64,000 nucleotides of DNA from Chloroflexota bacterium (GTDB lineage: Bacteria; Chloroflexota; Dehalococcoidia; Lucifugimonadales; Australimonadaceae), in NCBI GenBank assembly GCA_009838965.1, contig VXQP01000104.1:40798-104797 (forward strand), in the 5' to 3' direction. How positions within the stretch are numbered: the first letter of the stretch is position 1; every line of letters starts with the position of its first letter. Made by a program: the position numbers and the translations under genes. This document shows positions 1 through 64,000 of the stretch, in pieces. The notes beneath the pieces are model-generated. The model was not told where the DNA came from, ran no database searches, and saw only the letters and a list, made by a program, of their open reading frames with translations.

Positions 1-37
1 CGTCAGACGGGGCGCGTCCGGCAGGAGCCCCGACGCG

Positions 38-475
38 ATGTCTCATAGCGCCCCTCCGGGCGGTTCGGGTGAGTGCGCGTTCTGCGGCATCGCCTCCGGC
101 GCGCTCCCACGACGCATCCGCTATCAGGACGACGAGCTCGTCGCCTTCGACAATGCACTCGATTGGGCGCCGCTCATGTACCTCGTTGCGCCGGTCGTTC
201 ACATGAGCCAGACCGAGTTCTGGCGGTCGCCCCTCTTCTCCCGCGCCGCGCAACTTGCCGTCGAACTCGGCGAGTCCGATGCGCCCGGAGGCTTCCGCAT
301 CGTCTCCAACTTCGGCGCCGACGCGATGCAATCCCAACCACACGGCCACCTCCACGTGCTCGGCGGAGCGCACCTCGGCCTCTACATGGACTTCCCCGGC
401 AAGAGCGACTTCTGGCTCCGCTTCTACGGCAGCGAACAGCACGACCCCCTCACCTTCCGGAAGCGCCACCCGTGA
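38..475 (+). CDS. HIT-family protein (histidine triad nucleotide hydrolase/transferase)
   Basis: ORF 145 aa; N-terminal CAFCGIASG and C-terminal QPHGHLHVLGG (HxHxH triad). Confidence 0.85.
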   Translation: MSHSAPPGGSGECAFCGIASGALPRRIRYQDDELVAFDNALDWAPLMYLVAPVVHMSQTEFWRSPLFSRAAQLAVELGESDAPGGFRIVSNFGADAMQSQPHGHLHVLGGAHLGLYMDFPGKSDFWLRFYGSEQHDPLTFRKRHP

Positions 476-489
476 GCGCCGCCCCCGTC

Positions 490-509
490 ATTCCCGCGAA
501 GGCGGGAAT
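490..509. repeat. Short palindromic interspersed repeat (ATTCCCGC-N4-GCGGGAAT), family A
   Basis: Perfect 8-bp arms; same element at 1006-1025 and inverted/degenerate at 19946-19965. Confidence 0.8.
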
Positions 510-562
510 CCAGAGTGGCCGGCAGGCCACACGGTGTGGTGTGGTGTGGTGCGGTGGCGGTT

Positions 563-600
563 GTCATTTCGAGCGGAGCGCAGCGGAGTCGAGGAATCCC
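563..600 (+). repeat. Interspersed repeat family B (GTCATTTCGAGCGGAGCGCAGCGGAGTCGAGGAATCC)
   Basis: Inverted copy at 17863-17898 with one mismatch over ~36 nt. Confidence 0.85.
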
Positions 601-620
601 TCCGGGGTCCGGCATAACCC

Positions 621-998
621 ATGACTGACGTCCTCCTCGTCGGCGTGGGCGGCTTCATCGGCGCGGCGTCGCGCTACGGCGTGATCCTTGGCGTGTCGCG
701 CGTGCTGGGGCAGCCGTCCTTCCCGTGGGGAGTGCTCGCCGTCAACGTCCTCGGCTCCCTGCTCATCGGCGTGCTCGCGGGCCTCGCGGAGACGCGCCAG
801 CTCTTCGGGCCGGGCGCGCGCCTCTTCCTCTTCGTCGGCGTGCTCGGCGGGTTCACCACCTTCTCCGCCATAACCAACGACACCCTCACGCTCCTGCGCA
901 GCGCCGCATACCTCTCCGCCGCCGCGAACGTCCTCCTCACCGTCGCCCTCGGCCTCGCCGCCGTCGCCGTCGGCTACGCCGCTGCCCGCGCCATCTAG
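621..998 (+). CDS. crcB: CrcB/Fluc-type fluoride channel
   Basis: 125 aa, four hydrophobic segments, VNVLGSLLIG and GGFTTFSAITNDT motifs. Confidence 0.9.
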   Translation: MTDVLLVGVGGFIGAASRYGVILGVSRVLGQPSFPWGVLAVNVLGSLLIGVLAGLAETRQLFGPGARLFLFVGVLGGFTTFSAITNDTLTLLRSAAYLSAAANVLLTVALGLAAVAVGYAAARAI

Positions 999-1005
999 CC
1001 CCGTC

Positions 1006-1025
1006 ATTCCCGCACCGGCGGGAAT
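1006..1025. repeat. Palindromic interspersed repeat, family A copy 2
   Basis: ATTCCCGC accg GCGGGAAT. Confidence 0.8.
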
Positions 1026-1074
1026 CCAGGTGCGCGGGCAGCGCACACCGCGCCGCGAAGCGGACGCTCAAGCC

Positions 1075-1108
1075 CGTCGTTCCTGTGCAGGCAGGAACCT
1101 CGCAGCCC
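1075..1108 (+). repeat. Interspersed repeat family C (CCGTCGTTCCTGYG..GCAGGAACCTCGCAGC)
   Basis: Inverted copy at 19977-20010. Confidence 0.8.
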
Positions 1109-1205
1109 TGTTCGGTCCCTTCCCCCTCGATGGGGGAAGGTTAGGATGGGGGTGAATCGGTGGAGCGGGGTGTTGGAGGGGCCGGGGTGAGCGCCTGCCC
1201 CGCGC

Positions 1206-1234
1206 TTGACCGGCGTGCCTTGGGGGAACATACT
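1206..1234 (+). promoter_or_regulatory. Putative sigma70-type promoter for the 1279 amidohydrolase
   Basis: TTGACC-N17-CATACT, 45 bp upstream of the start. Confidence 0.5.
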
Positions 1235-1278
1235 CTGCCCGTCAGCCATACATTCGAGGGAGACTGAGGAGGGCCAGC

Positions 1279-2391
1279 ATGGGACGCGTAGTGGACGTAG
1301 ACACGCACATAGCCGAACCGCCGGAGATGTGGGACTTCCTCGACCCGGAGTGGCACAAGCGCCGGCCCGTCGTCGTGCAGGTGCCCGATGACACGCTCTA
1401 CGGCCGCGTGGACCACATGTGGCTGATAGACGGCCAGATCTACCCGCGCCCCGCCGGAAGAGGCGGCAATTTCCTCGTCACTCCCACCGCCCAGGCAAAC
1501 GTGCGCGACCGCGTCGACAGGAAGGCGCGCGAACTGCTCGACCTCCCGATGCGGTTCGAGGACATGCAGGCCACCAACGTGGACTCCCAGGTCGTCTACC
1601 CGACGCTCTTCCTGGCGTACCTCACCCACGACGCCGCCTACGAGGTCGAGCTGTGCAAGGCCTACAACCGCTTCCTTGCCGACGTCTGGGCGAAGGCGGA
1701 AGACCGCATCCGCTACGTCGTCATCCCCCCGCTCCGCAACATCGACGCCGCGGTCAGCGAGCTCCGCTTCGGCAAGGAGCACGGCGCGTGCGGCGTCTTC
1801 TTCCGCGGCATCGAGGGCGACAAGACGCTCGACGACCCGTACTTCTACCCGGTCTACGAGGAGGCGCAGTCGCTCGGCCTGCCCATCTGCATCCACCAGG
1901 GTCAGGGCGCTCCCGCGCTCAACTTCCTGGTAGACGTCAGCCGCAGCCACACGTTCACGCACGGGCGTATCCCGCCCGTCGTCGCCTTCCGCAACCTCGT
2001 CTCGAACAAGGTCCCGGAGCTCTTCCCGGACCTCCGCTGGGGCTTCATTGAGACCGGCGCTACCTGGGTGCCGTTCGCCATGTACCAGCTGCGCGGCACG
2101 CTTCGCGCCGACCGGGACTTCTGGGGCCCCCGCCTCTTCGACGAGTACAACATGTGGGTCTCCTACGAGGTCGAGGAGGACCTGCCCTACCTGATGCAGT
2201 ACGTCGGTGAGGACCACTTGGTCGTTGGCACCGACTACGGACACCACACCCCCGGTACGACCGACCGCCTCGCCGCCGACCCGTCGGCCCAGGTGCACTG
2301 CGTCAGCCAGATGCGCTCGCGCGACGACATCTCCTCGGCAACCGCGGAGAAGATACTGACGGACAACGCCACGGCGCTCTACGGCGTGTAA
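1279..2391 (+). CDS. Amidohydrolase_2 family metal-dependent hydrolase
   Basis: 370 aa; VVDVDTHIAEPPEMW N-terminal metal motif; C-terminal VVGTDYGHH. Confidence 0.85.
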   Translation: MGRVVDVDTHIAEPPEMWDFLDPEWHKRRPVVVQVPDDTLYGRVDHMWLIDGQIYPRPAGRGGNFLVTPTAQANVRDRVDRKARELLDLPMRFEDMQATNVDSQVVYPTLFLAYLTHDAAYEVELCKAYNRFLADVWAKAEDRIRYVVIPPLRNIDAAVSELRFGKEHGACGVFFRGIEGDKTLDDPYFYPVYEEAQSLGLPICIHQGQGAPALNFLVDVSRSHTFTHGRIPPVVAFRNLVSNKVPELFPDLRWGFIETGATWVPFAMYQLRGTLRADRDFWGPRLFDEYNMWVSYEVEEDLPYLMQYVGEDHLVVGTDYGHHTPGTTDRLAADPSAQVHCVSQMRSRDDISSATAEKILTDNATALYGV

Positions 2392-2412
2392 GGCGAGGAC
2401 AGTTCCGTATCC

Positions 2413-3405
2413 ATGCGGCGGGTGGAGAGGCGGCCTGCGAGGCCGGGCGGGCGTTCGCGCCGGCTTACGGTGCTCATCGTAACGCTGGGTGCGCTTGTTC
2501 TCGTGACCGGGCCGCTCATCGGCTTCTTCCTTGTCTACACCGCGCCGAGCCAGCAGTGGTTCGCCCGCGTCAACGGCGTCGAGATACCGCGCGCCACCCT
2601 CGTCGATGTGCTCCGCGCCAACCAGATAGACGCGCTGCTCCAGCGGCAGCGGTTCGACCCCGGTACACAGGCGTTCGATACCGCCGGGCTGCTCATCGAC
2701 AACGAGGTGCTGCGCCAGACGGCGGGCACGCTCGGCGTCACCGTGAGCGAGGCGGAGGTCGAGCGCGAACTCGCGGCGCAGCTCACCCCGCAGTTGGACG
2801 CTGGGAACCTTGACGCTTCGGCCCGCGCCGAGCTCGCCGAGGCGAAGCGGCAGTACGCCGACCTGCGGCGTCTCGACGTCGCAGAACTGGAGAAGCTGGC
2901 TGAAGGGGAGTCGCTTCGACGGAAGGTCACGGAGACGCTCGGACGCTCCATCGTCGACCCGCAGCCACAGATACGCCTGCACTCAATCGTGGTCGCCGAC
3001 GTGGAGACCGCCACGCGTATCCAGAGTGAGGCAGTGCAGGGAGTGCCGTTCGAGGAGCTGGCGCGCCGCTATTCGCTCGACCCCGCTTCCGGCGACCTCG
3101 GCTGGCTGCCCTATGCGGCGCTTCCGCCTGCTGCCGCGGACCTGCTGTGGAACCTCCCCGCGTCGGAACTCTCGCCGCCGTTCCAGCGCGGCGACGGCGC
3201 GATCGTCGTCTACGTCATCAGTGGACGCGACCCCTCTCTCGCGCTCGACCCGGTCGCCCGTCAGTTGTTGGAGGAGGCCGAGTTCGAGTCGTGGCTCGGG
3301 CAGACGCGTGCGGAGCAGGACATCGAACTCCGGCTGGACTCGGAGACGCTGGAGTGGGTAGCCGACCAGCTCGAACAGACGAGGAGTGTTGCCCCGCAGG
3401 GCTGA
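2413..3405 (+). CDS. SurA/PrsA-like PpiC-type peptidyl-prolyl isomerase, membrane anchored
   Basis: 330 aa; N-terminal TM segment; EVERELAAQL SurA-N helices; RLHSIVVADVETATRIQ...LARRYSLDPASGDLGWLP parvulin-like motif. Confidence 0.8.
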   Translation: MRRVERRPARPGGRSRRLTVLIVTLGALVLVTGPLIGFFLVYTAPSQQWFARVNGVEIPRATLVDVLRANQIDALLQRQRFDPGTQAFDTAGLLIDNEVLRQTAGTLGVTVSEAEVERELAAQLTPQLDAGNLDASARAELAEAKRQYADLRRLDVAELEKLAEGESLRRKVTETLGRSIVDPQPQIRLHSIVVADVETATRIQSEAVQGVPFEELARRYSLDPASGDLGWLPYAALPPAAADLLWNLPASELSPPFQRGDGAIVVYVISGRDPSLALDPVARQLLEEAEFESWLGQTRAEQDIELRLDSETLEWVADQLEQTRSVAPQG

Positions 3406-3421
3406 CGCAGGGCGCAGGCGC

Positions 3422-4363
3422 TTATCGCTGGCGGTTAGCCCGCCGCCCCAGCCAGTCGCCCAGCAGGAGCGACGAGAAGCTCTGGCGCTCCATGACTGGA
3501 GCGTGCGCCGGCGGAGCCTCGCGCAGTCGGTCCACTCGCGCCTCGATCAGTTCCGTGAGCCGCTTCGCCGCTTCCGCGTAGTCCGGCTTCGCGAACGCGG
3601 CCTCCCGCAGGCCGTCCGTGGCTCCTGCGAGCCGGTCCAGCCACGAAGTGAATGTCTCCGGCGCGTATTCCAGCACAACGGCAAGCTCCTCCGGGTCGAG
3701 CTCGGCAGCCGTTCGCAAGGCCTGGGTGAACGCGTCTCCCTGCAGACGGCGCACGTCGCGCCAGACGGGGCTTGCAGAGACGGCGTCCACCGCTGCGCCA
3801 GAGGCGATGCGCGGCAGGTACTCGGTGGCGATGACGAAGCTGTCGTGCTCTGCCGCATCGAGGAAGAATGGACTCGCGCCGACGGCCCTGGCGAGTCCGG
3901 TCACAGCTTCAACGGCATCCCCCGAGGCGGTCGCCGATGGGATGATGGCGTAGTCGGTTCCGTCGAACGATGCTTCCGCGCCTCCGCTGAACGTACGAGG
4001 CACGGGACGCCCACCGACGAAGTGCATCCCGTCCGGCAGGCGCTCTTCCGCCCAGCGCAGCAGGGGGGCCTTCAACGGGCACGTGTCCGTGACGACACAC
4101 CCGGATGGAGCGAACTCGCCGATGATGCGCAACGCGTCGCTTGCGGAGGCGAGCGGCGAGGAGAGGACGACGAGTTTCGCGCCTGCCAGCGCTGCTGCTG
4201 CGCTCCTCGGCGCATCGTCTATCGCGCCGGTCTCGAGCGCACGCCTTCCCGTCCCGGAGTCAGGGTCGAAGCCTGCTATGGAGATGCCTTGCACACCGGA
4301 CCTGATCGCACGCCCAAGCGCGATGCCCAGCGGGCTGAGGCCGATGATGGCGATGTCCGGCAT
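3422..4363 (-). CDS. tyrA: Prephenate/arogenate dehydrogenase family protein
   Basis: 313 aa; MPDIAIIGLSPLGIALGRAI Rossmann motif; VVTDTCPLKAPLL; HFVGGRPVPRTFSGG. Confidence 0.7.
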   Translation of the reverse strand: MPDIAIIGLSPLGIALGRAIRSGVQGISIAGFDPDSGTGRRALETGAIDDAPRSAAAALAGAKLVVLSSPLASASDALRIIGEFAPSGCVVTDTCPLKAPLLRWAEERLPDGMHFVGGRPVPRTFSGGAEASFDGTDYAIIPSATASGDAVEAVTGLARAVGASPFFLDAAEHDSFVIATEYLPRIASGAAVDAVSASPVWRDVRRLQGDAFTQALRTAAELDPEELAVVLEYAPETFTSWLDRLAGATDGLREAAFAKPDYAEAAKRLTELIEARVDRLREAPPAHAPVMERQSFSSLLLGDWLGRRANRQR

Positions 4364-4379
4364 GATGCGCGCCGGTGCC

Positions 4380-5312
4380 CTACGACCCGGAGCGGTAGCC
4401 GCCGCCGGTACCGCGCATGCGGGGGTCGAGCAAGTCGCGGAGTGCGTCGCCGAGCACGTTCCAGCCGAACACGGTCAGGCTAAGGAAGACGCCTGGCCAG
4501 ATGGCAAGCCACGGTGCGATCTCCATGTACGTCCGCGACTCTGAACTGAGCATCCGGCCCCAGGACGGGAACGGCGGCGGGACACCGTAGCCGAGGAAGC
4601 TGAGCGATGCCTCGATAAGGATCACCTGCCCCAGGCGCAGGCTCGCCAGGATGATGATGGGCACCATCACGTTCGGCAGGACGTGCCGTACCAGGATGCG
4701 CAGGGTGGTCGCGCCATTGACGCGCGCCGCCTCCACGAACGGCTGCTCCTTGAGCGCCAGTACCGCGCCGCGCAGTACACGGCTCTCGCGTATGGCGACA
4801 AGCCCCAGCACGAGGGTCACGTTCAGTGTGCTCGGTCCCAGGATGGACATCACGAACAGCAGCAGGAGCAGTGGGGGCACGCTCATCCACGCATCCACGA
4901 GGCGCTGCACCAGCGTGTCGAACTTCCCACCCATGTAGCCGCTCGTGATGCCGATCAGGGCCGCGAGTATGCTGCCGAGTGCGACCGAACCGAGCGCCAC
5001 GACGATGGAGACCCGGGCGCCGTGCACGAGCCTGCTGAACAGGTCCCGCCCGATGAAGTCGGTGCCCAGGAAGTAGCTGAAGCTCGACCCCTGCAATGCG
5101 TCGGAGAAGTGTGGTTCGTCATACGGGTAGGGCGCTATCCAGTTGGCGAACACGGCCATGAGCAGCATGATCATGACGATGACTGCGCCGACTGCTCCCA
5201 AAGGCTTCTCGGTGAACAGCCTCGTCACCAGCCCGATGAAGCCTCCGCTCGCACGGCGTGGCAGCCTCGCCGCAGCAGGCGCTCCTTGTGGTCTTGTGCT
5301 CTCGACAGCCAT
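4380..5312 (-). CDS. ABC transporter permease, DppC/OppC type
   Basis: 310 aa; LGTDFIGRDLFSRLVHGARVS; EAARVNGATTLRILVRHVLPNV EAA loop. Confidence 0.9.
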   Translation of the reverse strand: MAVESTRPQGAPAAARLPRRASGGFIGLVTRLFTEKPLGAVGAVIVMIMLLMAVFANWIAPYPYDEPHFSDALQGSSFSYFLGTDFIGRDLFSRLVHGARVSIVVALGSVALGSILAALIGITSGYMGGKFDTLVQRLVDAWMSVPPLLLLLFVMSILGPSTLNVTLVLGLVAIRESRVLRGAVLALKEQPFVEAARVNGATTLRILVRHVLPNVMVPIIILASLRLGQVILIEASLSFLGYGVPPPFPSWGRMLSSESRTYMEIAPWLAIWPGVFLSLTVFGWNVLGDALRDLLDPRMRGTGGGYRSGS

Positions 5313-5315
5313 GAC

Positions 5316-6260
5316 TTACGTGTACTTTATCCGTGGGTCGAGGACGCCGTAGAGGAGGTCCACGATGAGGTTGATGAGCACGGTGGCCGCTGCAAAGGTG
5401 AGGATGATGGTCTGTGCGGGGACATAGTCCCGGTTCTGGAGTGACTGCAGCATGTAGATGCCCATGCCGGGCAGGTTGAATATCTGTTCGATGATTACCG
5501 TACCGCCCAGCAGGAACGGGATCTGCAGGCCGATGAGCGACAGCACGGGGATGAGCGCGTTCCGCACCGCGTGCCGGTACCAGATGGTTTGCGGCTGCAG
5601 GCCCTTCGCCCATGCGGTGCGGATGTAGTCCTGTCGCACGACTTCCAGCAGCATGGCGCGGGTCATCCGGATCGTGCCGCCCATGAGCGGTATGCCCACG
5701 ATGACTCCCGGCAGCACCATCACGCTCAGGTTCTTGATGGGGTCCTCCGTGAACGGCACGTAGCTCAGCGGCGGAGCCCAACCGAAGAACAGCGCTGGGA
5801 GGGTCACGACGATGGTGCCTATCCAGAGGATGGGCACTGCCACGAGGCCGATGGAGACGGAGCGCAGTGCGTAGTCTATCCACGTGTCCTGCCGAACGGC
5901 GGTGATGATGCCGATGGGGATGGAGAGCACCGTGCTCACGACCAGCGCGATGATCGAGAGTTCCAGCGTCACGGGGTAGCGTCGCCCAAGCTCGTGCGTG
6001 ACGGTGTTCCCCGTCCAGAGTGACTGCCCGAGGTCACCTACGAACAATCCGCCGAACCATTCGCCGAACTGGACGTAGAACGGCCTGTGCAGCCCCAACT
6101 CTCGCAGGATCGCGTCCCGGTCTGCGGCATAGCCGAAATCGGAAAGCATCAGGTCAACGATGTCGCCGGGGATCAGGCGCAGCATGAAGAACGTGAGCAC
6201 GCTCACGACGAGCATCGTGAGCGCGGCAAGCATCAGACGGCGTATGACGAAGCGGTACAC
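5316..6260 (-). CDS. ABC transporter permease, DppB/OppB type
   Basis: 314 aa; RLIPGDIVDLML...LREL; RQDYIRTAWAKGLQPQTIWYRHAVRNALIPV. Confidence 0.9.
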   Translation of the reverse strand: MYRFVIRRLMLAALTMLVVSVLTFFMLRLIPGDIVDLMLSDFGYAADRDAILRELGLHRPFYVQFGEWFGGLFVGDLGQSLWTGNTVTHELGRRYPVTLELSIIALVVSTVLSIPIGIITAVRQDTWIDYALRSVSIGLVAVPILWIGTIVVTLPALFFGWAPPLSYVPFTEDPIKNLSVMVLPGVIVGIPLMGGTIRMTRAMLLEVVRQDYIRTAWAKGLQPQTIWYRHAVRNALIPVLSLIGLQIPFLLGGTVIIEQIFNLPGMGIYMLQSLQNRDYVPAQTIILTFAAATVLINLIVDLLYGVLDPRIKYT

Positions 6261-6410
6261 GGCGGTTCGGGCTCCAGAGTGCCTCCAGACACGCTGGGGC
6301 GAGTCTACGGCGCAGCGTAACCGGAATCAAATCCGGTAGGCTCTACGGACGCGATTCACTATCCTCAAGGGTCGAACCGCGATAACAGACCTCTATGGAG
6401 AACAGGCAGA

Positions 6411-7376
6411 TTGGCTGACCGGATGATCGAGGTTGAAGGACTCACGAAGTTCTACGGTGATTTCCTCGCCGTGAGCGGCGTCTCCTTCTCCGTAGACAGG
6501 GGCGAGACGGTTGGTCTGCTCGGCACCAACGGCTCTGGAAAGACCACGACCATGCGCGTGCTCACCGGCTACATGCCGCCTACATCAGGGACGGTCCGCA
6601 TCGCAGGTCACGACCTTGCCGCCGACTCACTGGAAGCGCGGCGGCACATCGGCTATCTGCCTGAATCGGTGCCGCTCTACAGCGATATGACCGTCGCTGC
6701 CTCGTTGCGGTTCTTCGGGCGTGTCCACTCGATGGACACCGCAAGCCTTGCGTCCTCGATCGACCGCGTCCTCGATGCGTTCGACCTCGTCGATTACCGC
6801 GACACGCTCGTCGGCAAACTATCCAAGGGGTACCGCCAGCGACTGGGGCTGGCCCTTGCGGTGCTCCATGAGCCGGAGGTCCTCGTACTTGACGAACCGA
6901 CCGTGAGCATAGACCCGGTGCAGGTCGTGGAAGCTCGGGACCTCATACGGCGCCTGGGCAAAGAACACACGGTGCTCCTGAGTACGCATCAACTCGCTGA
7001 AGCCTCCACCCTCTGTGAGCGCGTCATCATCCTGCACGACGGGGTTCTCGTTGCGGAAGGTCATCCGGATGAGATAGCGGAGCGCCTCCAGGGGGCGCAG
7101 CGCATCAGGGTAGAGGCGCGTGGCGCTGCCGAACAGACGGGTGCCGCTCTCGCCACTGTGCCGGGCGTCCGTTCCGTTGGAACGGCCACACTCATCGAGG
7201 AGGGAGTCTACGCGTTCGAGATCGCTGCTCCGTTGCGCTCGGACTTGCGGGAAGCCATTGCCCATGCGATGAATGCTGCGGGGATCGGGCTGCGCGGTCT
7301 TGCCCGCTCCTCCGTGGACCTGGAGGAGGTCTTCCTGCAGATCACGCGAGGCGAGCGGGAGAACCCCGATGCGTAA
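6411..7376 (+). CDS. ABC-2 type transporter ATP-binding protein (GldA-like)
   Basis: Walker A GTNGSGKTTTM, signature LSKGYRQRLGLA, Walker B VLVLDEPTVSIDP; TTG start, alternative ATG at 6423. Confidence 0.9.
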   Translation: MADRMIEVEGLTKFYGDFLAVSGVSFSVDRGETVGLLGTNGSGKTTTMRVLTGYMPPTSGTVRIAGHDLAADSLEARRHIGYLPESVPLYSDMTVAASLRFFGRVHSMDTASLASSIDRVLDAFDLVDYRDTLVGKLSKGYRQRLGLALAVLHEPEVLVLDEPTVSIDPVQVVEARDLIRRLGKEHTVLLSTHQLAEASTLCERVIILHDGVLVAEGHPDEIAERLQGAQRIRVEARGAAEQTGAALATVPGVRSVGTATLIEEGVYAFEIAAPLRSDLREAIAHAMNAAGIGLRGLARSSVDLEEVFLQITRGERENPDA

Positions 7377-8082
7377 CGTCTTGCTCCTCGCGTGGAAGGA
7401 GACCCGCTCCTATTACGGTTCACCGATGGCCTACGTCGTAAGCGCTGCATTCCTTGCGCTCACGGGCCAGTTCTACGTGTCCGGCGTCTCGGAACTGCTG
7501 CCGGAAGCTTCTCTCCGTGCTGTCTTCACGCCCATGATGTTCGCGCTCATCCTCTGGGCTCCCATCGCGAGCATGCGGCTCCTGGCGGAGGAACAGAAAC
7601 TCGGGACGCTGGAGCTGCTGCTCACTGCTCCGCTGCGCGACTGGGAGATCGTGACAGGGAAGTTCTGCGCGCTCGTAGCGATGCTCCTCGGCATCATCGT
7701 CCCGACGCTCGTCTACGTGGTGCTGCTCTACTGGTACGCCTCGCCGGACGGTGGACCGCTCCTTACCGGATATCTTGGCCTGCTCCTGTACGGCTCTGCC
7801 GCTGCGTCGCTGGGGTTGTTCACATCCTCGCTCACTGGCAACCAGATCGTGGCCGGAGTGACGGCAGCCGTCGCGTTGCTCTTCCTCACGCTGGCGAGCG
7901 AGGCCTCCGGCCTCGTATCCGGCTTGCCGTCTGCACTGCTTGCCGGCGTTTCCCTGCCAGCCCACTACACCGCGTTCGTCGCGGGTGTGATCGAACTGCG
8001 GAACGTCGTCTACTTCATCACCTTCATCGTGCTCTTCCTCTTCCTGACCACGCTCAGCCTGGAGTCTCGGCGATGGCGGTGA
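7369..8082 (+). CDS. ABC-2 type permease (GldF-like)
   Basis: In-frame ATG at 7369 overlaps the upstream stop; MRNVLLLAWKETRSYYGSPMAYV; EEQKLGTLELLLTAPLRDWEIVTGKF. Confidence 0.85.
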   Translation: MRNVLLLAWKETRSYYGSPMAYVVSAAFLALTGQFYVSGVSELLPEASLRAVFTPMMFALILWAPIASMRLLAEEQKLGTLELLLTAPLRDWEIVTGKFCALVAMLLGIIVPTLVYVVLLYWYASPDGGPLLTGYLGLLLYGSAAASLGLFTSSLTGNQIVAGVTAAVALLFLTLASEASGLVSGLPSALLAGVSLPAHYTAFVAGVIELRNVVYFITFIVLFLFLTTLSLESRRWR

Positions 8083-9734
8083 ACGGACAGCCACCGTTGG
8101 GGAGTGGGGTTGCCGAGCGACTGCGAGGCTGGAGCCTGCTCCTTGCGGCGCTTGGAGGCATCGGCGCGCTCGGAGGACTGCTCCTCGTCGTATGGGCCCC
8201 CGAACTCCGCCCGTTCGCCGTACCGACACTCGTTGCTGCAGGCGTGTTGCTGGCGCTCGCTGCCGCAGGTTCGATGGGCTACCTCGTTGGTGCAGTCACC
8301 GGCCGCAGAGGCCGTCTTTCCTGGGTGAGCCTTGGCAGTGCCGCCGCCGCACTGGCAATCGTGGTCGTGCTGAATGTCATCGCCTCGGCGACTGACGCAT
8401 CCTGGGACTTCACCGCGACGCGCCAATTCGGGATAGCTCCACAGACCGTGCAGGCTCTGGCTGCACTCCCTGCGGATGTGGACGTTACCGGATTCGTCGT
8501 GACGGATGAGGATGGCCTGCATTACCAGGGAACGGCGGAAGGCTACCTGCGGCAGTTCGCCAAGCATGCCGGCGACAGGCTCTCCTACAGATTCGTCGAT
8601 CCTGAACTGGAACCTGCCACCGCGCGTGAGTTCGGCGTGGTCAGCGCTCCACTGCTGCTCTTCACTGCACCTGCTACAGGTCTCCGTGCCTCTGTAGGCG
8701 CTGGCGAGCTCTCAGAGCAGCAGTTGCTCACTGCCATCCTCACGGCCACCGGGGCTCAACAGCACGTCATCTACTTCCTCACCGGCTACGGTGAGCGAAG
8801 CATCACCGACCTCCGCTCAGGCGGCTCCGGGTTGGGGCTGGCCGCCGCCGGGCTCCGAGCCGACGGCTATCGCGTCGAGTCACTCATGCTGGCGGACACC
8901 GGAAGCGTGCCGGACGACGCCTCGCTGCTCGTGGTTGCCGCGCCCCGCCAACCGATCCCGGACGTCGAGGAGCAGGCGATCATCCGTTGGCTGGCGGACG
9001 GAGGACGAGCGCTATTCATGCTCGACGCGTCCTCCGAAACGCGGGACACGATGGCCGGCCTGCTCGCGGCGTGGGGGCTCGAAACGGTGCCCGGCACGCT
9101 CGTTGACCTCGGGCGCTCCGCCGCCGGAGACGCGCGCACACTTACGGTGCAGCGTGACCAATACCTGGGACAGACCTCGGTCACCGAGGGGGGCGCTATC
9201 GTTGAACCGCTTGGCGCAACGCTCTTCCCGGGCGCCATCGCGTTCCGTCCAGGGGGTGTCGTCGCGGCACGTATCGAACGCGGCGATCCCGTGCCCGTGC
9301 GGTTCGAGCCGCTGGTGACCACGTCCGGCGACTCCTGGGCCGTGGAGGGAATGGAGGAAGACCCTGTTGCCGGCCGTGACATCCCCGGCCCCCATACGGC
9401 GCATCTCATCGCACAGGCGTCCGCCCTCGCTACGGATGCTCCGTCGCAAGCGTTCGACCCCGCGTCCGTCCGCACAACGCTTGCCGTTCTTGGAGATGCA
9501 GACTTTGCCAGCAACCGCCACTTCGGCAACGTGAGCAACGCGGACTTCTTCCTGAACACGGTGAACTGGCTGCTGGAGGACAGGTCGCTCATCGCCGTGC
9601 GCCCGAAGCAAGAGGTCTTCCGCCCTCTCGTGCTTACGGTGCCGGAGTACAACCTCGTGCGTTACGTCAGCTGGTTCCTGTTGCCCGCGCTGATCGCCGC
9701 CGCTGGCGTCGTCGTGTGGTGGCGGCGGCGTTAG
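8073..9734 (+). CDS. GldG-like auxiliary component of ABC exporter
   Basis: ATG 8073 overlaps previous gene; DFTATRQFGIAPQTVQALAAL; terminal TM ending in WWRRR. Confidence 0.8.
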   Translation: MAVNGQPPLGSGVAERLRGWSLLLAALGGIGALGGLLLVVWAPELRPFAVPTLVAAGVLLALAAAGSMGYLVGAVTGRRGRLSWVSLGSAAAALAIVVVLNVIASATDASWDFTATRQFGIAPQTVQALAALPADVDVTGFVVTDEDGLHYQGTAEGYLRQFAKHAGDRLSYRFVDPELEPATAREFGVVSAPLLLFTAPATGLRASVGAGELSEQQLLTAILTATGAQQHVIYFLTGYGERSITDLRSGGSGLGLAAAGLRADGYRVESLMLADTGSVPDDASLLVVAAPRQPIPDVEEQAIIRWLADGGRALFMLDASSETRDTMAGLLAAWGLETVPGTLVDLGRSAAGDARTLTVQRDQYLGQTSVTEGGAIVEPLGATLFPGAIAFRPGGVVAARIERGDPVPVRFEPLVTTSGDSWAVEGMEEDPVAGRDIPGPHTAHLIAQASALATDAPSQAFDPASVRTTLAVLGDADFASNRHFGNVSNADFFLNTVNWLLEDRSLIAVRPKQEVFRPLVLTVPEYNLVRYVSWFLLPALIAAAGVVVWWRRR

Positions 9735-9750
9735 AAGAGGGCACACCGGG

Positions 9751-10734
9751 ATGAAGAGCGCAATTGTCAGGTTTGTATTGCTGCTGATCGTTGCGTTTGC
9801 AGTTGTTGCTGCGTGGCTGTTGGTGTCGGGTGACGCCGACGAACCAGAAGCAACGCCGCTCCGCGCCCGTCTCTACACTGCATCTCAGGACGACATCGTG
9901 AACGTCACCGTGCAGACGGAGGCGGGCACCGTCATGTTCGAACGGCGGGATGACGGCTGGTATTTCGCCGATTCTCCGGTGCCCGTGAACCTGGACCGAT
10001 GGGGCGGTGTCGTGTTGCTGCTCTCGGGCCCTGAAGTAGAGCGCCAGCTGGCTGCGCCGGTTGCGCTGTCGGAGTTCGGACTGGACGAACCGGACATCGT
10101 CAGCGTCGGCCTGGAGGGGGGGAGTCGCGTCGAGGTTCGACTCGGCGCTGAGACACCGGATGGACGCAACGTCTACACGCAACTGGAAGGAAAGCCCGAG
10201 GCGGCGCTCGTCAACGAACCGTGGGCGCGGGTATTGCGCCGCCTCGCCGCCGAACCGCCGCTGCCGTACTGGTACTACTGCGTCGATTCGGCGCTTGTGC
10301 GGCTCTTCGAGGTCGAGAGCGCGGACGGTATCGTGACGTTCCTGCTTGGTCTGGCCGGGTCCGACGGTGGACCGCCCGACAGGGTGGTGCAGGGTGACGC
10401 GGCGTCGGACCTGACCGATGCTCAGCGCGACGCGGTACTGAGCGTTGCAGGCGGGCCTCCCGGCTTTGACCCGGCAATCTGGCCGGAGGGTCTGACACCG
10501 GAAAACGCGGGCCTGCAGCCACCCCGCGCCGTCATTCGGGTTACTTACGAGTTGGCGGTCCCGTTGGAGGACAAGAGAGCCGTGAGCGCGGTGTATGCGG
10601 TCGGAGAGCGGAGCGCGGCCGGCGATGGTTACTACGCGGCAACGCCGGACTCGCCGCTGCTCCTCACATTCGATGCGGCATGGGTGGAAGAAGCGCTGTC
10701 CCTGGTGGGGCGAGAGTTCGCCGGGGGAGGCTGA
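9751..10734 (+). CDS. DUF4340 domain-containing protein
   Basis: 327 aa; N-terminal TM; VTVQTEAGTVMFERRDDGWYF; follows gldFG-like genes. Confidence 0.75.
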   Translation: MKSAIVRFVLLLIVAFAVVAAWLLVSGDADEPEATPLRARLYTASQDDIVNVTVQTEAGTVMFERRDDGWYFADSPVPVNLDRWGGVVLLLSGPEVERQLAAPVALSEFGLDEPDIVSVGLEGGSRVEVRLGAETPDGRNVYTQLEGKPEAALVNEPWARVLRRLAAEPPLPYWYYCVDSALVRLFEVESADGIVTFLLGLAGSDGGPPDRVVQGDAASDLTDAQRDAVLSVAGGPPGFDPAIWPEGLTPENAGLQPPRAVIRVTYELAVPLEDKRAVSAVYAVGERSAAGDGYYAATPDSPLLLTFDAAWVEEALSLVGREFAGGG

Positions 10735-10770
10735 GGAACGTCCCTGCGTAGGAAAGCACGGGAGACAACG

Positions 10771-10798
10771 ATAGGCGGGTCAACACTGACCCGCCTAT
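10771..10798. terminator. Bidirectional hairpin terminator between convergent genes
   Basis: Perfect 12-bp stem ATAGGCGGGTCA-acac-TGACCCGCCTAT. Confidence 0.75.
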
Positions 10799-10825
10799 GC
10801 CTGTTTCCCGATAGCAGCCCGGGAG

Positions 10826-11062
10826 TCAGGGTTCGCTGCGGTCCTTGTTGATCTCGATGAAGCGGGCCTGGTCGGCAGGAAGCGCGTCTTCGGCGAAGAT
10901 TGCGGCGACGGGACAGACCGGCTCGCACGCTGCGCAGTCGATGCACTCATCGGGCTCGATGTAGAACATGCGGTCGCCCTCGTAGATGCAGTCCACGGGG
11001 CAGACGTCAACGCACGACGCATCCTTCACGTCAACGCAGGGTTCGGCGATTATGTAGGCCAT
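10826..11062 (-). CDS. 7Fe (3Fe-4S/4Fe-4S) ferredoxin
   Basis: 78 aa; CVDVKDASCVDVCPVDC and CIDCAACEPVCP cluster motifs. Confidence 0.9.
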   Translation of the reverse strand: MAYIIAEPCVDVKDASCVDVCPVDCIYEGDRMFYIEPDECIDCAACEPVCPVAAIFAEDALPADQARFIEINKDRSEP

Positions 11063-11138
11063 CTTGGAAGTGCCCCTCCCATTAAGCTAGGCCCGTTCGG
11101 GCCCCCTCCCTCCCAGGAAGGTGAGTGCATTCTAGCAG

Positions 11139-11162
11139 ACGTGTTCAGGGGTGTGAACACGT
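11139..11162. promoter_or_regulatory. Perfect inverted repeat ACGTGTTCA-N6-TGAACACGT (terminator or operator)
   Basis: 9-bp perfect arms directly 3' of the Lrp gene and upstream of the ferredoxin. Confidence 0.5.
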
Positions 11163-11164
11163 TA

Positions 11165-11626
11165 TCAACTCTCGTCCTGGGGGATGAAATCTCCTACGTT
11201 CTTCTTGATCGACAGGTTGATGAACGTCTCAGTCTGCCGGACGCCCGTGATATCGCCAACCCGGTTCCTGAGGAAGTCGGAGAGTTCGAGCGGAGAGCCG
11301 AGGCTTACGCGGCAGAAGACGTCGAACGCGCCGGTCGTAACCGCCGCATAGTGCACCTCTTCCATCTTTGCCAGCTCCTCCGCCGCCGACTGCACGTGGG
11401 CGGGGTCTACCTTCAGGCCGACGAGCGCGGACATGCGCCGCCCCAGTTTGGAGGTGTCCGGGATGGCGACGACGCGGATGACTTCTTCCTGAACGAGGTT
11501 GCGGAAACGCCGCCGGATCGTTCCTTCGCTTACGCCGGTCTTGCGCGCCAGTTCGATGTTGGAGGCGCGTCCATCGCGCTGCAGCAGCTCTATGAGCTTC
11601 GTGTCGAGCTCGTCAAGGGGAGCCAT
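11165..11626 (-). CDS. Lrp/AsnC family transcriptional regulator
   Basis: 153 aa; LDTKLIELLQRDGRASNIELARKTGVSEGTIRRRFRNL HTH, RAM domain. Confidence 0.9.
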   Translation of the reverse strand: MAPLDELDTKLIELLQRDGRASNIELARKTGVSEGTIRRRFRNLVQEEVIRVVAIPDTSKLGRRMSALVGLKVDPAHVQSAAEELAKMEEVHYAAVTTGAFDVFCRVSLGSPLELSDFLRNRVGDITGVRQTETFINLSIKKNVGDFIPQDES

Positions 11627-11725
11627 GGCTACCTCCTCGTGAAAATTCGCACAATAGGATTATGGTACGCCTTGCACACCCGCGGTGGCAAGGCATGCAG
11701 GCGTGTGCGGTGCACAGGTCGGAAT

Positions 11726-11914
11726 CTAGGCTGACAGGAACCGCGCGGGATCGTCCGCGAACGCAGTGCGGCATCCGGGAGCGCAGAAGTAGTACGTTTC
11801 CCCTTCGTGCTCGGCGGTCCCACCGGGTGGGTCGGCTTTCGGCACCACCATCTTGCAGATGGGGTCTATGGCCGTATCACCCGGTTTCCCAAAGATCACG
11901 TCAAGCCGGTTCAT
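11726..11914 (-). CDS. YHS-domain small metal-binding protein
   Basis: AIDPICKMVVPKADPPGGTAEHEGETYYFCAPGCRTAFADDPARFL. Confidence 0.8.
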   Translation of the reverse strand: MNRLDVIFGKPGDTAIDPICKMVVPKADPPGGTAEHEGETYYFCAPGCRTAFADDPARFLSA

Positions 11915-11960
11915 GCACCCTTCTCCCCTGTGTGCCGGAGGCCCAGCGGACACTGACATT

Positions 11961-14462
11961 CTAAGGCATCCACCTCTTCAGGCGCAGGCTGTTCGTCACG
12001 ACAGACACAGAGCTGAGCGCCATCGCGAAAGCGGCGAGCATGGGGTTCAGGAAGCCATGCTCGCCGAGCGCCCAGCGCCACGCCTCCGGCACGCCGCCGT
12101 TCCCGAACACGAGGTGGAGAACGCCCGCTGCGACCGGTATCAACAGGAGGTTGTAGCCGAACGCCCAGCCGAGGTTCTGCCGGATGATGCGCATCGTGGA
12201 ACGGGAGAGGTGCACGGCGGCGCCCGCGAGCCGGACGTCCGCTGTCATGAGCGCAACGTCGGCTGCTTCCAGTGCCGCGTCCGTACCGGAACCGATGGCG
12301 ATACCCACGTCTGCCTGGGTCAGTGCGGGGGCATCATTCACGCCATCCCCCACCATCCCTACACGCTTCCCTTCCCTCTGGAGGCGCTCGATCTCGGCAG
12401 CCTTGGCGCTCGGGAGCACCTCTGCCATAACCCGCTGAATGCCGAGTTGCGCCGCGATGCCCTCAGCGACGGGCCGCACGTCGCCGGAGAGTATCGCCAC
12501 TTCCAGTCCCATCGCCTTGAGCGCTGTGACTGCTTCCGCCGATTCATCCCTCACGATGTCCGCGACGCCCAGGATGCCGATGACGAGGTTGTTCCGTAGC
12601 ACGACCAGAGGTGTCCTGCCGCGCTCTGCCAGTACGCGAACCGCCGATTCCGCCGTTCCACCGAGAGCGATGTCTGCGCTCCGCACCAGCCCAAGCCCGC
12701 CGACAGTGATGGCATCCACGTCCACAGTTGCGCGCACACCGAGTCCGGGCGCAGATTGGAAGTCCGAGGCACGAGGAAGATCGAGGCCTCTGTCCTTCGC
12801 TGCCTGCACGACCGCGGCCGCGATGGGATGCTCGCTCTGCTGCTCCACTGCAGCAGCGAAGGAGAGCAGCTCATCTTCGGAGATGCCGCGCGGGAGTACG
12901 TCTGTAACCTGGGGCTCTCCCTTCGTCAAGGTCCCCGTCTTGTCAAAGACGACAACCTTCAGCTTGTGGGCCTGCTCCAACGCCTCGGCCCCGCGTATGA
13001 GCACGCCGTGCCGGGCGCCCGAGCCTGCGCCGACCATGATGGCGGTCGGCGTGGCAAGTCCGAGTGCACAGGGGCACGCGATGATGAGCACGGCGATGGC
13101 GTTGAGCATCGCCGTATCCAGCGCGGGCTGCGGACCGAGTTGCCACCATGCGAGGAAAGTAAGTGCGGCGATGGTGAGCACACCCGGAACGAAGTAAGCC
13201 GCCACGGTATCGGCGAGCCGCTGCACGGGCGCGCGGGAACCTTGCGCCTCCTGCACCATCCTGATGATCTGCGCGATGGCAGTTGCACTTCCGACTTTGG
13301 TCGCTTCGATGGAAATGCCCCCCGACGTGTTCACGGAACCTCCGAACACCACGTCGCCCGCCTGCTTATCGACCGGAATGCTCTCGCCGGTGAGCATGGA
13401 CTCGTCGACGGCGGTCGTTCCTTCGGTCACGACGCCGTCCACGGGGATGCGCTCGCCAGGACGAATCATGACGGCGTCGCCGGGGACGACGTCACTCGCG
13501 GGTACGTCCCGCTCCTCGCCGTTCCGCGTGACGCGGGCGGTCTGGGGCTGCATTCCGATGAGCGTTCGGATGGCGTCCGACGCGCTGCCCTTCGCTCTGG
13601 CCTCCAGCAGCCTGCCGAAGAGGACGAGAGCGATGATGGCTGTAGAGGTGTCGAAGTACGTCTCACCGCTCCCTATAGCGCTGCCCGAAAAGGTCACGAC
13701 CGCGCTGTAGAAGTAGGCCGTCGAGGAGCCCAGTGCGATGAGAGTGTTCATGTTGGAGGTGCGGTGCCGCAGGGCGCCCCACGCACTCGCATATATCTGC
13801 CGTGCGGCCCGGAACTGCACCGGTGTCGCGACCACGAGGGCGATGGCGTTGCCCCACGGCATGCCCACACCACGCTCGATGGCAGGAATGAGCATGAGCA
13901 GCATGATCGCCGCCGCGCTCGCGATGCTGAAGGCTGCGCGGTTCCTGAGGTCGCGTATCTCCACCCGTCGTGACAGCCGCTCCAGCTCAGCGTCCATAGC
14001 GTCTGCGCCAGTCACGTAGGCGCCGCTGAATCCTGCCGCCGTCGCGGCATCCCGCAGCACGCCGGGTGAGACTGTACCGGGGATGAGGGTCACCGTGATC
14101 TGTTCCGCCGCGAGATTCGCGTCCGTGCGGAGCACACCGTCTATCCCCCCGAGCCATGCCTCGAGGGGCCTGGCCGAGTCAGTGTCAGCCAGGCCGGGAA
14201 CGGTGAGCACGGCGGTCTCCTCCACCATGCCATAGCCCACCGACCGCACAGCGTCCCGCATCGCTGCGATGCGCTGCCCGGTTGGCGCGAACGTCACCGC
14301 TGCCGTCTCCGACGCGAGGTTCACAACCACCCCGGACACGCCGTCGACGTGGGCTATGGCGTTCGTCACCGTACTCACGCACGCGGCGCACGTCATGCCC
14401 TCGATGGGCAGTACGACGCTCCGTTCGTGATGCTGCTGGTGCTGCCCGGTTGCTGTGGACAT
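11961..14462 (-). CDS. copA: Copper-translocating P-type ATPase
   Basis: 833 aa; GMTCAACVSTV HMA; CPCALGLATP; DKTGTLTKGEP; GDGVNDAPALTQADVGIAIGSGTD. Confidence 0.95.
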   Translation of the reverse strand: MSTATGQHQQHHERSVVLPIEGMTCAACVSTVTNAIAHVDGVSGVVVNLASETAAVTFAPTGQRIAAMRDAVRSVGYGMVEETAVLTVPGLADTDSARPLEAWLGGIDGVLRTDANLAAEQITVTLIPGTVSPGVLRDAATAAGFSGAYVTGADAMDAELERLSRRVEIRDLRNRAAFSIASAAAIMLLMLIPAIERGVGMPWGNAIALVVATPVQFRAARQIYASAWGALRHRTSNMNTLIALGSSTAYFYSAVVTFSGSAIGSGETYFDTSTAIIALVLFGRLLEARAKGSASDAIRTLIGMQPQTARVTRNGEERDVPASDVVPGDAVMIRPGERIPVDGVVTEGTTAVDESMLTGESIPVDKQAGDVVFGGSVNTSGGISIEATKVGSATAIAQIIRMVQEAQGSRAPVQRLADTVAAYFVPGVLTIAALTFLAWWQLGPQPALDTAMLNAIAVLIIACPCALGLATPTAIMVGAGSGARHGVLIRGAEALEQAHKLKVVVFDKTGTLTKGEPQVTDVLPRGISEDELLSFAAAVEQQSEHPIAAAVVQAAKDRGLDLPRASDFQSAPGLGVRATVDVDAITVGGLGLVRSADIALGGTAESAVRVLAERGRTPLVVLRNNLVIGILGVADIVRDESAEAVTALKAMGLEVAILSGDVRPVAEGIAAQLGIQRVMAEVLPSAKAAEIERLQREGKRVGMVGDGVNDAPALTQADVGIAIGSGTDAALEAADVALMTADVRLAGAAVHLSRSTMRIIRQNLGWAFGYNLLLIPVAAGVLHLVFGNGGVPEAWRWALGEHGFLNPMLAAFAMALSSVSVVTNSLRLKRWMP

Positions 14463-14541
14463 GGCTGGACGGATGTTAGAGGAAGGTTAATGGCGGATGC
14501 GGAGATAGTACCACCGGTTCGCCAGCCCTATACTTGCGCGG

Positions 14542-14745
14542 ATGAATGGCATGATGGCGATAGGAATCATCCTCATAGTCGGACTGGGGGTGCTTGCGGC
14601 GCTGGTAGTGCTGCTTGCTCTGCTCACGCCGCTGCCGTGGTGGGGAGCGCTTATCCTGCTCCCCTTGCTCGATGCGGTGCTCATCCTCTGGGCGCGCCGC
14701 AGGCTGAAGCGCCCGGCGCGCGCCTCCGGTGACGCCGGGGCCTAG
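14542..14745 (+). CDS. Small hydrophobic membrane protein, unknown
   Basis: 67 aa; two TM stretches; basic C-terminus. Confidence 0.4.
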   Translation: MNGMMAIGIILIVGLGVLAALVVLLALLTPLPWWGALILLPLLDAVLILWARRRLKRPARASGDAGA

Positions 14746-15308
14746 AGGGGCATCCCCCAGATGGGGTACCACTCCTTGATGGCGCGCGAGGTGGGGATGT
14801 CCTTCCGGGATGCCTGCTCCATCCGCAGTTCCAGCGGGTGGTCACGGGTCTCCGGCTCACCGCCCGTCGCCGGGGCGAACGGCGTGAACGCCCTGATGCG
14901 TGGCTGGTAGATCCAGTAGATCTCCTGCTCCTTCCATCTGAACGCATAGACCGCGGCGAGCACCCGCGGACCGATGCCCATCGACACGAGTGTTTCCCCG
15001 ATGATACGGGTCGAGTTTGCCAGCGCGGGCAGCCCGGAATCCCGCACGATGATCCATGGATGGGGATGCTCGGAGTCGTCCAGCACGACGTCCCACCGAG
15101 CCTCGGAGGACTTCAGGTGCGCCAGGGCACGCTCCAGTTCCGCCTTGGCCTGGACCGCGTCCTGGTCCTCGGATGGGCGGACGAGCACGCCGGCCTTGCC
15201 GGTCGTGAAGGTGTCGAGCACTTCCTCGAACACCTGCGTGGCGCCGGCCATCGCCTCGTTCGCCTCGCTCCATTCTGCGGTATGCGGTCGGGAGAGGAAC
15301 TTGCACAT
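14742..15308 (-). CDS. Conserved hypothetical, possibly PspA-associated (PspAB-like)
   Basis: 188 aa; soluble; adjacent to htpX. Family assignment tentative. Confidence 0.45.
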   Translation of the reverse strand: MCKFLSRPHTAEWSEANEAMAGATQVFEEVLDTFTTGKAGVLVRPSEDQDAVQAKAELERALAHLKSSEARWDVVLDDSEHPHPWIIVRDSGLPALANSTRIIGETLVSMGIGPRVLAAVYAFRWKEQEIYWIYQPRIRAFTPFAPATGGEPETRDHPLELRMEQASRKDIPTSRAIKEWYPIWGMPL

Positions 15309-15313
15309 AGGGA

Positions 15314-16228
15314 CTACCCGGTCAGCATCCCTGTCCGCTCCAGTTCGAGCAGGCGCTCGATGCGGCGGGCCATCGGGGGGTGTGTCGAGAAGAGGCTGGC
15401 GAAACCGTCGCCGATCGCGGGCATGATGAAGAAGGCGTTGAGCGTCTCGGCGCGGCGGAGGTCGTTCTGGGGCAGGCCGGTGAGGGAGCCGCTGATCCGC
15501 TGGAGTGCGTTCGCGAGGTCGCGGGGGCGGTTGGTGAGGATGGCGGCGCCGCGGTCAGCCGCGTACTCGCGGTACCGCGAGAGCGCGGCGATGAGCACCT
15601 GGCTGATGACCCAGACGAGGATGGTGACGATGTAAGCGATCATGATGTAGCTGCCCGCACTGCCGCCCCTGCTGCGCCCGAAGCCTCCGCCGAAGAGCGC
15701 CGACCAGAAGAAGAGGCTCATGAGCGTGGAGGCGACGACGGAGAGGAAGCTGGCGTAGGTCATCACCTGTACGTCGCGCGAGGCGATGTGGCTTATCTCG
15801 TGGGCGAGTACGCCTTCGAGCTCCCGCTCGTTCAAGACGCCCAGCAGCCCGGTGGTGACGGCTACCGCTGCATGCTTCTGGCTGCGCCCGGTGGCGAACG
15901 CGTTCGGGACACTCATGTCCGCGACAGCGACCTTCGGCTTGGGGATGCCCGCCGTCATCGCAAGCCGGTCGATCATCGCGTGTAACTCCGGCGCTTCCTC
16001 CGGCGTCACGACCTTCGCGCGCATCGAAGTGAGCACGAGCTTGTCGGAGAGGAAGAACTGCACGAGCACGAGCACGACGGCGAAGCCGAGCATGACGGTC
16101 GCGCCCGCCACGGATATGAGGAACCAGAGGAAGAGACCGTACACGAGGCCGAGCAGCAGCATCGTGAAGAGCATGCGCGCCCGGAGCTGGTTATCCCGGC
16201 CTACGCGGCGCGGTTGGAACATCGTCAT
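15314..16228 (-). CDS. htpX: HtpX-type M48 zinc metalloprotease
   Basis: HEISHIASRDVQVMT (HExxH), N-terminal TMs, PNAFATGRSQKHAAVAVTTGLL. Confidence 0.95.
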   Translation of the reverse strand: MTMFQPRRVGRDNQLRARMLFTMLLLGLVYGLFLWFLISVAGATVMLGFAVVLVLVQFFLSDKLVLTSMRAKVVTPEEAPELHAMIDRLAMTAGIPKPKVAVADMSVPNAFATGRSQKHAAVAVTTGLLGVLNERELEGVLAHEISHIASRDVQVMTYASFLSVVASTLMSLFFWSALFGGGFGRSRGGSAGSYIMIAYIVTILVWVISQVLIAALSRYREYAADRGAAILTNRPRDLANALQRISGSLTGLPQNDLRRAETLNAFFIMPAIGDGFASLFSTHPPMARRIERLLELERTGMLTG

Positions 16229-16311
16229 GCTTCCATCTCCCTCTTCATTCCAGGGACATCGATCCCATGATAGCGCGTCCGTCTGTGCGTTGCCTCTCTC
16301 AGGCGGCCTCG

Positions 16312-17505
16312 CTACGGTGTACCCAGCTTGTTGATGGCTGCGCGGAAGCCGGGTGCTGCGCCTTCCAGCGCGGACCGGTGGACGCAATAGGAGATGCGGA
16401 AGTAGCCCGGCATGCCGAACCCGCGTCCCGGAACGACGAGCACCCCCTCCTCCTGCAGGGCCTGGATGAGCAGCATCTCATCTTCTACCGGCGACTGCGG
16501 GAAGAGGTAGAACGCACCTTCGGGCTTGCGGACGTTGTAGCCCGCCGACGTGAGCACGTCGCAGAGGTAGTCCCGCTTCGCCTGGTAGTCGCTGACGTCC
16601 ACGGTCACGCGCTGCAGGCCGCGCACGAGATGCTGCATGATGGCAGGCGCGTTCACGAACCCGAGCACGCGGTTGCAGAAGACGAACGCGTCCAGCAGCT
16701 CGCCCGCCTCCTCGCAGGCGGGGTGCACGGCCAGGTAGCCGATGCGGTCACCGGGGAGGGCGAGGTCCTTGGCATGCGATGTCGCGGTGATGGTGCGCTC
16801 GTACTCGTGCTGCGGGAACGGGTAGGCGAGGCCGTCGTAGATGATGCGGCGGTACGGCTCGTCGCTCACGAGGTAGATGGCCGTGCCGTGCTCCTCGCTC
16901 TTGCGCCGCAGCAGCGCAGCGAGTTCGGCTATGAACGACTGGGGGTAGATGACGCCGGAGGGGTTGTTCGGCGAGTTGAGGATGACGATCCTGGAGCGCG
17001 GGGTGAGCTTGCGCTCCAGCTCATCGAGGTCCGGTGTGAAGTCGTCACCGCAGCCGACGACGATGGGCGTCGCGCCGTAGTTGTAGGTGTAGAAGAGGTA
17101 CTCTGCGAAATACGGTGTCAGGATGACGACCTCGTCGCCGGGGTCGCAGAGTGAGCGTATGGCGACGTTGAGCGCGGCTGCCGCGCCGCACGTCATCAGC
17201 ACGTGCTGGGCTCCATAGGGAAGGCCGGACTCCTCGGCGAGCGAGTCGGCGACGGCCTGGCGCGTCTCCGGATAGCCCGCGTTGGGCATATAGCGGTGCG
17301 CGCCGGGCGCCGGGGTGTCGGCCAGGCTGCGCAGCGCGTCGAAGAACTCGGACGGCGGCTCAACGACGGGGTTGCCGAGCGAGAGGTCGAAGACGTTCTC
17401 CTCGCCGCGCTCGCGCTTGAGGGCGATGCCGAGCTCGAACATGCGCCGTATCCACGAGCTGTTCTCCATGTGCTGCCTGACGTTCGACGCTATGGCCACG
17501 CTCAC
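16312..17505 (-). CDS. PLP-dependent aminotransferase class I/II
   Basis: 397 aa; NSPNNPSGVIYP; SHAKDLALPGDRIGYLAVHP (Schiff base Lys). Confidence 0.9.
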   Translation of the reverse strand: MSVAIASNVRQHMENSSWIRRMFELGIALKRERGEENVFDLSLGNPVVEPPSEFFDALRSLADTPAPGAHRYMPNAGYPETRQAVADSLAEESGLPYGAQHVLMTCGAAAALNVAIRSLCDPGDEVVILTPYFAEYLFYTYNYGATPIVVGCGDDFTPDLDELERKLTPRSRIVILNSPNNPSGVIYPQSFIAELAALLRRKSEEHGTAIYLVSDEPYRRIIYDGLAYPFPQHEYERTITATSHAKDLALPGDRIGYLAVHPACEEAGELLDAFVFCNRVLGFVNAPAIMQHLVRGLQRVTVDVSDYQAKRDYLCDVLTSAGYNVRKPEGAFYLFPQSPVEDEMLLIQALQEEGVLVVPGRGFGMPGYFRISYCVHRSALEGAAPGFRAAINKLGTP

Positions 17506-17594
17506 CTCCTGCAGTGTGGGCTGCCGCGTACGCGGTGCGCCTGCCCGCCTCTGCTAACATTGCTCCGGTTAACCCTACGATACCGGAGGGACGG

Positions 17595-17846
17595 ATGGCT
17601 GCGGAGACCGGCAAGCGTCTGGAGTGCGCCGACCTGGGCGCGCAGTACATGATTACGAAGGGCGGGGACGGGGAGCTGTCCTGCGCCTCCGCCGCGGACG
17701 GCGAGGCCGACCAGTTAGGCAAGCGCTACCAGGACGAGGCGACGGGCATCATGGTGCTGTGCACGAAGGCGGGCTCGTCCCGCATCCACTGCGACGGGCG
17801 CCCCATGGCGATGCTGGAGGCGCGCAAGCTGCCCTCGTCCGATTGA
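17595..17846 (+). CDS. Small Cys-containing protein; two tandem degenerate desulforedoxin-like modules
   Basis: 83 aa; LEC...ITKGGDGELSC and VLCTKAGSSRIHCDGRPM resemble desulforedoxin-type TKGGDGxLxCCGxPM. Confidence 0.5.
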   Translation: MAAETGKRLECADLGAQYMITKGGDGELSCASAADGEADQLGKRYQDEATGIMVLCTKAGSSRIHCDGRPMAMLEARKLPSSD

Positions 17847-17862
17847 GCATCCTTCCCCGAGA

Positions 17863-17898
17863 GATTCCTCGACTCCGCTGCGCTCCGCTCGGAATGAC
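17863..17898 (-). repeat. Interspersed repeat family B copy 2
   Basis: Reverse complement of 563-599 element, 1 mismatch. Confidence 0.85.
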
Positions 17899-17904
17899 AA
17901 CCTG

Positions 17905-18357
17905 TCAGTCCTTGAGCCACTCGTAGAGGTGGTAGTGCTCGCGGGTCATGCCGAGCGCCTCGTAGACGCGCTGGGCGGGCTCGTTGCGCTTGTCGACGTA
18001 GAGGCGCAGCCCCATGAGCTCATCGGAGCGCTCGACCTGTGAACGGAGGTGGGCGTAGAGCGTCGAGTAGACCCCGCGCCGACGCGCCTCAGGCACGACG
18101 TAGACCGAGTGTATCCAGAGCACGACACCGTTCCGCCAGTCGCTCCACTCGGTGACGGTCATCAGCATGCCGACGGGCGTCTCGTCCTCCTCGGCGAGCC
18201 AGTACTCGGCGTGGACCCGGTCCTCCAGCACGGCGCGTACGCCCTCCGTGAGTGTCGCACGGTCGAGCTCCGCGCCCTCGCTCTCAACGGCCATCGCCAT
18301 CTGCGCATCGACGATGAACAGGAGGTCGTCGCGGTTGGCGCGGCGGACGACGATCAT
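17905..18357 (-). CDS. GNAT family N-acetyltransferase
   Basis: 150 aa; HSVYVVPEARRRGVYSTLYAHLRSQ; LRLYVDKRNEPAQRVYEALGM. Confidence 0.9.
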   Translation of the reverse strand: MIVVRRANRDDLLFIVDAQMAMAVESEGAELDRATLTEGVRAVLEDRVHAEYWLAEEDETPVGMLMTVTEWSDWRNGVVLWIHSVYVVPEARRRGVYSTLYAHLRSQVERSDELMGLRLYVDKRNEPAQRVYEALGMTREHYHLYEWLKD

Positions 18358-18364
18358 GGCGCTG

Positions 18365-19012
18365 CTACGCGGCGACCTTGCGCATTACGGCGACGACCTT
18401 GCCGTGCACCTGGACGCTGTCCGCGGGGACGATGATGGGCTCCATCGCGGGGTTCGCGGGCATGAGGCGCACGTTCTCGCCCTCGAGGTAGAAGTGCTTG
18501 AGCGTGGCCTCCTCCTGCATGGGGAGCCACGCCGCGACCATCTCGCCGTTGCGGGCGTCGCGCGTGTGACGCAGCACCACGATGTCGCCGTCGGTTACGA
18601 ACGCGTCGATCATCGAGTAGCCCTTGACGCGCAGGGCGTAGAGGTTGTCGGGGTCGCGGGGCGTCAGCTCGGGCGGGAGAGCGAACGAGTCGTGGTCGCC
18701 GCCGGCGTAGGCGCTCGCCTCGGGGACGGGGATCGGCTCGCCTGCGGCGATCGCGCCGAGCACCGGGATGCGGGCGACCTCGACGAGGTCCGCCTCCGAC
18801 TCGCCGACGAGCTCGATGGCGCGGGAGATGTCGGGGTCGCGGCGGATGTAGCCGTCGCGCTCGAGCAGGCGGAGGTTGTAGTCGACGACCGAGGTGGAGC
18901 TGATGCCGCAGGCGAGCTGGATCTCGCGAATGGACGGCATGTAGCTGCGATCGGTGTGGTACTCGCGCAGGAAGTCGAGGATCTGCTGCTGGCGCGTCGA
19001 GATGGCTGACAT
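18365..19012 (-). CDS. lexA: LexA SOS repressor
   Basis: 215 aa; wHTH N-term; GAIAAGEP cleavage site; GYSMIDAFVTDGD (Ser) and ATLKHFYLEGE (Lys). Confidence 0.95.
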   Translation of the reverse strand: MSAISTRQQQILDFLREYHTDRSYMPSIREIQLACGISSTSVVDYNLRLLERDGYIRRDPDISRAIELVGESEADLVEVARIPVLGAIAAGEPIPVPEASAYAGGDHDSFALPPELTPRDPDNLYALRVKGYSMIDAFVTDGDIVVLRHTRDARNGEMVAAWLPMQEEATLKHFYLEGENVRLMPANPAMEPIIVPADSVQVHGKVVAVMRKVAA

Positions 19013-19033
19013 GGGCGGCCTCCGGCTCGGATT

Positions 19034-19047
19034 AGAACGAACGTTCT
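19034..19047 (-). promoter_or_regulatory. LexA/SOS box (GAAC-N4-GTTC type), lexA autoregulation
   Basis: AGAAC-GAAC-GTTCT, 22 bp upstream of lexA start and just downstream of its -10. Confidence 0.8.
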
Positions 19048-19049
19048 GT

Positions 19050-19079
19050 AGAATAGGAGGCCGCGCTCGCGACTGTCAA
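19050..19079 (-). promoter_or_regulatory. lexA promoter
   Basis: Minus strand TTGACA-N18-TATTCT. Confidence 0.7.
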
Positions 19080-19120
19080 CCGGGTGGTGTCACAGTTTGC
19101 GCGGGTTGCGGACGGGGCTG

Positions 19121-19372
19121 CTACTCGGCGGCAGCGTTGAGCCGCTTGGTGAGGCGTGACTTGCTCCGGGCTGCGGCGTTTCGGTGGACGATGCCCTTGG
19201 AGACGGCGCGGTCGAGCCTGCTGACCGCCGTGAGGACGGCGCTGCCCGCCGCCTCGTTGTGGGTGTTGAGCGCGCGGACGGCCTTCTTGACCGCCGTGCG
19301 CGTGCTGGAGCGGACGCGCCGGTTGACGATGCGGCGGCGCTCTTGGACTCTCGCTGCTTTCTTCGCTGGCAT
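19121..19372 (-). CDS. rpsT: 30S ribosomal protein S20
   Basis: 83 aa; AVSRLDRAVSKGIVHRNAAARSKSRLTKRLN. Confidence 0.95.
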   Translation of the reverse strand: MPAKKAARVQERRRIVNRRVRSSTRTAVKKAVRALNTHNEAAGSAVLTAVSRLDRAVSKGIVHRNAAARSKSRLTKRLNAAAE

Positions 19373-19525
19373 TGGTGCTCCGTGAGACTCTTTCTTGTCG
19401 CTGACGGCCTATTATCGCTCACCGGGGCCTCGTTTGGCCAGAGGCGGAGACCCACAAGAGGGGAGGGAGAGGGTGTCAACGCGGCGCACGACGGTAGAGT
19501 TTTTCGCGGTTCACTCGTAACGAGG

Positions 19526-19634
19526 GGCTCATTAAGGCTCATTCACTCCTGGGAGATGCGCCCCCAATGAGCCCTGGGGAGGCTCATAAAGGCTCATTCT
19601 GCATGTTTTTTGAGCCCTTGTGAGCCTTTCTGAG
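19526..19634. repeat. Cluster of direct and inverted GGCTCATT / AATGAGCC / TGAGCC motifs
   Basis: ggctcattaaggctcatt ... aatgagcc ... ggctcataaaggctcatt ... tgagcccttgtgagcctttctgagc. Confidence 0.7.
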
Positions 19635-19945
19635 CGCTCCATCCCAAGGGGCATCGCGCCGTGCCCTCGCCCGGCATCCGCGCCGGTGGAGACAGAGTAC
19701 GCGGTCCGGGCGCAACCGCGAAAGAGGCGCGTGTCACGGGTACAGCCCTCACCCACGCGCTAAAGCGCGTTGCCCTCTCCCAGGGGGCGAGGGGAGTCGG
19801 CACCCCCCTACGTCGCCCCCGGTGAGAGGATGCTGCGCGCTAAGCGCGGGACTCCGCGTGCGGCTGCGCTCAACATGACAACCCTCACTCCACCAGCCCC
19901 ACCGCGTGCGCTGCTGCGAACGTGTGGCCTAAGGGCCACTAGGGA

Positions 19946-20010
19946 TTACCGCCGGTGCGGGAATGACGGGCAAGGGCTGCGAGGTTCCTGCCTTCGCAGG
20001 AACGACGGAG
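19946..20010 (-). repeat. Inverted copy of repeat pair A+C
   Basis: Reverse complement reproduces the 1003-1025 and 1075-1108 elements in the same relative order. Confidence 0.75.
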
Positions 20011-20011
20011 T

Positions 20012-20737
20012 CTACCGCACCAGCAGCGAGATCGCCGCGGCGACGATGACGATCTCGACGATGTAGACGAACGCCTTGTCGGAGACGCGGTTGGTAATCG
20101 CGCCGCCGACGTACGCGCCCGCTACCATGACGAGGCCAAGCGAGAGGGCGAGGAGCAGGGCGCTCGTGTCGACCAGGGCGAACGAGCCGTAGATGCCGAT
20201 CTTGACGACGTTGATGATGGTCATGCCTGAGGCCATCGTGCCGACGAACGCGCCGCGCCGGAGTCCGTAGGCGAGGAAGAACGACGCACCGAACGGCCCG
20301 GCGCCGCCGAAGAGTGCGGAGAGGAAGCCCTGGCCCGCGCCGACCCCCGCGAACGACCGCGCGCTCATCCGCATCCCGCCTTGCGCCAGCGGCGTATGCC
20401 GGAAGGCGACGATGAGCAGCAGGAAGACGGCGAACGCCCTTTGCAGCAGGTCGGCCGGGAGGTTGGCGAACGCCGTTGCGCCGACGATGGAGGTCGGCAG
20501 CGCGCCGATGAAGAACCACTTGACGACGCTGCGGTCGATGAGGTGGCGGTTCACCCAGATGCGCGACCAGGTCTGCATCATGACGGCGATGGTGGCGATG
20601 GGGACGGCCTCGCGGATGCCGACGGCGAACGTGAGCGCCGGGATCATGATGATGGCGGAGCCGAGGCCCGCGAGCCCGCCGATGACGGCGGAGAAGAAGG
20701 CGATGCCGCCGAGCGCAACGAGGACGACCGGGTCCAC
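20012..20737 (-). CDS. TauE/SafE family membrane permease (paralog 1)
   Basis: 241 aa; GGLAGLGSAIIMIPALTF; FLSALFGGAGPFGASFFLAYGL. Confidence 0.85.
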   Translation of the reverse strand: MDPVVLVALGGIAFFSAVIGGLAGLGSAIIMIPALTFAVGIREAVPIATIAVMMQTWSRIWVNRHLIDRSVVKWFFIGALPTSIVGATAFANLPADLLQRAFAVFLLLIVAFRHTPLAQGGMRMSARSFAGVGAGQGFLSALFGGAGPFGASFFLAYGLRRGAFVGTMASGMTIINVVKIGIYGSFALVDTSALLLALSLGLVMVAGAYVGGAITNRVSDKAFVYIVEIVIVAAAISLLVR

Positions 20738-20739
20738 AG

Positions 20740-21480
20740 CTATCCCGTCGCCAGGAGGAGCAGGCCCGAGACGATCATGAAGAACTCCACCGCGTAGATG
20801 AAGAGGCGCTCCGGCACGTGCTTGACGATGTGCGCGCCGGCGTACGCTCCCACGGCCATGACGAGGCCGATGCCGACGGCGATGAGGAACGTCTCCACGG
20901 TGAAGAGCGAGAAGCCGCCGTAGACCACCGTCTTGACGATGCTGACGAGGAACGTGCCGACGGCGACGGTGCCGACGAACGCGTTCTTGGTGAGGCCGTA
21001 GGCCATGAAGAAGTGCGCGCCGAACGGGCCTGCGCCGCCGAAGAGCGCCGAGAAGAAGCCCTGGCCGATGCCGACGGGCAGGAAGGCGCGCAGGGGCATC
21101 GCACGCCCCGCAATCAGGGGTATGTGGCGGTAGACGACGAGCGCGAGCAGGAAGACGCCGAGCCCTCTCGCGAGCCAGTCCGTGGGGATGTTCGCGAAGA
21201 CCACGCCGCCGACCGCGGCGGCGGGCACCGCGCCGAGGCTGTACCAGCGGGCGACGCGCCAGTCGACGTAGTCGCGGTTCGCGACGGAGCGAGAGAGCGT
21301 GTTGAGCAGCATCGCGACCGTGACGATGGGGACGGCGAGGCGTATGCCGAACGCAAAGATGAGGACGGGGATGGCGATGATGCCGGTGCTCATGCCGGTG
21401 ACGCCGCCGATGAGCGCGGCTATCAGCGACGTCGCGACAACCGCCGCGGCTACGGGCGCGCTGATGTCGACATCGAGCAT
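20740..21480 (-). CDS. TauE/SafE family membrane permease (paralog 2)
   Basis: 246 aa; FFSALFGGAGPFGAHFFMAYGL; tandem paralog, 2-bp gap. Confidence 0.85.
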   Translation of the reverse strand: MLDVDISAPVAAAVVATSLIAALIGGVTGMSTGIIAIPVLIFAFGIRLAVPIVTVAMLLNTLSRSVANRDYVDWRVARWYSLGAVPAAAVGGVVFANIPTDWLARGLGVFLLALVVYRHIPLIAGRAMPLRAFLPVGIGQGFFSALFGGAGPFGAHFFMAYGLTKNAFVGTVAVGTFLVSIVKTVVYGGFSLFTVETFLIAVGIGLVMAVGAYAGAHIVKHVPERLFIYAVEFFMIVSGLLLLATG

Positions 21481-21489
21481 CGGCGCGGC

Positions 21490-22590
21490 CTACAGCCGCT
21501 CGAGGATCATATCGGTCATGTGCTGGGTGGTGGAGAACTCCGCGCCGGGAGGGGCGAGATCGGCGGTACGGTGGCCGTCGTTCAGGGCGCTCTCGACCGC
21601 CGCGTTGATGGCGGCGGCCTCCTCTGCGAGGCCGAACGAGTACTGCAGCATGAACGCGGAGCTGAGGATGGAGCCGACGGGATTGGCCTTGCCCTGACCC
21701 GCGATGTCGGGCGCGCTGCCGTGGCTGGGCTCGTAGAGGCCCTTCACCTTGCGCGTCCTGCCCTTCGCGTCCCTGCCGGGGAGTCCGGCGAGGCTGGCGG
21801 ACGGCAGCATGCCGAGCGAGGCGGAGAGGACGGCGGCCTCGTCCGAGATGATGTCGCCGAACATGTTCTCCATGACCATCACGTCGAAGCTCGTGGGGCG
21901 TGTGATGAGGACCATCGCGCAGGAGTCGACCAGCTGGTGCTCGAGCTCGACGTCCGGGTAGTCCTTGGAGACCTCAATGGCGATCTCGCGCCAGAGGCGC
22001 GAGGACTGGAGGACGTTCGCCTTGTCGACCGAGGTGAGCTTCTTGCGGCGGGAGCGGGCGAGCTCGAAGCCGACGCGCAGGATGCGCTCGATCTCCTTCT
22101 CGGTGTAGAGGAGGGTGTCGACGCCCTTGCGTCCGGCCTTCGTCTCCCATCGCTTCTTGGGCGGGGCGTAGTAGAGGCCGCCGGTGAGTTCGCGCAGGAT
22201 GACCATGTCCGCGCCGCGCACGCGGTCGTCCTTGAGCGGGCTTGCGGGCTCCATGCCGGGGAAGACCTTGACCGGGCGGATGTTGGCGTAGAGGCCGAGC
22301 GCCTTCCGCAGGCCCAGGATGGCCGCCTCAGGACGGACGGGCTCGTTGTCCCACTTGGGGCCGCCGACCGCACCGAAGAGCACGGCGTTCGCGCGCCTGG
22401 CGGCACGGACGGTCTCGTCGCGCAGGGGCGTGCCGTAGGCGTCGATCGCGCCTCCGCCCACCGTGTCGGTCTGGTAGCGGAAGTTGTGCTTCCAGCGGGC
22501 GGCGACGGCGTCCAGCACCTGCTGCGACGCTCCGGTGACCTCCGGGCCGATGCCGTCGCCCGGCAGAACCATGATGTCGAAAGTGGCCAT
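21490..22590 (-). CDS. leuB: 3-isopropylmalate dehydrogenase
   Basis: 366 aa; LPGDGIGPEV; NMFGDIISDEAAVLSASLGMLPSASL. Confidence 0.95.
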   Translation of the reverse strand: MATFDIMVLPGDGIGPEVTGASQQVLDAVAARWKHNFRYQTDTVGGGAIDAYGTPLRDETVRAARRANAVLFGAVGGPKWDNEPVRPEAAILGLRKALGLYANIRPVKVFPGMEPASPLKDDRVRGADMVILRELTGGLYYAPPKKRWETKAGRKGVDTLLYTEKEIERILRVGFELARSRRKKLTSVDKANVLQSSRLWREIAIEVSKDYPDVELEHQLVDSCAMVLITRPTSFDVMVMENMFGDIISDEAAVLSASLGMLPSASLAGLPGRDAKGRTRKVKGLYEPSHGSAPDIAGQGKANPVGSILSSAFMLQYSFGLAEEAAAINAAVESALNDGHRTADLAPPGAEFSTTQHMTDMILERL

Positions 22591-22638
22591 GTGCGTACCT
22601 CGGGTGTGCCGGCGTATTCGCGGCGGAGTGGGGGCGGG

Positions 22639-23226
22639 TCAGGAGTGCGTGCTCTCGAAGGCGTCTATCGCCCCCTCGTTCTGGAGCGTCAGGCCGATGT
22701 CGTCCAGCCCCTGCACGAGGTTCTCCTTGCGGAAGGGGTCGATGTCGAACGACGCGGCGAGGCCGAGGCTGTCGGTAACCTGCTGCGTCTCGAGGTCGAC
22801 GGTCAGCTCGTAGCCCTGGACCTCCTGGGCGCGGGCGATGATGGTGTCGACCTCGGCGGCGTCGAGCATGACGGGGAGGAGGCCGTTCTGGTAGCAGTTG
22901 TTGCGGAAGATGTCGCCGAAACTCGGCGCGATGACGACGCGGAAGCCGTACTGCTGGATCGCCCACGGCGCGTGCTCGCGGGAGGAGCCGATGCCGAACT
23001 GCGGTCCGCTCACGAGGATGGTGCCACCGGCGTACTGCGGCTGGTTCAGGATGAAGCCGGGCTTGGGGGAGCCGTCCTCCTCGTAGCGCAGCTCGTAGAA
23101 GAGCAGCTCGCCGAACCCGACGCGGTCGATCTTCTTGAGGAAGCGCGCCGGGATGATCTGGTCGGTGTCGACGTTCGGCATGTCGTAGGGAACGACCTTG
23201 CCGGTGTGATTCGTGAAAGCGTCCAT
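22639..23226 (-). CDS. leuD: 3-isopropylmalate dehydratase small subunit
   Basis: 195 aa; NVDTDQIIPARFLK; FGIGSSREHAPWAI. Confidence 0.95.
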   Translation of the reverse strand: MDAFTNHTGKVVPYDMPNVDTDQIIPARFLKKIDRVGFGELLFYELRYEEDGSPKPGFILNQPQYAGGTILVSGPQFGIGSSREHAPWAIQQYGFRVVIAPSFGDIFRNNCYQNGLLPVMLDAAEVDTIIARAQEVQGYELTVDLETQQVTDSLGLAASFDIDPFRKENLVQGLDDIGLTLQNEGAIDAFESTHS

Positions 23227-23262
23227 CCGTCTACTCCTGCGCCGGAGCCGCGTCCGGTCTCG

Positions 23263-24666
23263 TTAGTTGAGTTCGCGCACGTCCACGAAGTGCCCCGCGA
23301 TGGCGGCTGCGGCGGCCATCGGCGGGCTGACGAGGTGCGTGCGTCCGCCGGGGCCCTGCCGTCCTTCGAAGTTGCGGTTGGAGGTGGAGGCGCTGCGCTC
23401 GCCGGGCGCGAGGCGGTCGGGGTTCATGGCGAGGCACATCGAGCATCCGGCGTCGCGCCACTCGAACCCGGCGTCGGTGAAGACCTGGTCGAGCCCCTCC
23501 TCCTCCGCCTGCTGCTTCACTGCCCACGAACCGGGGACGACGAGCGCGCGGACGGTGTCGGCCTTCTGCTTACCCTTCGCCACCGCGGCGGCGGCGCGGA
23601 GGTCCTCGATGCGGGAGTTGGTGCATGAGCCGATGAAGACCGTGTCGACGGCGATGTCCTGGATGCGCTCGCCGCCGTTCAGGCCCATGTACGCGAGCGC
23701 CTTCTCCACGGCGCCCTGCTCCTGCGACGACTCGAACTCGTCCGGCTTCGGCACACGCCCGCCCACGGGGAGCACCTGCGCGGGGTTCGTGCCCCACGTC
23801 ACCTGCGGCTGGATGTCGGCGGCGTCCAGCGTGACGACAGTGTCGAATGTCGCATCGGGGTCGGTGCGGAGGGCCGTCCAGCGCTCGACGGCGGCGTCCC
23901 AGTCAGCGTCGCTGGGGGCGTACTCGCGCCCCTTCAGGTAGGCGAACGTCGTCTCGTCGGGCGCGACCATACCGGTGCGTGCGCCCGCCTCGATGGACAT
24001 GTTGCAGACCGTCATGCGGCCCTCCATGGACATCTCGCGGAAGACGGAGCCGGTGTACTCGATGGCGTGGCCGATGCCGCCGGACGTGCCGATCTTCCCG
24101 ATGATGGCGAGGATGACGTCCTTGGGCGTGACGCCAAAGCCGAGCGTGCCGTCCACGCGGACCTCCATCGTCTTGGGCTTCGCCTGCCAGATGCACTGCG
24201 TCGCGAGGACGTGCTCGACCTCGGACGTGCCGATGCCGAACGCCATCGCGCCGACCGCGCCATGCGTCGCGGTGTGGCTGTCGCCGCAGACGATGATCAT
24301 GCCGGGCTGCGTGCGCCCCTGCTCCGGCCCGATGACGTGGACGATGCCCTGCTTCTCGCTGAACATGTCGTGGTACTCGAGGCCGAACTCGTCGGCGTTG
24401 CGCTGCATCGCCTCGAGCTGCGCCTTCGAGACCTCGTCCGTGAGGGGCTTGTCGCGGTCGTTGGTGGGGACGTTGTGGTCGGCGACGGCGACGGTCTTGT
24501 CGAGCCTGCGGATACGCCGGTTGTTGAGGCGCAGGCCGTCGAACGCCTGAGGCGAGGTGACCTCGTGGACGAGGTGCAGGTCAACGTAGAGCAGGGAGGG
24601 TTTGCCCTCCTCCTCCCGCACGACGTGCGCGTCCCATATCTTCTCGAACATCGTCTTGGGGGCCAT
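23263..24666 (-). CDS. leuC: 3-isopropylmalate dehydratase large subunit
   Basis: 467 aa; [57 protein letters not shown]. Confidence 0.97.
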
Positions 24667-24684
24667 CTGATCCTCCGCTTCTGT

Positions 24685-25137
24685 TCAGACGGCGAAATCG
24701 CCCAGGACCAAGTAGGGGAGTTCGCTGTTCCTGGCGAATGCGCGGTCGTTGCCGATGATGACGTCGCAGCGGTCAGCCACGGCGGTCGCTGCGATGATAG
24801 CATCCGGCGCCTTCAAGTTGGTGGAGGCGCGTACCTGCGCTGCCGCCTGAGCGATGTCGCTGCTCATCGGAGTGACGTGCAGGTTGGGGTGAAGGGCGAA
24901 GAACCTGCGTATGGAGAACAGCAGGCCCCTGTCCCGTATGCGCAGCGGGCGCACCAGCGTCTCCATCTCCACCATGACGGACACGAACCCGACAGCTGCG
25001 CCGCTCGCGAGGAGTGAGAACGCCTGCGCTGCGTAGACGCCGTACGGGTAAACGTCCTCAAGGTAGTAGATGACAGCGTTGGTGTCGAACGCTATCCGTG
25101 TCCTGCCCGTGAGAGCGTCGCTCAGGGCCGACGTCAT
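24685..25137 (-). CDS. PIN-domain protein (putative VapC-like toxin ribonuclease)
   Basis: 150 aa; RIAFDTNAVIYYLED, EMETLVRPL, PDAIIAATAVADRCDVIIGNDRAF acidic residues intact. Confidence 0.85.
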   Translation of the reverse strand: MTSALSDALTGRTRIAFDTNAVIYYLEDVYPYGVYAAQAFSLLASGAAVGFVSVMVEMETLVRPLRIRDRGLLFSIRRFFALHPNLHVTPMSSDIAQAAAQVRASTNLKAPDAIIAATAVADRCDVIIGNDRAFARNSELPYLVLGDFAV

Positions 25138-25679
25138 TACGCGGCCCTGAGCGACGCTGCAATCTCTCCATCCAGGCGGTAGCGCTCCGGCTCGTCATCC
25201 TGCGCGGGGATGCGGCGCACCCAGTGGTTGGACGTGAGCCTGTCCAGCGTCAGGGTTAGATCAGTAGGGTGGCCATTCTCGGGGATGAGCCATGCCAGGT
25301 CCGGGAAGGTGGCCACATGGTACGGGCAGTCCATGAGCGTGTCGGCGACTGCCCGTACGCTGCCGTCCGTGGCGTAGAGGTCCTCGAACCGTTTGCACCA
25401 CTCGCGTGGGTCCGAGTCGCTGATGTGCTCGGACAGCGGCTCGTACCAACTCTCGCGCTCGCGCAGGACATAACGGTCGATGCTCTCCTTGGTGCCGCCG
25501 TAGGCCCCCTTCATGCTCCCTTGAAAATACTGCACCCAGCTCTCAGGCTCCTTGACCAGGACGATGTCTCCGTCGATGACGGCCGCGGCCAGCGTGTCGC
25601 CGGGCTTGATGCCAACCTCACGGAGGATGGCAACGGGGATGGTTATCTGGTTCTTGCTGCTGACGGTTATAGTTCGCAT
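25137..25679 (-). CDS. AbrB/SpoVT-type antitoxin-like DNA-binding protein with long C-terminal extension
   Basis: 180 aa; MRTITVSSKNQITIPVAILREVGIKPGDTLAAAVIDGDIVLVKEPE swapped-hairpin motif; overlaps PIN gene. Confidence 0.8.
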   Translation of the reverse strand: MRTITVSSKNQITIPVAILREVGIKPGDTLAAAVIDGDIVLVKEPESWVQYFQGSMKGAYGGTKESIDRYVLRERESWYEPLSEHISDSDPREWCKRFEDLYATDGSVRAVADTLMDCPYHVATFPDLAWLIPENGHPTDLTLTLDRLTSNHWVRRIPAQDDEPERYRLDGEIAASLRAA

Positions 25680-25695
25680 GGCGCTGCCTCGATTG

Positions 25696-25739
25696 CTTGG
25701 TATTCCTTACAGGCCAGATGAATAGTAAAGTATACCAAG
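25696..25739 (-). promoter_or_regulatory. Putative autoregulatory operator of the AbrB-PIN module
   Basis: Inverted repeat CTTGGTAT (25696-25703) ... ATACCAAG (25732-25739). Confidence 0.5.
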
Positions 25740-25751
25740 AATCCAAGTCAA
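25722..25751 (-). promoter_or_regulatory. Putative promoter of AbrB-PIN module
   Basis: Minus strand TTGACT-N18-TACTAT. Confidence 0.55.
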
Positions 25752-25760
25752 CCCCCACAT

Positions 25761-25798
25761 ACGAAGAGGCAGAGGAGATAGCCCCTCTGCCTCTTCGT
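25761..25798 (-). terminator. Strong hairpin between leuA and the AbrB-PIN module
   Basis: Perfect 15-bp inverted repeat ACGAAGAGGCAGAGG / CCTCTGCCTCTTCGT, 8-nt loop; no U-tract. Confidence 0.6.
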
Positions 25799-25823
25799 CA
25801 TGCTCCCGTGAGGCTGCTACCGT

Positions 25824-27374
25824 TTAGACGGCGCCTGCCGCCTCCGGCGAGCGCGAGGTGTCGCCCATCGCGATCAGGCGGTTGAGCGCATTCATGTAGG
25901 CCTGGGCGCACGCGACGATGATGTCCGTGTCCGCGCCGCGTCCGATGTACGGCTTGCCGTCCTGTTCGATGCGGATGCTCACCTCGCCGATCGCGTCGAT
26001 GCCCTCCGTCACCGAGTTGACGCTGAACTCCGTCAACTCGTTCGGCACGCCGACGATGCGATTGATGGCCTGGTAGACGGCGTCCACCGGTCCGGTGCCT
26101 GTCGCCGCGTCAGTGCGGAGCGACCCGTCTTCGAGGGACAACTGAACGGTCGCGGTCGGGATCTCGCCGGTGCCGCAGGTCACCTGCACGTGCTCCAGCG
26201 AGTACGTCTCCTCGATAGCCGTGCGCTCGTTGCCCATGAGCGCAATGAGGTCGCGGTCCGTCACCTCGCGCTTCTTGTCGGCGAGCTCCTTGAACGATTC
26301 GTGCACCTTGTCGAGTTCCTCGTTGCTCAGCGTGTAGCCCAACTCCTCGAGCCGCGAGCGCAGTCCGTGGCGTCCGCTCAGCTTGCCGAGCACGAGTTCG
26401 CTGCGGGGCACGCCGACGTCCAGCGGGTTCAGGATCTCGTAGGTGGTGCGCTCCTTCAGCACGCCGTCCTGGTGGATGCCGGAGGCGTGCCGGAACGCGT
26501 TGCGCCCGATGACCGCCTTGTTGGGCTGCACCGGGAAGCCGCTCACCTGGCTCACGAGGCGGCTGGTGTTGTAGAGCTGCTTCGTGTCTATCTCGGTGTC
26601 CACGCCGAAGTAGTCGCCGCGCGTGCGGAGGGCCATGATGACTTCCTCGACGGCAGTGTTCCCCGCGCGCTCGCCGATGCCGTTGATGCAGCCCTCAACC
26701 TGGCGGGCACCCGCCTTCACCGCGGAGAGGCTGTTGGCGACCGACATGCCCAGGTCGTCGTGGCAGTGCACGGAGATGCGGACGCTGTCGCCCAGCTCCG
26801 GCACCTCGGCGCGCAGGTAGGTGATAAGGCCGCCGAACTCCTCCGGCACCGCGTAGCCGACCGTGTCGGGGATGTTGATGGTCGTTGCGCCCGCGTCGAC
26901 GGCTGCCCGCACCATGTGAGCGAGGAACTCGCGCTCCGTGCGGCTGGAGTCCATGGGGGAGAACTCGACGTCGTCGGTGTACTGGCGCGCCCGGGAGACG
27001 GCCTTCACCGCGATCTCCACCACCTCTTCCCGGTTCTTGCGCAGCTGATGCTGGATGTGCTGGTCCGAGGAGGAGATGAAGATGTGGATGCGCGGGTGCG
27101 CCGCGTCCTTCAGCGCCTCGCCGGCCCGGTCCACCGCGGCCTCGTTCGCGTGTGCGAGCGCTGCGATGATCGGCTTCCGCACCTCGCGCGCGATCGTCTG
27201 CACCGCCTCGAAGTCGCCGGGCGAACTGACGGGGAAGCCCGCCTCGATGATGTCGACGTTCAGCCGCTCGAGCTGCCTGGCGATCTCCACCTTCTCGTCC
27301 ACCGTCATCCCCGCCCCGGCGGACTGCTCTCCGTCCCGGAGCGTGGTGTCGAAGATGAGCACTCGGTCTTCCAT
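25824..27374 (-). CDS. leuA: 2-isopropylmalate synthase
   Basis: MEDRVLIFDTTLRDGEQSAGAGMT; SVHCHDDLGMSVANSLSAVKAGARQVEGCINGIGERAGN. Confidence 0.97.
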   Translation of the reverse strand: MEDRVLIFDTTLRDGEQSAGAGMTVDEKVEIARQLERLNVDIIEAGFPVSSPGDFEAVQTIAREVRKPIIAALAHANEAAVDRAGEALKDAAHPRIHIFISSSDQHIQHQLRKNREEVVEIAVKAVSRARQYTDDVEFSPMDSSRTEREFLAHMVRAAVDAGATTINIPDTVGYAVPEEFGGLITYLRAEVPELGDSVRISVHCHDDLGMSVANSLSAVKAGARQVEGCINGIGERAGNTAVEEVIMALRTRGDYFGVDTEIDTKQLYNTSRLVSQVSGFPVQPNKAVIGRNAFRHASGIHQDGVLKERTTYEILNPLDVGVPRSELVLGKLSGRHGLRSRLEELGYTLSNEELDKVHESFKELADKKREVTDRDLIALMGNERTAIEETYSLEHVQVTCGTGEIPTATVQLSLEDGSLRTDAATGTGPVDAVYQAINRIVGVPNELTEFSVNSVTEGIDAIGEVSIRIEQDGKPYIGRGADTDIIVACAQAYMNALNRLIAMGDTSRSPEAAGAV

Positions 27375-27422
27375 GTCATTCCTCCGCATACAGGCCGCTC
27401 ACGGCCTCCGCTGTGCCGGCGG

Positions 27423-28418
27423 TTACTTCTTCCCCAGGAACGTCATCATCCCCCGGAGCTCCGCCCCGACAGATTCGATCTCGTGACCGGCAGCCGCCTC
27501 ACGCATCGCCTTGAAGCGCGGCTGCCCTTCGTGGTTCTCGGCTATCCACTCGCGGGCGAACGAGCCGTCCTGTATCTCCTGGAGCACGCGCTTCATCTCG
27601 GCACGGGTGTGCTCGTCCACCACCCGGGAGCCGCGGCTGTAGTCGCCGTACTCCGCCGTGTCGCTCACGGAGTAGCGCATGTACTTCATGCCGCCCTCGT
27701 AGAGCAGGTCGACGATGAGCTTGAGCTCGTGCATCACCTCGAAATAGGCGATCTCCGGCTGGTACCCGGCCTCCACGAGCACCTCGAAGGCGTTGGTGAT
27801 GAGGCTGGTGACGCCGCCGCAGAGCACGGTCTGTTCGCCGAAGAGGTCGGTCTCCGTCTCTTCCTTGAACGTCGTCTCCACGATGCCTGCGCGGTCCGAG
27901 CCGATGCCGGCGCCGTAAGCCAGTGCGTTCGCGAGCGCGTCGCCCGAGGCGTCCTGATGGATCGCCACGAGCGACGGTACCCCCTGTCCGTCGACGAACA
28001 CCTCACGCACCCGGTGACCGGGCGCCTTCGGAGCGATCATCGACACGTCCACGTCGGCGGGAGGCTGTATCTCCCCGAAGTGGATGTTGAATCCGTGCGC
28101 GAACATCAGCGTCTTGGAGCTGTCCAGGTTCGGCTCGATGGACTCCGTGTAGATGCTGCGCTGCGCAGTGTCCGGCGCGAGCACCATTATGACGTCGCTC
28201 TCCTTCGTGGCCTCAGCCGGAGTGGCGACCCGCAGGCCTTCGGCCTCAGCTTTTGCGCGGCTGGCGCTGGTCGGCAGGAGGCCCACCATCACGTCGACAC
28301 CGTTGTCGCGCAGGTTGAGCGCGTGCGCGTGCCCCTGGCTGCCGTAACCGATAACGCCGACCCGCTTGCCGCTCAAGCGGCCGATGTCGGCATCTTCCTT
28401 GTAGTACACCTTCGCCAT
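27423..28418 (-). CDS. ilvC: Ketol-acid reductoisomerase
   Basis: 331 aa; [28 protein letters not shown]-like [12 protein letters not shown]. Confidence 0.97.
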
Positions 28419-28451
28419 ATCGCAGTCTCCTCCTCGTGTTTGGTTCGCGCC

Positions 28452-29021
28452 TTACGGGACGACTTCCGTATCCGGCGCGCTCTGCGCGGCGGGGACAGCC
28501 GTCTGCTTCGTGCCCGCGGCCACGCCGCCGCGGGTCATCGCTATCCGTCCTGTACGCATCGTCTCGCGGACGCCGAAGGGCTGAAGGAGCTTGATGAGCG
28601 CGTCTATCTTCCCCTCGTCGCCCGTCACCTCGACGATGACCGTGTCCTTGCCCACGTCTACGATGCCTGCGCGGAAGATATCCACTATCTGCATGATCTC
28701 CGCGCGGTTGTCCTTGTTGGACTTCACCTTCAGCAGGGCCATCTCGCGCACGACGCTGCTCTCCGACGAGATATTCGTGACACGCACGACGTCTATCAGC
28801 TTGTAGAGCTGCTTCGTCACCTGCTCGACCACCCAATCGCCGCCCTCCACGACGAACGTCATGCGGGAGAGCCCGGCCGTCTCGCTGTGGCCGACCGCGA
28901 GGCTGGAGATGTTGAACCCTCGCCGGGAGAACAGCCCCGCGACGCGCGCCAGCACCCCCGGCCTGTCGTGCACCAGCGCCGTTATCGTGTGGACGTGTCC
29001 GTTCAGGCTTACGTCAGCCAT
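28452..29021 (-). CDS. ilvN: Acetolactate synthase small subunit
   Basis: 189 aa; ACT domain HTITALVHDRPGVLARVAGLFSRRGFNISSLAVGHSE. Confidence 0.95.
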   Translation of the reverse strand: MADVSLNGHVHTITALVHDRPGVLARVAGLFSRRGFNISSLAVGHSETAGLSRMTFVVEGGDWVVEQVTKQLYKLIDVVRVTNISSESSVVREMALLKVKSNKDNRAEIMQIVDIFRAGIVDVGKDTVIVEVTGDEGKIDALIKLLQPFGVRETMRTGRIAMTRGGVAAGTKQTAVPAAQSAPDTEVVP

Positions 29022-30745
29022 GACAGCGCTTCCCGCCCCGCAGGGGACTCGATCATCTCGAACACGCTCTCACCCGCCGGAACGTGCGGGTACACGTTCT
29101 CCTCCGGTTCCACGTGGAAATCGATGATGGCCGGCCCGTCCACCGCCGCGGCCTCTTCGATGGCCGACCGCACCTGCGGCTCGTCCGTGACGTGCTTCGC
29201 CCAGATGCCGTACGCCTCGGCGAGCTTCACGAAGTCCGGGTTGGCGCTGTAGCCGGACGCCACGCGCGAACCGCCGTAGAAGAGGTCCTGCAGCTGCCGC
29301 ACGAGGCCGAGGTTGTTGTTGTTCAGAATGGCGAACTTCACAGGCACGTTGTGCTCCACGATGGTCGCCAGTTCGGACATCGTCATCTGGAACCCGCCGT
29401 CTCCAGCGATGCTCCATACCGGGCGGTTGGGCTGCGCGAACGCCGCGCCCATCGCCGCGGGCACTTCGAAGCCCATCGTCCCCAGCCCGCCGGACGTGAT
29501 CCAGGAGCCGGGCTCCTTGAACACGTAGTGCTGAGCCGCCCACATCTGGTGCTGCCCCACGCCGGTAACGACGATGGCGCGTCCGTCCGTGACGTCACAC
29601 AGTTCGCGGACGACGTGCTGCGGACGGAGCCCGCTGCCGTGGCCTGAACCCAGGGGGTGCTCGGCGCGCATTGCGTCTATCTCTGACATCCACTCGGGAC
29701 GCGAGACCTGCTCCACCTGCTTTTCGAGCGCGTGCAGCACACGCTTCGCGTCGCCCACGATCGGCACCGTGACGCGCACGTTCTTGCCCACCTCGGCGGG
29801 GTCGATATCGATGTGGATGACCTTCGCGTTGGGGGCGAAGGCGCTCAGCCTGCCGGTGACCCGGTCGTCGAACCGCATCCCGACCCCGATGATGAGGTCG
29901 GCGCGGTCTATCGCCCAGTTGTTGTACGCCTGGCCGTGCATCCCCGGCATGCCCATGCTCAGGATGTGCTCGCCGGAGAAGCTGCCGATGCCGAGCAGCG
30001 TCGTGATGACGGGGATCTGCGCCTTCTCCGCGATCTCCCGCACCTCCGCGAACGCGCCGGAGATGATCGCGCCGTGCCCCACCATGAGCAGGGGGCGCTG
30101 CGAGTCCGCGATGAGCTGCGCGGCGCGCTTGATCATCTGCCCGTGCCCCTCCATCGTCGGCTTGTAGGAGGGGAGGTCGACGTGCTCCGGGTAGTCGAAG
30201 TCGTCGCTCTCGGTGAGCACGTCGCGCGGCAGGTCGATGAGCACGGGGCCTGGGCGGCCCGTACGCGCGATGTGGAACGCCTCGCTCATGATCTGCGGGA
30301 TGTCCGCAGTGTCCATGACGAGGTAGTTGTGCTTGGTGATGGGGAGCGTGATGCCGGTGGTGTCCGTCTCCTGGAACGCGTCACGTCCGATGGCGGCGCG
30401 CGGCACCTGCCCGGTTATCGCCACGATGGGGACCGAGTCCATCATTGCGGTTGCCAGCGGCGTCACGAGGTTCGTCGCCCCGGGCCCGGAGGTCGCGACG
30501 GCGACGCCGACCTTGCCGGACGCGCGGGCATAGCCGTCCGCCGCGTGACCGGCGTTCTGCTCGTGCCGCACGAGGATGTGCCGCAGTTGCGGGTACTCCG
30601 GCAGCGTCTGGTAGAGCGGCAGTATCGCGCCGCCGGGAAGGCCGAACATGATGTCCGTTCCTTCCCGCACCAGGCTTTCGCAGACCATCTGTGCGCCGGT
30701 CAGATGCAAGACTCCCTCGCTTTCCTTCGCCTGTCGTTCCGTAAC
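29009..30745 (-). CDS. ilvB: Acetolactate synthase large subunit
   Basis: TPP enzyme; FGLPGGAILPLYQ; GSWITSGGLGTMGFEVPAAMGAAFA; likely GTG start at 30745 (ORF track start lies in the T-box terminator). Confidence 0.95.
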   Translation of the reverse strand, partial: VTERQAKESEGVLHLTGAQMVCESLVREGTDIMFGLPGGAILPLYQTLPEYPQLRHILVRHEQNAGHAADGYARASGKVGVAVATSGPGATNLVTPLATAMMDSVPIVAITGQVPRAAIGRDAFQETDTTGITLPITKHNYLVMDTADIPQIMSEAFHIARTGRPGPVLIDLPRDVLTESDDFDYPEHVDLPSYKPTMEGHGQMIKRAAQLIADSQRPLLMVGHGAIISGAFAEVREIAEKAQIPVITTLLGIGSFSGEHILSMGMPGMHGQAYNNWAIDRADLIIGVGMRFDDRVTGRLSAFAPNAKVIHIDIDPAEVGKNVRVTVPIVGDAKRVLHALEKQVEQVSRPEWMSEIDAMRAEHPLGSGHGSGLRPQHVVRELCDVTDGRAIVVTGVGQHQMWAAQHYVFKEPGSWITSGGLGTMGFEVPAAMGAAFAQPNRPVWSIAGDGGFQMTMSELATIVEHNVPVKFAILNNNNLGLVRQLQDLFYGGSRVASGYSANPDFVKLAEAYGIWAKHVTDEPQVRSAIEEAAAVDGPAIIDFHVEPEENVYPHVPAGESVFEMIESPAGREALSWLT

Positions 30746-30765
30746 AGGAGCGCCCTTCCGCGGGT

Positions 30766-30797
30766 AAAAAAAGACCCGCCCCATGAAGGGACGGGCC
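30766..30797 (-). terminator. Intrinsic terminator of the ilvB T-box leader
   Basis: Minus strand GGCCCGTCCC-ttcatg-GGGCGGGTC-TTTTTTT. Confidence 0.85.
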
Positions 30798-31026
30798 GTT
30801 AACCCGCGGTACCACCCTACTTCCCCGGCATCCGAGATGGCCGAGGCAGCTTTCCTGCGCGGTAACGGCGCGCTCCGCTGGCCCTACTGTTGCTGTTCAG
30901 GCCAGCCGCTCGGGGACGAGTTCAGGAGGGCTTGTCCATCGCCGGTCTCGCACCAGAACGACCGGCTCTCTGGGATGCGCTTGCCCCTTACTACTTCCCT
31001 TCCCAGCGGAACGGATGTTAGAAGCG
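30766..31026 (-). promoter_or_regulatory. T-box riboswitch leader upstream of ilvB-ilvN-ilvC-leuA... (putative Leu CUC specifier at complement 30918-30920)
   Basis: Minus strand AGGGTGGTACCGCGG T-box sequence (30804-30818), Stem I features GGGAAGTAGTAA, CAGAGAGCCGGT, GGTGCGAGACCGGC, then GAA-CTC-GTCCCCGAGC. Confidence 0.9.
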
Positions 31027-31031
31027 GCAAC

Positions 31032-31061
31032 ATGATAGTACAAAGCATCACATCGAGTCAA
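31032..31061 (-). promoter_or_regulatory. Putative promoter of the ilv-leu T-box transcript
   Basis: Minus strand TTGACT-N18-TATCAT. Confidence 0.6.
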
Positions 31062-31123
31062 CTTTCAGGCGTGGGCCGTGCTCCTTCCCGCATCGCGGAC
31101 CCGGACGCGGTAGACTGTCTGCC

Positions 31124-31918
31124 ATGTTGGACCGCCTCGAAAGCGCCCTTGCCCGTGCGCGGGATGAGGGACGCACCGCCGTTGCTCCCTACGTCACCGT
31201 CGGATTTCCTTCGATCGAGGATACGCTCGCGATCATCCCCGCCATCGAGCAGGCGGGCGCGGACGTCATCGAACTCGGCGTGCCCTACAGCGACCCGCTT
31301 GCCGACGGTCCCACGATACAGGCCGCGAGCTATCGCGCGCTGACCGGCGGCGTGGACACCCGGGTCTGCCTCGAAACGACGCGCCGTCTCCGGGAGGCAG
31401 GAGTGAGCCTGCCGCTCGTGTTCATGGGCTACTACAACCCCATCCTGCGCTACGGCATCGCCGCATACGCCGCGGACTGCGCGGAGGCGGGAGTGGACGC
31501 GCTCATCATCCCCGACCTGCCGCCGGACGAGGCGGGCGAACTGCGTGCCGCCCTGGAACAGCATGGCCTGGGTATCGTGAGCATGCTCGCGCCCACCAGC
31601 ACCGAGGAGCGCATCGTGCTTGGCTGCGAGCATGCGCGAGGGTTCGTCTACTGCGTCAGCGTCACCGGCGTGACGGGAGCACGGAGCGATCTGCCGGACG
31701 ACTTCCCGGAGTTCGTTACCCGTGTACGCCGGCACACGCAGCTGCCAGTGGGGGTCGGCTTCGGCATCTCCGAGCGGCGGCACGTGGAGCGCGTGGGGAA
31801 GGTCGCGGACGTTGCGGTCGTTGGAAGCGCGCTCATCAACGTGATAGATTCCGCCCCGCCCGGCGAGGCGGCCTCCCGGGCTGGCGCGTTCGTACGGGAG
31901 TTGGCTGCCGCGCAGTGA
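31124..31918 (+). CDS. trpA: Tryptophan synthase alpha subunit
   Basis: 264 aa; PYVTVGFPSIEDTLAII; DVIELGVPYSDPLADGPTIQAAS; VGFGISERRHVERV. Confidence 0.95.
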   Translation: MLDRLESALARARDEGRTAVAPYVTVGFPSIEDTLAIIPAIEQAGADVIELGVPYSDPLADGPTIQAASYRALTGGVDTRVCLETTRRLREAGVSLPLVFMGYYNPILRYGIAAYAADCAEAGVDALIIPDLPPDEAGELRAALEQHGLGIVSMLAPTSTEERIVLGCEHARGFVYCVSVTGVTGARSDLPDDFPEFVTRVRRHTQLPVGVGFGISERRHVERVGKVADVAVVGSALINVIDSAPPGEAASRAGAFVRELAAAQ

Positions 31919-31980
31919 CGCTGGCGCAGATGTGTGTGGCTGTGTCGTTCCCGCCCGTAGGAGTGAGTGGAGAGAACACC

Positions 31981-32346
31981 ATGCCGACCCTTGGACTGCG
32001 CGGCGCAACGACAGCCGATGCCAATACGCCCGAGGCGATCCTCGATGCCACGGAGGAGCTGTTACGCGAGCTTACGGCAGCCAATGACCTTGCCGAGAGT
32101 GATATAGGCGCGGTATTCTTTACCGTAACCGCAGACCTCACCGCGGAGTTTCCGGCCAAGGCGGCGCGCTTGCGGCTGGGATGGGAGCAGACGGCGCTGA
32201 TGGACAGTTGCGAGATTCCGGTGCCGGGTGCGCCGGAGTCCGTTATCCGGGTGCTTCTGCTCCTGAATACCGAGAAGCGGAAAGAGGACCTGCGGTACGT
32301 CTACCTGAAGGGTGCTCGCGACCTGCGGTCGCCCGACAGCGAATGA
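31981..32346 (+). CDS. aroH: Chorismate mutase, AroH type
   Basis: LRGATTADANTPEAILDATEELLRELTAAN; GAVFFTVTADLTAEFPAKAARL; IRVLLLLNT. Confidence 0.93.
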   Translation: MPTLGLRGATTADANTPEAILDATEELLRELTAANDLAESDIGAVFFTVTADLTAEFPAKAARLRLGWEQTALMDSCEIPVPGAPESVIRVLLLLNTEKRKEDLRYVYLKGARDLRSPDSE

Positions 32347-32474
32347 ACCGGCGGAGGGAGATGCGCACAACGCTCGCAACCGAGCCTCGCATCCGTGGCG
32401 TCCGGGCCCTCGACGGGACCCGGCGGTTCTTCCTGTTTACGCGGCGGGGCAGCGCCAGCTACAGCTATCGCTAG
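32343..32474 (+). CDS. Putative 43-aa Phe/Tyr-rich leader peptide upstream of DAHP synthase
   Basis: ATG overlaps aroH stop (ATGA); peptide ends RRFFLFTRRGSASYSYR; ends 57 bp before aroF. Confidence 0.35.
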   Translation: MNRRREMRTTLATEPRIRGVRALDGTRRFFLFTRRGSASYSYR

Positions 32475-32531
32475 GCTCCGCGTTCGTTCTTTCGCCTTCC
32501 GCATCGTCAGAGTAAGAAAGGGGATTGCGTC

Positions 32532-33593
32532 ATGGCGCGTTCCGTTACCGACCTGCACATACGATCGATAGAACCGCTCGCTCCGCCGGAGGAGTTGCAG
32601 CGTAAACTGCCGCTAACGCCCGCGATGGCCCAGACCGTCGCCGAGGGCCGTGACCAGGTGGAGCGCATCCTGACCGGCGATGACCCGCGCCTGCTCGTCA
32701 TCGCGGGCCCGTGCTCCATCCACGATGAGAAAGCCGCGCTCGAATACGCCGGCAGACTGGGCGAACTCGCTGCGCGGATGAGCGACTCGCTCTTCATCAT
32801 CATGCGCGTCTACTTCGAGAAGCCGCGCACCAGCCTCGGCTGGAAGGGCCTCATCAACGACCCGAACCTCGACGGCTCGTTCGACATATCGAGCGGCCTC
32901 TACCGCGCCCGCAAACTGCTCATGCAGCTCGCGGAGATGGGCGTGCTGGCAGGGACGGAGTTCCTTGACCCCATCACGCCGCAGTACCTTGCCGACCTCG
33001 TGACCTGGGCCGCCATCGGCGCCCGCACGACCGAGAGCCAGACGCACCGGGAGATGGCCAGCGGGCTCAGCATGCCCGTGGGCTTCAAGAACGGCACGGA
33101 CGGCAACTCCCAGATCGCCATAGACGCGATGAAAACGTCCCGCGCCCCGCACTCTTTTCTCGGGATAGACCGGCAGGGCCGCACCTGCATCGTCAACACG
33201 AACGGCAACCTCTACGGCCACCTCATCCTGCGCGGCGGCTCCGGCGGCCCCAACTACGCCGAGGCGAGCGTGCGCGACGTGCAGGCGAAACTGGAGGCTG
33301 CTGGCCTGCCCCCGCGCATCATGGTCGACTGCTCCCATGCCAACTCGGAGAAGGACCACAACCGGCAGTCGATCGCCTTCCGGGACGTGGTGCTTCAGCG
33401 CCGCGCGGGCAACGACCTCATCGTCGGCCTCATGGCGGAGAGCCACCTCTTCGGGGGGCGGCAGGACCTCGGCGACGACCCGTCACAGCTCCGGTACGGC
33501 GTCTCGATAACGGACGCGTGCATGGACTGGGAGGAGACTGCGGCGATGCTCAACGAGGCGCACGAGGCACTCGCCGTCGAGCCCGTCGCCTGA
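32532..33593 (+). CDS. aroF: 3-deoxy-7-phosphoheptulonate (DAHP) synthase, AroFGH type
   Basis: 353 aa; LLVIAGPCSIHDEKAALEYA; RVYFEKPRTSLGWKGLINDPNLDGSF; MVDCSHANSEKDHNRQ. Confidence 0.95.
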   Translation: MARSVTDLHIRSIEPLAPPEELQRKLPLTPAMAQTVAEGRDQVERILTGDDPRLLVIAGPCSIHDEKAALEYAGRLGELAARMSDSLFIIMRVYFEKPRTSLGWKGLINDPNLDGSFDISSGLYRARKLLMQLAEMGVLAGTEFLDPITPQYLADLVTWAAIGARTTESQTHREMASGLSMPVGFKNGTDGNSQIAIDAMKTSRAPHSFLGIDRQGRTCIVNTNGNLYGHLILRGGSGGPNYAEASVRDVQAKLEAAGLPPRIMVDCSHANSEKDHNRQSIAFRDVVLQRRAGNDLIVGLMAESHLFGGRQDLGDDPSQLRYGVSITDACMDWEETAAMLNEAHEALAVEPVA

Positions 33594-33613
33594 CCCTCGC
33601 ATGGAGCGCCTTC

Positions 33614-34558
33614 GTGCCCGACCTCTGTGAGGAGCTGACCGCATACCGGCCCGACCGGGCAGCGGCTGTCGCTTTCGGCGTGTTCGACGGCGTCCACCTG
33701 GGGCACCGGCACGTGCTCGCCACGCTGGTGGGAGCAGCGAAGCAGCGCGGGCTCGCCCCTGTGGCCGTGACGCTCGCGAACCATCCGTTCTCAGTGTTGC
33801 GCCCGGACGTGGAGTTGCGGATGCTCACCTCGCTGGAAGAGCGGCTCGACCTGCTCGCAGACTCCGGCGTGGCGGCGGTCGTGCCCGTTACGTTCACGAA
33901 GCAGGTGTCGCTGCTCACCCCGCGTGAGTTCATGACCGCCCTGCGGGACTGCCTTGGGATGGCGTACTTCGCTGCCGGGCCGGACGTGACGCTCGGGCAC
34001 AACCGGGAGGGGACGCTCCCCGTGCTCGAAGCGCTCGGGGAAGAACTCGGCTACACGATGGAGTGCGTCGAGCAGCTCTCGCTGGGCGGCGAACCGGCCC
34101 GCAGCACTGCTATACGCCAGGCGCTCGACGCAGGCGATGTCGCACGCGCCGCGCGCATGCTGGGGCGTCCGTTCGCGTTGGAGGGTCCGGTGGTCGAGGG
34201 TGAGCACCGGGGTGGCGGGCTGCTCGGCTACCCGACGGCCAACGTCGGCGTGGGACCGCAGCAGGCGGTACCCGCGGACGGCATCTACGCCGGGTGGCTG
34301 TTGCACGGCACGGACCGCCTGCCCGCCGCGGTGAGCATCGGGCACAAGCCCACCTTCCACGAGGACGGGCCGAGCGTCGTCGAGGCGTTCGTCCTCGATT
34401 TCGACGGCAACCTGTACGGCGAGCAGGTGAAGCTGGAATTCGTCGAACGCCTGCGCGGGCAGGAGAAGTTCGACGGCGCCGACGCGCTCATCGCCGCCAT
34501 GCGCGACGACGTGACGCGTACGAGGCGTATCCTTGCGCTGTCGAAGGAGGCGTCCTGA
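33614..34558 (+). CDS. ribF: Bifunctional riboflavin kinase/FAD synthetase
   Basis: AVAFGVFDGVHLGHRHVL; GYPTANVGV; LYGEQVKLEFVERLRGQEKFDG; likely GTG start at 33614. Confidence 0.93.
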   Translation: MPDLCEELTAYRPDRAAAVAFGVFDGVHLGHRHVLATLVGAAKQRGLAPVAVTLANHPFSVLRPDVELRMLTSLEERLDLLADSGVAAVVPVTFTKQVSLLTPREFMTALRDCLGMAYFAAGPDVTLGHNREGTLPVLEALGEELGYTMECVEQLSLGGEPARSTAIRQALDAGDVARAARMLGRPFALEGPVVEGEHRGGGLLGYPTANVGVGPQQAVPADGIYAGWLLHGTDRLPAAVSIGHKPTFHEDGPSVVEAFVLDFDGNLYGEQVKLEFVERLRGQEKFDGADALIAAMRDDVTRTRRILALSKEAS

Positions 34559-34559
34559 C

Positions 34560-35795
34560 ATGCCCGCACTCGACCGGCAGACCATCGACCGCATCACGAA
34601 GCGCGGCGTCGCGCAGATCATCCCGGAGGACGAGTTCATCAAGCGCCTGCAGGAGGGCAAGCCGCTCCGTCTCAAGATGGGGTTCGACCCCAGTAGACCG
34701 GACCTGCACCTCGGCCACTACGTCGGCCTCCGGAAACTGCGCCAGCTGCAGGACCTCGGCCACGAGCTCATCCTCATCGTCGGCGACTGGACGGCGCAGA
34801 TCGGAGACCCGTCCGGCCAGTCCGACACGCGCACCATGCTCAGCGCCGAGGACGTACGCGAGAACGCCGAAACGTACATGCGCCAGTTCTTCAAGGTCGT
34901 CGACCCGGACAAGACGCGCGCCGTCTACCAGAGCGAATGGTTCGGGAAGTTCACCCTGACCGACGTCATACGTCTCACCGCGCACTTCACCGTCAACCAG
35001 TTCCTCCACCGGGACGACTTCGCCCAGCGCTACGCTGCGCAGCGCCCCATCGCCGTCACCGAGATGCTCTACCCGCTGCTGCAGGCGTACGACTCGGTCG
35101 CCATCGAGGCTGACGTGGAGTTCGGCGGCACCGATCAGCTCTTCAACCTGCTCGTCGGGCGCGAGCTGCAGGAGAAGGTGGGGCAGCGGCCCCAGCTCGT
35201 CTTCACCGTGCCCATCCTCCCCGGCACGGACGGCGTCCGCCGCATGGGGAAGTCGCTCGGGAACTACATCGCCCTCGAGGACACCCCGCGCGACATGTTC
35301 GGGAAGGTCATGTCGCTGCCGGACGACATCATCGCGCTCTACTTCGAACTGCTCACCGACGTTCCCGACGAGGAGCTCGACGCCATCCGCGCCGCTATGA
35401 GCGGCCAGGGCGGCGCGAACCCCATGGACATCAAGAAGCGGCTGGGTGAGGAGCTCACCGCCGCCTTCCACTCGCCCGAGGAAGCGGCCGCGGCGCGCGA
35501 GGAGTTCGAGCGCGTCTTCCAGCGACGCGAGACGCCGGAGGACATACCGGAGGTCGCCGTCGATCTGACCGGCCCCGCCGTCGTCTCCCATGACGCCGAA
35601 GGCTTCGATGCCGACCTCTCGCACCTGCTTCCTGCGCTCGACCTGGCCGCGAGCCGCAGCGAAGCGCGGCGTCTGCTGCAGCAGAATGCGGTGCAGATAG
35701 ACGGCGAACGCTCCGACGGCGAGCGTGTGCGCATCACCTACGGGGCGCTCATCCGTGTCGGCAGCCGCCGCTTCGCCAGGGTCGTGCGGGGTTAG
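34560..35795 (+). CDS. tyrS: Tyrosyl-tRNA synthetase
   Basis: PDLHLGHYVGLRKL (HIGH), EFGGTDQLFNL, RRMGKSLGN (KMSKS-like), C-terminal S4-like domain. Confidence 0.95.
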   Translation: MPALDRQTIDRITKRGVAQIIPEDEFIKRLQEGKPLRLKMGFDPSRPDLHLGHYVGLRKLRQLQDLGHELILIVGDWTAQIGDPSGQSDTRTMLSAEDVRENAETYMRQFFKVVDPDKTRAVYQSEWFGKFTLTDVIRLTAHFTVNQFLHRDDFAQRYAAQRPIAVTEMLYPLLQAYDSVAIEADVEFGGTDQLFNLLVGRELQEKVGQRPQLVFTVPILPGTDGVRRMGKSLGNYIALEDTPRDMFGKVMSLPDDIIALYFELLTDVPDEELDAIRAAMSGQGGANPMDIKKRLGEELTAAFHSPEEAAAAREEFERVFQRRETPEDIPEVAVDLTGPAVVSHDAEGFDADLSHLLPALDLAASRSEARRLLQQNAVQIDGERSDGERVRITYGALIRVGSRRFARVVRG

Positions 35796-35802
35796 CCGCG
35801 AC

Positions 35803-36561
35803 TCATTCCTGGCGCGGCGACAGCGCCGAGAGCGCCATCTCTTTCCCGCCGATGACGTGCGGCAGGACCACCGCGTCGGCGCCCGCTCTTCGCAGCTTCT
35901 CCTCTGCGTCGGGACGCGACGCCCGCGCCACGATGTACAACTCCGGGTTGAGCCCCCGCGCCGTGAGCGACACGTAGACGTTCTGGCTGTCGTCGCCCGT
36001 AGCCGCTACGAGGCCCCGCGCGTCCTTGATGTGTGCCGCCAGCAGGTTGTCGTCCTGCGCTGAATCGCCGTGCACCCACAGCATGCCGCGCTCTCCAGCC
36101 TCGGCAAGGGCGTCGGGGTCCTTGTCGATCACGATGAGCTCCGCCGACTGCTCCTGGAGCGTGAGCGCGACCGCCTTGCCGACGCGTCCGAAACCGCAAA
36201 CGATGAAGTGTCCGTTGAGTTTCGCCATACGCGCCCTCATTCTGCGCCTTCGCACCAGGTTTCGCAGCACTTCCTGCGCCACGATCAGGTGCATCACGCT
36301 CGTCAGGATATAGAGCATCACCCCCACACCGGCCACCATGAGGAACATGGTGAAGACGCGCCCGGTGGAAGAGAGCGGGTGCACCTCCTCGTAGCCGACG
36401 GTCGTGAAGGTGACGACGGTCATGTAGGCGGCGTCGAGGAGCGACCATCCTTCGATGAGCATGTACCCTGCGGTGGCCATCCCCACGAGGACGGCCAGCG
36501 CAAGCAGGCTCCTGGCCAGTTGCGTCTCGAACACGTGCGCTAGGGTCTCTCTGATATGCAT
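35803..36561 (-). CDS. Two-TM potassium channel with TrkA-N (RCK) domain
   Basis: 252 aa from ATG 36561; YMTVVTFTTVGYEEVHPLSSTGR filter; HFIVCGFGRVGKAVALTL Rossmann. Confidence 0.9.
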   Translation of the reverse strand: MHIRETLAHVFETQLARSLLALAVLVGMATAGYMLIEGWSLLDAAYMTVVTFTTVGYEEVHPLSSTGRVFTMFLMVAGVGVMLYILTSVMHLIVAQEVLRNLVRRRRMRARMAKLNGHFIVCGFGRVGKAVALTLQEQSAELIVIDKDPDALAEAGERGMLWVHGDSAQDDNLLAAHIKDARGLVAATGDDSQNVYVSLTARGLNPELYIVARASRPDAEEKLRRAGADAVVLPHVIGGKEMALSALSPRQE

Positions 36562-36605
36562 CGAGGGTGCTCTTGCAGGCTGAGCCAGCCCCGCGCCGGA
36601 GGCCG

Positions 36606-39236
36606 CTACAGCGGGCCGAACCGCCGCACGACCAGCTTCCCGGTGACGGTCGTTGCGGCGAAGCCGACCAGCAGTCCTGCCAGCAGGATACCCCACTGCT
36701 CCAGACCCAGCGGCACGGTGCCGAACGCTGCGCTGCCGATGGGCGTGTAGAGGATGACTGCCTGCATGAGCAGGCTCACGCTCACTGATGCCCAGAGCCA
36801 ACGGTTCGTGCAGATGGGCATCCCCTCCTGGATACGGATGACCAGCAGCCGCAGGTACTCCTGCACGACGAAGCCGGTGAAGGTCATCGTCCGGGCGGTG
36901 TCCAGGTCCCAGAGCCGCAGCCCGACGAAGAACGTGGCGATGAGGATGATCGTTATGACTACACCGACACTGCCGACGAGCGCCGCCATCGAGCGTCCCA
37001 GCACCGCGCCGTGACGCGGAGGCTCGCGCATCGCTCCCTGCGGCGCCGGGTCGGACGCCAGCGCCACCGCGGGCCCGGAGTCCGTCACGAGGTTGATCCA
37101 CAGGATCTGCACGGCGGTCACCGGCAGGTAGCCGAACACGGTGGCCACCAGGATCACGAGCACCTCGGCGAGGTTGCCCGTAAGCATGTAGTTCACAAAC
37201 TTCTTGATGTTCCGGAATATCCGGCGGCCTTCCTCGACGGCGGCGACGATGGTCGCGAGGTTGTCGTCGAGCAGCACCATGTCCGACGTGTCGCGCGCGA
37301 CGTCCGTGCCCTTGATGCCCATCGCGACACCCACGTCCGCGTTGTGCAGGGCAGGGGCGTCGTTCACGCCGTCGCCCGTCATCAGCACGACGTCGTGGTC
37401 CTCCTTGAGCGTCCGGAGGATGAGCACCTTGTGGCGCGGCTCGGCCCGCGCGAAGATGCTGGTCTCGTTGATGACGCGCTTGAGCTCCGTCTCGTCCAAC
37501 CCGTCGAGCTCCTTCGCTTCGATGGCCTCCCCGTCCAGCCCCACTTCCTTGCCGATCGCCGCCGCCGTGAGGCTGTTGTCGCCCGTGATCATCACCACAC
37601 GGATGCCGGCCCGGTGCGCCGCCTCGATGGCGTGTGTGGCCTCCGGCCTCGGCGGGTCGCTCATAGCCCCCAGCGCGGCGAACGTCAGCCCTGCCTCAGC
37701 CATCGGGGCGTCGGCAGGCTGCTCCTTGTACGCGAACGCCAGCACCCGCAGCGCCTGTCCCGCCAGCCCGACGTTCTGCTCCAGCAGCGCGTTGCGCTCT
37801 TCGTCGCTCAGCGGGGACACCCCGTCCGGCGTCCTGAAGCTCGTGCAGAGCGGGAGCACCGCCTCCAGCGCGCCCTTCGTCAGCAGCAGACCGTCGGCTG
37901 CCACGGGGTGCTGGACAGCCACCGACATCATCCGCCGTTCGGACGTGAACGGGACCTCGCCCTTCCGCTCGTACTCGTCCAGGGGCGCTCCCGCGTGCAC
38001 CGCGAATTCGAGGAGGGCTGTCTCCGTCGGGTCGCCCACGTAGCCGTGCTCGGGGTGCCGGTGCGCGTTGTTGCACAGGCCCGCAACCAGCAGTGAGATG
38101 CCGATCGGCTCCTCGTGCGCGCCGAGCGTGATGTCGTGCGCGTCCAACTCCTCGGTGAGCGTCGCCACCCGCCGCATCGTCATGCGGCCTTCGGTGACGG
38201 TGCCTGTCTTGTCGGTGCAGATGACCTCCGCCGCGCCGACGATCTCCACGACCGGCAGCGAGCGGACGAGCGCTTTGCGATCCAGCATCCTCCTCGTTCC
38301 GAACGCGAGCGCGAGCGTGAGGACGACGGGCAGTCCCTCCGGCACCGCCGCTACCGCAAGGGCGACGGCGGTGATGAACGTCTCGAGCAGGCTCAGGTCG
38401 CCGGTCACCAGTTGCAGCACCGCGACGATGCCGATGAGCACCGCGACGGCCCAGCCGATCCGCGCTGCGAGACGGCTGATCTCGCGTTGGAAGACGGTCG
38501 GCTCGCTCTCCGTCGTCTGCACCTCCGCCGCGATGCCGCCGACCTCCGTCTGCATGCCGGTGCGGGCTATCAGCATGCGCCCCCGCCCACGCATCACAAC
38601 CGTGCCGCTGTACGCCATGCAGAACCGCTCGGCCAGCGCCGCGTCGGCGGAGACCGGCTGTGTGTTCTTGCGGACGGGCAGGCTCTCGCCGGTGAGCGCC
38701 GCTTCGTCGACGCTCAGGTCGATGCTGCTGATGACCCGTCCGTCGGCGGGGATGCGCGAACCTTCTTCCAGCAGCACGACGTCTCCGGGAACGAGCACCT
38801 TGGCGTCCACCTGCTCCGCGACGCCGTCACGGAGTACCGTCGCGGAAGGAGCGGCGAGGCGGTTCAGTGCCTCGATGCCCCGGCTCGCGCGGTAGTTCTG
38901 TGAGAAACCGAGGCACGCGTTCAGCACGACGATGAGCGCGATGAGCCCTGCGTCTATCAAGTGCCCGGACTCCTCCGCGACGAATTCAACGCCCGCCAGC
39001 ACCGCCGCCGCGCCGATGAGCACGAGCACCAGCGGGCTGCGGAACTCGTCCAGCAGCAGTTTGAGCGCGGAGACGGGAGGAGCGCCGATCAGCTGGTTGG
39101 GGCCGTAGGTGGCGAGGCGCGTTGCTGCTTCGGCGGAGGACAGCCCGGACGCTGACGATGCAAGGCCCTCGAAGGCATCCTCGACGGACGAACTGTGCCA
39201 GGATGCCTGGGTCGTTTCCTCGACGGAGGACTGCAT
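36606..39236 (-). CDS. Calcium/cation-translocating P-type ATPase
   Basis: 876 aa; PEGLPVVLTLALAFG; CTDKTGTVTEGRMT; MTGDGVNDAPALHNADVGVAMG. Confidence 0.95.
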   Translation of the reverse strand: MQSSVEETTQASWHSSSVEDAFEGLASSASGLSSAEAATRLATYGPNQLIGAPPVSALKLLLDEFRSPLVLVLIGAAAVLAGVEFVAEESGHLIDAGLIALIVVLNACLGFSQNYRASRGIEALNRLAAPSATVLRDGVAEQVDAKVLVPGDVVLLEEGSRIPADGRVISSIDLSVDEAALTGESLPVRKNTQPVSADAALAERFCMAYSGTVVMRGRGRMLIARTGMQTEVGGIAAEVQTTESEPTVFQREISRLAARIGWAVAVLIGIVAVLQLVTGDLSLLETFITAVALAVAAVPEGLPVVLTLALAFGTRRMLDRKALVRSLPVVEIVGAAEVICTDKTGTVTEGRMTMRRVATLTEELDAHDITLGAHEEPIGISLLVAGLCNNAHRHPEHGYVGDPTETALLEFAVHAGAPLDEYERKGEVPFTSERRMMSVAVQHPVAADGLLLTKGALEAVLPLCTSFRTPDGVSPLSDEERNALLEQNVGLAGQALRVLAFAYKEQPADAPMAEAGLTFAALGAMSDPPRPEATHAIEAAHRAGIRVVMITGDNSLTAAAIGKEVGLDGEAIEAKELDGLDETELKRVINETSIFARAEPRHKVLILRTLKEDHDVVLMTGDGVNDAPALHNADVGVAMGIKGTDVARDTSDMVLLDDNLATIVAAVEEGRRIFRNIKKFVNYMLTGNLAEVLVILVATVFGYLPVTAVQILWINLVTDSGPAVALASDPAPQGAMREPPRHGAVLGRSMAALVGSVGVVITIILIATFFVGLRLWDLDTARTMTFTGFVVQEYLRLLVIRIQEGMPICTNRWLWASVSVSLLMQAVILYTPIGSAAFGTVPLGLEQWGILLAGLLVGFAATTVTGKLVVRRFGPL

Positions 39237-39385
39237 GCGGGGGAGTATACCTGCGCACCGCTGGGGGATTATTTGAGGCTCGTTAACGCGTGTTAGCGAA
39301 TATCATCGATGGAAGTGACGTAACGCCTGCTCCGGTTGACCTGCCGCCTGACGCTTGGCACACTCCCGCGCAACGGAGTGGACTG

Positions 39386-40309
39386 ATGCGCATCGGCATA
39401 CCTGACTTAGTCTCGAACTCATACTTCCCTGCCATCGCCGCGGTCGACCTCGGCGCGTTCGAGGCCGAGGGCCTCGATGCCGACATCGAGCTTGTCTTCC
39501 CGGTCACGCGCGCGATGGAGATGCTGCGCGACGGTGAGCTCGACTACGTGGCGGGTTCGGCGCACGCGGTGCTGACGGCGTTTCCCCGGTGGGAGGGCGC
39601 GTCGTTGCTCGCCGCGCTTGCACAGCACATGTACTGGTTCCTCGTGCTCAGGAGCGACCTCGGCGCGCAGCGCGGCGATATCGAGGCCGTGAAGGGCCTC
39701 CGCATCGGCGCCGCGCCCGGCCCCCGCGACGGTCTGGAGCAGATACTCCGTGAAGCGGGCATCGACCCCGCGCGCGACCGCGTGGACATCGGCCCCGTGC
39801 CGGGCGCGACCGGCTCCGGCGTGTCGTTCGGGGTGCAGGCGGCGCGGGCGCTGGCCGACGGCGCGATAGACGGCTTCTGGGCGAACGGCATGGGGACGGA
39901 GGTCGCCATGCGCTCCGGCGCCGGCAGCGTCGTGCTGGACGTGCGGCGCGGCGCCGGCCCGCCTGCGGCGCGCGGCTACACGTTCCCTGCGTTCGTGACG
40001 ACCGACCGCAGGATCGACGAGCAGCCGGACGAGGTCGCCGCCGCCGTGCGTGCTATCGTGTCGGCGCAGCGTATGCTGAAGGCCGACCCGTCGAGGGCAA
40101 CGGGGGTCGGAGAGAAGCGCTTCCCTGCCGAGGAGGCGTCGTTGATCGCGGAGCTCATAGAACGCGACCTGCCGTACTATGATCCGTCGATACCGGAGGA
40201 GGCGGTCGAGCAGATGGACCGGTTCGCACAGCAGATAGGGCTGCTCGACGGTCCAGTGCCCTACGAGCAGGTCGTGGCAGCCCGCTTCGCCGGGCTCTGG
40301 ACGTCTTAA
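39386..40309 (+). CDS. NMT1/SsuA-like periplasmic-binding-fold protein
   Basis: MRIGIPDLVSNSYFPAIAAVDLGAFEAEGLDADIELVFPVTRAMEML; no evident signal peptide. Confidence 0.75.
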   Translation: MRIGIPDLVSNSYFPAIAAVDLGAFEAEGLDADIELVFPVTRAMEMLRDGELDYVAGSAHAVLTAFPRWEGASLLAALAQHMYWFLVLRSDLGAQRGDIEAVKGLRIGAAPGPRDGLEQILREAGIDPARDRVDIGPVPGATGSGVSFGVQAARALADGAIDGFWANGMGTEVAMRSGAGSVVLDVRRGAGPPAARGYTFPAFVTTDRRIDEQPDEVAAAVRAIVSAQRMLKADPSRATGVGEKRFPAEEASLIAELIERDLPYYDPSIPEEAVEQMDRFAQQIGLLDGPVPYEQVVAARFAGLWTS

Positions 40310-40326
40310 GCAGCGTAAGAGAGGAG

Positions 40327-40677
40327 TTGAGCGTGGCGAAACCTGAGTTGGAGTTCTTCGACCCCTCGGACATCCCCAGCGAGCCTATCCCGCCCGTGGG
40401 GGGCCTCAGCCAGCAGATACTCTCGCGCGACGACCTGAGCGGCGACTACACGCGCCTGCTGCGGTTCGAGCCGGGGACGGACACCTCACCGATGGGCCCG
40501 CAGGTGCACGACTTCTGGGAGGAGGTCTGGATCATCGAGGGCAGCATCCACGACATCCCGCTCAACAAGACGTTCACTGCAGGCATGTACGCCTGCCGCC
40601 CGCCCGGCATGCCCCACGGCCCCTGGACATCGCCGGACGGTTGCCGGACATTCGAGGTGAGGCACTATGAACGCTGA
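40327..40677 (+). CDS. Cupin-domain protein
   Basis: 116 aa; PQVHDFWEEVWIIEGSIHD...GMYACRPPGMPHGPW. Confidence 0.75.
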   Translation: MSVAKPELEFFDPSDIPSEPIPPVGGLSQQILSRDDLSGDYTRLLRFEPGTDTSPMGPQVHDFWEEVWIIEGSIHDIPLNKTFTAGMYACRPPGMPHGPWTSPDGCRTFEVRHYER

Positions 40678-41392
40678 GGAAGTCGCTGTGTCGGCGAAGA
40701 GACCCGCACACAGGTTCACGTTCGACCACGCCGGAGCGCCGATGCGCTTCCTCGCGCGCAGGCTGCTCGCCGGCGGCTATACGGGCCGCGACCCGGCTGC
40801 GGTGGAGGAGCACATCGCCGAGCTTGCGCTCCTCGGCGTGCCACGCCCGGCGCACGTGCCGTGGATATTCGTGGCGAACCCGCAGGTGCTCCAGGTGGAC
40901 GGGACGGTCTACGCGTACGACGGCACGTCGTCCGGCGAGGCCGAGTACGTGCTGCTCATCGACCGGGACGACGTCTTCGTCTGCATCGGCAGCGACCACA
41001 CCGACCGCGGCCTCGAGAGCCTCTCCATCGAGAAGTCCAAGCAGATCTACCCGAAGATCCTGAGCAGACAGATCTGGCGTCTCGACGACCTCCTGCCGCG
41101 ATGGGACGACCTGCGCCTCCGCAGCCGCGTTGGCGAGGGCGATGAAATGGAGGACTACCAGGACGGAACGCTCTCCCAGCTCATCCGGCCAGAGCGCCTG
41201 CTCGAGCTCATCGGTCCCGACCCCGGCGCGGGCACCGTCGTCTTCTCCGGCACGCTGCCGGTGCTCGGCGGCAACGTTCGCCCGGCTCCCCGCTTCGAGG
41301 CCGAACTCTTCGACACGGACGGAAGTCCGCTCGCTTCGCTCGGCTACGACGTCGCGGTGCTGCAGCCACAGGCGCAGCCGGACGAACGGTGA
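40667..41392 (+). CDS. DUF2848-like protein (FAH-fold-related)
   Basis: 241 aa; FVCIGSDHTDRGLESLSIEKSKQIYPKILSRQIWRLDDLLPRWDDLRLRS. Confidence 0.6.
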   Translation: MNAEEVAVSAKRPAHRFTFDHAGAPMRFLARRLLAGGYTGRDPAAVEEHIAELALLGVPRPAHVPWIFVANPQVLQVDGTVYAYDGTSSGEAEYVLLIDRDDVFVCIGSDHTDRGLESLSIEKSKQIYPKILSRQIWRLDDLLPRWDDLRLRSRVGEGDEMEDYQDGTLSQLIRPERLLELIGPDPGAGTVVFSGTLPVLGGNVRPAPRFEAELFDTDGSPLASLGYDVAVLQPQAQPDER

Positions 41393-41484
41393 GAGTTCAC
41401 GTGGGCGTGTGATCCACGCTTGACGAATCGCGCGCCGCGAGCGAGAGTCCACGCATACAAGCCTGACAGGCTCGGAGGAGAACC

Positions 41485-42654
41485 ATGGCGCAGCAGTCAG
41501 ACGTCGCAACGATAGGAAAGGTGGACATAGACACGGACGCGCGGGCGAAGCAGCTCCCGTACGACCAGTGGGTCGAGTCGCTGGACCTGCCCGTCCACAA
41601 GGGCTACTTCGTGGAGGACGTCCGCAACCTGGAGGTCGCCCCATGGCCGGAACTGGGCTGCAACGGCGCATTCATCCAGCTCGAGGGGATGGAGGGCGTC
41701 GCCGACGCCCGCATCACTGAGATCCCGCCTGGAGGTTCGACGTACCCCATGCGCTTCGCGCTCGACGAGGTAGTGTACGTCGCGGATGGGCAGGGGCTCG
41801 CCACGGTGTGGGCAGAGGGCGTCGAGCGCAGGACGTTCGAGTTCAGCCCGCGCAGCCTCTTCGTCATCCCGCGCGGCGCGGTGCGACAGTTCGCGAACGC
41901 TCGCGGCGACCGTCCGGCCCGGCTCATCAGCAACACCTACCTGCCGGTCGCGATGTCGCTCGTCCCAGACGCCAGTTACTTCTTCAACAGCACCTACGAG
42001 GACCCCACGCTGCTGGAAACCTCGGAGGATGAGCTCTACTCGGTCGCCAAGCGCGCGCCGGGCGGACGGGGCGCGAGCTGGTTCGGCAACTTCTTCACCG
42101 ACCTCGCGGCCTGGAACGGCCTCGTCCCGCACCGCCAGCGCGGGGGCGGCGGACACGTCGTCGACATCCAGTTCCCGCACTCGGAGATGGGTGGGCATAT
42201 GTCCGTCTTCCCGCCGGGCACCTACAAGAAGGCGCACCGCCACGGGCCGGGCGTCGTCATCATCATCCCCGCGGGAGAGGGCTACTCCATCATGTGGCCG
42301 GAGGGCCAGGAGAAGGTCATCGTTCCATGGCACGAGGCCAGCATGTTCGTGCCGCCGAACCGCTGGTTCCACCAGCACTTCAACGTGAGCGTGGAGCCCG
42401 CGCGCTACCTCGCGCTCTCGCCGATCCGCCAGATGCGCGGCCTCAGCAACCGGATGAACCCGCTGCTCGACCAGGTGGAATACCCGAGCGAGGAGTCGTG
42501 GATCCGCGAGATGTTCGAGGAAGAGCTCGGCAAGCGCGGTTTGGAGAGCCTGATGCCGGAAGGGGCGTACCAGGACCCCCACTACAAGTGGGAGTACGAC
42601 GCCTCCGAGGAGCAGGGCGCAGTCCTCGACGCCACAGCAGGCCGGGGCCTGTAG
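41485..42654 (+). CDS. Bicupin protein
   Basis: 389 aa; two cupin-like segments (GGSTYPMRFALDEVVYVADGQG; TYKKAHRHGPGVVIIIPAGEGYSIMW). Confidence 0.7.
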   Translation: MAQQSDVATIGKVDIDTDARAKQLPYDQWVESLDLPVHKGYFVEDVRNLEVAPWPELGCNGAFIQLEGMEGVADARITEIPPGGSTYPMRFALDEVVYVADGQGLATVWAEGVERRTFEFSPRSLFVIPRGAVRQFANARGDRPARLISNTYLPVAMSLVPDASYFFNSTYEDPTLLETSEDELYSVAKRAPGGRGASWFGNFFTDLAAWNGLVPHRQRGGGGHVVDIQFPHSEMGGHMSVFPPGTYKKAHRHGPGVVIIIPAGEGYSIMWPEGQEKVIVPWHEASMFVPPNRWFHQHFNVSVEPARYLALSPIRQMRGLSNRMNPLLDQVEYPSEESWIREMFEEELGKRGLESLMPEGAYQDPHYKWEYDASEEQGAVLDATAGRGL

Positions 42655-42676
42655 GAGAGGGCTCGTCCGGGGAACG

Positions 42677-43101
42677 ATGCTGCTGGCACCGATCGCGGTC
42701 TACCTGCTGCTGGTCAGAGGCGACAGCATCCTGATGCTCCGTCGGTACAACACGGGTTTCGCGGACGGCTCCTACAGCATGATCGCGGGCCACGTCGAGG
42801 CAGGCGAGGATCTCAAGACCTCCATGATCCGCGAGGCGAGGGAAGAGGCGGATAGACCTCTCGCCAACGGATCTGGAGGTGGTTGGGGTCATCCACTCGA
42901 TGAGCGACAGGGAGTATGTCAACTTCTTCCTGAAGGCCTCGGCGTGGTCGGGCCAAGTAACCAACATGGAGCCGGACAAGTGCGACGACCTGCGCTGGTT
43001 CGACATGGCCGACTTGCCGGAGAACACGGTTCCCTTACGCCCGGCAAGGCATTGAGAACTACCGCAGGGGCGTCTGGTTCGGCAGCATGGGCTGGCAGTA
43101 G
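42677..43101 (+). pseudogene. NUDIX hydrolase with two frameshifts
   Basis: GHVEAGEDLKTSMIREAREEA Nudix box in frame 1; IDLSPTDLEVVGVIHSMSDREYVNFFLKASAW...MADLPENTVP in frame 2; YARQGIENYRRGVWFGSMGWQ in a third frame; shifts near 42851 and 43034. Confidence 0.85.
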
Positions 43102-43122
43102 AAGATTGTCTGGGAGACAGAG

Positions 43123-43482
43123 ATGGACCTGATAGACCTCGCTGACAAGTTGTCACAGTTCGATGAGTACTGGAGCCCCCGGATCATCGGGGAGGTCAAC
43201 GACTCCTACGTGAAGCTGGCCAAACTCAACGGGGAGTTCGTCTGGCACAGCCACGAACAGGAAGACGAACTCTTCTTCGTGGTGAAAGGACGTTTGACGA
43301 TCCGGTTCCGTGACAGGGACGTTCATCTGGAAGAGGGCCAGATGGTCATCGTTGAGAAGGGCGTGGAGCATCAGCCTGTGGCTGAGTCCGAAGCCCACGT
43401 CCTGATAGTGGAGCCCAAGTCTACTCTGAACACGGGCGACGTCGTGAACGAACGCACCGTCGCCGACCTCGAGCGGATCTGA
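43123..43482 (+). CDS. Cupin-domain protein
   Basis: 119 aa; GEFVWHSHEQEDELFFVVKGRLTIRF...GVEHQPVA. Confidence 0.9.
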   Translation: MDLIDLADKLSQFDEYWSPRIIGEVNDSYVKLAKLNGEFVWHSHEQEDELFFVVKGRLTIRFRDRDVHLEEGQMVIVEKGVEHQPVAESEAHVLIVEPKSTLNTGDVVNERTVADLERI

Positions 43483-43508
43483 GTCGGGTTCGTGGGTCTG
43501 TCGTCTGC

Positions 43509-44759
43509 CTAAGCCCGTGCGGGCACGGCCTGGGGCAGTGCTACGCCGCGCAGCGCTCCTCCGCGCACCGCGATCGCCAGGGTGACCACGACCAGGACCG
43601 CCCCTCCCGCTGCAACGGCGACGGGCGCCCCGGTGCGTTCGGCGAGGCTGTTCATCATCGCGCCGCCCACCGGCAACAGCGCCCAGTGGATACCGTACAG
43701 CGCCATCACGCGTCCCCGCAGGCTGTCCTCCACCAGCGTTTGCAGGATCACCTGCCCCGTCGTGATCTGTATCACGCCTACTGCTCCCGAGAGGAACAGG
43801 AGCACGAGCGCAGCCTCGAACCACGGCGTGAGCGCGAACGCAACCAGCATCGCTCCGAACGAACCGGCCGAGCCCAGCAGTACGAGCCCCGCGCCCCGCT
43901 GCTTGAAGTAGCGCGAGTACACGAACAGCCCCACCATTGCCCCAACGCCCGCCGAGGAGTACATGAACCCCAATTCGCGAGGGCTGACGTCATACACCTC
44001 AACCTGGAACACAGGGAAGGTCATCATGTAACCCTGCCCGAATGCCGAGCACGCCAGCGCCAGTAGCAGCAGCGGGCGGAACACCGGGTGCTTCCACACG
44101 TAGGCTGCTCCCGCTTTCAGGTCGCCCAGCATCGTTCCGTGCCGCCCGACGGCTGCCTGCTGAGGATGCACCATCCGCATCACTGCCGCCATCGCGGCCG
44201 CGCCCGCCGCGGCAACGAAGAAGCTCGGCCCCGCTCCCGCCGCTGCGATGACGAACCCGGCGATGGATGGCGCGACGATGCGTGTCGACGACCACGCCAC
44301 CGACGTGAGCGGCACTGCTATCGGGATGAGCGACCGGTCCGGCAGCAGGCGCGGGAAGAACGATGCCCGCGCCGGCTCGTCGAACGATTGCACCAGCCCA
44401 ATCATCACTGCCGCCGCGGCCAGATGCCACACCACCGCCTGGTCGGTCAGTGCGAGCACGGCGAGTGTCGCCAGCACGGCGACGGCGATCGTCTGCGCAG
44501 CAACAACAAGTGTCCGAGGGTCGAAGCGGTCGGCGAGCACCCCGCCCGCAAGGTTCACAACGATGCGCGGCGCGGCGCTCACGAGGTTGATGAGCCCCAG
44601 AGCCAACGCCGACTGCGTCAGGTCATACGCCAGCCACCCGAGAGTGACGATGGTCATCTGCTGGCCGGTGACTTGTGCGACCAGCCCTATCCAGAAGAGC
44701 CGGAAGTCCCGGTAGCGCAGCGCGGCGAAGAACTCGACGAAGCCGCCGAACAGCCTCAC
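43509..44759 (-). CDS. MFS transporter
   Basis: 416 aa; 10-12 TM; LINLVSAAPRIVVNLAGGVLADRFDPR. Confidence 0.85.
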   Translation of the reverse strand: MRLFGGFVEFFAALRYRDFRLFWIGLVAQVTGQQMTIVTLGWLAYDLTQSALALGLINLVSAAPRIVVNLAGGVLADRFDPRTLVVAAQTIAVAVLATLAVLALTDQAVVWHLAAAAVMIGLVQSFDEPARASFFPRLLPDRSLIPIAVPLTSVAWSSTRIVAPSIAGFVIAAAGAGPSFFVAAAGAAAMAAVMRMVHPQQAAVGRHGTMLGDLKAGAAYVWKHPVFRPLLLLALACSAFGQGYMMTFPVFQVEVYDVSPRELGFMYSSAGVGAMVGLFVYSRYFKQRGAGLVLLGSAGSFGAMLVAFALTPWFEAALVLLFLSGAVGVIQITTGQVILQTLVEDSLRGRVMALYGIHWALLPVGGAMMNSLAERTGAPVAVAAGGAVLVVVTLAIAVRGGALRGVALPQAVPARA

Positions 44760-45502
44760 GGCGTCTCCGGTGTCTCGTCATCCTCGACTGCTGGTGCTGG
44801 AACACCCAGGTGGTTCCTGAAGAATGCGAAGGTCCGCTCCAGCGACTCCGCCGCCGCTTTCTCGCGGCGCTCGGATGAGTCCTGGTTCGGGTTCAGGAAC
44901 GAGTGCCCCACGCCCTCGTACATGAACAGCTCGTACTGCTTCTCGTACCGGTCGAGCGCGGCGCGGAACGCCTCGATCTCCGAGATGGGCGTTGTGTGGT
45001 CGTGCGTGCCGTAGTGGCACATCATAGGCACGCGGATGTTCTCGAGCTCCTCGGAGTCCGGGAAGAGGCTCTGGTAGTAGACCACGCCCGCGCCAAACGT
45101 GTTCGTGCGCGCCAGCGACAGCAGAACGAGCCCGCCGCCGAGGCAGAACCCCACGATGCCCACGGGCGCGGTGTCCGCCGTCCACGGCAGCGAGCGCAGG
45201 AAGTCGGCGCCGGCGCTGAGGTTCTCCACCGTCCGTTCCACGTCCAGCGAGTTCTTGTAGCGCAGTTGCGTGGCGCGCCCCTCAGGCAGTACGCCGTCGA
45301 ACAGGTCCGGAGAGAGGGCGACGAAGCCGGCGCGGGCGAACGTGCGCGTCATCTCGCGCTGGAACCAGTTGAGCCCGCCCATGCCGGAGATGACCACGAG
45401 CCCCGGATACGGACCGCTGTCGGCCGGACGGCCGACGTACCCGTCTACGAATCCGTTGGGGCCGTCGTATCCCGCGTGCAGTGAGACGATGCGATGCGCC
45501 AT
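44756..45502 (-). CDS. Dienelactone hydrolase family protein
   Basis: VGIVGFCLGGGLVLLSL nucleophile Cys elbow; HYGTHDHTTPISEIEAF; VGHSFLN. Confidence 0.88.
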   Translation of the reverse strand: MAHRIVSLHAGYDGPNGFVDGYVGRPADSGPYPGLVVISGMGGLNWFQREMTRTFARAGFVALSPDLFDGVLPEGRATQLRYKNSLDVERTVENLSAGADFLRSLPWTADTAPVGIVGFCLGGGLVLLSLARTNTFGAGVVYYQSLFPDSEELENIRVPMMCHYGTHDHTTPISEIEAFRAALDRYEKQYELFMYEGVGHSFLNPNQDSSERREKAAAESLERTFAFFRNHLGVPAPAVEDDETPETP

Positions 45503-45576
45503 ACCACACCTCCTGCCGCCGTGCATCATAGGGCGGGGCATCTACGGCGACAACCGCCGCGAGCCGCGATGCACGT

Positions 45577-47616
45577 TCAGCGCACGCTTGCCGACGGCGA
45601 CGGCATCGCCTTGCTGAGCGTCAGCGGGGCGAGTGGGGCAGCCTCGTTCAGCGGGTCCCGGCTCTTCGCCGCCTCTATGTAGCGCTCCGCGTCCTCTTCG
45701 AGCAGGAACCCTGCTGCCTGCAACTGCCGGACAGCCTCGGCCATCTGCCGCATGTACTCCTCGTGCGACGCGTACCGCTCCTCGATGGAGCGCCGCGGGT
45801 CGCCGTTCGTCTCCCGCTCGGCGCGCGTTCGAGCGAAGGGCACGAAGCTGCCTGCCAGCGAGGCGAGGTCTCCTTCAGCGAAGCCCGCTCTGCGCAGGTT
45901 CCATCCCGTGTGGGTGCCGACGGGGACCATGACTTCCGGCGAACGCAGGCCGCCGAGGTCGTTGCCGTCCTCGTCCACCTGCGGCATCTGAACGGTGTAC
46001 TCCTTGCCCGGCACGGGCTGCGGCGGATGTTCGGTGACCAACCCCTGATCGAAACCGGGCCCGTAGTCGTAGAGCGGCAGCCGGCTGGGGCTTGCCGGCG
46101 TGGGGAAGCCGGGCACCTTCGGGAACGCTGCAAGCGCTTCTTCAGGACTGACCAGTGTGCCGTCTGTCCGCCGCGGCACGATGCTGGCCGGTGGCGGTGT
46201 GCCTTCGGTCACCCAGCGGTGCATCATCGTGAGGACTGCCCGCATGAGCGGTCCGTTGTTCATCACGTTGGAGCGCTGCTGGCAGATGTCGTCTGGGGAT
46301 GGCATCACGCTCGTATGCTGCGCGCTTGCGAGAAAGTAGACGCGCACCGCATCCGGGAACTCGATGTCGTCCCCTGTGCGCGGGCTCGTGTGCCCGAGGG
46401 AAGCGTGACGGTTCCAGTATTCGGTGTTCGTGTGCGTGTGCACGACCAGCGGGTCCGACTCAGGGCGCTTCATGACGCAGTCCAGCGAGTCCGAGAAAGC
46501 GTCCGGCGTGGTGGAGTAGGCGAAAGGGTAGCGCTCCGAGGGCCACTGATGCTCCTCGTGCTGGCGCGGGTAACGCCCCACCTGGGCGAACCGGGCGTTC
46601 GTGAAGAGGCGGCCTGCGCCGGATACGTGCGGGTAGGCGGCTGCGAAGACCTTCCGACCTTGCGGGTCCACGTTGTAGCCGTCGTAGATGAACTGGCGGA
46701 TCACGCGCGCGCTCAGCGACGCTCCGTAGATGTACGCTCGTTCGTGGCCTGCGAGTGGGTTCGGCGCATCGCTCGCGTCAACGGCGTCATGGAGCAGCAT
46801 CGACACGAGGTCGCGTATGCTCACGATGCCGAGCCCCATCACGCGGGAGCCCTCAGTCTCGTAGACCAGTTCGTAGATCCAGCCGGGTTTGAAGCCGCCC
46901 TTCATGTAGCAGGCCGCCGCCGACGGACGCACCTGCAAGGCGCCGTCGACCATCTCCGCCTCCGCGAACGCCCAGGCGTCCGGCGGGACGGGCACGCGCG
47001 GGTCGCGCTCGTGCTCGCGCACTGTCATCGTCGCGTGGGTCGTGTCGAGGTCGAGCGCAGGGTAGCAGCGGATGCTCGGCGCGCCGCTCAGCGGCATCCA
47101 GAGCACATCTTCCTGCTCGGCGATGAACTCCTGGCGCACCTTGCCGCGTACCGGCTTCCCGTTCTCCAACGCCTCCGGCAGATCGATGGTGAGGAGGCCG
47201 TCGCCCGCCACGAGATCGCCCTGCCAGCCGGACCAGACCACGGTGTAGCCCTGCCGCATCAGGAAACCGTTACCGGCCGCAGCGAGCGTGAGCGGGTCGT
47301 TGTCCGGCGCAGCGTCGTTGAATACGCGCACGACCGTCTTGTTCCCCCGGTTGTTCACACCGTAGAGCAGGCATCCGTTGCCCCGTGCAAGGTCGACCGG
47401 TTTCAGGATGTCGAGGTCCGCCCTGAACTCGACCAGGCCGTTCGCATTGCGGGGTGCCAGCGCAAAGTCGACAACGTTCGCGTTGGCGGGGTCGTTCGGG
47501 TCCAGCTCGAAGAACGCCGATCCGGTCAGCCGTTCGTAGGGCCCCGTGTCCCCGAACGAGGATCCCTCGGCGAAGCTGACCTGCCGTTCGATGCTCAGTC
47601 GTACCCTGGTGTTCAT
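45577..47616 (-). CDS. Alpha/beta hydrolase domain protein (Abhydrolase_10-like)
   Basis: LSIERQVSFAEGSSFGDTGPYERLTGSAFFELDPNDPANANVVDFALAPRNANGLVEF; GASLSARVIRQFIYDGYN. Confidence 0.7.
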   Translation of the reverse strand: MNTRVRLSIERQVSFAEGSSFGDTGPYERLTGSAFFELDPNDPANANVVDFALAPRNANGLVEFRADLDILKPVDLARGNGCLLYGVNNRGNKTVVRVFNDAAPDNDPLTLAAAGNGFLMRQGYTVVWSGWQGDLVAGDGLLTIDLPEALENGKPVRGKVRQEFIAEQEDVLWMPLSGAPSIRCYPALDLDTTHATMTVREHERDPRVPVPPDAWAFAEAEMVDGALQVRPSAAACYMKGGFKPGWIYELVYETEGSRVMGLGIVSIRDLVSMLLHDAVDASDAPNPLAGHERAYIYGASLSARVIRQFIYDGYNVDPQGRKVFAAAYPHVSGAGRLFTNARFAQVGRYPRQHEEHQWPSERYPFAYSTTPDAFSDSLDCVMKRPESDPLVVHTHTNTEYWNRHASLGHTSPRTGDDIEFPDAVRVYFLASAQHTSVMPSPDDICQQRSNVMNNGPLMRAVLTMMHRWVTEGTPPPASIVPRRTDGTLVSPEEALAAFPKVPGFPTPASPSRLPLYDYGPGFDQGLVTEHPPQPVPGKEYTVQMPQVDEDGNDLGGLRSPEVMVPVGTHTGWNLRRAGFAEGDLASLAGSFVPFARTRAERETNGDPRRSIEERYASHEEYMRQMAEAVRQLQAAGFLLEEDAERYIEAAKSRDPLNEAAPLAPLTLSKAMPSPSASVR

Positions 47617-47721
47617 ACCCTTCCTCCGCTGGGATAGCGCCAGACAGAGATTAGACGAGTCCCGGGCGTTCGTCGACGGCGGACAAACGGAGAGGTCGAC
47701 CGCGAGCGTACAATCCCGTCC

Positions 47722-48993
47722 ATGCGGCAGAACGGCGAAGGGAGTCAGAGTGAAGCGCCTGCCCGCCGGGGACTTCACCCGCAACTCCGCCTGATACTGG
47801 GGCTCCACGTCCCGGCCATTGCGCTGGGGCTGGGGAACGGCATCGGGCTGCCCGTCCTGCCTGAGCTGACCAAGCTCTACGGGGTCAGCATCGTCCAGGC
47901 GTCGTGGGTATTCGTCGTCTTCCTCCTCGGCACGCTGGTCGCGTCACTTCCGACCGGCATGCTCATCGACCGGATCGGCCGCCGCTGGATCCTGCTCGCC
48001 GGCCCAGTGGTCGTTGCGCTTTCTTCCCTGCTCATCGCGAAGGCTGCGGTCTCAGGCTCGTTCTCCGAACTGCTCGTGTACCGCTTCATCGCCGGGGTCG
48101 GCACACAGATGTGGATGCAGAGCCGCATCACGGTCATCGCCGATACGGGAGCGGTGCAGCAGCGCGGCAAGCAGGTCACGCAGATGTTTGGCGTGCAGTC
48201 GATCGGCGCGCTCAGCGGTCCGCTCATCGGAGGGTTCGCGGCGGTGGCGTGGGGGCTGTGGTCGCCCTTCCTGATTCACGCAGGCCTGACGCTGCTCTCC
48301 ATCATCCCCACCTACTTCGTCGTCAAGGAATCGGCTCCCGCGGCGCGGCGTGCGGCCGAGGCCGCTGTAGAGGGGTCGCGCTGGGCGTTGCTGCTCAGGA
48401 AACCGATCCCCACCGTCTTCTCGATCCAGTTCCTCACGAACGTCACCCGAGGAGCCGTCTTCGAGGGTGGCGTGATCCTTCTCTACCCGTCCTACGTCTA
48501 CGGATTGGACCCTGCCGAGCTGGGTGTGCTGCGCAGCGCGATGGCGGTGGGGACCGTCCCTATCATGTTCTCTACCGGATTCGTGATGGACCGGTTCGGC
48601 AGGAAGTACATCGTCGTGCCGGGGCTGTTGCTGACGAGTCTCTCGATGGCGTCTGTGTCGGTAACTGCATTCGCCGGCCTCAGCCTGTCCTGGTTCATCG
48701 CGAGTTTCGTGTTCGTGCACCTGTCGATGGGGGTCATCTCCGGCAACATGCAGACGCTGGGGACGGACGTGGCCCCACCGCAGGCGCGGGGGCTCTTCTT
48801 CGGCGTCTCGCGCCTAGTTGCGCAGGGCGGCTCGACAGCCAGCCCAACCAGCTTCGGCCTGCTGTCCGGCACGCTGGGGTTCGGCGCTGCGTTCGTGCTG
48901 CTCGCGTCGACGGCGTTCGCCGCCGCGATGGTCGTGGCGTTCTTCCTGGAGGAGACGCTCAGGAAGCCGGATAAGACGGCTGTCGATAGATAA
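47722..48993 (+). CDS. MFS transporter
   Basis: 423 aa; GMLIDRIGRRWILLAGPVVV; FVMDRFGRKYIVVPGLLL. Confidence 0.88.
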   Translation: MRQNGEGSQSEAPARRGLHPQLRLILGLHVPAIALGLGNGIGLPVLPELTKLYGVSIVQASWVFVVFLLGTLVASLPTGMLIDRIGRRWILLAGPVVVALSSLLIAKAAVSGSFSELLVYRFIAGVGTQMWMQSRITVIADTGAVQQRGKQVTQMFGVQSIGALSGPLIGGFAAVAWGLWSPFLIHAGLTLLSIIPTYFVVKESAPAARRAAEAAVEGSRWALLLRKPIPTVFSIQFLTNVTRGAVFEGGVILLYPSYVYGLDPAELGVLRSAMAVGTVPIMFSTGFVMDRFGRKYIVVPGLLLTSLSMASVSVTAFAGLSLSWFIASFVFVHLSMGVISGNMQTLGTDVAPPQARGLFFGVSRLVAQGGSTASPTSFGLLSGTLGFGAAFVLLASTAFAAAMVVAFFLEETLRKPDKTAVDR

Positions 48994-48997
48994 TCGC

Positions 48998-50644
48998 CTA
49001 GCGACCGTAGGCGCTGCTGCGCAGGAGCCGTCCGGGGAGGGCTCCCGTGTGCTCGCCCGCCTCGATCAGCACCTCGCCGTTGACGATGGTGCAGGCGACG
49101 CCTTCGCTGGGACGGCGCATGCGCACCGCGTCTCCGGGGTAGTCCGCAACCTCTTCCAGCTCGCCTGCGCCGATGGTGTCCGGGTCGAATACCGTCAGGT
49201 CCCCGGCCAGGCCGGGCCTGATGAGACCCCTATCGTGCAGGCCGAACGCGCTCGCGCCCATGAAGGTCAGCTTCCGCACGGCATCTTCCAGGGAGAGTGC
49301 CTGCTGCCCCCTCACCCAGAACGACAGCAGGAACGTCGAGAAGTGGCTGTCGCAACGGCGGGTGACGTGCGCCCCGCCGTCGGAGAGTCCGGGCAGCACG
49401 AACGGGTCGGCCATCACTTCCGCCATCGCCGACGTACTCACGTCGGAGCGGAAGTAGAAGAGCGTCCTGAGGTCTTCTTCGAGCGCGAGGTCGAGGAACG
49501 TGTCGAGCGGGTCTTTGCCCAACTCTTGCGCGATGTCGCTCACACTCCGCTCCACGTAGGCACGGTGCTCGTCCAGGGCGACCCTGGCCACGTGCAGCAG
49601 GTCCCAGCGCACCTGGGGGAAGCCGGGGTTCCGCTTGTCCGGCGCATCGGCGTCGGCCCTGAGTCCGGCGCGCACCGCGGGGTCGTGGAAGGCCACGCGC
49701 TTCTCCTCGGGTGAACTGCTCATTACGGGCAGCCAGTGCGGGAAGCCGTCGAAACTTCCCACGGTGAGCAGCGTCCAGCGTGCAGTGTTCTCCATGAAGG
49801 GCGACACCATCGCGTACATCCGCGCGTCGTTCCGGGTGGTCCCTGCACGTCCCGCAAGGCTGGAGATCACCGGGCGTCCCGTTGCCCGGGCAGTCCGCGT
49901 GAGCAGGCCCTCCGACAGTTCGATACGTTCAGAGTCCCCGAACTGGATGGAACCGGCCCCGACTTCGGCGAGCGCTTCCGCCACGGCGAGGAACTCGTCG
50001 GGCGGCGCGGCGTTCGCGGGCAGCAGGCGGTTCTCGAGGTCCATGTGCCGCAGGTTTCGCTCCGAGGAGAGTCCCAGCGCCCCCGCGCGGATGCCCTCGC
50101 GGACGATCTCCTTCATCTGCTCGATCTGTTCGGGAGTCGCGACTGCCGAGTAGGCCGCCTCGCCCATCACGTGCCGCCGCACCGCCGAGAAGCCGATGAG
50201 CGAGCCGACGTTCACACCAAGCTCGCGGTCGATGGTCTCCAGGTACTGCGGCACCGACTCCCACGACCACTCGACTCCGGCCTGCAGCGACTCGACCGGT
50301 ATGGCCTCGACCCGCGACAGCATGGAGACGAGGTCGGCGCGCTCCTCCGGGCGCGCCGGAGCGAGTCCGAGGGAGCAGTTGCCGTTGATGACGGTCGTGG
50401 CGCCGTGGTAGCAGGCGAATGTGCACAGTGGGTCCCAGAGCACCTGCGCGTCGTAGTGGCAGTGGTTGTCGATGAAGCCGGGGGCGATGACCTGCCCCTG
50501 GACGTCGATGACCCGTTTCGCGGACGAACCGAGTCTGCCGGTCTCCGCGATGTGCCCGTCCACAACGGCGACGTCTCCCTCGTAGGAGGGTCCGCCGGTC
50601 CCGTCCACGATGCGGCCGTTCTTGAGCAGCAGGTCGTAAGTCAT
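48998..50644 (-). CDS. N-acyl-D-amino-acid deacylase-like amidohydrolase
   Basis: 548 aa; LLLKNGRIVDGTGGPSYEGDVAVVDGHI; VIAPGFIDNHCHYDAQVLWDP; LSDGGAHVTRRCD. Confidence 0.88.
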   Translation of the reverse strand: MTYDLLLKNGRIVDGTGGPSYEGDVAVVDGHIAETGRLGSSAKRVIDVQGQVIAPGFIDNHCHYDAQVLWDPLCTFACYHGATTVINGNCSLGLAPARPEERADLVSMLSRVEAIPVESLQAGVEWSWESVPQYLETIDRELGVNVGSLIGFSAVRRHVMGEAAYSAVATPEQIEQMKEIVREGIRAGALGLSSERNLRHMDLENRLLPANAAPPDEFLAVAEALAEVGAGSIQFGDSERIELSEGLLTRTARATGRPVISSLAGRAGTTRNDARMYAMVSPFMENTARWTLLTVGSFDGFPHWLPVMSSSPEEKRVAFHDPAVRAGLRADADAPDKRNPGFPQVRWDLLHVARVALDEHRAYVERSVSDIAQELGKDPLDTFLDLALEEDLRTLFYFRSDVSTSAMAEVMADPFVLPGLSDGGAHVTRRCDSHFSTFLLSFWVRGQQALSLEDAVRKLTFMGASAFGLHDRGLIRPGLAGDLTVFDPDTIGAGELEEVADYPGDAVRMRRPSEGVACTIVNGEVLIEAGEHTGALPGRLLRSSAYGR

Positions 50645-50655
50645 CGTCGTCCTCC

Positions 50656-51714
50656 TCAGAGAGCTTCCGGCAGGGGTATGTCGTACAGGCGGCAGACGTT
50701 GGTGCTGAGCACCTTCGTGCGGGTCTCCGCATCGAGGTGTCCGAGGTGCTCGGCGATCACCTTGCGCGAGTTCGGCCAGGTGGAGTTCGCGTGCGGGTAG
50801 TCGTTAGACCACATGCAGGCGTCTGCACCCCAACTCGACAGGTAGCGTGTGCCGATGGCGTCGTTGAAGAACGTCGCATATATCTGGTCGGCGAGGTACT
50901 CACCCGGCATCTTGTCCGGCGCGGGGCCGGGCTCCCGGTGGCGGTGCCTGCCCAGGTAGTACTCCCACTGCTGGAGCGCGAACGGGATCCAGCCTATCTC
51001 GTTCTCCACGAGCACGATCTTCAGGTCCGGGAAGCGGTCCAGCGTCTGGTAGAAGATGAGGTCGAAGAGACTGTTCATCACCTCCGCGATCTTGAGGTTC
51101 ACGCTGGAGCGGTAGTGCTCGGTGCCGTGGCGGAGGTGGGCCTGCTTCATGTACCCATGCCCGGTGAGGATGTGGAGGCTCACGGGCATCCGGAGGTCCT
51201 GCGCGGCGGCCCAGAAGCGGTCGTAACGATCTGACGAGAACGGCATCTCCTCGGGTGGGTTCTGCCAGATCATCGCCCCGCGCAGTCCCGCGTTCCGGCA
51301 GCGCTCCAGCTCCGCGACCGCGTGGTCGATGTCGTACAGGGAGATCAGACCGATCCCGAACAGACGCTCGGGGCTCACCGCGCAGTATTCGATCAGCCAG
51401 TCGTTGAAGGCGCGGACGCACTCCTCCTGCAGCACTACGTCGTCCAGGCGGAAGAGCGTCATCCCGCGCGTTGCGTAGAGCACTTCGAGGCTGACACCGT
51501 CGACGGCCATCTCCTTCAGCCGTTCGTTCGGGTCCCAGCCGCCTGGTTTGGACTGGTCGGAGACGGCATCAGGGAATGTCGGCGCCTGGTCGCGCAGCCC
51601 TTTGGGCAGGCGCGTCGCCCACAGGTCGCCCGGTTCCATCACGTGGGAGTCGGCGGAGATCAGCAGTTCGTCGACCGCCCCTTCCGTACCTGCGCTCGCG
51701 ATCGTCGTGGTCAT
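50656..51714 (-). CDS. Amidohydrolase_2 family metal-dependent hydrolase
   Basis: LLISADSHVMEPGDLWATRLP; SLHILTGHGY; WSNDYPHANSTWP. Confidence 0.88.
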   Translation of the reverse strand: MTTTIASAGTEGAVDELLISADSHVMEPGDLWATRLPKGLRDQAPTFPDAVSDQSKPGGWDPNERLKEMAVDGVSLEVLYATRGMTLFRLDDVVLQEECVRAFNDWLIEYCAVSPERLFGIGLISLYDIDHAVAELERCRNAGLRGAMIWQNPPEEMPFSSDRYDRFWAAAQDLRMPVSLHILTGHGYMKQAHLRHGTEHYRSSVNLKIAEVMNSLFDLIFYQTLDRFPDLKIVLVENEIGWIPFALQQWEYYLGRHRHREPGPAPDKMPGEYLADQIYATFFNDAIGTRYLSSWGADACMWSNDYPHANSTWPNSRKVIAEHLGHLDAETRTKVLSTNVCRLYDIPLPEAL

Positions 51715-51760
51715 CGCCGTTCCTCCCTCGCGCTCGACTGCCTGCTGCGCCCTTGCCGGC

Positions 51761-51789
51761 ACTTAACCATTGCATCGACCTGCTGTCAA
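51761..51789 (-). promoter_or_regulatory. Promoter/operator element (catabolic motif copy 1)
   Basis: Minus strand GCCGTTCG-TTGACA-N17-TTAAGT-GCCG, 47 bp upstream of 50656-51714 gene. Confidence 0.65.
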
Positions 51790-51801
51790 CGAACGGCAGA
51801 C

Positions 51802-52131
51802 CTACGCTCTACGTTGCCACGGATTAGGGTCGCCGCCTTGTGAGCGGAACCAGTGAGCGACCCGGTCCCAGTAGAGCTCGGGGTCGATCCTGAGCACGTC
51901 GCCGTCATCCGACCGTGCGATCACGAGCTTCCCCCAGTCCTGGGGGTCCCTCCGGCTGTTGTCGACGATGCTCTCCCTGCGGTGCGTGTCGAGGCTGGTC
52001 ATGAGGTTGAGGAAATCGGACAGCAACGCCCTGTCGAGCTCCCAGACCTCCAGTGCGGTGGCGCCCTCCTCGTCGACGGTGAGGAGGGCGTCTTCGTCGT
52101 TCCGGTATCGCCACTCGATGCGCATCTGCAC
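51802..52131 (-). CDS. Uncharacterised small protein in dioxygenase operon
   Basis: 109 aa; 6-bp gap to the dioxygenase beta gene. Confidence 0.55.
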   Translation of the reverse strand: MQMRIEWRYRNDEDALLTVDEEGATALEVWELDRALLSDFLNLMTSLDTHRRESIVDNSRRDPQDWGKLVIARSDDGDVLRIDPELYWDRVAHWFRSQGGDPNPWQRRA

Positions 52132-52137
52132 GCTCTT

Positions 52138-52683
52138 CTAGAAGAACGTATTGACCACCTTCGGAAGGAGCACGTTCTGGTCCAGGATGATGTCGCGTTT
52201 GGCGATCTTGAAGGCTGTGTCGGGGTCGCGCCGGAGCGTGTCGTATCGCCTGCCGACGAACAGGTTCACCTCGTCCTGCAGGCGGTTCTGGTAGCAGAAG
52301 AACTTGCTGCTCACCCTCACCTCGTCGCCGTTCACTTCCATCAGGAGGATGTTGGAGATGATGTGCTCGAACCGTGAGACCGGCTCCTCCGCCCAGTGCA
52401 CGCCCGTGTTGATCTGCCGGACCCTGCCGGTCAGGATGTCCTTGCCCTCGTCGAAGTAGGAGATCTCCGACTCGGGGTCGCTGTACTCCAGGTCCCAGTC
52501 ACCGAACTTGATGTTCCTGCGGATGGGCATCCAGTAATGGATATCCTCTGCCAGCAGGTCGAGCCATTCTGTGAGCCTGCGCTCGTCCAGGAGCAGCGCC
52601 TCCCAGTAGAGGAACTGCTCGATGTCCTTCAGCAGGACGATACGGTCCATCGCTTCCAAACTCGCGTTGGCGTGTTGTGTCAT
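52138..52683 (-). CDS. Aromatic-ring-hydroxylating dioxygenase beta subunit
   Basis: 181 aa; EQFLYWEALLLDERRLTEWLDLLAEDIHYWMPIRRN; RFEHIISNILLMEVNGDEVRVSSKFFCYQNRLQDEVNLFVGRRYDTLRR. Confidence 0.92.
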   Translation of the reverse strand: MTQHANASLEAMDRIVLLKDIEQFLYWEALLLDERRLTEWLDLLAEDIHYWMPIRRNIKFGDWDLEYSDPESEISYFDEGKDILTGRVRQINTGVHWAEEPVSRFEHIISNILLMEVNGDEVRVSSKFFCYQNRLQDEVNLFVGRRYDTLRRDPDTAFKIAKRDIILDQNVLLPKVVNTFF

Positions 52684-52735
52684 CCCAGGACTCCCTTCGT
52701 GTCCCCTGCTCCTCGACCTGCAGGTGCCGCAGTCC

Positions 52736-54136
52736 CTACCAGATGCGGTGCGACTTTGCCCTGTTCACCGGGTAGAGGTCGTCCCAGCTCGACGCCTCCA
52801 TGAACGCGAGCCACCTGCTGAAGCGGGCACGGTGGGCCTCTTCGGTGTGCGACCCGTTGAAGACGACGCCAGGGTACTTGTCGGTCTCGAACCCCCGGCC
52901 CAGCCCGTTGGCGAAGTAGTAGTTCCGCTTGCGCGCCCTCGCGCCCTGGCTGGCGGAGAAGACGTAGTTCCAGTTCTCCATGTCGTCCGACTCGGTGGCC
53001 CCGGTTGGTCCGTTGTACCGCATCACGTAGTGGCGTACCGCGTCCTTGACGTGCTTGGGCGCTTCCCTGTCGACCCCGAACAGACTCCACCGCTCGACGA
53101 CTCCCACGGTGTGAGGGTGCCACCAGCGCCATCGCCAGCTGTCCATGATGAAGTTGGGGAACACGCAGAAGTGTCCGCCCTCGTGGCCGTGGGGTGGCAG
53201 TATCCGGTCGGCGTATTTCAGCGCCTTGCGCTCGTGGGCCTCGCGGAAGTAATCGTCGACACCGGCCTCGAGCCAGGTGTTCACGTATGGGGGCACTCCG
53301 GTCTGCTTGTAGGCGGTCCAGTTGCCCCCGTGACCGAGGTTGTGGTCGCCCACTGCGTACCGGTTGGCAGGGAAGGGCGCGCGCCGCTTGCCACGGTCGC
53401 CGCCCGACATGGTCCCGCGGTCAGGGCCTATGGCGGCGGCGTTCACCGAGCGGTGGGTCATCGCCGCGTGCGTCAGGTCGGTGGACGAAGAGAACGCAGG
53501 CACCTTCCAGTTCGTCGGCAGGCGCCACTTCTGGAATGGCGTAAAGACCTCGATACCGGCCTCTTCTCCGTCGCTCGCCTCGCAGTCGTACCGGATGCTG
53601 TCGGCGAAGGGGCCGACATAGTCCTCGAACGATGGAGCCTTCGGGTCCCACGTTGCCCACAGCGACCCGTAGTAGTTCTTGAACTGCGCCACCGGTGTCA
53701 GCCCCCACTGCTCTCTGTCGAGGCCGCCGTCGTAGGCGTAGGGGGCGTACTGGTAGGCCGCTCCCACCAGAGCGCCGGTGCAGTCGTACGTCCAGGCGTG
53801 GAACGGGCAGGTGAACACGAGAGCGTTGCCCTGGTCGTAACGGCAGACCTTCATTCCCCGGTGAGCGCACGAGTTGAGGAAGGCGCGTATCTGGTTGTCC
53901 TTGCGGCCACGCACCACCAGCACTTCCTCCGTGCCCATACGCGTCACGATGAAGTCGCCCGGATTCGGCACCTGGCTCTCGTGGCCCAGGAACAGCCAGC
54001 ACCGGTTGAATATCTGCTCCTGCTCCTGCTCGAAGATATCCTCGTTGACGTACAACTCCCTGCTCACCGTGCCGCCTTCGGTGTCGATGAGCGATCGAAG
54101 AGACCGGTCCCCACGTGCCGTGATGAGATTCGCCAT
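52736..54136 (-). CDS. Rieske non-heme iron aromatic-ring-hydroxylating dioxygenase alpha subunit
   Basis: CAHRGMKVCRYDQGNALVFTCPFHAW Rieske motif; DLTHAAMTH (D-x2-H-x4-H) mononuclear iron motif. Confidence 0.95.
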   Translation of the reverse strand: MANLITARGDRSLRSLIDTEGGTVSRELYVNEDIFEQEQEQIFNRCWLFLGHESQVPNPGDFIVTRMGTEEVLVVRGRKDNQIRAFLNSCAHRGMKVCRYDQGNALVFTCPFHAWTYDCTGALVGAAYQYAPYAYDGGLDREQWGLTPVAQFKNYYGSLWATWDPKAPSFEDYVGPFADSIRYDCEASDGEEAGIEVFTPFQKWRLPTNWKVPAFSSSTDLTHAAMTHRSVNAAAIGPDRGTMSGGDRGKRRAPFPANRYAVGDHNLGHGGNWTAYKQTGVPPYVNTWLEAGVDDYFREAHERKALKYADRILPPHGHEGGHFCVFPNFIMDSWRWRWWHPHTVGVVERWSLFGVDREAPKHVKDAVRHYVMRYNGPTGATESDDMENWNYVFSASQGARARKRNYYFANGLGRGFETDKYPGVVFNGSHTEEAHRARFSRWLAFMEASSWDDLYPVNRAKSHRIW

Positions 54137-54213
54137 GGCGCTTCTCCCTCCTCTTCTTCTGCGTGGCGCGGGAGGATGCCCAGAGGAGTAGCCGCAGATG
54201 TCCTGGTAGCGGC

Positions 54214-54242
54214 ACTTAATCACTGCGTCATCCGGCTGTCAA
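54214..54242 (-). promoter_or_regulatory. Promoter/operator element (catabolic motif copy 2)
   Basis: Minus strand GCCGCTCG-TTGACA-N17-TTAAGT-GCCG upstream of the Rieske alpha gene. Confidence 0.65.
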
Positions 54243-54294
54243 CGAGCGGCGGGAGGGGGCGTGCGGCGTAAGCCGGGGACGGCCGGTTCGGCGG

Positions 54295-55197
54295 TCACTC
54301 CCACTCGGCGAAGGCCATGGCACAGCCGACGCCGGCCAGGTTCCGGTAGCAGGGCTGGTAGTCGATGACCCGTCCCGCGCTGTCGCTCGTTGCGGCGGCG
54401 ATGATCCAGTTCCTGATCTCGGACGTTCCGCCGACCAGCACGTCCGGGTCCATCGCCGCCATGTAGTCGAGGTCGTGCGCTTCGACCGCTTCGAGGTACT
54501 CACGATCGATCTGCTCGTCGATCATCATGTGGGAGAGCCCGCCGGACGCGACGACCACGACGCGCCGGGACTCGTCGAAAGACTCGATGGCCCTAGCGAG
54601 GGCGCGCCCGAAGTCCACGCACCGCCGGGGTGAACTGGTGGGCGAGTAGTATGTGTTCACCATCACCGGAACGATCTGATAGCGGGCGTCGTCGTTCGTC
54701 GTGTGAAGCGGGCGGCCGAACGCGTGGCCGAGTCCCTGCTCGTGCCGCGTGGCGGTCGACCATGCGGGGTCGAACCCGGAATCGAGCAGCGAGTCGATGG
54801 TCCACCTGGCGAGCGGGACGTCGACCCGGTACCTCGTGATGGTGTCGGTGAACTCGTCGCCGAGGTGGTAGTGCGAGACCCGCGTGCTCGCGTCTGCCTC
54901 ATCGCCGATGTACACGAGGAACGGCGGCGTGTTGTCCGCGAGGAGGTTCTCGCGCTGGTCGTCCCCGATGAGGACGATAGTATCCGGGGCGGTCTCGTCG
55001 ATCCTCGCTCGGACGGTATCCATCGCCTTGAGGCACGCGTCGTAGCGGTGCTGCATCATGGCTTCCGAGGTCTGCTCGCGCATACCCGGTTTCTCGGGGC
55101 CCATGTCGTCACGACGGAGGATGTTGGGCCACAGCTCGGGAGGTACATAGAGCTGAGGGCCATGCGACATACCGAACCTGCCTACGATGGTTGCCAT
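54295..55197 (-). CDS. LigB-type (class III) extradiol dioxygenase family protein
   Basis: 300 aa; MATIVGRFGMSHGPQLYVPPELW; TIVLIGDDQREN; VVVASGGLSHMMIDEQIDREYLEAVEAHDLDYMAAM. Confidence 0.82.
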   Translation of the reverse strand: MATIVGRFGMSHGPQLYVPPELWPNILRRDDMGPEKPGMREQTSEAMMQHRYDACLKAMDTVRARIDETAPDTIVLIGDDQRENLLADNTPPFLVYIGDEADASTRVSHYHLGDEFTDTITRYRVDVPLARWTIDSLLDSGFDPAWSTATRHEQGLGHAFGRPLHTTNDDARYQIVPVMVNTYYSPTSSPRRCVDFGRALARAIESFDESRRVVVVASGGLSHMMIDEQIDREYLEAVEAHDLDYMAAMDPDVLVGGTSEIRNWIIAAATSDSAGRVIDYQPCYRNLAGVGCAMAFAEWE

Positions 55198-55269
55198 TGC
55201 TCCTCCTCTCGCCTGAGCCGGATCGGCGCCATTGTAGCCCGCGCAGCCGCGACAGTCCTCAAGCCTGCG

Positions 55270-56181
55270 CTATGCCCGGCCCCCGGAAACGAGGCTCCGC
55301 ACCATCTCCACGGCTCGCGGAACGTCTACTCCGACCGCCACCTTCACTGTCCCGCCTCCGTATCCTGCGACGGTCCGTCCTCGTTCCTCCCCGTCCGTCA
55401 CGACAGATACCTGTGCCGGGCGGCACGTCAGGATGTCCGGGTCGATCGCCGTCGCCACGGCCAGCGGGTCGTGCAGGAAGAACTCTTGGAGGTCGGCCCG
55501 CTCCCTGAACCGGTCCGCCAGGATACCGTTGCCCAGCTGAGCCGACTTCGACGTTCCCTCGAACCACTTTGGGCCGTCGCGGCGGTGCATGGACGTTCGG
55601 CGCGTCACGTCGAGACCGACGAGCGTCACCGGCACTCCCGAAGCGAAGACGGTGTTGGCGGCCCAAGGGTCTTCGTGGATGTTGAACTCGGCGTAGGGTG
55701 TGATGTTGCCCGGCACCTCGAACGCTCCGCCCATGACGACTATCTCCGAGAGCGCATCCACGAGGTCAGGGCGGCTCTCCAGAGCGGCGGCAACGTTGGT
55801 GAGCGGGCCGAGCGCGATGACGGCCAGCGGTTCGGCAGACGCAGCGACTCGCTCGCAGATGAACTCGACCGCGCTCATCCCGTGCGGCCTCAGCGTTGGT
55901 GCGGGCAGGGGAACGCCGAGCCCCCCTGCGCCGTGGACGTGATACGCGTGGGTGAACGAGCCCTGCAACGGCTCGCCGGCGCCGACCGCCACCGGTACGG
56001 CGCTCTGCTTCCCACCGAGGTGTTCGAGCAGCCGGAGCGCGTTGCCTGTGGTGTCCGACAGCGTGGCGTTCCCGCCGACCGTGGTGATGCCCTCGATCTG
56101 CAGGTCGGCGGAATTCAGCGCCATCATGAGCGCGAGGGCGTCGTCGACGCCGGGGTCCGTATCGACTATGACCGTACGCAT
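55270..56181 (-). CDS. Inosine-uridine preferring nucleoside hydrolase family protein
   Basis: 303 aa; VIVDTDPGVDDALALMMAL; VIALGPLTNVAAALESRPDL; EFNIHEDPWAA. Confidence 0.95.
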   Translation of the reverse strand: MRTVIVDTDPGVDDALALMMALNSADLQIEGITTVGGNATLSDTTGNALRLLEHLGGKQSAVPVAVGAGEPLQGSFTHAYHVHGAGGLGVPLPAPTLRPHGMSAVEFICERVAASAEPLAVIALGPLTNVAAALESRPDLVDALSEIVVMGGAFEVPGNITPYAEFNIHEDPWAANTVFASGVPVTLVGLDVTRRTSMHRRDGPKWFEGTSKSAQLGNGILADRFRERADLQEFFLHDPLAVATAIDPDILTCRPAQVSVVTDGEERGRTVAGYGGGTVKVAVGVDVPRAVEMVRSLVSGGRA

Positions 56182-56307
56182 ACGCGCGACTTGCTCCGTG
56201 GAAGTGGAAGAGTACGCTATCGTTCCTGAACGCCGGACGCTATATTCCCATCAGCAGACAGTCTACGGCGAGCACTGACGTGTCGGGGTCCCGAGAGGAG
56301 CATCACC

Positions 56308-57057
56308 ATGCTTGAACCCATCGACTGGCGAGCGCGCATCGGCCTCATCACGACCAGCGGGCAGCTCATCACCGAGTCCCGGTTCCCGTATCTCGCCCCG
56401 AAGGGCGTTACCTTCCACGTGACGCGCATGCTGAACCAGGGCGGCGGCATGGCCGCTCTCATCGAGATGGAGAAGCAGTCCTGGCGCGCCGTGGAAGAAC
56501 TGTCCACCGCTCGCGTTACCTCGCTGGGGTACTGCTGCACGGTGAGTGGAGCGCTGCGTGGCCTGCAGGGCGACATCGACTTCTGCCGCGAGGTCAAGCA
56601 GCGGTACGGCATCCCGACCACCTCCACCATGCTGGCCGCCGTCGAAGCGCTCAAGACGCTGGGTCTGGAGCGCATCGTCGTCACCAGCCCTTACCAGGAC
56701 GATCACCACGAATCGGAGCGTAAGTACCTGGTGGAAGCTGGTATCGACGCCTTCAAGATGAAGGGCATGGGCAAGTCCACCAGCAAGGAGTTCAGCACGA
56801 CTCAGCCCCAGGAGATCTACGACTTCAGCATGGCCCACTGGGATCCATCCGCCGACGGTCTGTTCGTCAGCTGCATGAACCTCGACGCCATCGCCGTGGC
56901 CCAGGACCTCGAGGACGCCATCGGCAAGCCGGTGATCACCTCGCACACGGTGACGCTCTGGCGGACGCTCTCCCTCTCGGGCATCGACGACCCCATCGAA
57001 GGCCTGGGCCGACTGCTGACGATGCCCCGGGTCGGCGCAGTGGCAGCAGCGGTGTAG
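56308..57057 (+). CDS. Maleate cis-trans isomerase / arylmalonate decarboxylase / Asp-Glu racemase superfamily protein
   Basis: 249 aa; RIGLITTSGQLITESRF; TSLGYCCTVSGALRG; TTSTMLAAVEALKTLGLERIVVTSPYQ; GLFVSCMNLDA. Confidence 0.85.
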   Translation: MLEPIDWRARIGLITTSGQLITESRFPYLAPKGVTFHVTRMLNQGGGMAALIEMEKQSWRAVEELSTARVTSLGYCCTVSGALRGLQGDIDFCREVKQRYGIPTTSTMLAAVEALKTLGLERIVVTSPYQDDHHESERKYLVEAGIDAFKMKGMGKSTSKEFSTTQPQEIYDFSMAHWDPSADGLFVSCMNLDAIAVAQDLEDAIGKPVITSHTVTLWRTLSLSGIDDPIEGLGRLLTMPRVGAVAAAV

Positions 57058-57105
57058 GCCGCCGGAGAGGCCACCGGAACCGTACCCGCGACCGAGCGCC
57101 ATTCC

Positions 57106-57134
57106 TTGACACCCGGTTCGCAGATTCCTAGTGT
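57106..57134 (+). promoter_or_regulatory. Putative promoter of the 57164 amidohydrolase
   Basis: TTGACA-N17-TAGTGT. Confidence 0.55.
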
Positions 57135-57163
57135 GCAGTCGTTGGCAGACAGGGAGGCACGAG

Positions 57164-58333
57164 ATGGCGAAGAACGGATTCAAGGTCATCGACAGCGATA
57201 TGCACATCATCGAGCCGGTGGACCTGTGGCAGCGGTACATCGACCCAGGCTTCAGGGGCGTTGCCCCCATCGGAACGGCGAACAGCGCTTCCGACCTGAA
57301 CCTCATCCACCCGGACGGACGCCTCTGGGGGAGGGACCCTCTCAGGGCGATGCCCACAGGCCGCCCCGCCGGACGGAACTTCGAAGAGGTGGAGGAGCGC
57401 TACCGCCCCCACGCCGACCGAGGCTACAGCAACGAGGTTCAGTTGGAAGCGATGGATATCGAGGGGATCGACGTGGCGGTCATCTACCCCAGCCGGGGCC
57501 TGCACGCCTTGGGCGAGCCGGACATGGACCCCGCCCTCGCGGCAGCAGTCGCCCGGGCCTACAACGACTGGCTATTCGATTTCTGCAAGGCGGACCCGCA
57601 GCGGCTCCTGGGGGCGGGCATGATCTCGGTCTTCGACGTGGACGACGCCGTTGCCGAATCGCGGCGGGCCGTCAAGGAGTTGGGGTTCCGCTCCGTTTTC
57701 CTGAGGCCAAACATGGTCAACAACCGTCCCTGGCACGACTCGTACTACGAACCGCTCTGGGACACGTTGGAGGAGCTCGACGTGCCGCTCGGCTTCCACG
57801 AGGCCATCTTCACGGGTCTGCCGGAGGTGGGCTGGCAGTTCGGCCAGAACTTCATGCTGCGCCACACCTTCTGTCACCCGGTAGAGCAGATGCTGTGCGT
57901 GGCCAGCTTCGCCGGCGCGGGCATCTTCGAGCGCCACCCGAACCTCAAAGTGGCGTTCCTGGAGGGGAACTGCAGCTGGCTGCCCTTCTTCCTCTGGCGG
58001 CTCGACGAGCACTGGGAGCAGATGGGGGACGTCTGGGCGCCGGAGCTCAAGATGGCTCCGAGCGAATACTTCAAGAGGCAGGGTTATGCGTCGGTCGAGG
58101 CTGACGAGGAACCGGTGAAGTACGCCATCGACTGGATGCCGAACCGGAACCTGGTCTTCTCGACCGACTATCCCCATGGGGACTCCAAGTACCCCTACGC
58201 CGTCGACCGCTTCCTCCGGTTGGGCGCCGGTAACCCGGAAGAGAAGATGGGCATCAGCGATGAAGACAAGCGGAGGATCCTCTGGGACAACTGCGCCGAG
58301 CTGTATGGCATCAAGGAGCCCGTAGCGAGCTAG
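57164..58333 (+). CDS. Amidohydrolase_2 family metal-dependent hydrolase
   Basis: MAKNGFKVIDSDMHIIEPVDLW; GFHEAIF; VFSTDYPHGDSKYP. Confidence 0.9.
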   Translation: MAKNGFKVIDSDMHIIEPVDLWQRYIDPGFRGVAPIGTANSASDLNLIHPDGRLWGRDPLRAMPTGRPAGRNFEEVEERYRPHADRGYSNEVQLEAMDIEGIDVAVIYPSRGLHALGEPDMDPALAAAVARAYNDWLFDFCKADPQRLLGAGMISVFDVDDAVAESRRAVKELGFRSVFLRPNMVNNRPWHDSYYEPLWDTLEELDVPLGFHEAIFTGLPEVGWQFGQNFMLRHTFCHPVEQMLCVASFAGAGIFERHPNLKVAFLEGNCSWLPFFLWRLDEHWEQMGDVWAPELKMAPSEYFKRQGYASVEADEEPVKYAIDWMPNRNLVFSTDYPHGDSKYPYAVDRFLRLGAGNPEEKMGISDEDKRRILWDNCAELYGIKEPVAS

Positions 58334-58370
58334 CGGCTCACAGCGAACACCGCCGGTTCAGGAGAGAGAC

Positions 58371-59723
58371 ATGCCCTACAACAGACAGGGACGGACCAAG
58401 GACTTTCCGGTGTTCGACTGCGACAGTCATATCTTCGAGCCCCCTGACGTGTGGGAGAAGTACATCCCGTCCCATCAGCGGGAGTTCGCCAAGTCTCATC
58501 TCTACGTGGACAACGACCGGGGCATCCGTGTGCTGAACGGCAGGAAATCGTTCCTGGACCCACGCACCTTCTCGTACGCGGCTGAGGTCTGGAACCCCAC
58601 GATAACGAAGAGCGACATCGGTGCGGTCAGCCCCGAAGACCCGGACTGGGACGAGCGGGTAGGGAGGAACGCCATCACACGAGACCCCTACGCCCGGCTG
58701 CGGGAGATGGACGCCTGCGGCATCGACCAGGTGATGGTGTTTCCCTCGGCGCCCATGATCCAGATGCCGCTGGTGAAGAACGCGGAGGCCGCTCGCATCT
58801 GCGCCCGCGCCTACAACGACTGGGTCGACGACTACTGCTCAGCCAACAGGCGGCGGCTCTACCCCTGCGGCATCATCGCCCCGCAGGACGTGGACTTCGC
58901 CATCGAGGAATTGCGCCGCATCGCCGGGATGGGGTTCAAAGCTGCCGCCGTGCGCCCCATCCTGTCCAATGGTAAGTATCCGACCTTCCCTGAGTATGAC
59001 CGCCTCTGGCACGAGTTCGAATCGCTGGGTCTGGCGCTGTGCATGCACACCTTCATCGCACCGGGGACCATGAGTCGGGAGCTGGCCGAGCGGATAGCGG
59101 TCGTGCACGAGGAGGCCGGGATAAGAGACCCTCAGACCTTCGAGCCGGAGGTCAGCGCCTATTCACCGGGACAGTTCGTTCCCAACATCATGGAGGCCAT
59201 GGGGTCGGTGGTGCCTTCGCTGGAGCCGCTGAGCTTCGTGGCCGAGGCCATGAACTGGCTGACCATCGTGCTTATGTCAGGCTGGCTGGAGAAGTTCCCC
59301 GGACTTCGGGTGGCCGTGCTGGAGTCCAACGCGTCCTGGCTACCACTGGTGCTGGAGAAGGCCGAGGGCTTCCTGGACCTTCATCGACATATCCTCGAGC
59401 GGGCGAACCTGAAGATCGGTGACCCGGAGGAAGTCTTCAACCGGCAGTGCTTCATCGGTTTCGAGGCCGACGAGGACCCCGTGCTTCGCCTCTGGGACAT
59501 GTACGAGAACGTGGGGATATGGGCCTCGGATATGCCGCACCATGACGCCGCCGATGCATGGGAAGCCATCGATCGTATGACCGGGTGGGGTGTGCCGCAG
59601 ACCGCTCAGCTGAAGTTCCTTGGGGGGAACGCCTGCCGGCTGTACGGCATCGAGCAGCAGTTGTTCGTCACCGAGGCGCCCGCCGAGTACACGCCTCAGA
59701 AGCTGCCGCGCATCTTCTCGTAG
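58371..59723 (+). CDS. Amidohydrolase_2 family metal-dependent hydrolase
   Basis: 450 aa; FPVFDCDSHIFEPPDVWEKYIP; CMHTFI; WASDMPHHDAAD. Confidence 0.9.
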   Translation: MPYNRQGRTKDFPVFDCDSHIFEPPDVWEKYIPSHQREFAKSHLYVDNDRGIRVLNGRKSFLDPRTFSYAAEVWNPTITKSDIGAVSPEDPDWDERVGRNAITRDPYARLREMDACGIDQVMVFPSAPMIQMPLVKNAEAARICARAYNDWVDDYCSANRRRLYPCGIIAPQDVDFAIEELRRIAGMGFKAAAVRPILSNGKYPTFPEYDRLWHEFESLGLALCMHTFIAPGTMSRELAERIAVVHEEAGIRDPQTFEPEVSAYSPGQFVPNIMEAMGSVVPSLEPLSFVAEAMNWLTIVLMSGWLEKFPGLRVAVLESNASWLPLVLEKAEGFLDLHRHILERANLKIGDPEEVFNRQCFIGFEADEDPVLRLWDMYENVGIWASDMPHHDAADAWEAIDRMTGWGVPQTAQLKFLGGNACRLYGIEQQLFVTEAPAEYTPQKLPRIFS

Positions 59724-59739
59724 CGGCGACGCAGGTACG

Positions 59740-60654
59740 CTACGCTTCCCCGCTCCGACTGGAGAAGTCGATGCCTGCCGCCTCTTCCTGAAGCTTCAAC
59801 AGGGACGCTGTGCTCTGCCGGCCCCAGCCTCGCACCATCCCCTCGACCATGTACTGCTCGACCAGGGCGGCTATGGGCATCGGCACGTCGAACTCGCGGG
59901 CGACGTCCATCGCCAGACCCACGTCCTTCCGGGAGAGCGCGAGGGTGAAGGTGGCCGGAGCATCGGGGAGCGGCTCGGACACGGCCTTGGCGAAGGACTC
60001 CCTGAGCTGGTGCATCTGCGTGTCCAGTCCCCAATACATGCACTCCCAGAGGGTCGGCGGGTCGACGCCGGCCTTGGCTCCCAGCACCAGCCCCTTGCCG
60101 ATGGCCAGTCCGATGCCTCGACGCACGAGGTTGTGGGCCAGCTTGATGTATGTCCCTGTTCCCAACTCTCCGGTGTACACGACCGTGTCCGAGAATGCGT
60201 CCAGCACCGGCTTCACGCGGTCGTAGACAGCTCGGTCTCCGCTGGCCAGCACCTGTACGCTCCGTTGTTGGATGCCTCCCTTGCCTACGATCAGGGGCGC
60301 GTCCAGCACTTCGGCGCCCTTCGCCCGGAACGCTTCCCCGATCTTGCGGATCGTGTTGGGATGGCTGCTCGTGAGGTCGACGTAGACCTTCCCGCTTCCG
60401 ATGCCCGCCATGAGCCCACCGGCACCGAGAGCGACCAACTCCACTTCTCTCGGGCTGGGAAGCGACGTCACGATCACGTCCGACCCCTCGGCCACCTCCG
60501 TGGGCGTTGCGCCGAAACGCGCGCCCGATTCCAGGAGCGGGCGCGTTGCCTCTTCGTTGAGGTCGTTGACGATCAGCGGGTAGCCGGCCGCGCCGATGTT
60601 CGCGGCGATGGCCCCGCCCATATTCCCCAGGCCGACGAACCCTACTGTCTCCAT
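59740..60654 (-). CDS. NAD(P)-dependent 3-hydroxyisobutyrate dehydrogenase-like protein
   Basis: 304 aa; VGFVGLGNMGGAIAANI; YTGELGTGTYIKLAHNLV. Confidence 0.92.
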   Translation of the reverse strand: METVGFVGLGNMGGAIAANIGAAGYPLIVNDLNEEATRPLLESGARFGATPTEVAEGSDVIVTSLPSPREVELVALGAGGLMAGIGSGKVYVDLTSSHPNTIRKIGEAFRAKGAEVLDAPLIVGKGGIQQRSVQVLASGDRAVYDRVKPVLDAFSDTVVYTGELGTGTYIKLAHNLVRRGIGLAIGKGLVLGAKAGVDPPTLWECMYWGLDTQMHQLRESFAKAVSEPLPDAPATFTLALSRKDVGLAMDVAREFDVPMPIAALVEQYMVEGMVRGWGRQSTASLLKLQEEAAGIDFSSRSGEA

Positions 60655-60668
60655 AGCGTCCCCCTGTG

Positions 60669-61607
60669 CTACCTGTTGCGGGCCAACTCCCGAGCGAAGT
60701 CCTCCATCCCCTCGGTCAGGCCGTAGGCGCTCCGGTAGCCCGTCTCTTCCTGCAGGCGAAGGATGCTCAGGGGCTGCGCCCGGTCGGGCGTGTAGTTCAT
60801 GCTCCCACCCTCAACAGGCCGCACCTCCACGCCGGGGAGTGCCGCCCGGAGGGCTTCAACCACATGCTCCACCTTGGACAGCGCCCCGCTGCCCAGGTTG
60901 TAGACCTTGCTCTCGAGCGGCTTCTCGCAGAGCAGGGCCACACCCTGGGCCACGTCCCTGGCGTAGACGTAGTCATTGGAGCCGAAGAGCTGAGAGTCCA
61001 CCTCGACGGGGCCACCCCGAAGGCCGGTCTCCAGCAGTCGGTGCAGGACCTCGCCGATCAGGTCTCCTCCCGTGTAATGGCCGAAGCCGTACACCTGGGC
61101 GAACCGTGCGGTCGCGACCTCCAGCCCGTACGCGCCGGCGTAGGACTGCAGGATCACCTCGCAGGCCAGCTTGCTGGCCCTGTAGAACGCGTTGGAGACG
61201 ACGGGGTAGTCCTCGGTGACCGGAGACGTTGGCTGCAGCCCCCACCGGTACACGCCGAACGTGCTGGCAAAGATCAGCCGCCGCGCGCCGGTCAACCGGG
61301 CTGCCTCGGCCACGGCGATGGCGCCCCCGATGTTGGCGCCGAGACCGGCGTAGGGCCGTTGGGCGAGGCGGTCGCCGATCACATAGGCGGTATGGACGAC
61401 GGCGTCCGTCCGCTCCTGCTGCATGGTCTCGATCAGCGCCGGAAGGTCCCGCACGTCCCCCCGGAACACCGGCAGGTCGCCTGCCACCCGCCGGATGTAG
61501 TCCTCGCTGGGGGAGACGTCGTAGAGCGCGGCCCGGTGCCCGCGCTCACTCAAGGTCTGCGCGATGTGGCATCCCACCAGCCCTGCACCCGTGATCAGGA
61601 TGTTCAA
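60669..61607 (-). CDS. NAD-dependent epimerase/dehydratase (extended SDR)
   Basis: NILITGAGLVGCHIAQTLSERGH; FASTFGVYRWG; YRASKLACEVI (YxxxK); probable TTG start at 61607. Confidence 0.88.
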   Translation of the reverse strand: MNILITGAGLVGCHIAQTLSERGHRAALYDVSPSEDYIRRVAGDLPVFRGDVRDLPALIETMQQERTDAVVHTAYVIGDRLAQRPYAGLGANIGGAIAVAEAARLTGARRLIFASTFGVYRWGLQPTSPVTEDYPVVSNAFYRASKLACEVILQSYAGAYGLEVATARFAQVYGFGHYTGGDLIGEVLHRLLETGLRGGPVEVDSQLFGSNDYVYARDVAQGVALLCEKPLESKVYNLGSGALSKVEHVVEALRAALPGVEVRPVEGGSMNYTPDRAQPLSILRLQEETGYRSAYGLTEGMEDFARELARNR

Positions 61608-61648
61608 TTCGCTGTCCTTACGGTCCCACGACGCTGCGGCCAGCCCTG

Positions 61649-61981
61649 TCAGGCCGGATGAGGCGAGCGGTCGATGATGACCCAGCGCTCCGCGATCCGG
61701 CCGTCGACGATCCGGAGGACCTCCACGCCCCGGGGCATGCGCATCACCACCTTGTCGTCCTCGGCGATGAGGTCCTCGATCTCGATGTGGAAGTCCGGGC
61801 GCTTGCGGAGGTTGATGACGAGGTTGCGGATGCCCTCCCGGCCGATCGCGGGGCCGAAGGCGCTGGAGTTGAAGACGTCCCTGAAGTCGGGCGAGATGAG
61901 CTCGTCGATGAGGTCCAGCCTGCCCTGGTTCTCCACCTCCTCGTAGAAGCGTCGAACGATCTCCTTGTTCGTGGCGGACAT
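61649..61981 (-). CDS. SnoaL-like/ester-cyclase family NTF2-fold protein
   Basis: 110 aa; NKEIVRRFYEEVENQGRLDLIDELISPDFRD; VVMRMPRGVEVLRIVDGRIAERWVIID. Confidence 0.88.
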   Translation of the reverse strand: MSATNKEIVRRFYEEVENQGRLDLIDELISPDFRDVFNSSAFGPAIGREGIRNLVINLRKRPDFHIEIEDLIAEDDKVVMRMPRGVEVLRIVDGRIAERWVIIDRSPHPA

Positions 61982-62027
61982 CGAGGTCCCTCCCGTTGAG
62001 TGGTGTGTCCGGGGGCCGTCCCCGGGG

Positions 62028-62056
62028 GATGCTAGGAGCCGCTCCAGGGGGCGTCA
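62028..62056 (-). promoter_or_regulatory. Putative promoter of the SnoaL-like gene
   Basis: Minus strand TTGACG-N17-TAGCAT. Confidence 0.5.
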
Positions 62057-62079
62057 AGGTTGGCACTTGCCCTGCCACG

Positions 62080-64000
62080 TCACCACTCCTCATCCTCCGG
62101 CGGTGATGACTGCTCTTCGCTGTCTTTGCCCCAGCAGACGGGCGTGCCGTCCGCTTCGAGCGCGCAGGTGTGGCTGTGGCCCGCGCTGATGGCAGTGAAG
62201 GTCTTGCCGGGCGGCGGTGTAAGTTGGCCGTAAGCGTTATCTTTGCCCCAGCAGACTGCCGAGCCATCTTCCTTGAGGGCGCAACTATGCCGCCGCGCGC
62301 ACGATATCGAAATGAATGTGTTACCTGTGGGCGCGGACAACAGGTTCCATTTGGTGGAGAACCCCCAACAGGCTATGGAGCCATCCGTCTTGATCCCGCA
62401 CATGTGCAGGTCGCCCGCACTGATCGCCTTGAACGTGGCCCCCTCCGGCGGCGTCATCTGGCCGTGGTCGTTGTCAACGCCTCCCCAACAGACGACAGTA
62501 CCGGTGGAAGTAAGGCCGCAGGTGTGGGTCTCTCCGGCAGTTATTGCTGTGAATGTCGAGTCTGCCGGTGGAGACGATTGCTCTTTTTCATCGCTTCCCC
62601 AACAGACCGGCGTGCCGTCGTCCTTGAGCGCACATGAATGGTGGTCTCCCGCTGTGATGGCAGCGTGGGACGGCGTTGGTGCAGACGGTGGAGTGGGCGT
62701 CGGTGTAGGGGTGGGCGTGGCCGTAGGAGTAGGAGTCGGTGTTGGCGTTGGTGTGGGAGTTGCCGTAGGCGTCGGTGTGGGCGTAGGCGTTGGTGTGGGT
62801 GTAGGTGTGGGAGTTGCCGTAGGCGTCGGTGTAGGAGTGGGCGTAGGAGTAGGAGTGGGCGTAGGAGTAGGCGTCGGTGTGGGCGTAGGCGTCGGTGTGG
62901 GCGTAGGCGTTGGTGTGGGAGTTGCCGTAGGCGTTGGTGTGGGTGTAGGGGTAGGCGTGGCCGTAGGAGTGGGCGTCGGAGTTGGTGTAGGGGTGGGAGT
63001 CGGCGTTGGGTCCAGGGTGGAAGGGGATGATTGTCCCGAGTCGTTACTGCCCCAACAGATAGGTGTGCGGTCACCTTGCAGTGCGCAGGTGTGCTTCTCT
63101 CCTGCGCTTATCTCAACGAACGTCGAACCGGCGGGAGGGGTGGACTGGCCTTGGTCATCCTCACCCCAGCAGACGGGTGCCCCGTCGGAAGTCAGGGCGC
63201 AGCTATGGCGCCGCCCGCACGAGAGCGAGGCGAGCGTCTTATCTGTGGGAACACCGGACACCTGCCCCTTGTTGTCCAATCCCCAGCAGGCTACGGAGCC
63301 GTCTGCCTTGATGCCACAGGTGTGGAGGTAGCCCGCACTTATCGCTGTAAACGTGGTTTTCTCGGGCGGTGACACCTGACCATGGTCGTTGTCCACTCCG
63401 CCCCAACAGACGGCGGTGCCGGTTGAAGTGAGAGCGCACGTATGGGTCTCTCCGGCGCTGATCGCGGTGAATGTCGAGCCTGTAGGTGGCGACGATTGCC
63501 CTTTCTCGTCGTCACCCCAACAGATCGGCGTGCCGTCGCTCTCCTGCGCACAGGTATGGATGTATCCGGCGCTGATGCTGACGAACGCCTTGTCAGATGG
63601 AGGGGAGGCCTGTCTGTTGTCGTTTTCTCCCCAGCAGATGGGCGAACCGTCGGCTTTGAGTCCGCACGTGTATGCCCCACCAGCGGTGATGTCGGTCAAC
63701 GTCGTGTCTGCAGGTGGAGACGATTGGCCCTTCGCGTCATCACCCCAGCAGACGGGCGTGCCGTCTGACTCGAGTGCACATGAATGGTGGGCGCCCGCTC
63801 CTATGGTCTGCTGAGCCGCTTCCTTGATGGGCGCTGGCGTAGGAGTAGGCGTCGGTGTGGGCGTTGGGGTAGGTGTCGGAGTAGGCGAAGGGGTTGGAGT
63901 GGGTGTAGGTGTTGCCGTTGGCGGACGGGACGGCTCGGGAGTATTGGTCGGAGTGGGGGAAGGTGTCGGCGTAGGGGTGGGTGTGGGAGTGGGCGTAGGG
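62080..64000 (-). CDS. RCC1-like repeat protein with long Pro-Thr linkers; 5'-truncated by window edge
   Basis: Frame stays open from 63699 to 64000 ([18 protein letters not shown]...[39 protein letters not shown]...); >=12 repeats of the HTCAL..DGTxVCWG type. Confidence 0.9.
62693..63010. repeat. Low-complexity Pro-Thr coding repeat (6-nt units, higher-order 54-nt spacing)
   Basis: Ala-interruption markers GTTGCCGTAGG at 62759, 62813, 62921 (54 and 108 nt apart). Confidence 0.85.
63838..64000. repeat. Second Pro-Thr coding repeat reaching the window end
   Basis: ggcgtaggagtaggcgtcggtgtgggcg...; same coding frame as 62080-63699. Confidence 0.85.

Follow-up and report, generated by a model that had tools for sequence, protein, structure and literature searches.

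A T-box leader with a leucine specifier upstream of the ilv-leu genes of a Dehalococcoidia bacterium

Introduction

Which tRNA is monitored by the RNA leader in front of ilvB in this genome, and how far along the branched-chain amino acid genes does its control reach? Both questions are raised by the minus strand of a 64,000-nucleotide stretch of DNA (the window), for which an original prediction had proposed a T-box leader with a leucine CUC specifier governing ilv and leu genes together. The host is a Dehalococcoidia bacterium. Among named genomes, the nearest ilvB (74% identity) belongs to a Dehalococcoidia MAG (L080), in which the gene is likewise preceded by a T-box; the next relatives come from other Dehalococcoidia and Chloroflexi, including SAR202.

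The mechanism is already established, and the locus represents a classical element in a host that has received less study. Its exact precedent is the ilv-leu operon of Bacillus subtilis, whose leucine T-box has CUC as the specifier triplet (Marta 1996, as cited in PMC5794164). The two loci are alike in the class of element, in the specifier and in the control of ilv and leu genes by a leucine tRNA through transcription antitermination, as PMC5794164 describes it for B. subtilis and as we propose here. In contrast to B. subtilis, the present host is a high-G+C member of the Dehalococcoidia, the operon contains a toxin-antitoxin-like pair, and trpA is located divergently upstream of the leader.

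T-boxes outside the Firmicutes, assumed in the original prediction, are known from Chloroflexi: a 2008 survey reported them for ileS, trpE and a trpB-like gene in Dehalococcoides (PMC2494555). Those leaders represent the same element in the same bacterial class, and the genome analysed here has trpE and ileS T-boxes too; however, the survey, which covered the two genomes then available, listed no ilv leader (PMC2494555). The present locus extends the best-known leucine T-box arrangement, that of B. subtilis ilv-leu, to the Dehalococcoidia, for which the early survey had only ileS and trp leaders.

Results and discussion

Identification and architecture of the leader

The RF00230 covariance model matches positions 31013-30784 of the minus strand over its full length (model positions 1-219 of 219) with 106.9 bits, above the gathering score of 93 bits, and an E-value of 1.3e-22. 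This is the sole Rfam match at gathering thresholds within the window. The T-box assignment is thus borne out, and each sequence motif on which it had been based was located at its place on the minus strand between 31061 and 30766. The leader exhibits all parts of a transcriptional T-box, namely a promoter, Stem I, a Stem II with S-turn, Stem IIA/B, Stem III, the T-box bulge and a terminator that excludes an antiterminator. The sigma-70-like promoter TTGACT-N18-TATCAT, already proposed, lies at 31061-31032 with 10 of 12 matches, against 0.1 expected in shuffles, and is largely kept in three congeners (L248-L250).

Stem I (30906-31009, minus strand, as are all features of the window below) was assigned by the RF00230 alignment and by helix covariation. 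It begins with the basal helix CCGC/GCGG, followed by the K-turn region, the helix GGGA/UCCC, the specifier loop and an upper helix; the AG bulge AGAGA and the distal GGUG loop, the predicted tRNA elbow contact, are aligned to the model. Stem II (30878-30905) contains the S-turn strands GAA and AGUA and is supported by alignment to RF00230 and by covariation. The Stem IIA/B pseudoknot (30857-30877), with helices CGG/CCG and GCGC/GCGC and an F-box-like CCGUUA, was placed by the same model and by an alignment of 37 leaders. Stem III (30823-30846), with the purine run GGAAAG before it, rests likewise on RF00230 and covariation.

The antiterminator (30787-30818; AGGG-UGGUACC-GCGGGUU-AAC-GGCCCGU-CCCU, -11.7 kcal/mol) carries the 7-nt bulge UGGUACC at 30814-30808. 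Its A2 helix opens with a G-U wobble, which is G-U in 35 of the 37 leaders and corresponds to a pair at the base of A2 that has been described as an aminoacyl-group sensor (PMC7583486). The GC-rich hairpin and T7 of the original prediction form a terminator-like site with a stem at 30797-30773 (-21.2 kcal/mol) and the T-run at 30772-30766, and the terminator also covaries (91.6% paired). Terminator and antiterminator both use GGCCCGUCCCU, so that the two structures are mutually exclusive. The ilvB start codon, TTG at 30709, lies well downstream of the leader, which argues for control at the level of transcription. An ATG at 30784 was rejected as the ilvB start; it is situated inside the terminator, homology to ilvB begins near the TTG, and the distance from this ATG to the conserved TTG/GTG start varies among congeners.

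The folding energy of the leader by itself is unremarkable (z -1.5), and the evidence for its structure is therefore the covariance model and covariation rather than energy. Folding of the leader alone was rejected as a proof of structure, given this score and a minimum-energy fold that mispairs the specifier. The 37 aligned leaders all come from the same order and were chosen for a CUC specifier, so that conservation of CUC among them is not evidence. Across this alignment, 82.4% of cells are paired and 40 pairs show double changes, with 243 double-changed cells; not one of 500 shuffles, nor any slid version, equalled these values. The helices on both sides of the specifier loop covary: the one below it has 100% of its cells paired and 28 double changes, and the upper one, AGGGG/CCUCC according to RNAalifold, shows double changes in all five of its pairs.

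An unremarkable folding energy might also be displayed by a non-functional sequence that resembles a T-box through decay or by chance. We consider this explanation exceedingly improbable in view of the E-value of the RF00230 match, the compensatory changes across the order in leader and terminator alike, and the retention of the leader upstream of ilvB in all five congeners. T-boxes were found in 58 of 59 related genomes.

Specifier codon

In the model alignment, the specifier is a leucine CUC codon at 30918-30920. It is flanked by GAA (30923-30921), lies 6 nt before GAGC (30911-30908) and faces AGUAGUA (30995-30989). CUC constitutes 74% of the specifiers in leucine T-boxes (PMC7778990). The leucine reading, originally deduced from position in the consensus, is now supported by placement in the specifier loop of RF00230 and by a register shared with the trpE, cimA, ileS, leuS and valS leaders.

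Three further T-boxes occur in the genome, upstream of trpE (L002), cimA (L003) and ileS (L004); the cimA and ileS leaders, at 66.3 and 50.3 bits, respectively, fall short of the Rfam cut-off but contain the core motifs. At 6 nt before GAGC, the ilvB leader reads CUC, the trpE leader UGG, and the cimA and ileS leaders both AUC, so that the four T-boxes of this one genome form a consistent regulon (Leu, Trp, Ile, Ile). In relatives, CUC leaders precede ilvB (44 leaders) or leuS (8 leaders, with the leuS assignment checked by family search for 2 and read by eye for the others). UGG is found before trpE or genes shortly before trpE, AUC before ileS or cimA, and GUC before valS. The leaders of the synthetase genes ileS, leuS and valS carry matching codons and thus calibrate the register counted from GAGC. 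The leuS leaders of the same order (L010, L011, L017 and others) also resemble the ilvB leader in their UGGU bulge, but control leucyl-tRNA synthetase instead of biosynthesis.

Folding of Stem I, suggested with the original prediction as a check on the specifier, is overruled by comparison. In isolation, the minimum-energy fold pairs CUC with part of AGUAGUA, whereas comparison between leaders places the codon in the loop. The trpE leaders retain AGUAGUA opposite GAAUGGA (as in L002), which is unable to form pairs of this type, so the pairing of CUC with AGUAGUA is not conserved. It appears in the isolated fold because tertiary loop motifs lie outside the folding model.

A shifted frame would turn the specifier into ACU (Thr) or UCG (Ser), and the element would then sense another tRNA. 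One-base shifts of the specifier frame are known in some T-boxes (PMC7778990), and the Ile-type leaders examined here have one extra base before the specifier. However, the register counted from GAGC yields a codon that fits the downstream gene in every class checked, and sensing of threonine or serine would be senseless for an ilv-leu operon. On comparison with the trpE, ileS, cimA, leuS and valS leaders we rejected the shifted frame, which is very unlikely, and retain CUC as the specifier.

Cognate tRNA and the T-box bulge

The genome encodes a tRNA-Leu(GAG) (G000:C70:8848-8934) with discriminator A and the end ...GCACCA, whose ACCA 3' end is complementary to the UGGU of the bulge; the correspondence expected for a leucine T-box is therefore present. 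The trpE leader has the bulge UGGC, matching the genome's tRNA-Trp, which ends in GCCA. Across the order, U occupies the fourth bulge position in 71 of 74 leaders of the Leu and Ile types, and C does so in 20 of 24 of the Trp type (Fisher p 4.7e-14, a value that overstates the effect because related leaders are not independent). Some Trp leaders place a U opposite G, a wobble already described (PMC7778990). UGGC also occurs in 3 of the 54 Leu leaders of relatives (L018, L230 and the congener leader L219); in the genome containing L219, tRNA-Leu(GAG) ends in ACCA, which would leave a C-A mismatch at the fourth base. The tRNA-Leu(GAG) and tRNA-Trp genes are adjacent (G000:C70:8848-9024), and both tRNAs are apparently sensed by T-boxes here. 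The assembly, a draft of 106 contigs, yielded no call for tRNA-Ile(GAU).

Proposed mechanism

Our analysis establishes the anatomy of the leader and its covariation, the register of the specifier, the matching tRNA and the gene content of the locus. We assign the element as a transcriptional T-box riboswitch that senses tRNA-Leu(GAG), with a probability of about 0.96. It almost certainly responds to uncharged leucine tRNA and allows transcription of the genes when leucine is short.

Binding of the tRNA, the switching step and how far the transcript reaches are modelled on the T-box family. RNA polymerase would initiate near 31025 on the minus strand and transcribe the leader. Two contacts of uncharged tRNA-Leu(GAG), the pairing of its anticodon GAG with the Stem I specifier CUC and that of its ACCA end with UGGU in the bulge, would hold the antiterminator in place; the terminator at 30797-30773 would be blocked, and ilvBNC-leuA would be transcribed, with leuCDB following by read-through. 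The 3' end of charged tRNA-Leu would be unable to pair, the terminator would form, and transcription would end before ilvB.

Probable exchange of leaders between genes

Among relatives, five ilvB leaders carry AUC, GUG or GUA instead of CUC. Two of them (L026 and L190) are leaders of a distinct ilvB paralogue. The remaining leaders L205, L210 and L213 (genomes G027, G022 and G033) have AUC, GUG and GUA specifiers, respectively. The ilvB proteins behind them are nested among those of the CUC type, and the leaders themselves group with Ile leaders even when the specifier is masked. A single clade of all ilvB leaders is rejected with p-AU 0.0003, which is indicative only, as the test was made after the pattern had been seen and covers the two paralogue leaders as well. 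Point mutation of the specifier as the origin of the odd leaders is disfavoured by the grouping of the masked leaders and by the rejection of one clade.

The combination of CUC-type ilvB proteins with Ile-type leaders is most simply read as leader exchange. Our data lean towards a scenario in which T-box leaders move as whole cassettes within the order, and in which a Leu-type ilvB leader was replaced by an Ile-type leader in at least three lineages (L205, L210 and L213), so that sensing shifted from Leu to Ile or Val through more than a point mutation of the specifier. Duplications and specificity changes of T-boxes have been noted in general (PMC3766115), and the related leaders described here lend themselves naturally to studies of how the specificity of tRNA-sensing leaders changes.

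Extent of the operon

The gene order ilvBNC-leuA-leuCDB was predicted correctly. The genes for the large and small subunits of acetolactate synthase, ilvB (29009-30709, assigned by homology, with a start kept in congeners) and ilvN (28452-29021), are followed by those for ketol-acid reductoisomerase, ilvC (27423-28418), and 2-isopropylmalate synthase, leuA (25824-27389). Next come two inserted genes, encoding a MazE/AbrB-type antitoxin-like protein (25137-25679) and an adjoining PIN-domain (VapC-like) protein (24685-25137). The remaining leucine genes leuC (23263-24666), leuD (22639-23226) and leuB (21490-22590), and two genes of the TauE family after them, are spaced by no more than 48 nt.

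Control of every ilv and leu gene by a single leader, as originally predicted, is only partly secured. The inserted pair separates leuC from leuA and has a candidate promoter of its own, so leuCDB may in addition have transcripts that do not depend on the T-box. A promoter-like TTGACT-N18-TACTAT is found at 25751-25722, just upstream of the pair, and the same region (about 25751-25700) contains an inverted repeat CTTGGTA...TACCAAG that is kept in congeners, as expected of the operator of an autoregulated antitoxin. The gap after leuA is 144 nt, compared with at most 33 nt within ilvB-ilvN-ilvC-leuA. These features could indicate that the T-box gates only ilvBNC-leuA, while leuCDB and the TauE genes are expressed mainly from a separate promoter before the VapBC-like pair. 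We regard this arrangement as possible but rather unlikely, as the minus-strand sequence from leuA to the pair yielded no terminator, and two other genera of the family that lack the pair (L251, L252) keep leuA and leuC close together. The latter observation suggests that the ancestral operon was probably continuous and that transcripts reading through are likely still made. The leader thus likely places leuCDB under leucine control, although this control may be diluted.

The MazE/AbrB-like and PIN pair, for which PADLOC returned no match, is present in three congeners (L248-L250), in one of them in diverged form (60-66%). In a further congener (G001, L247), ilvBNC-leuA is not followed by leuCDB, unlike in the other congeners.
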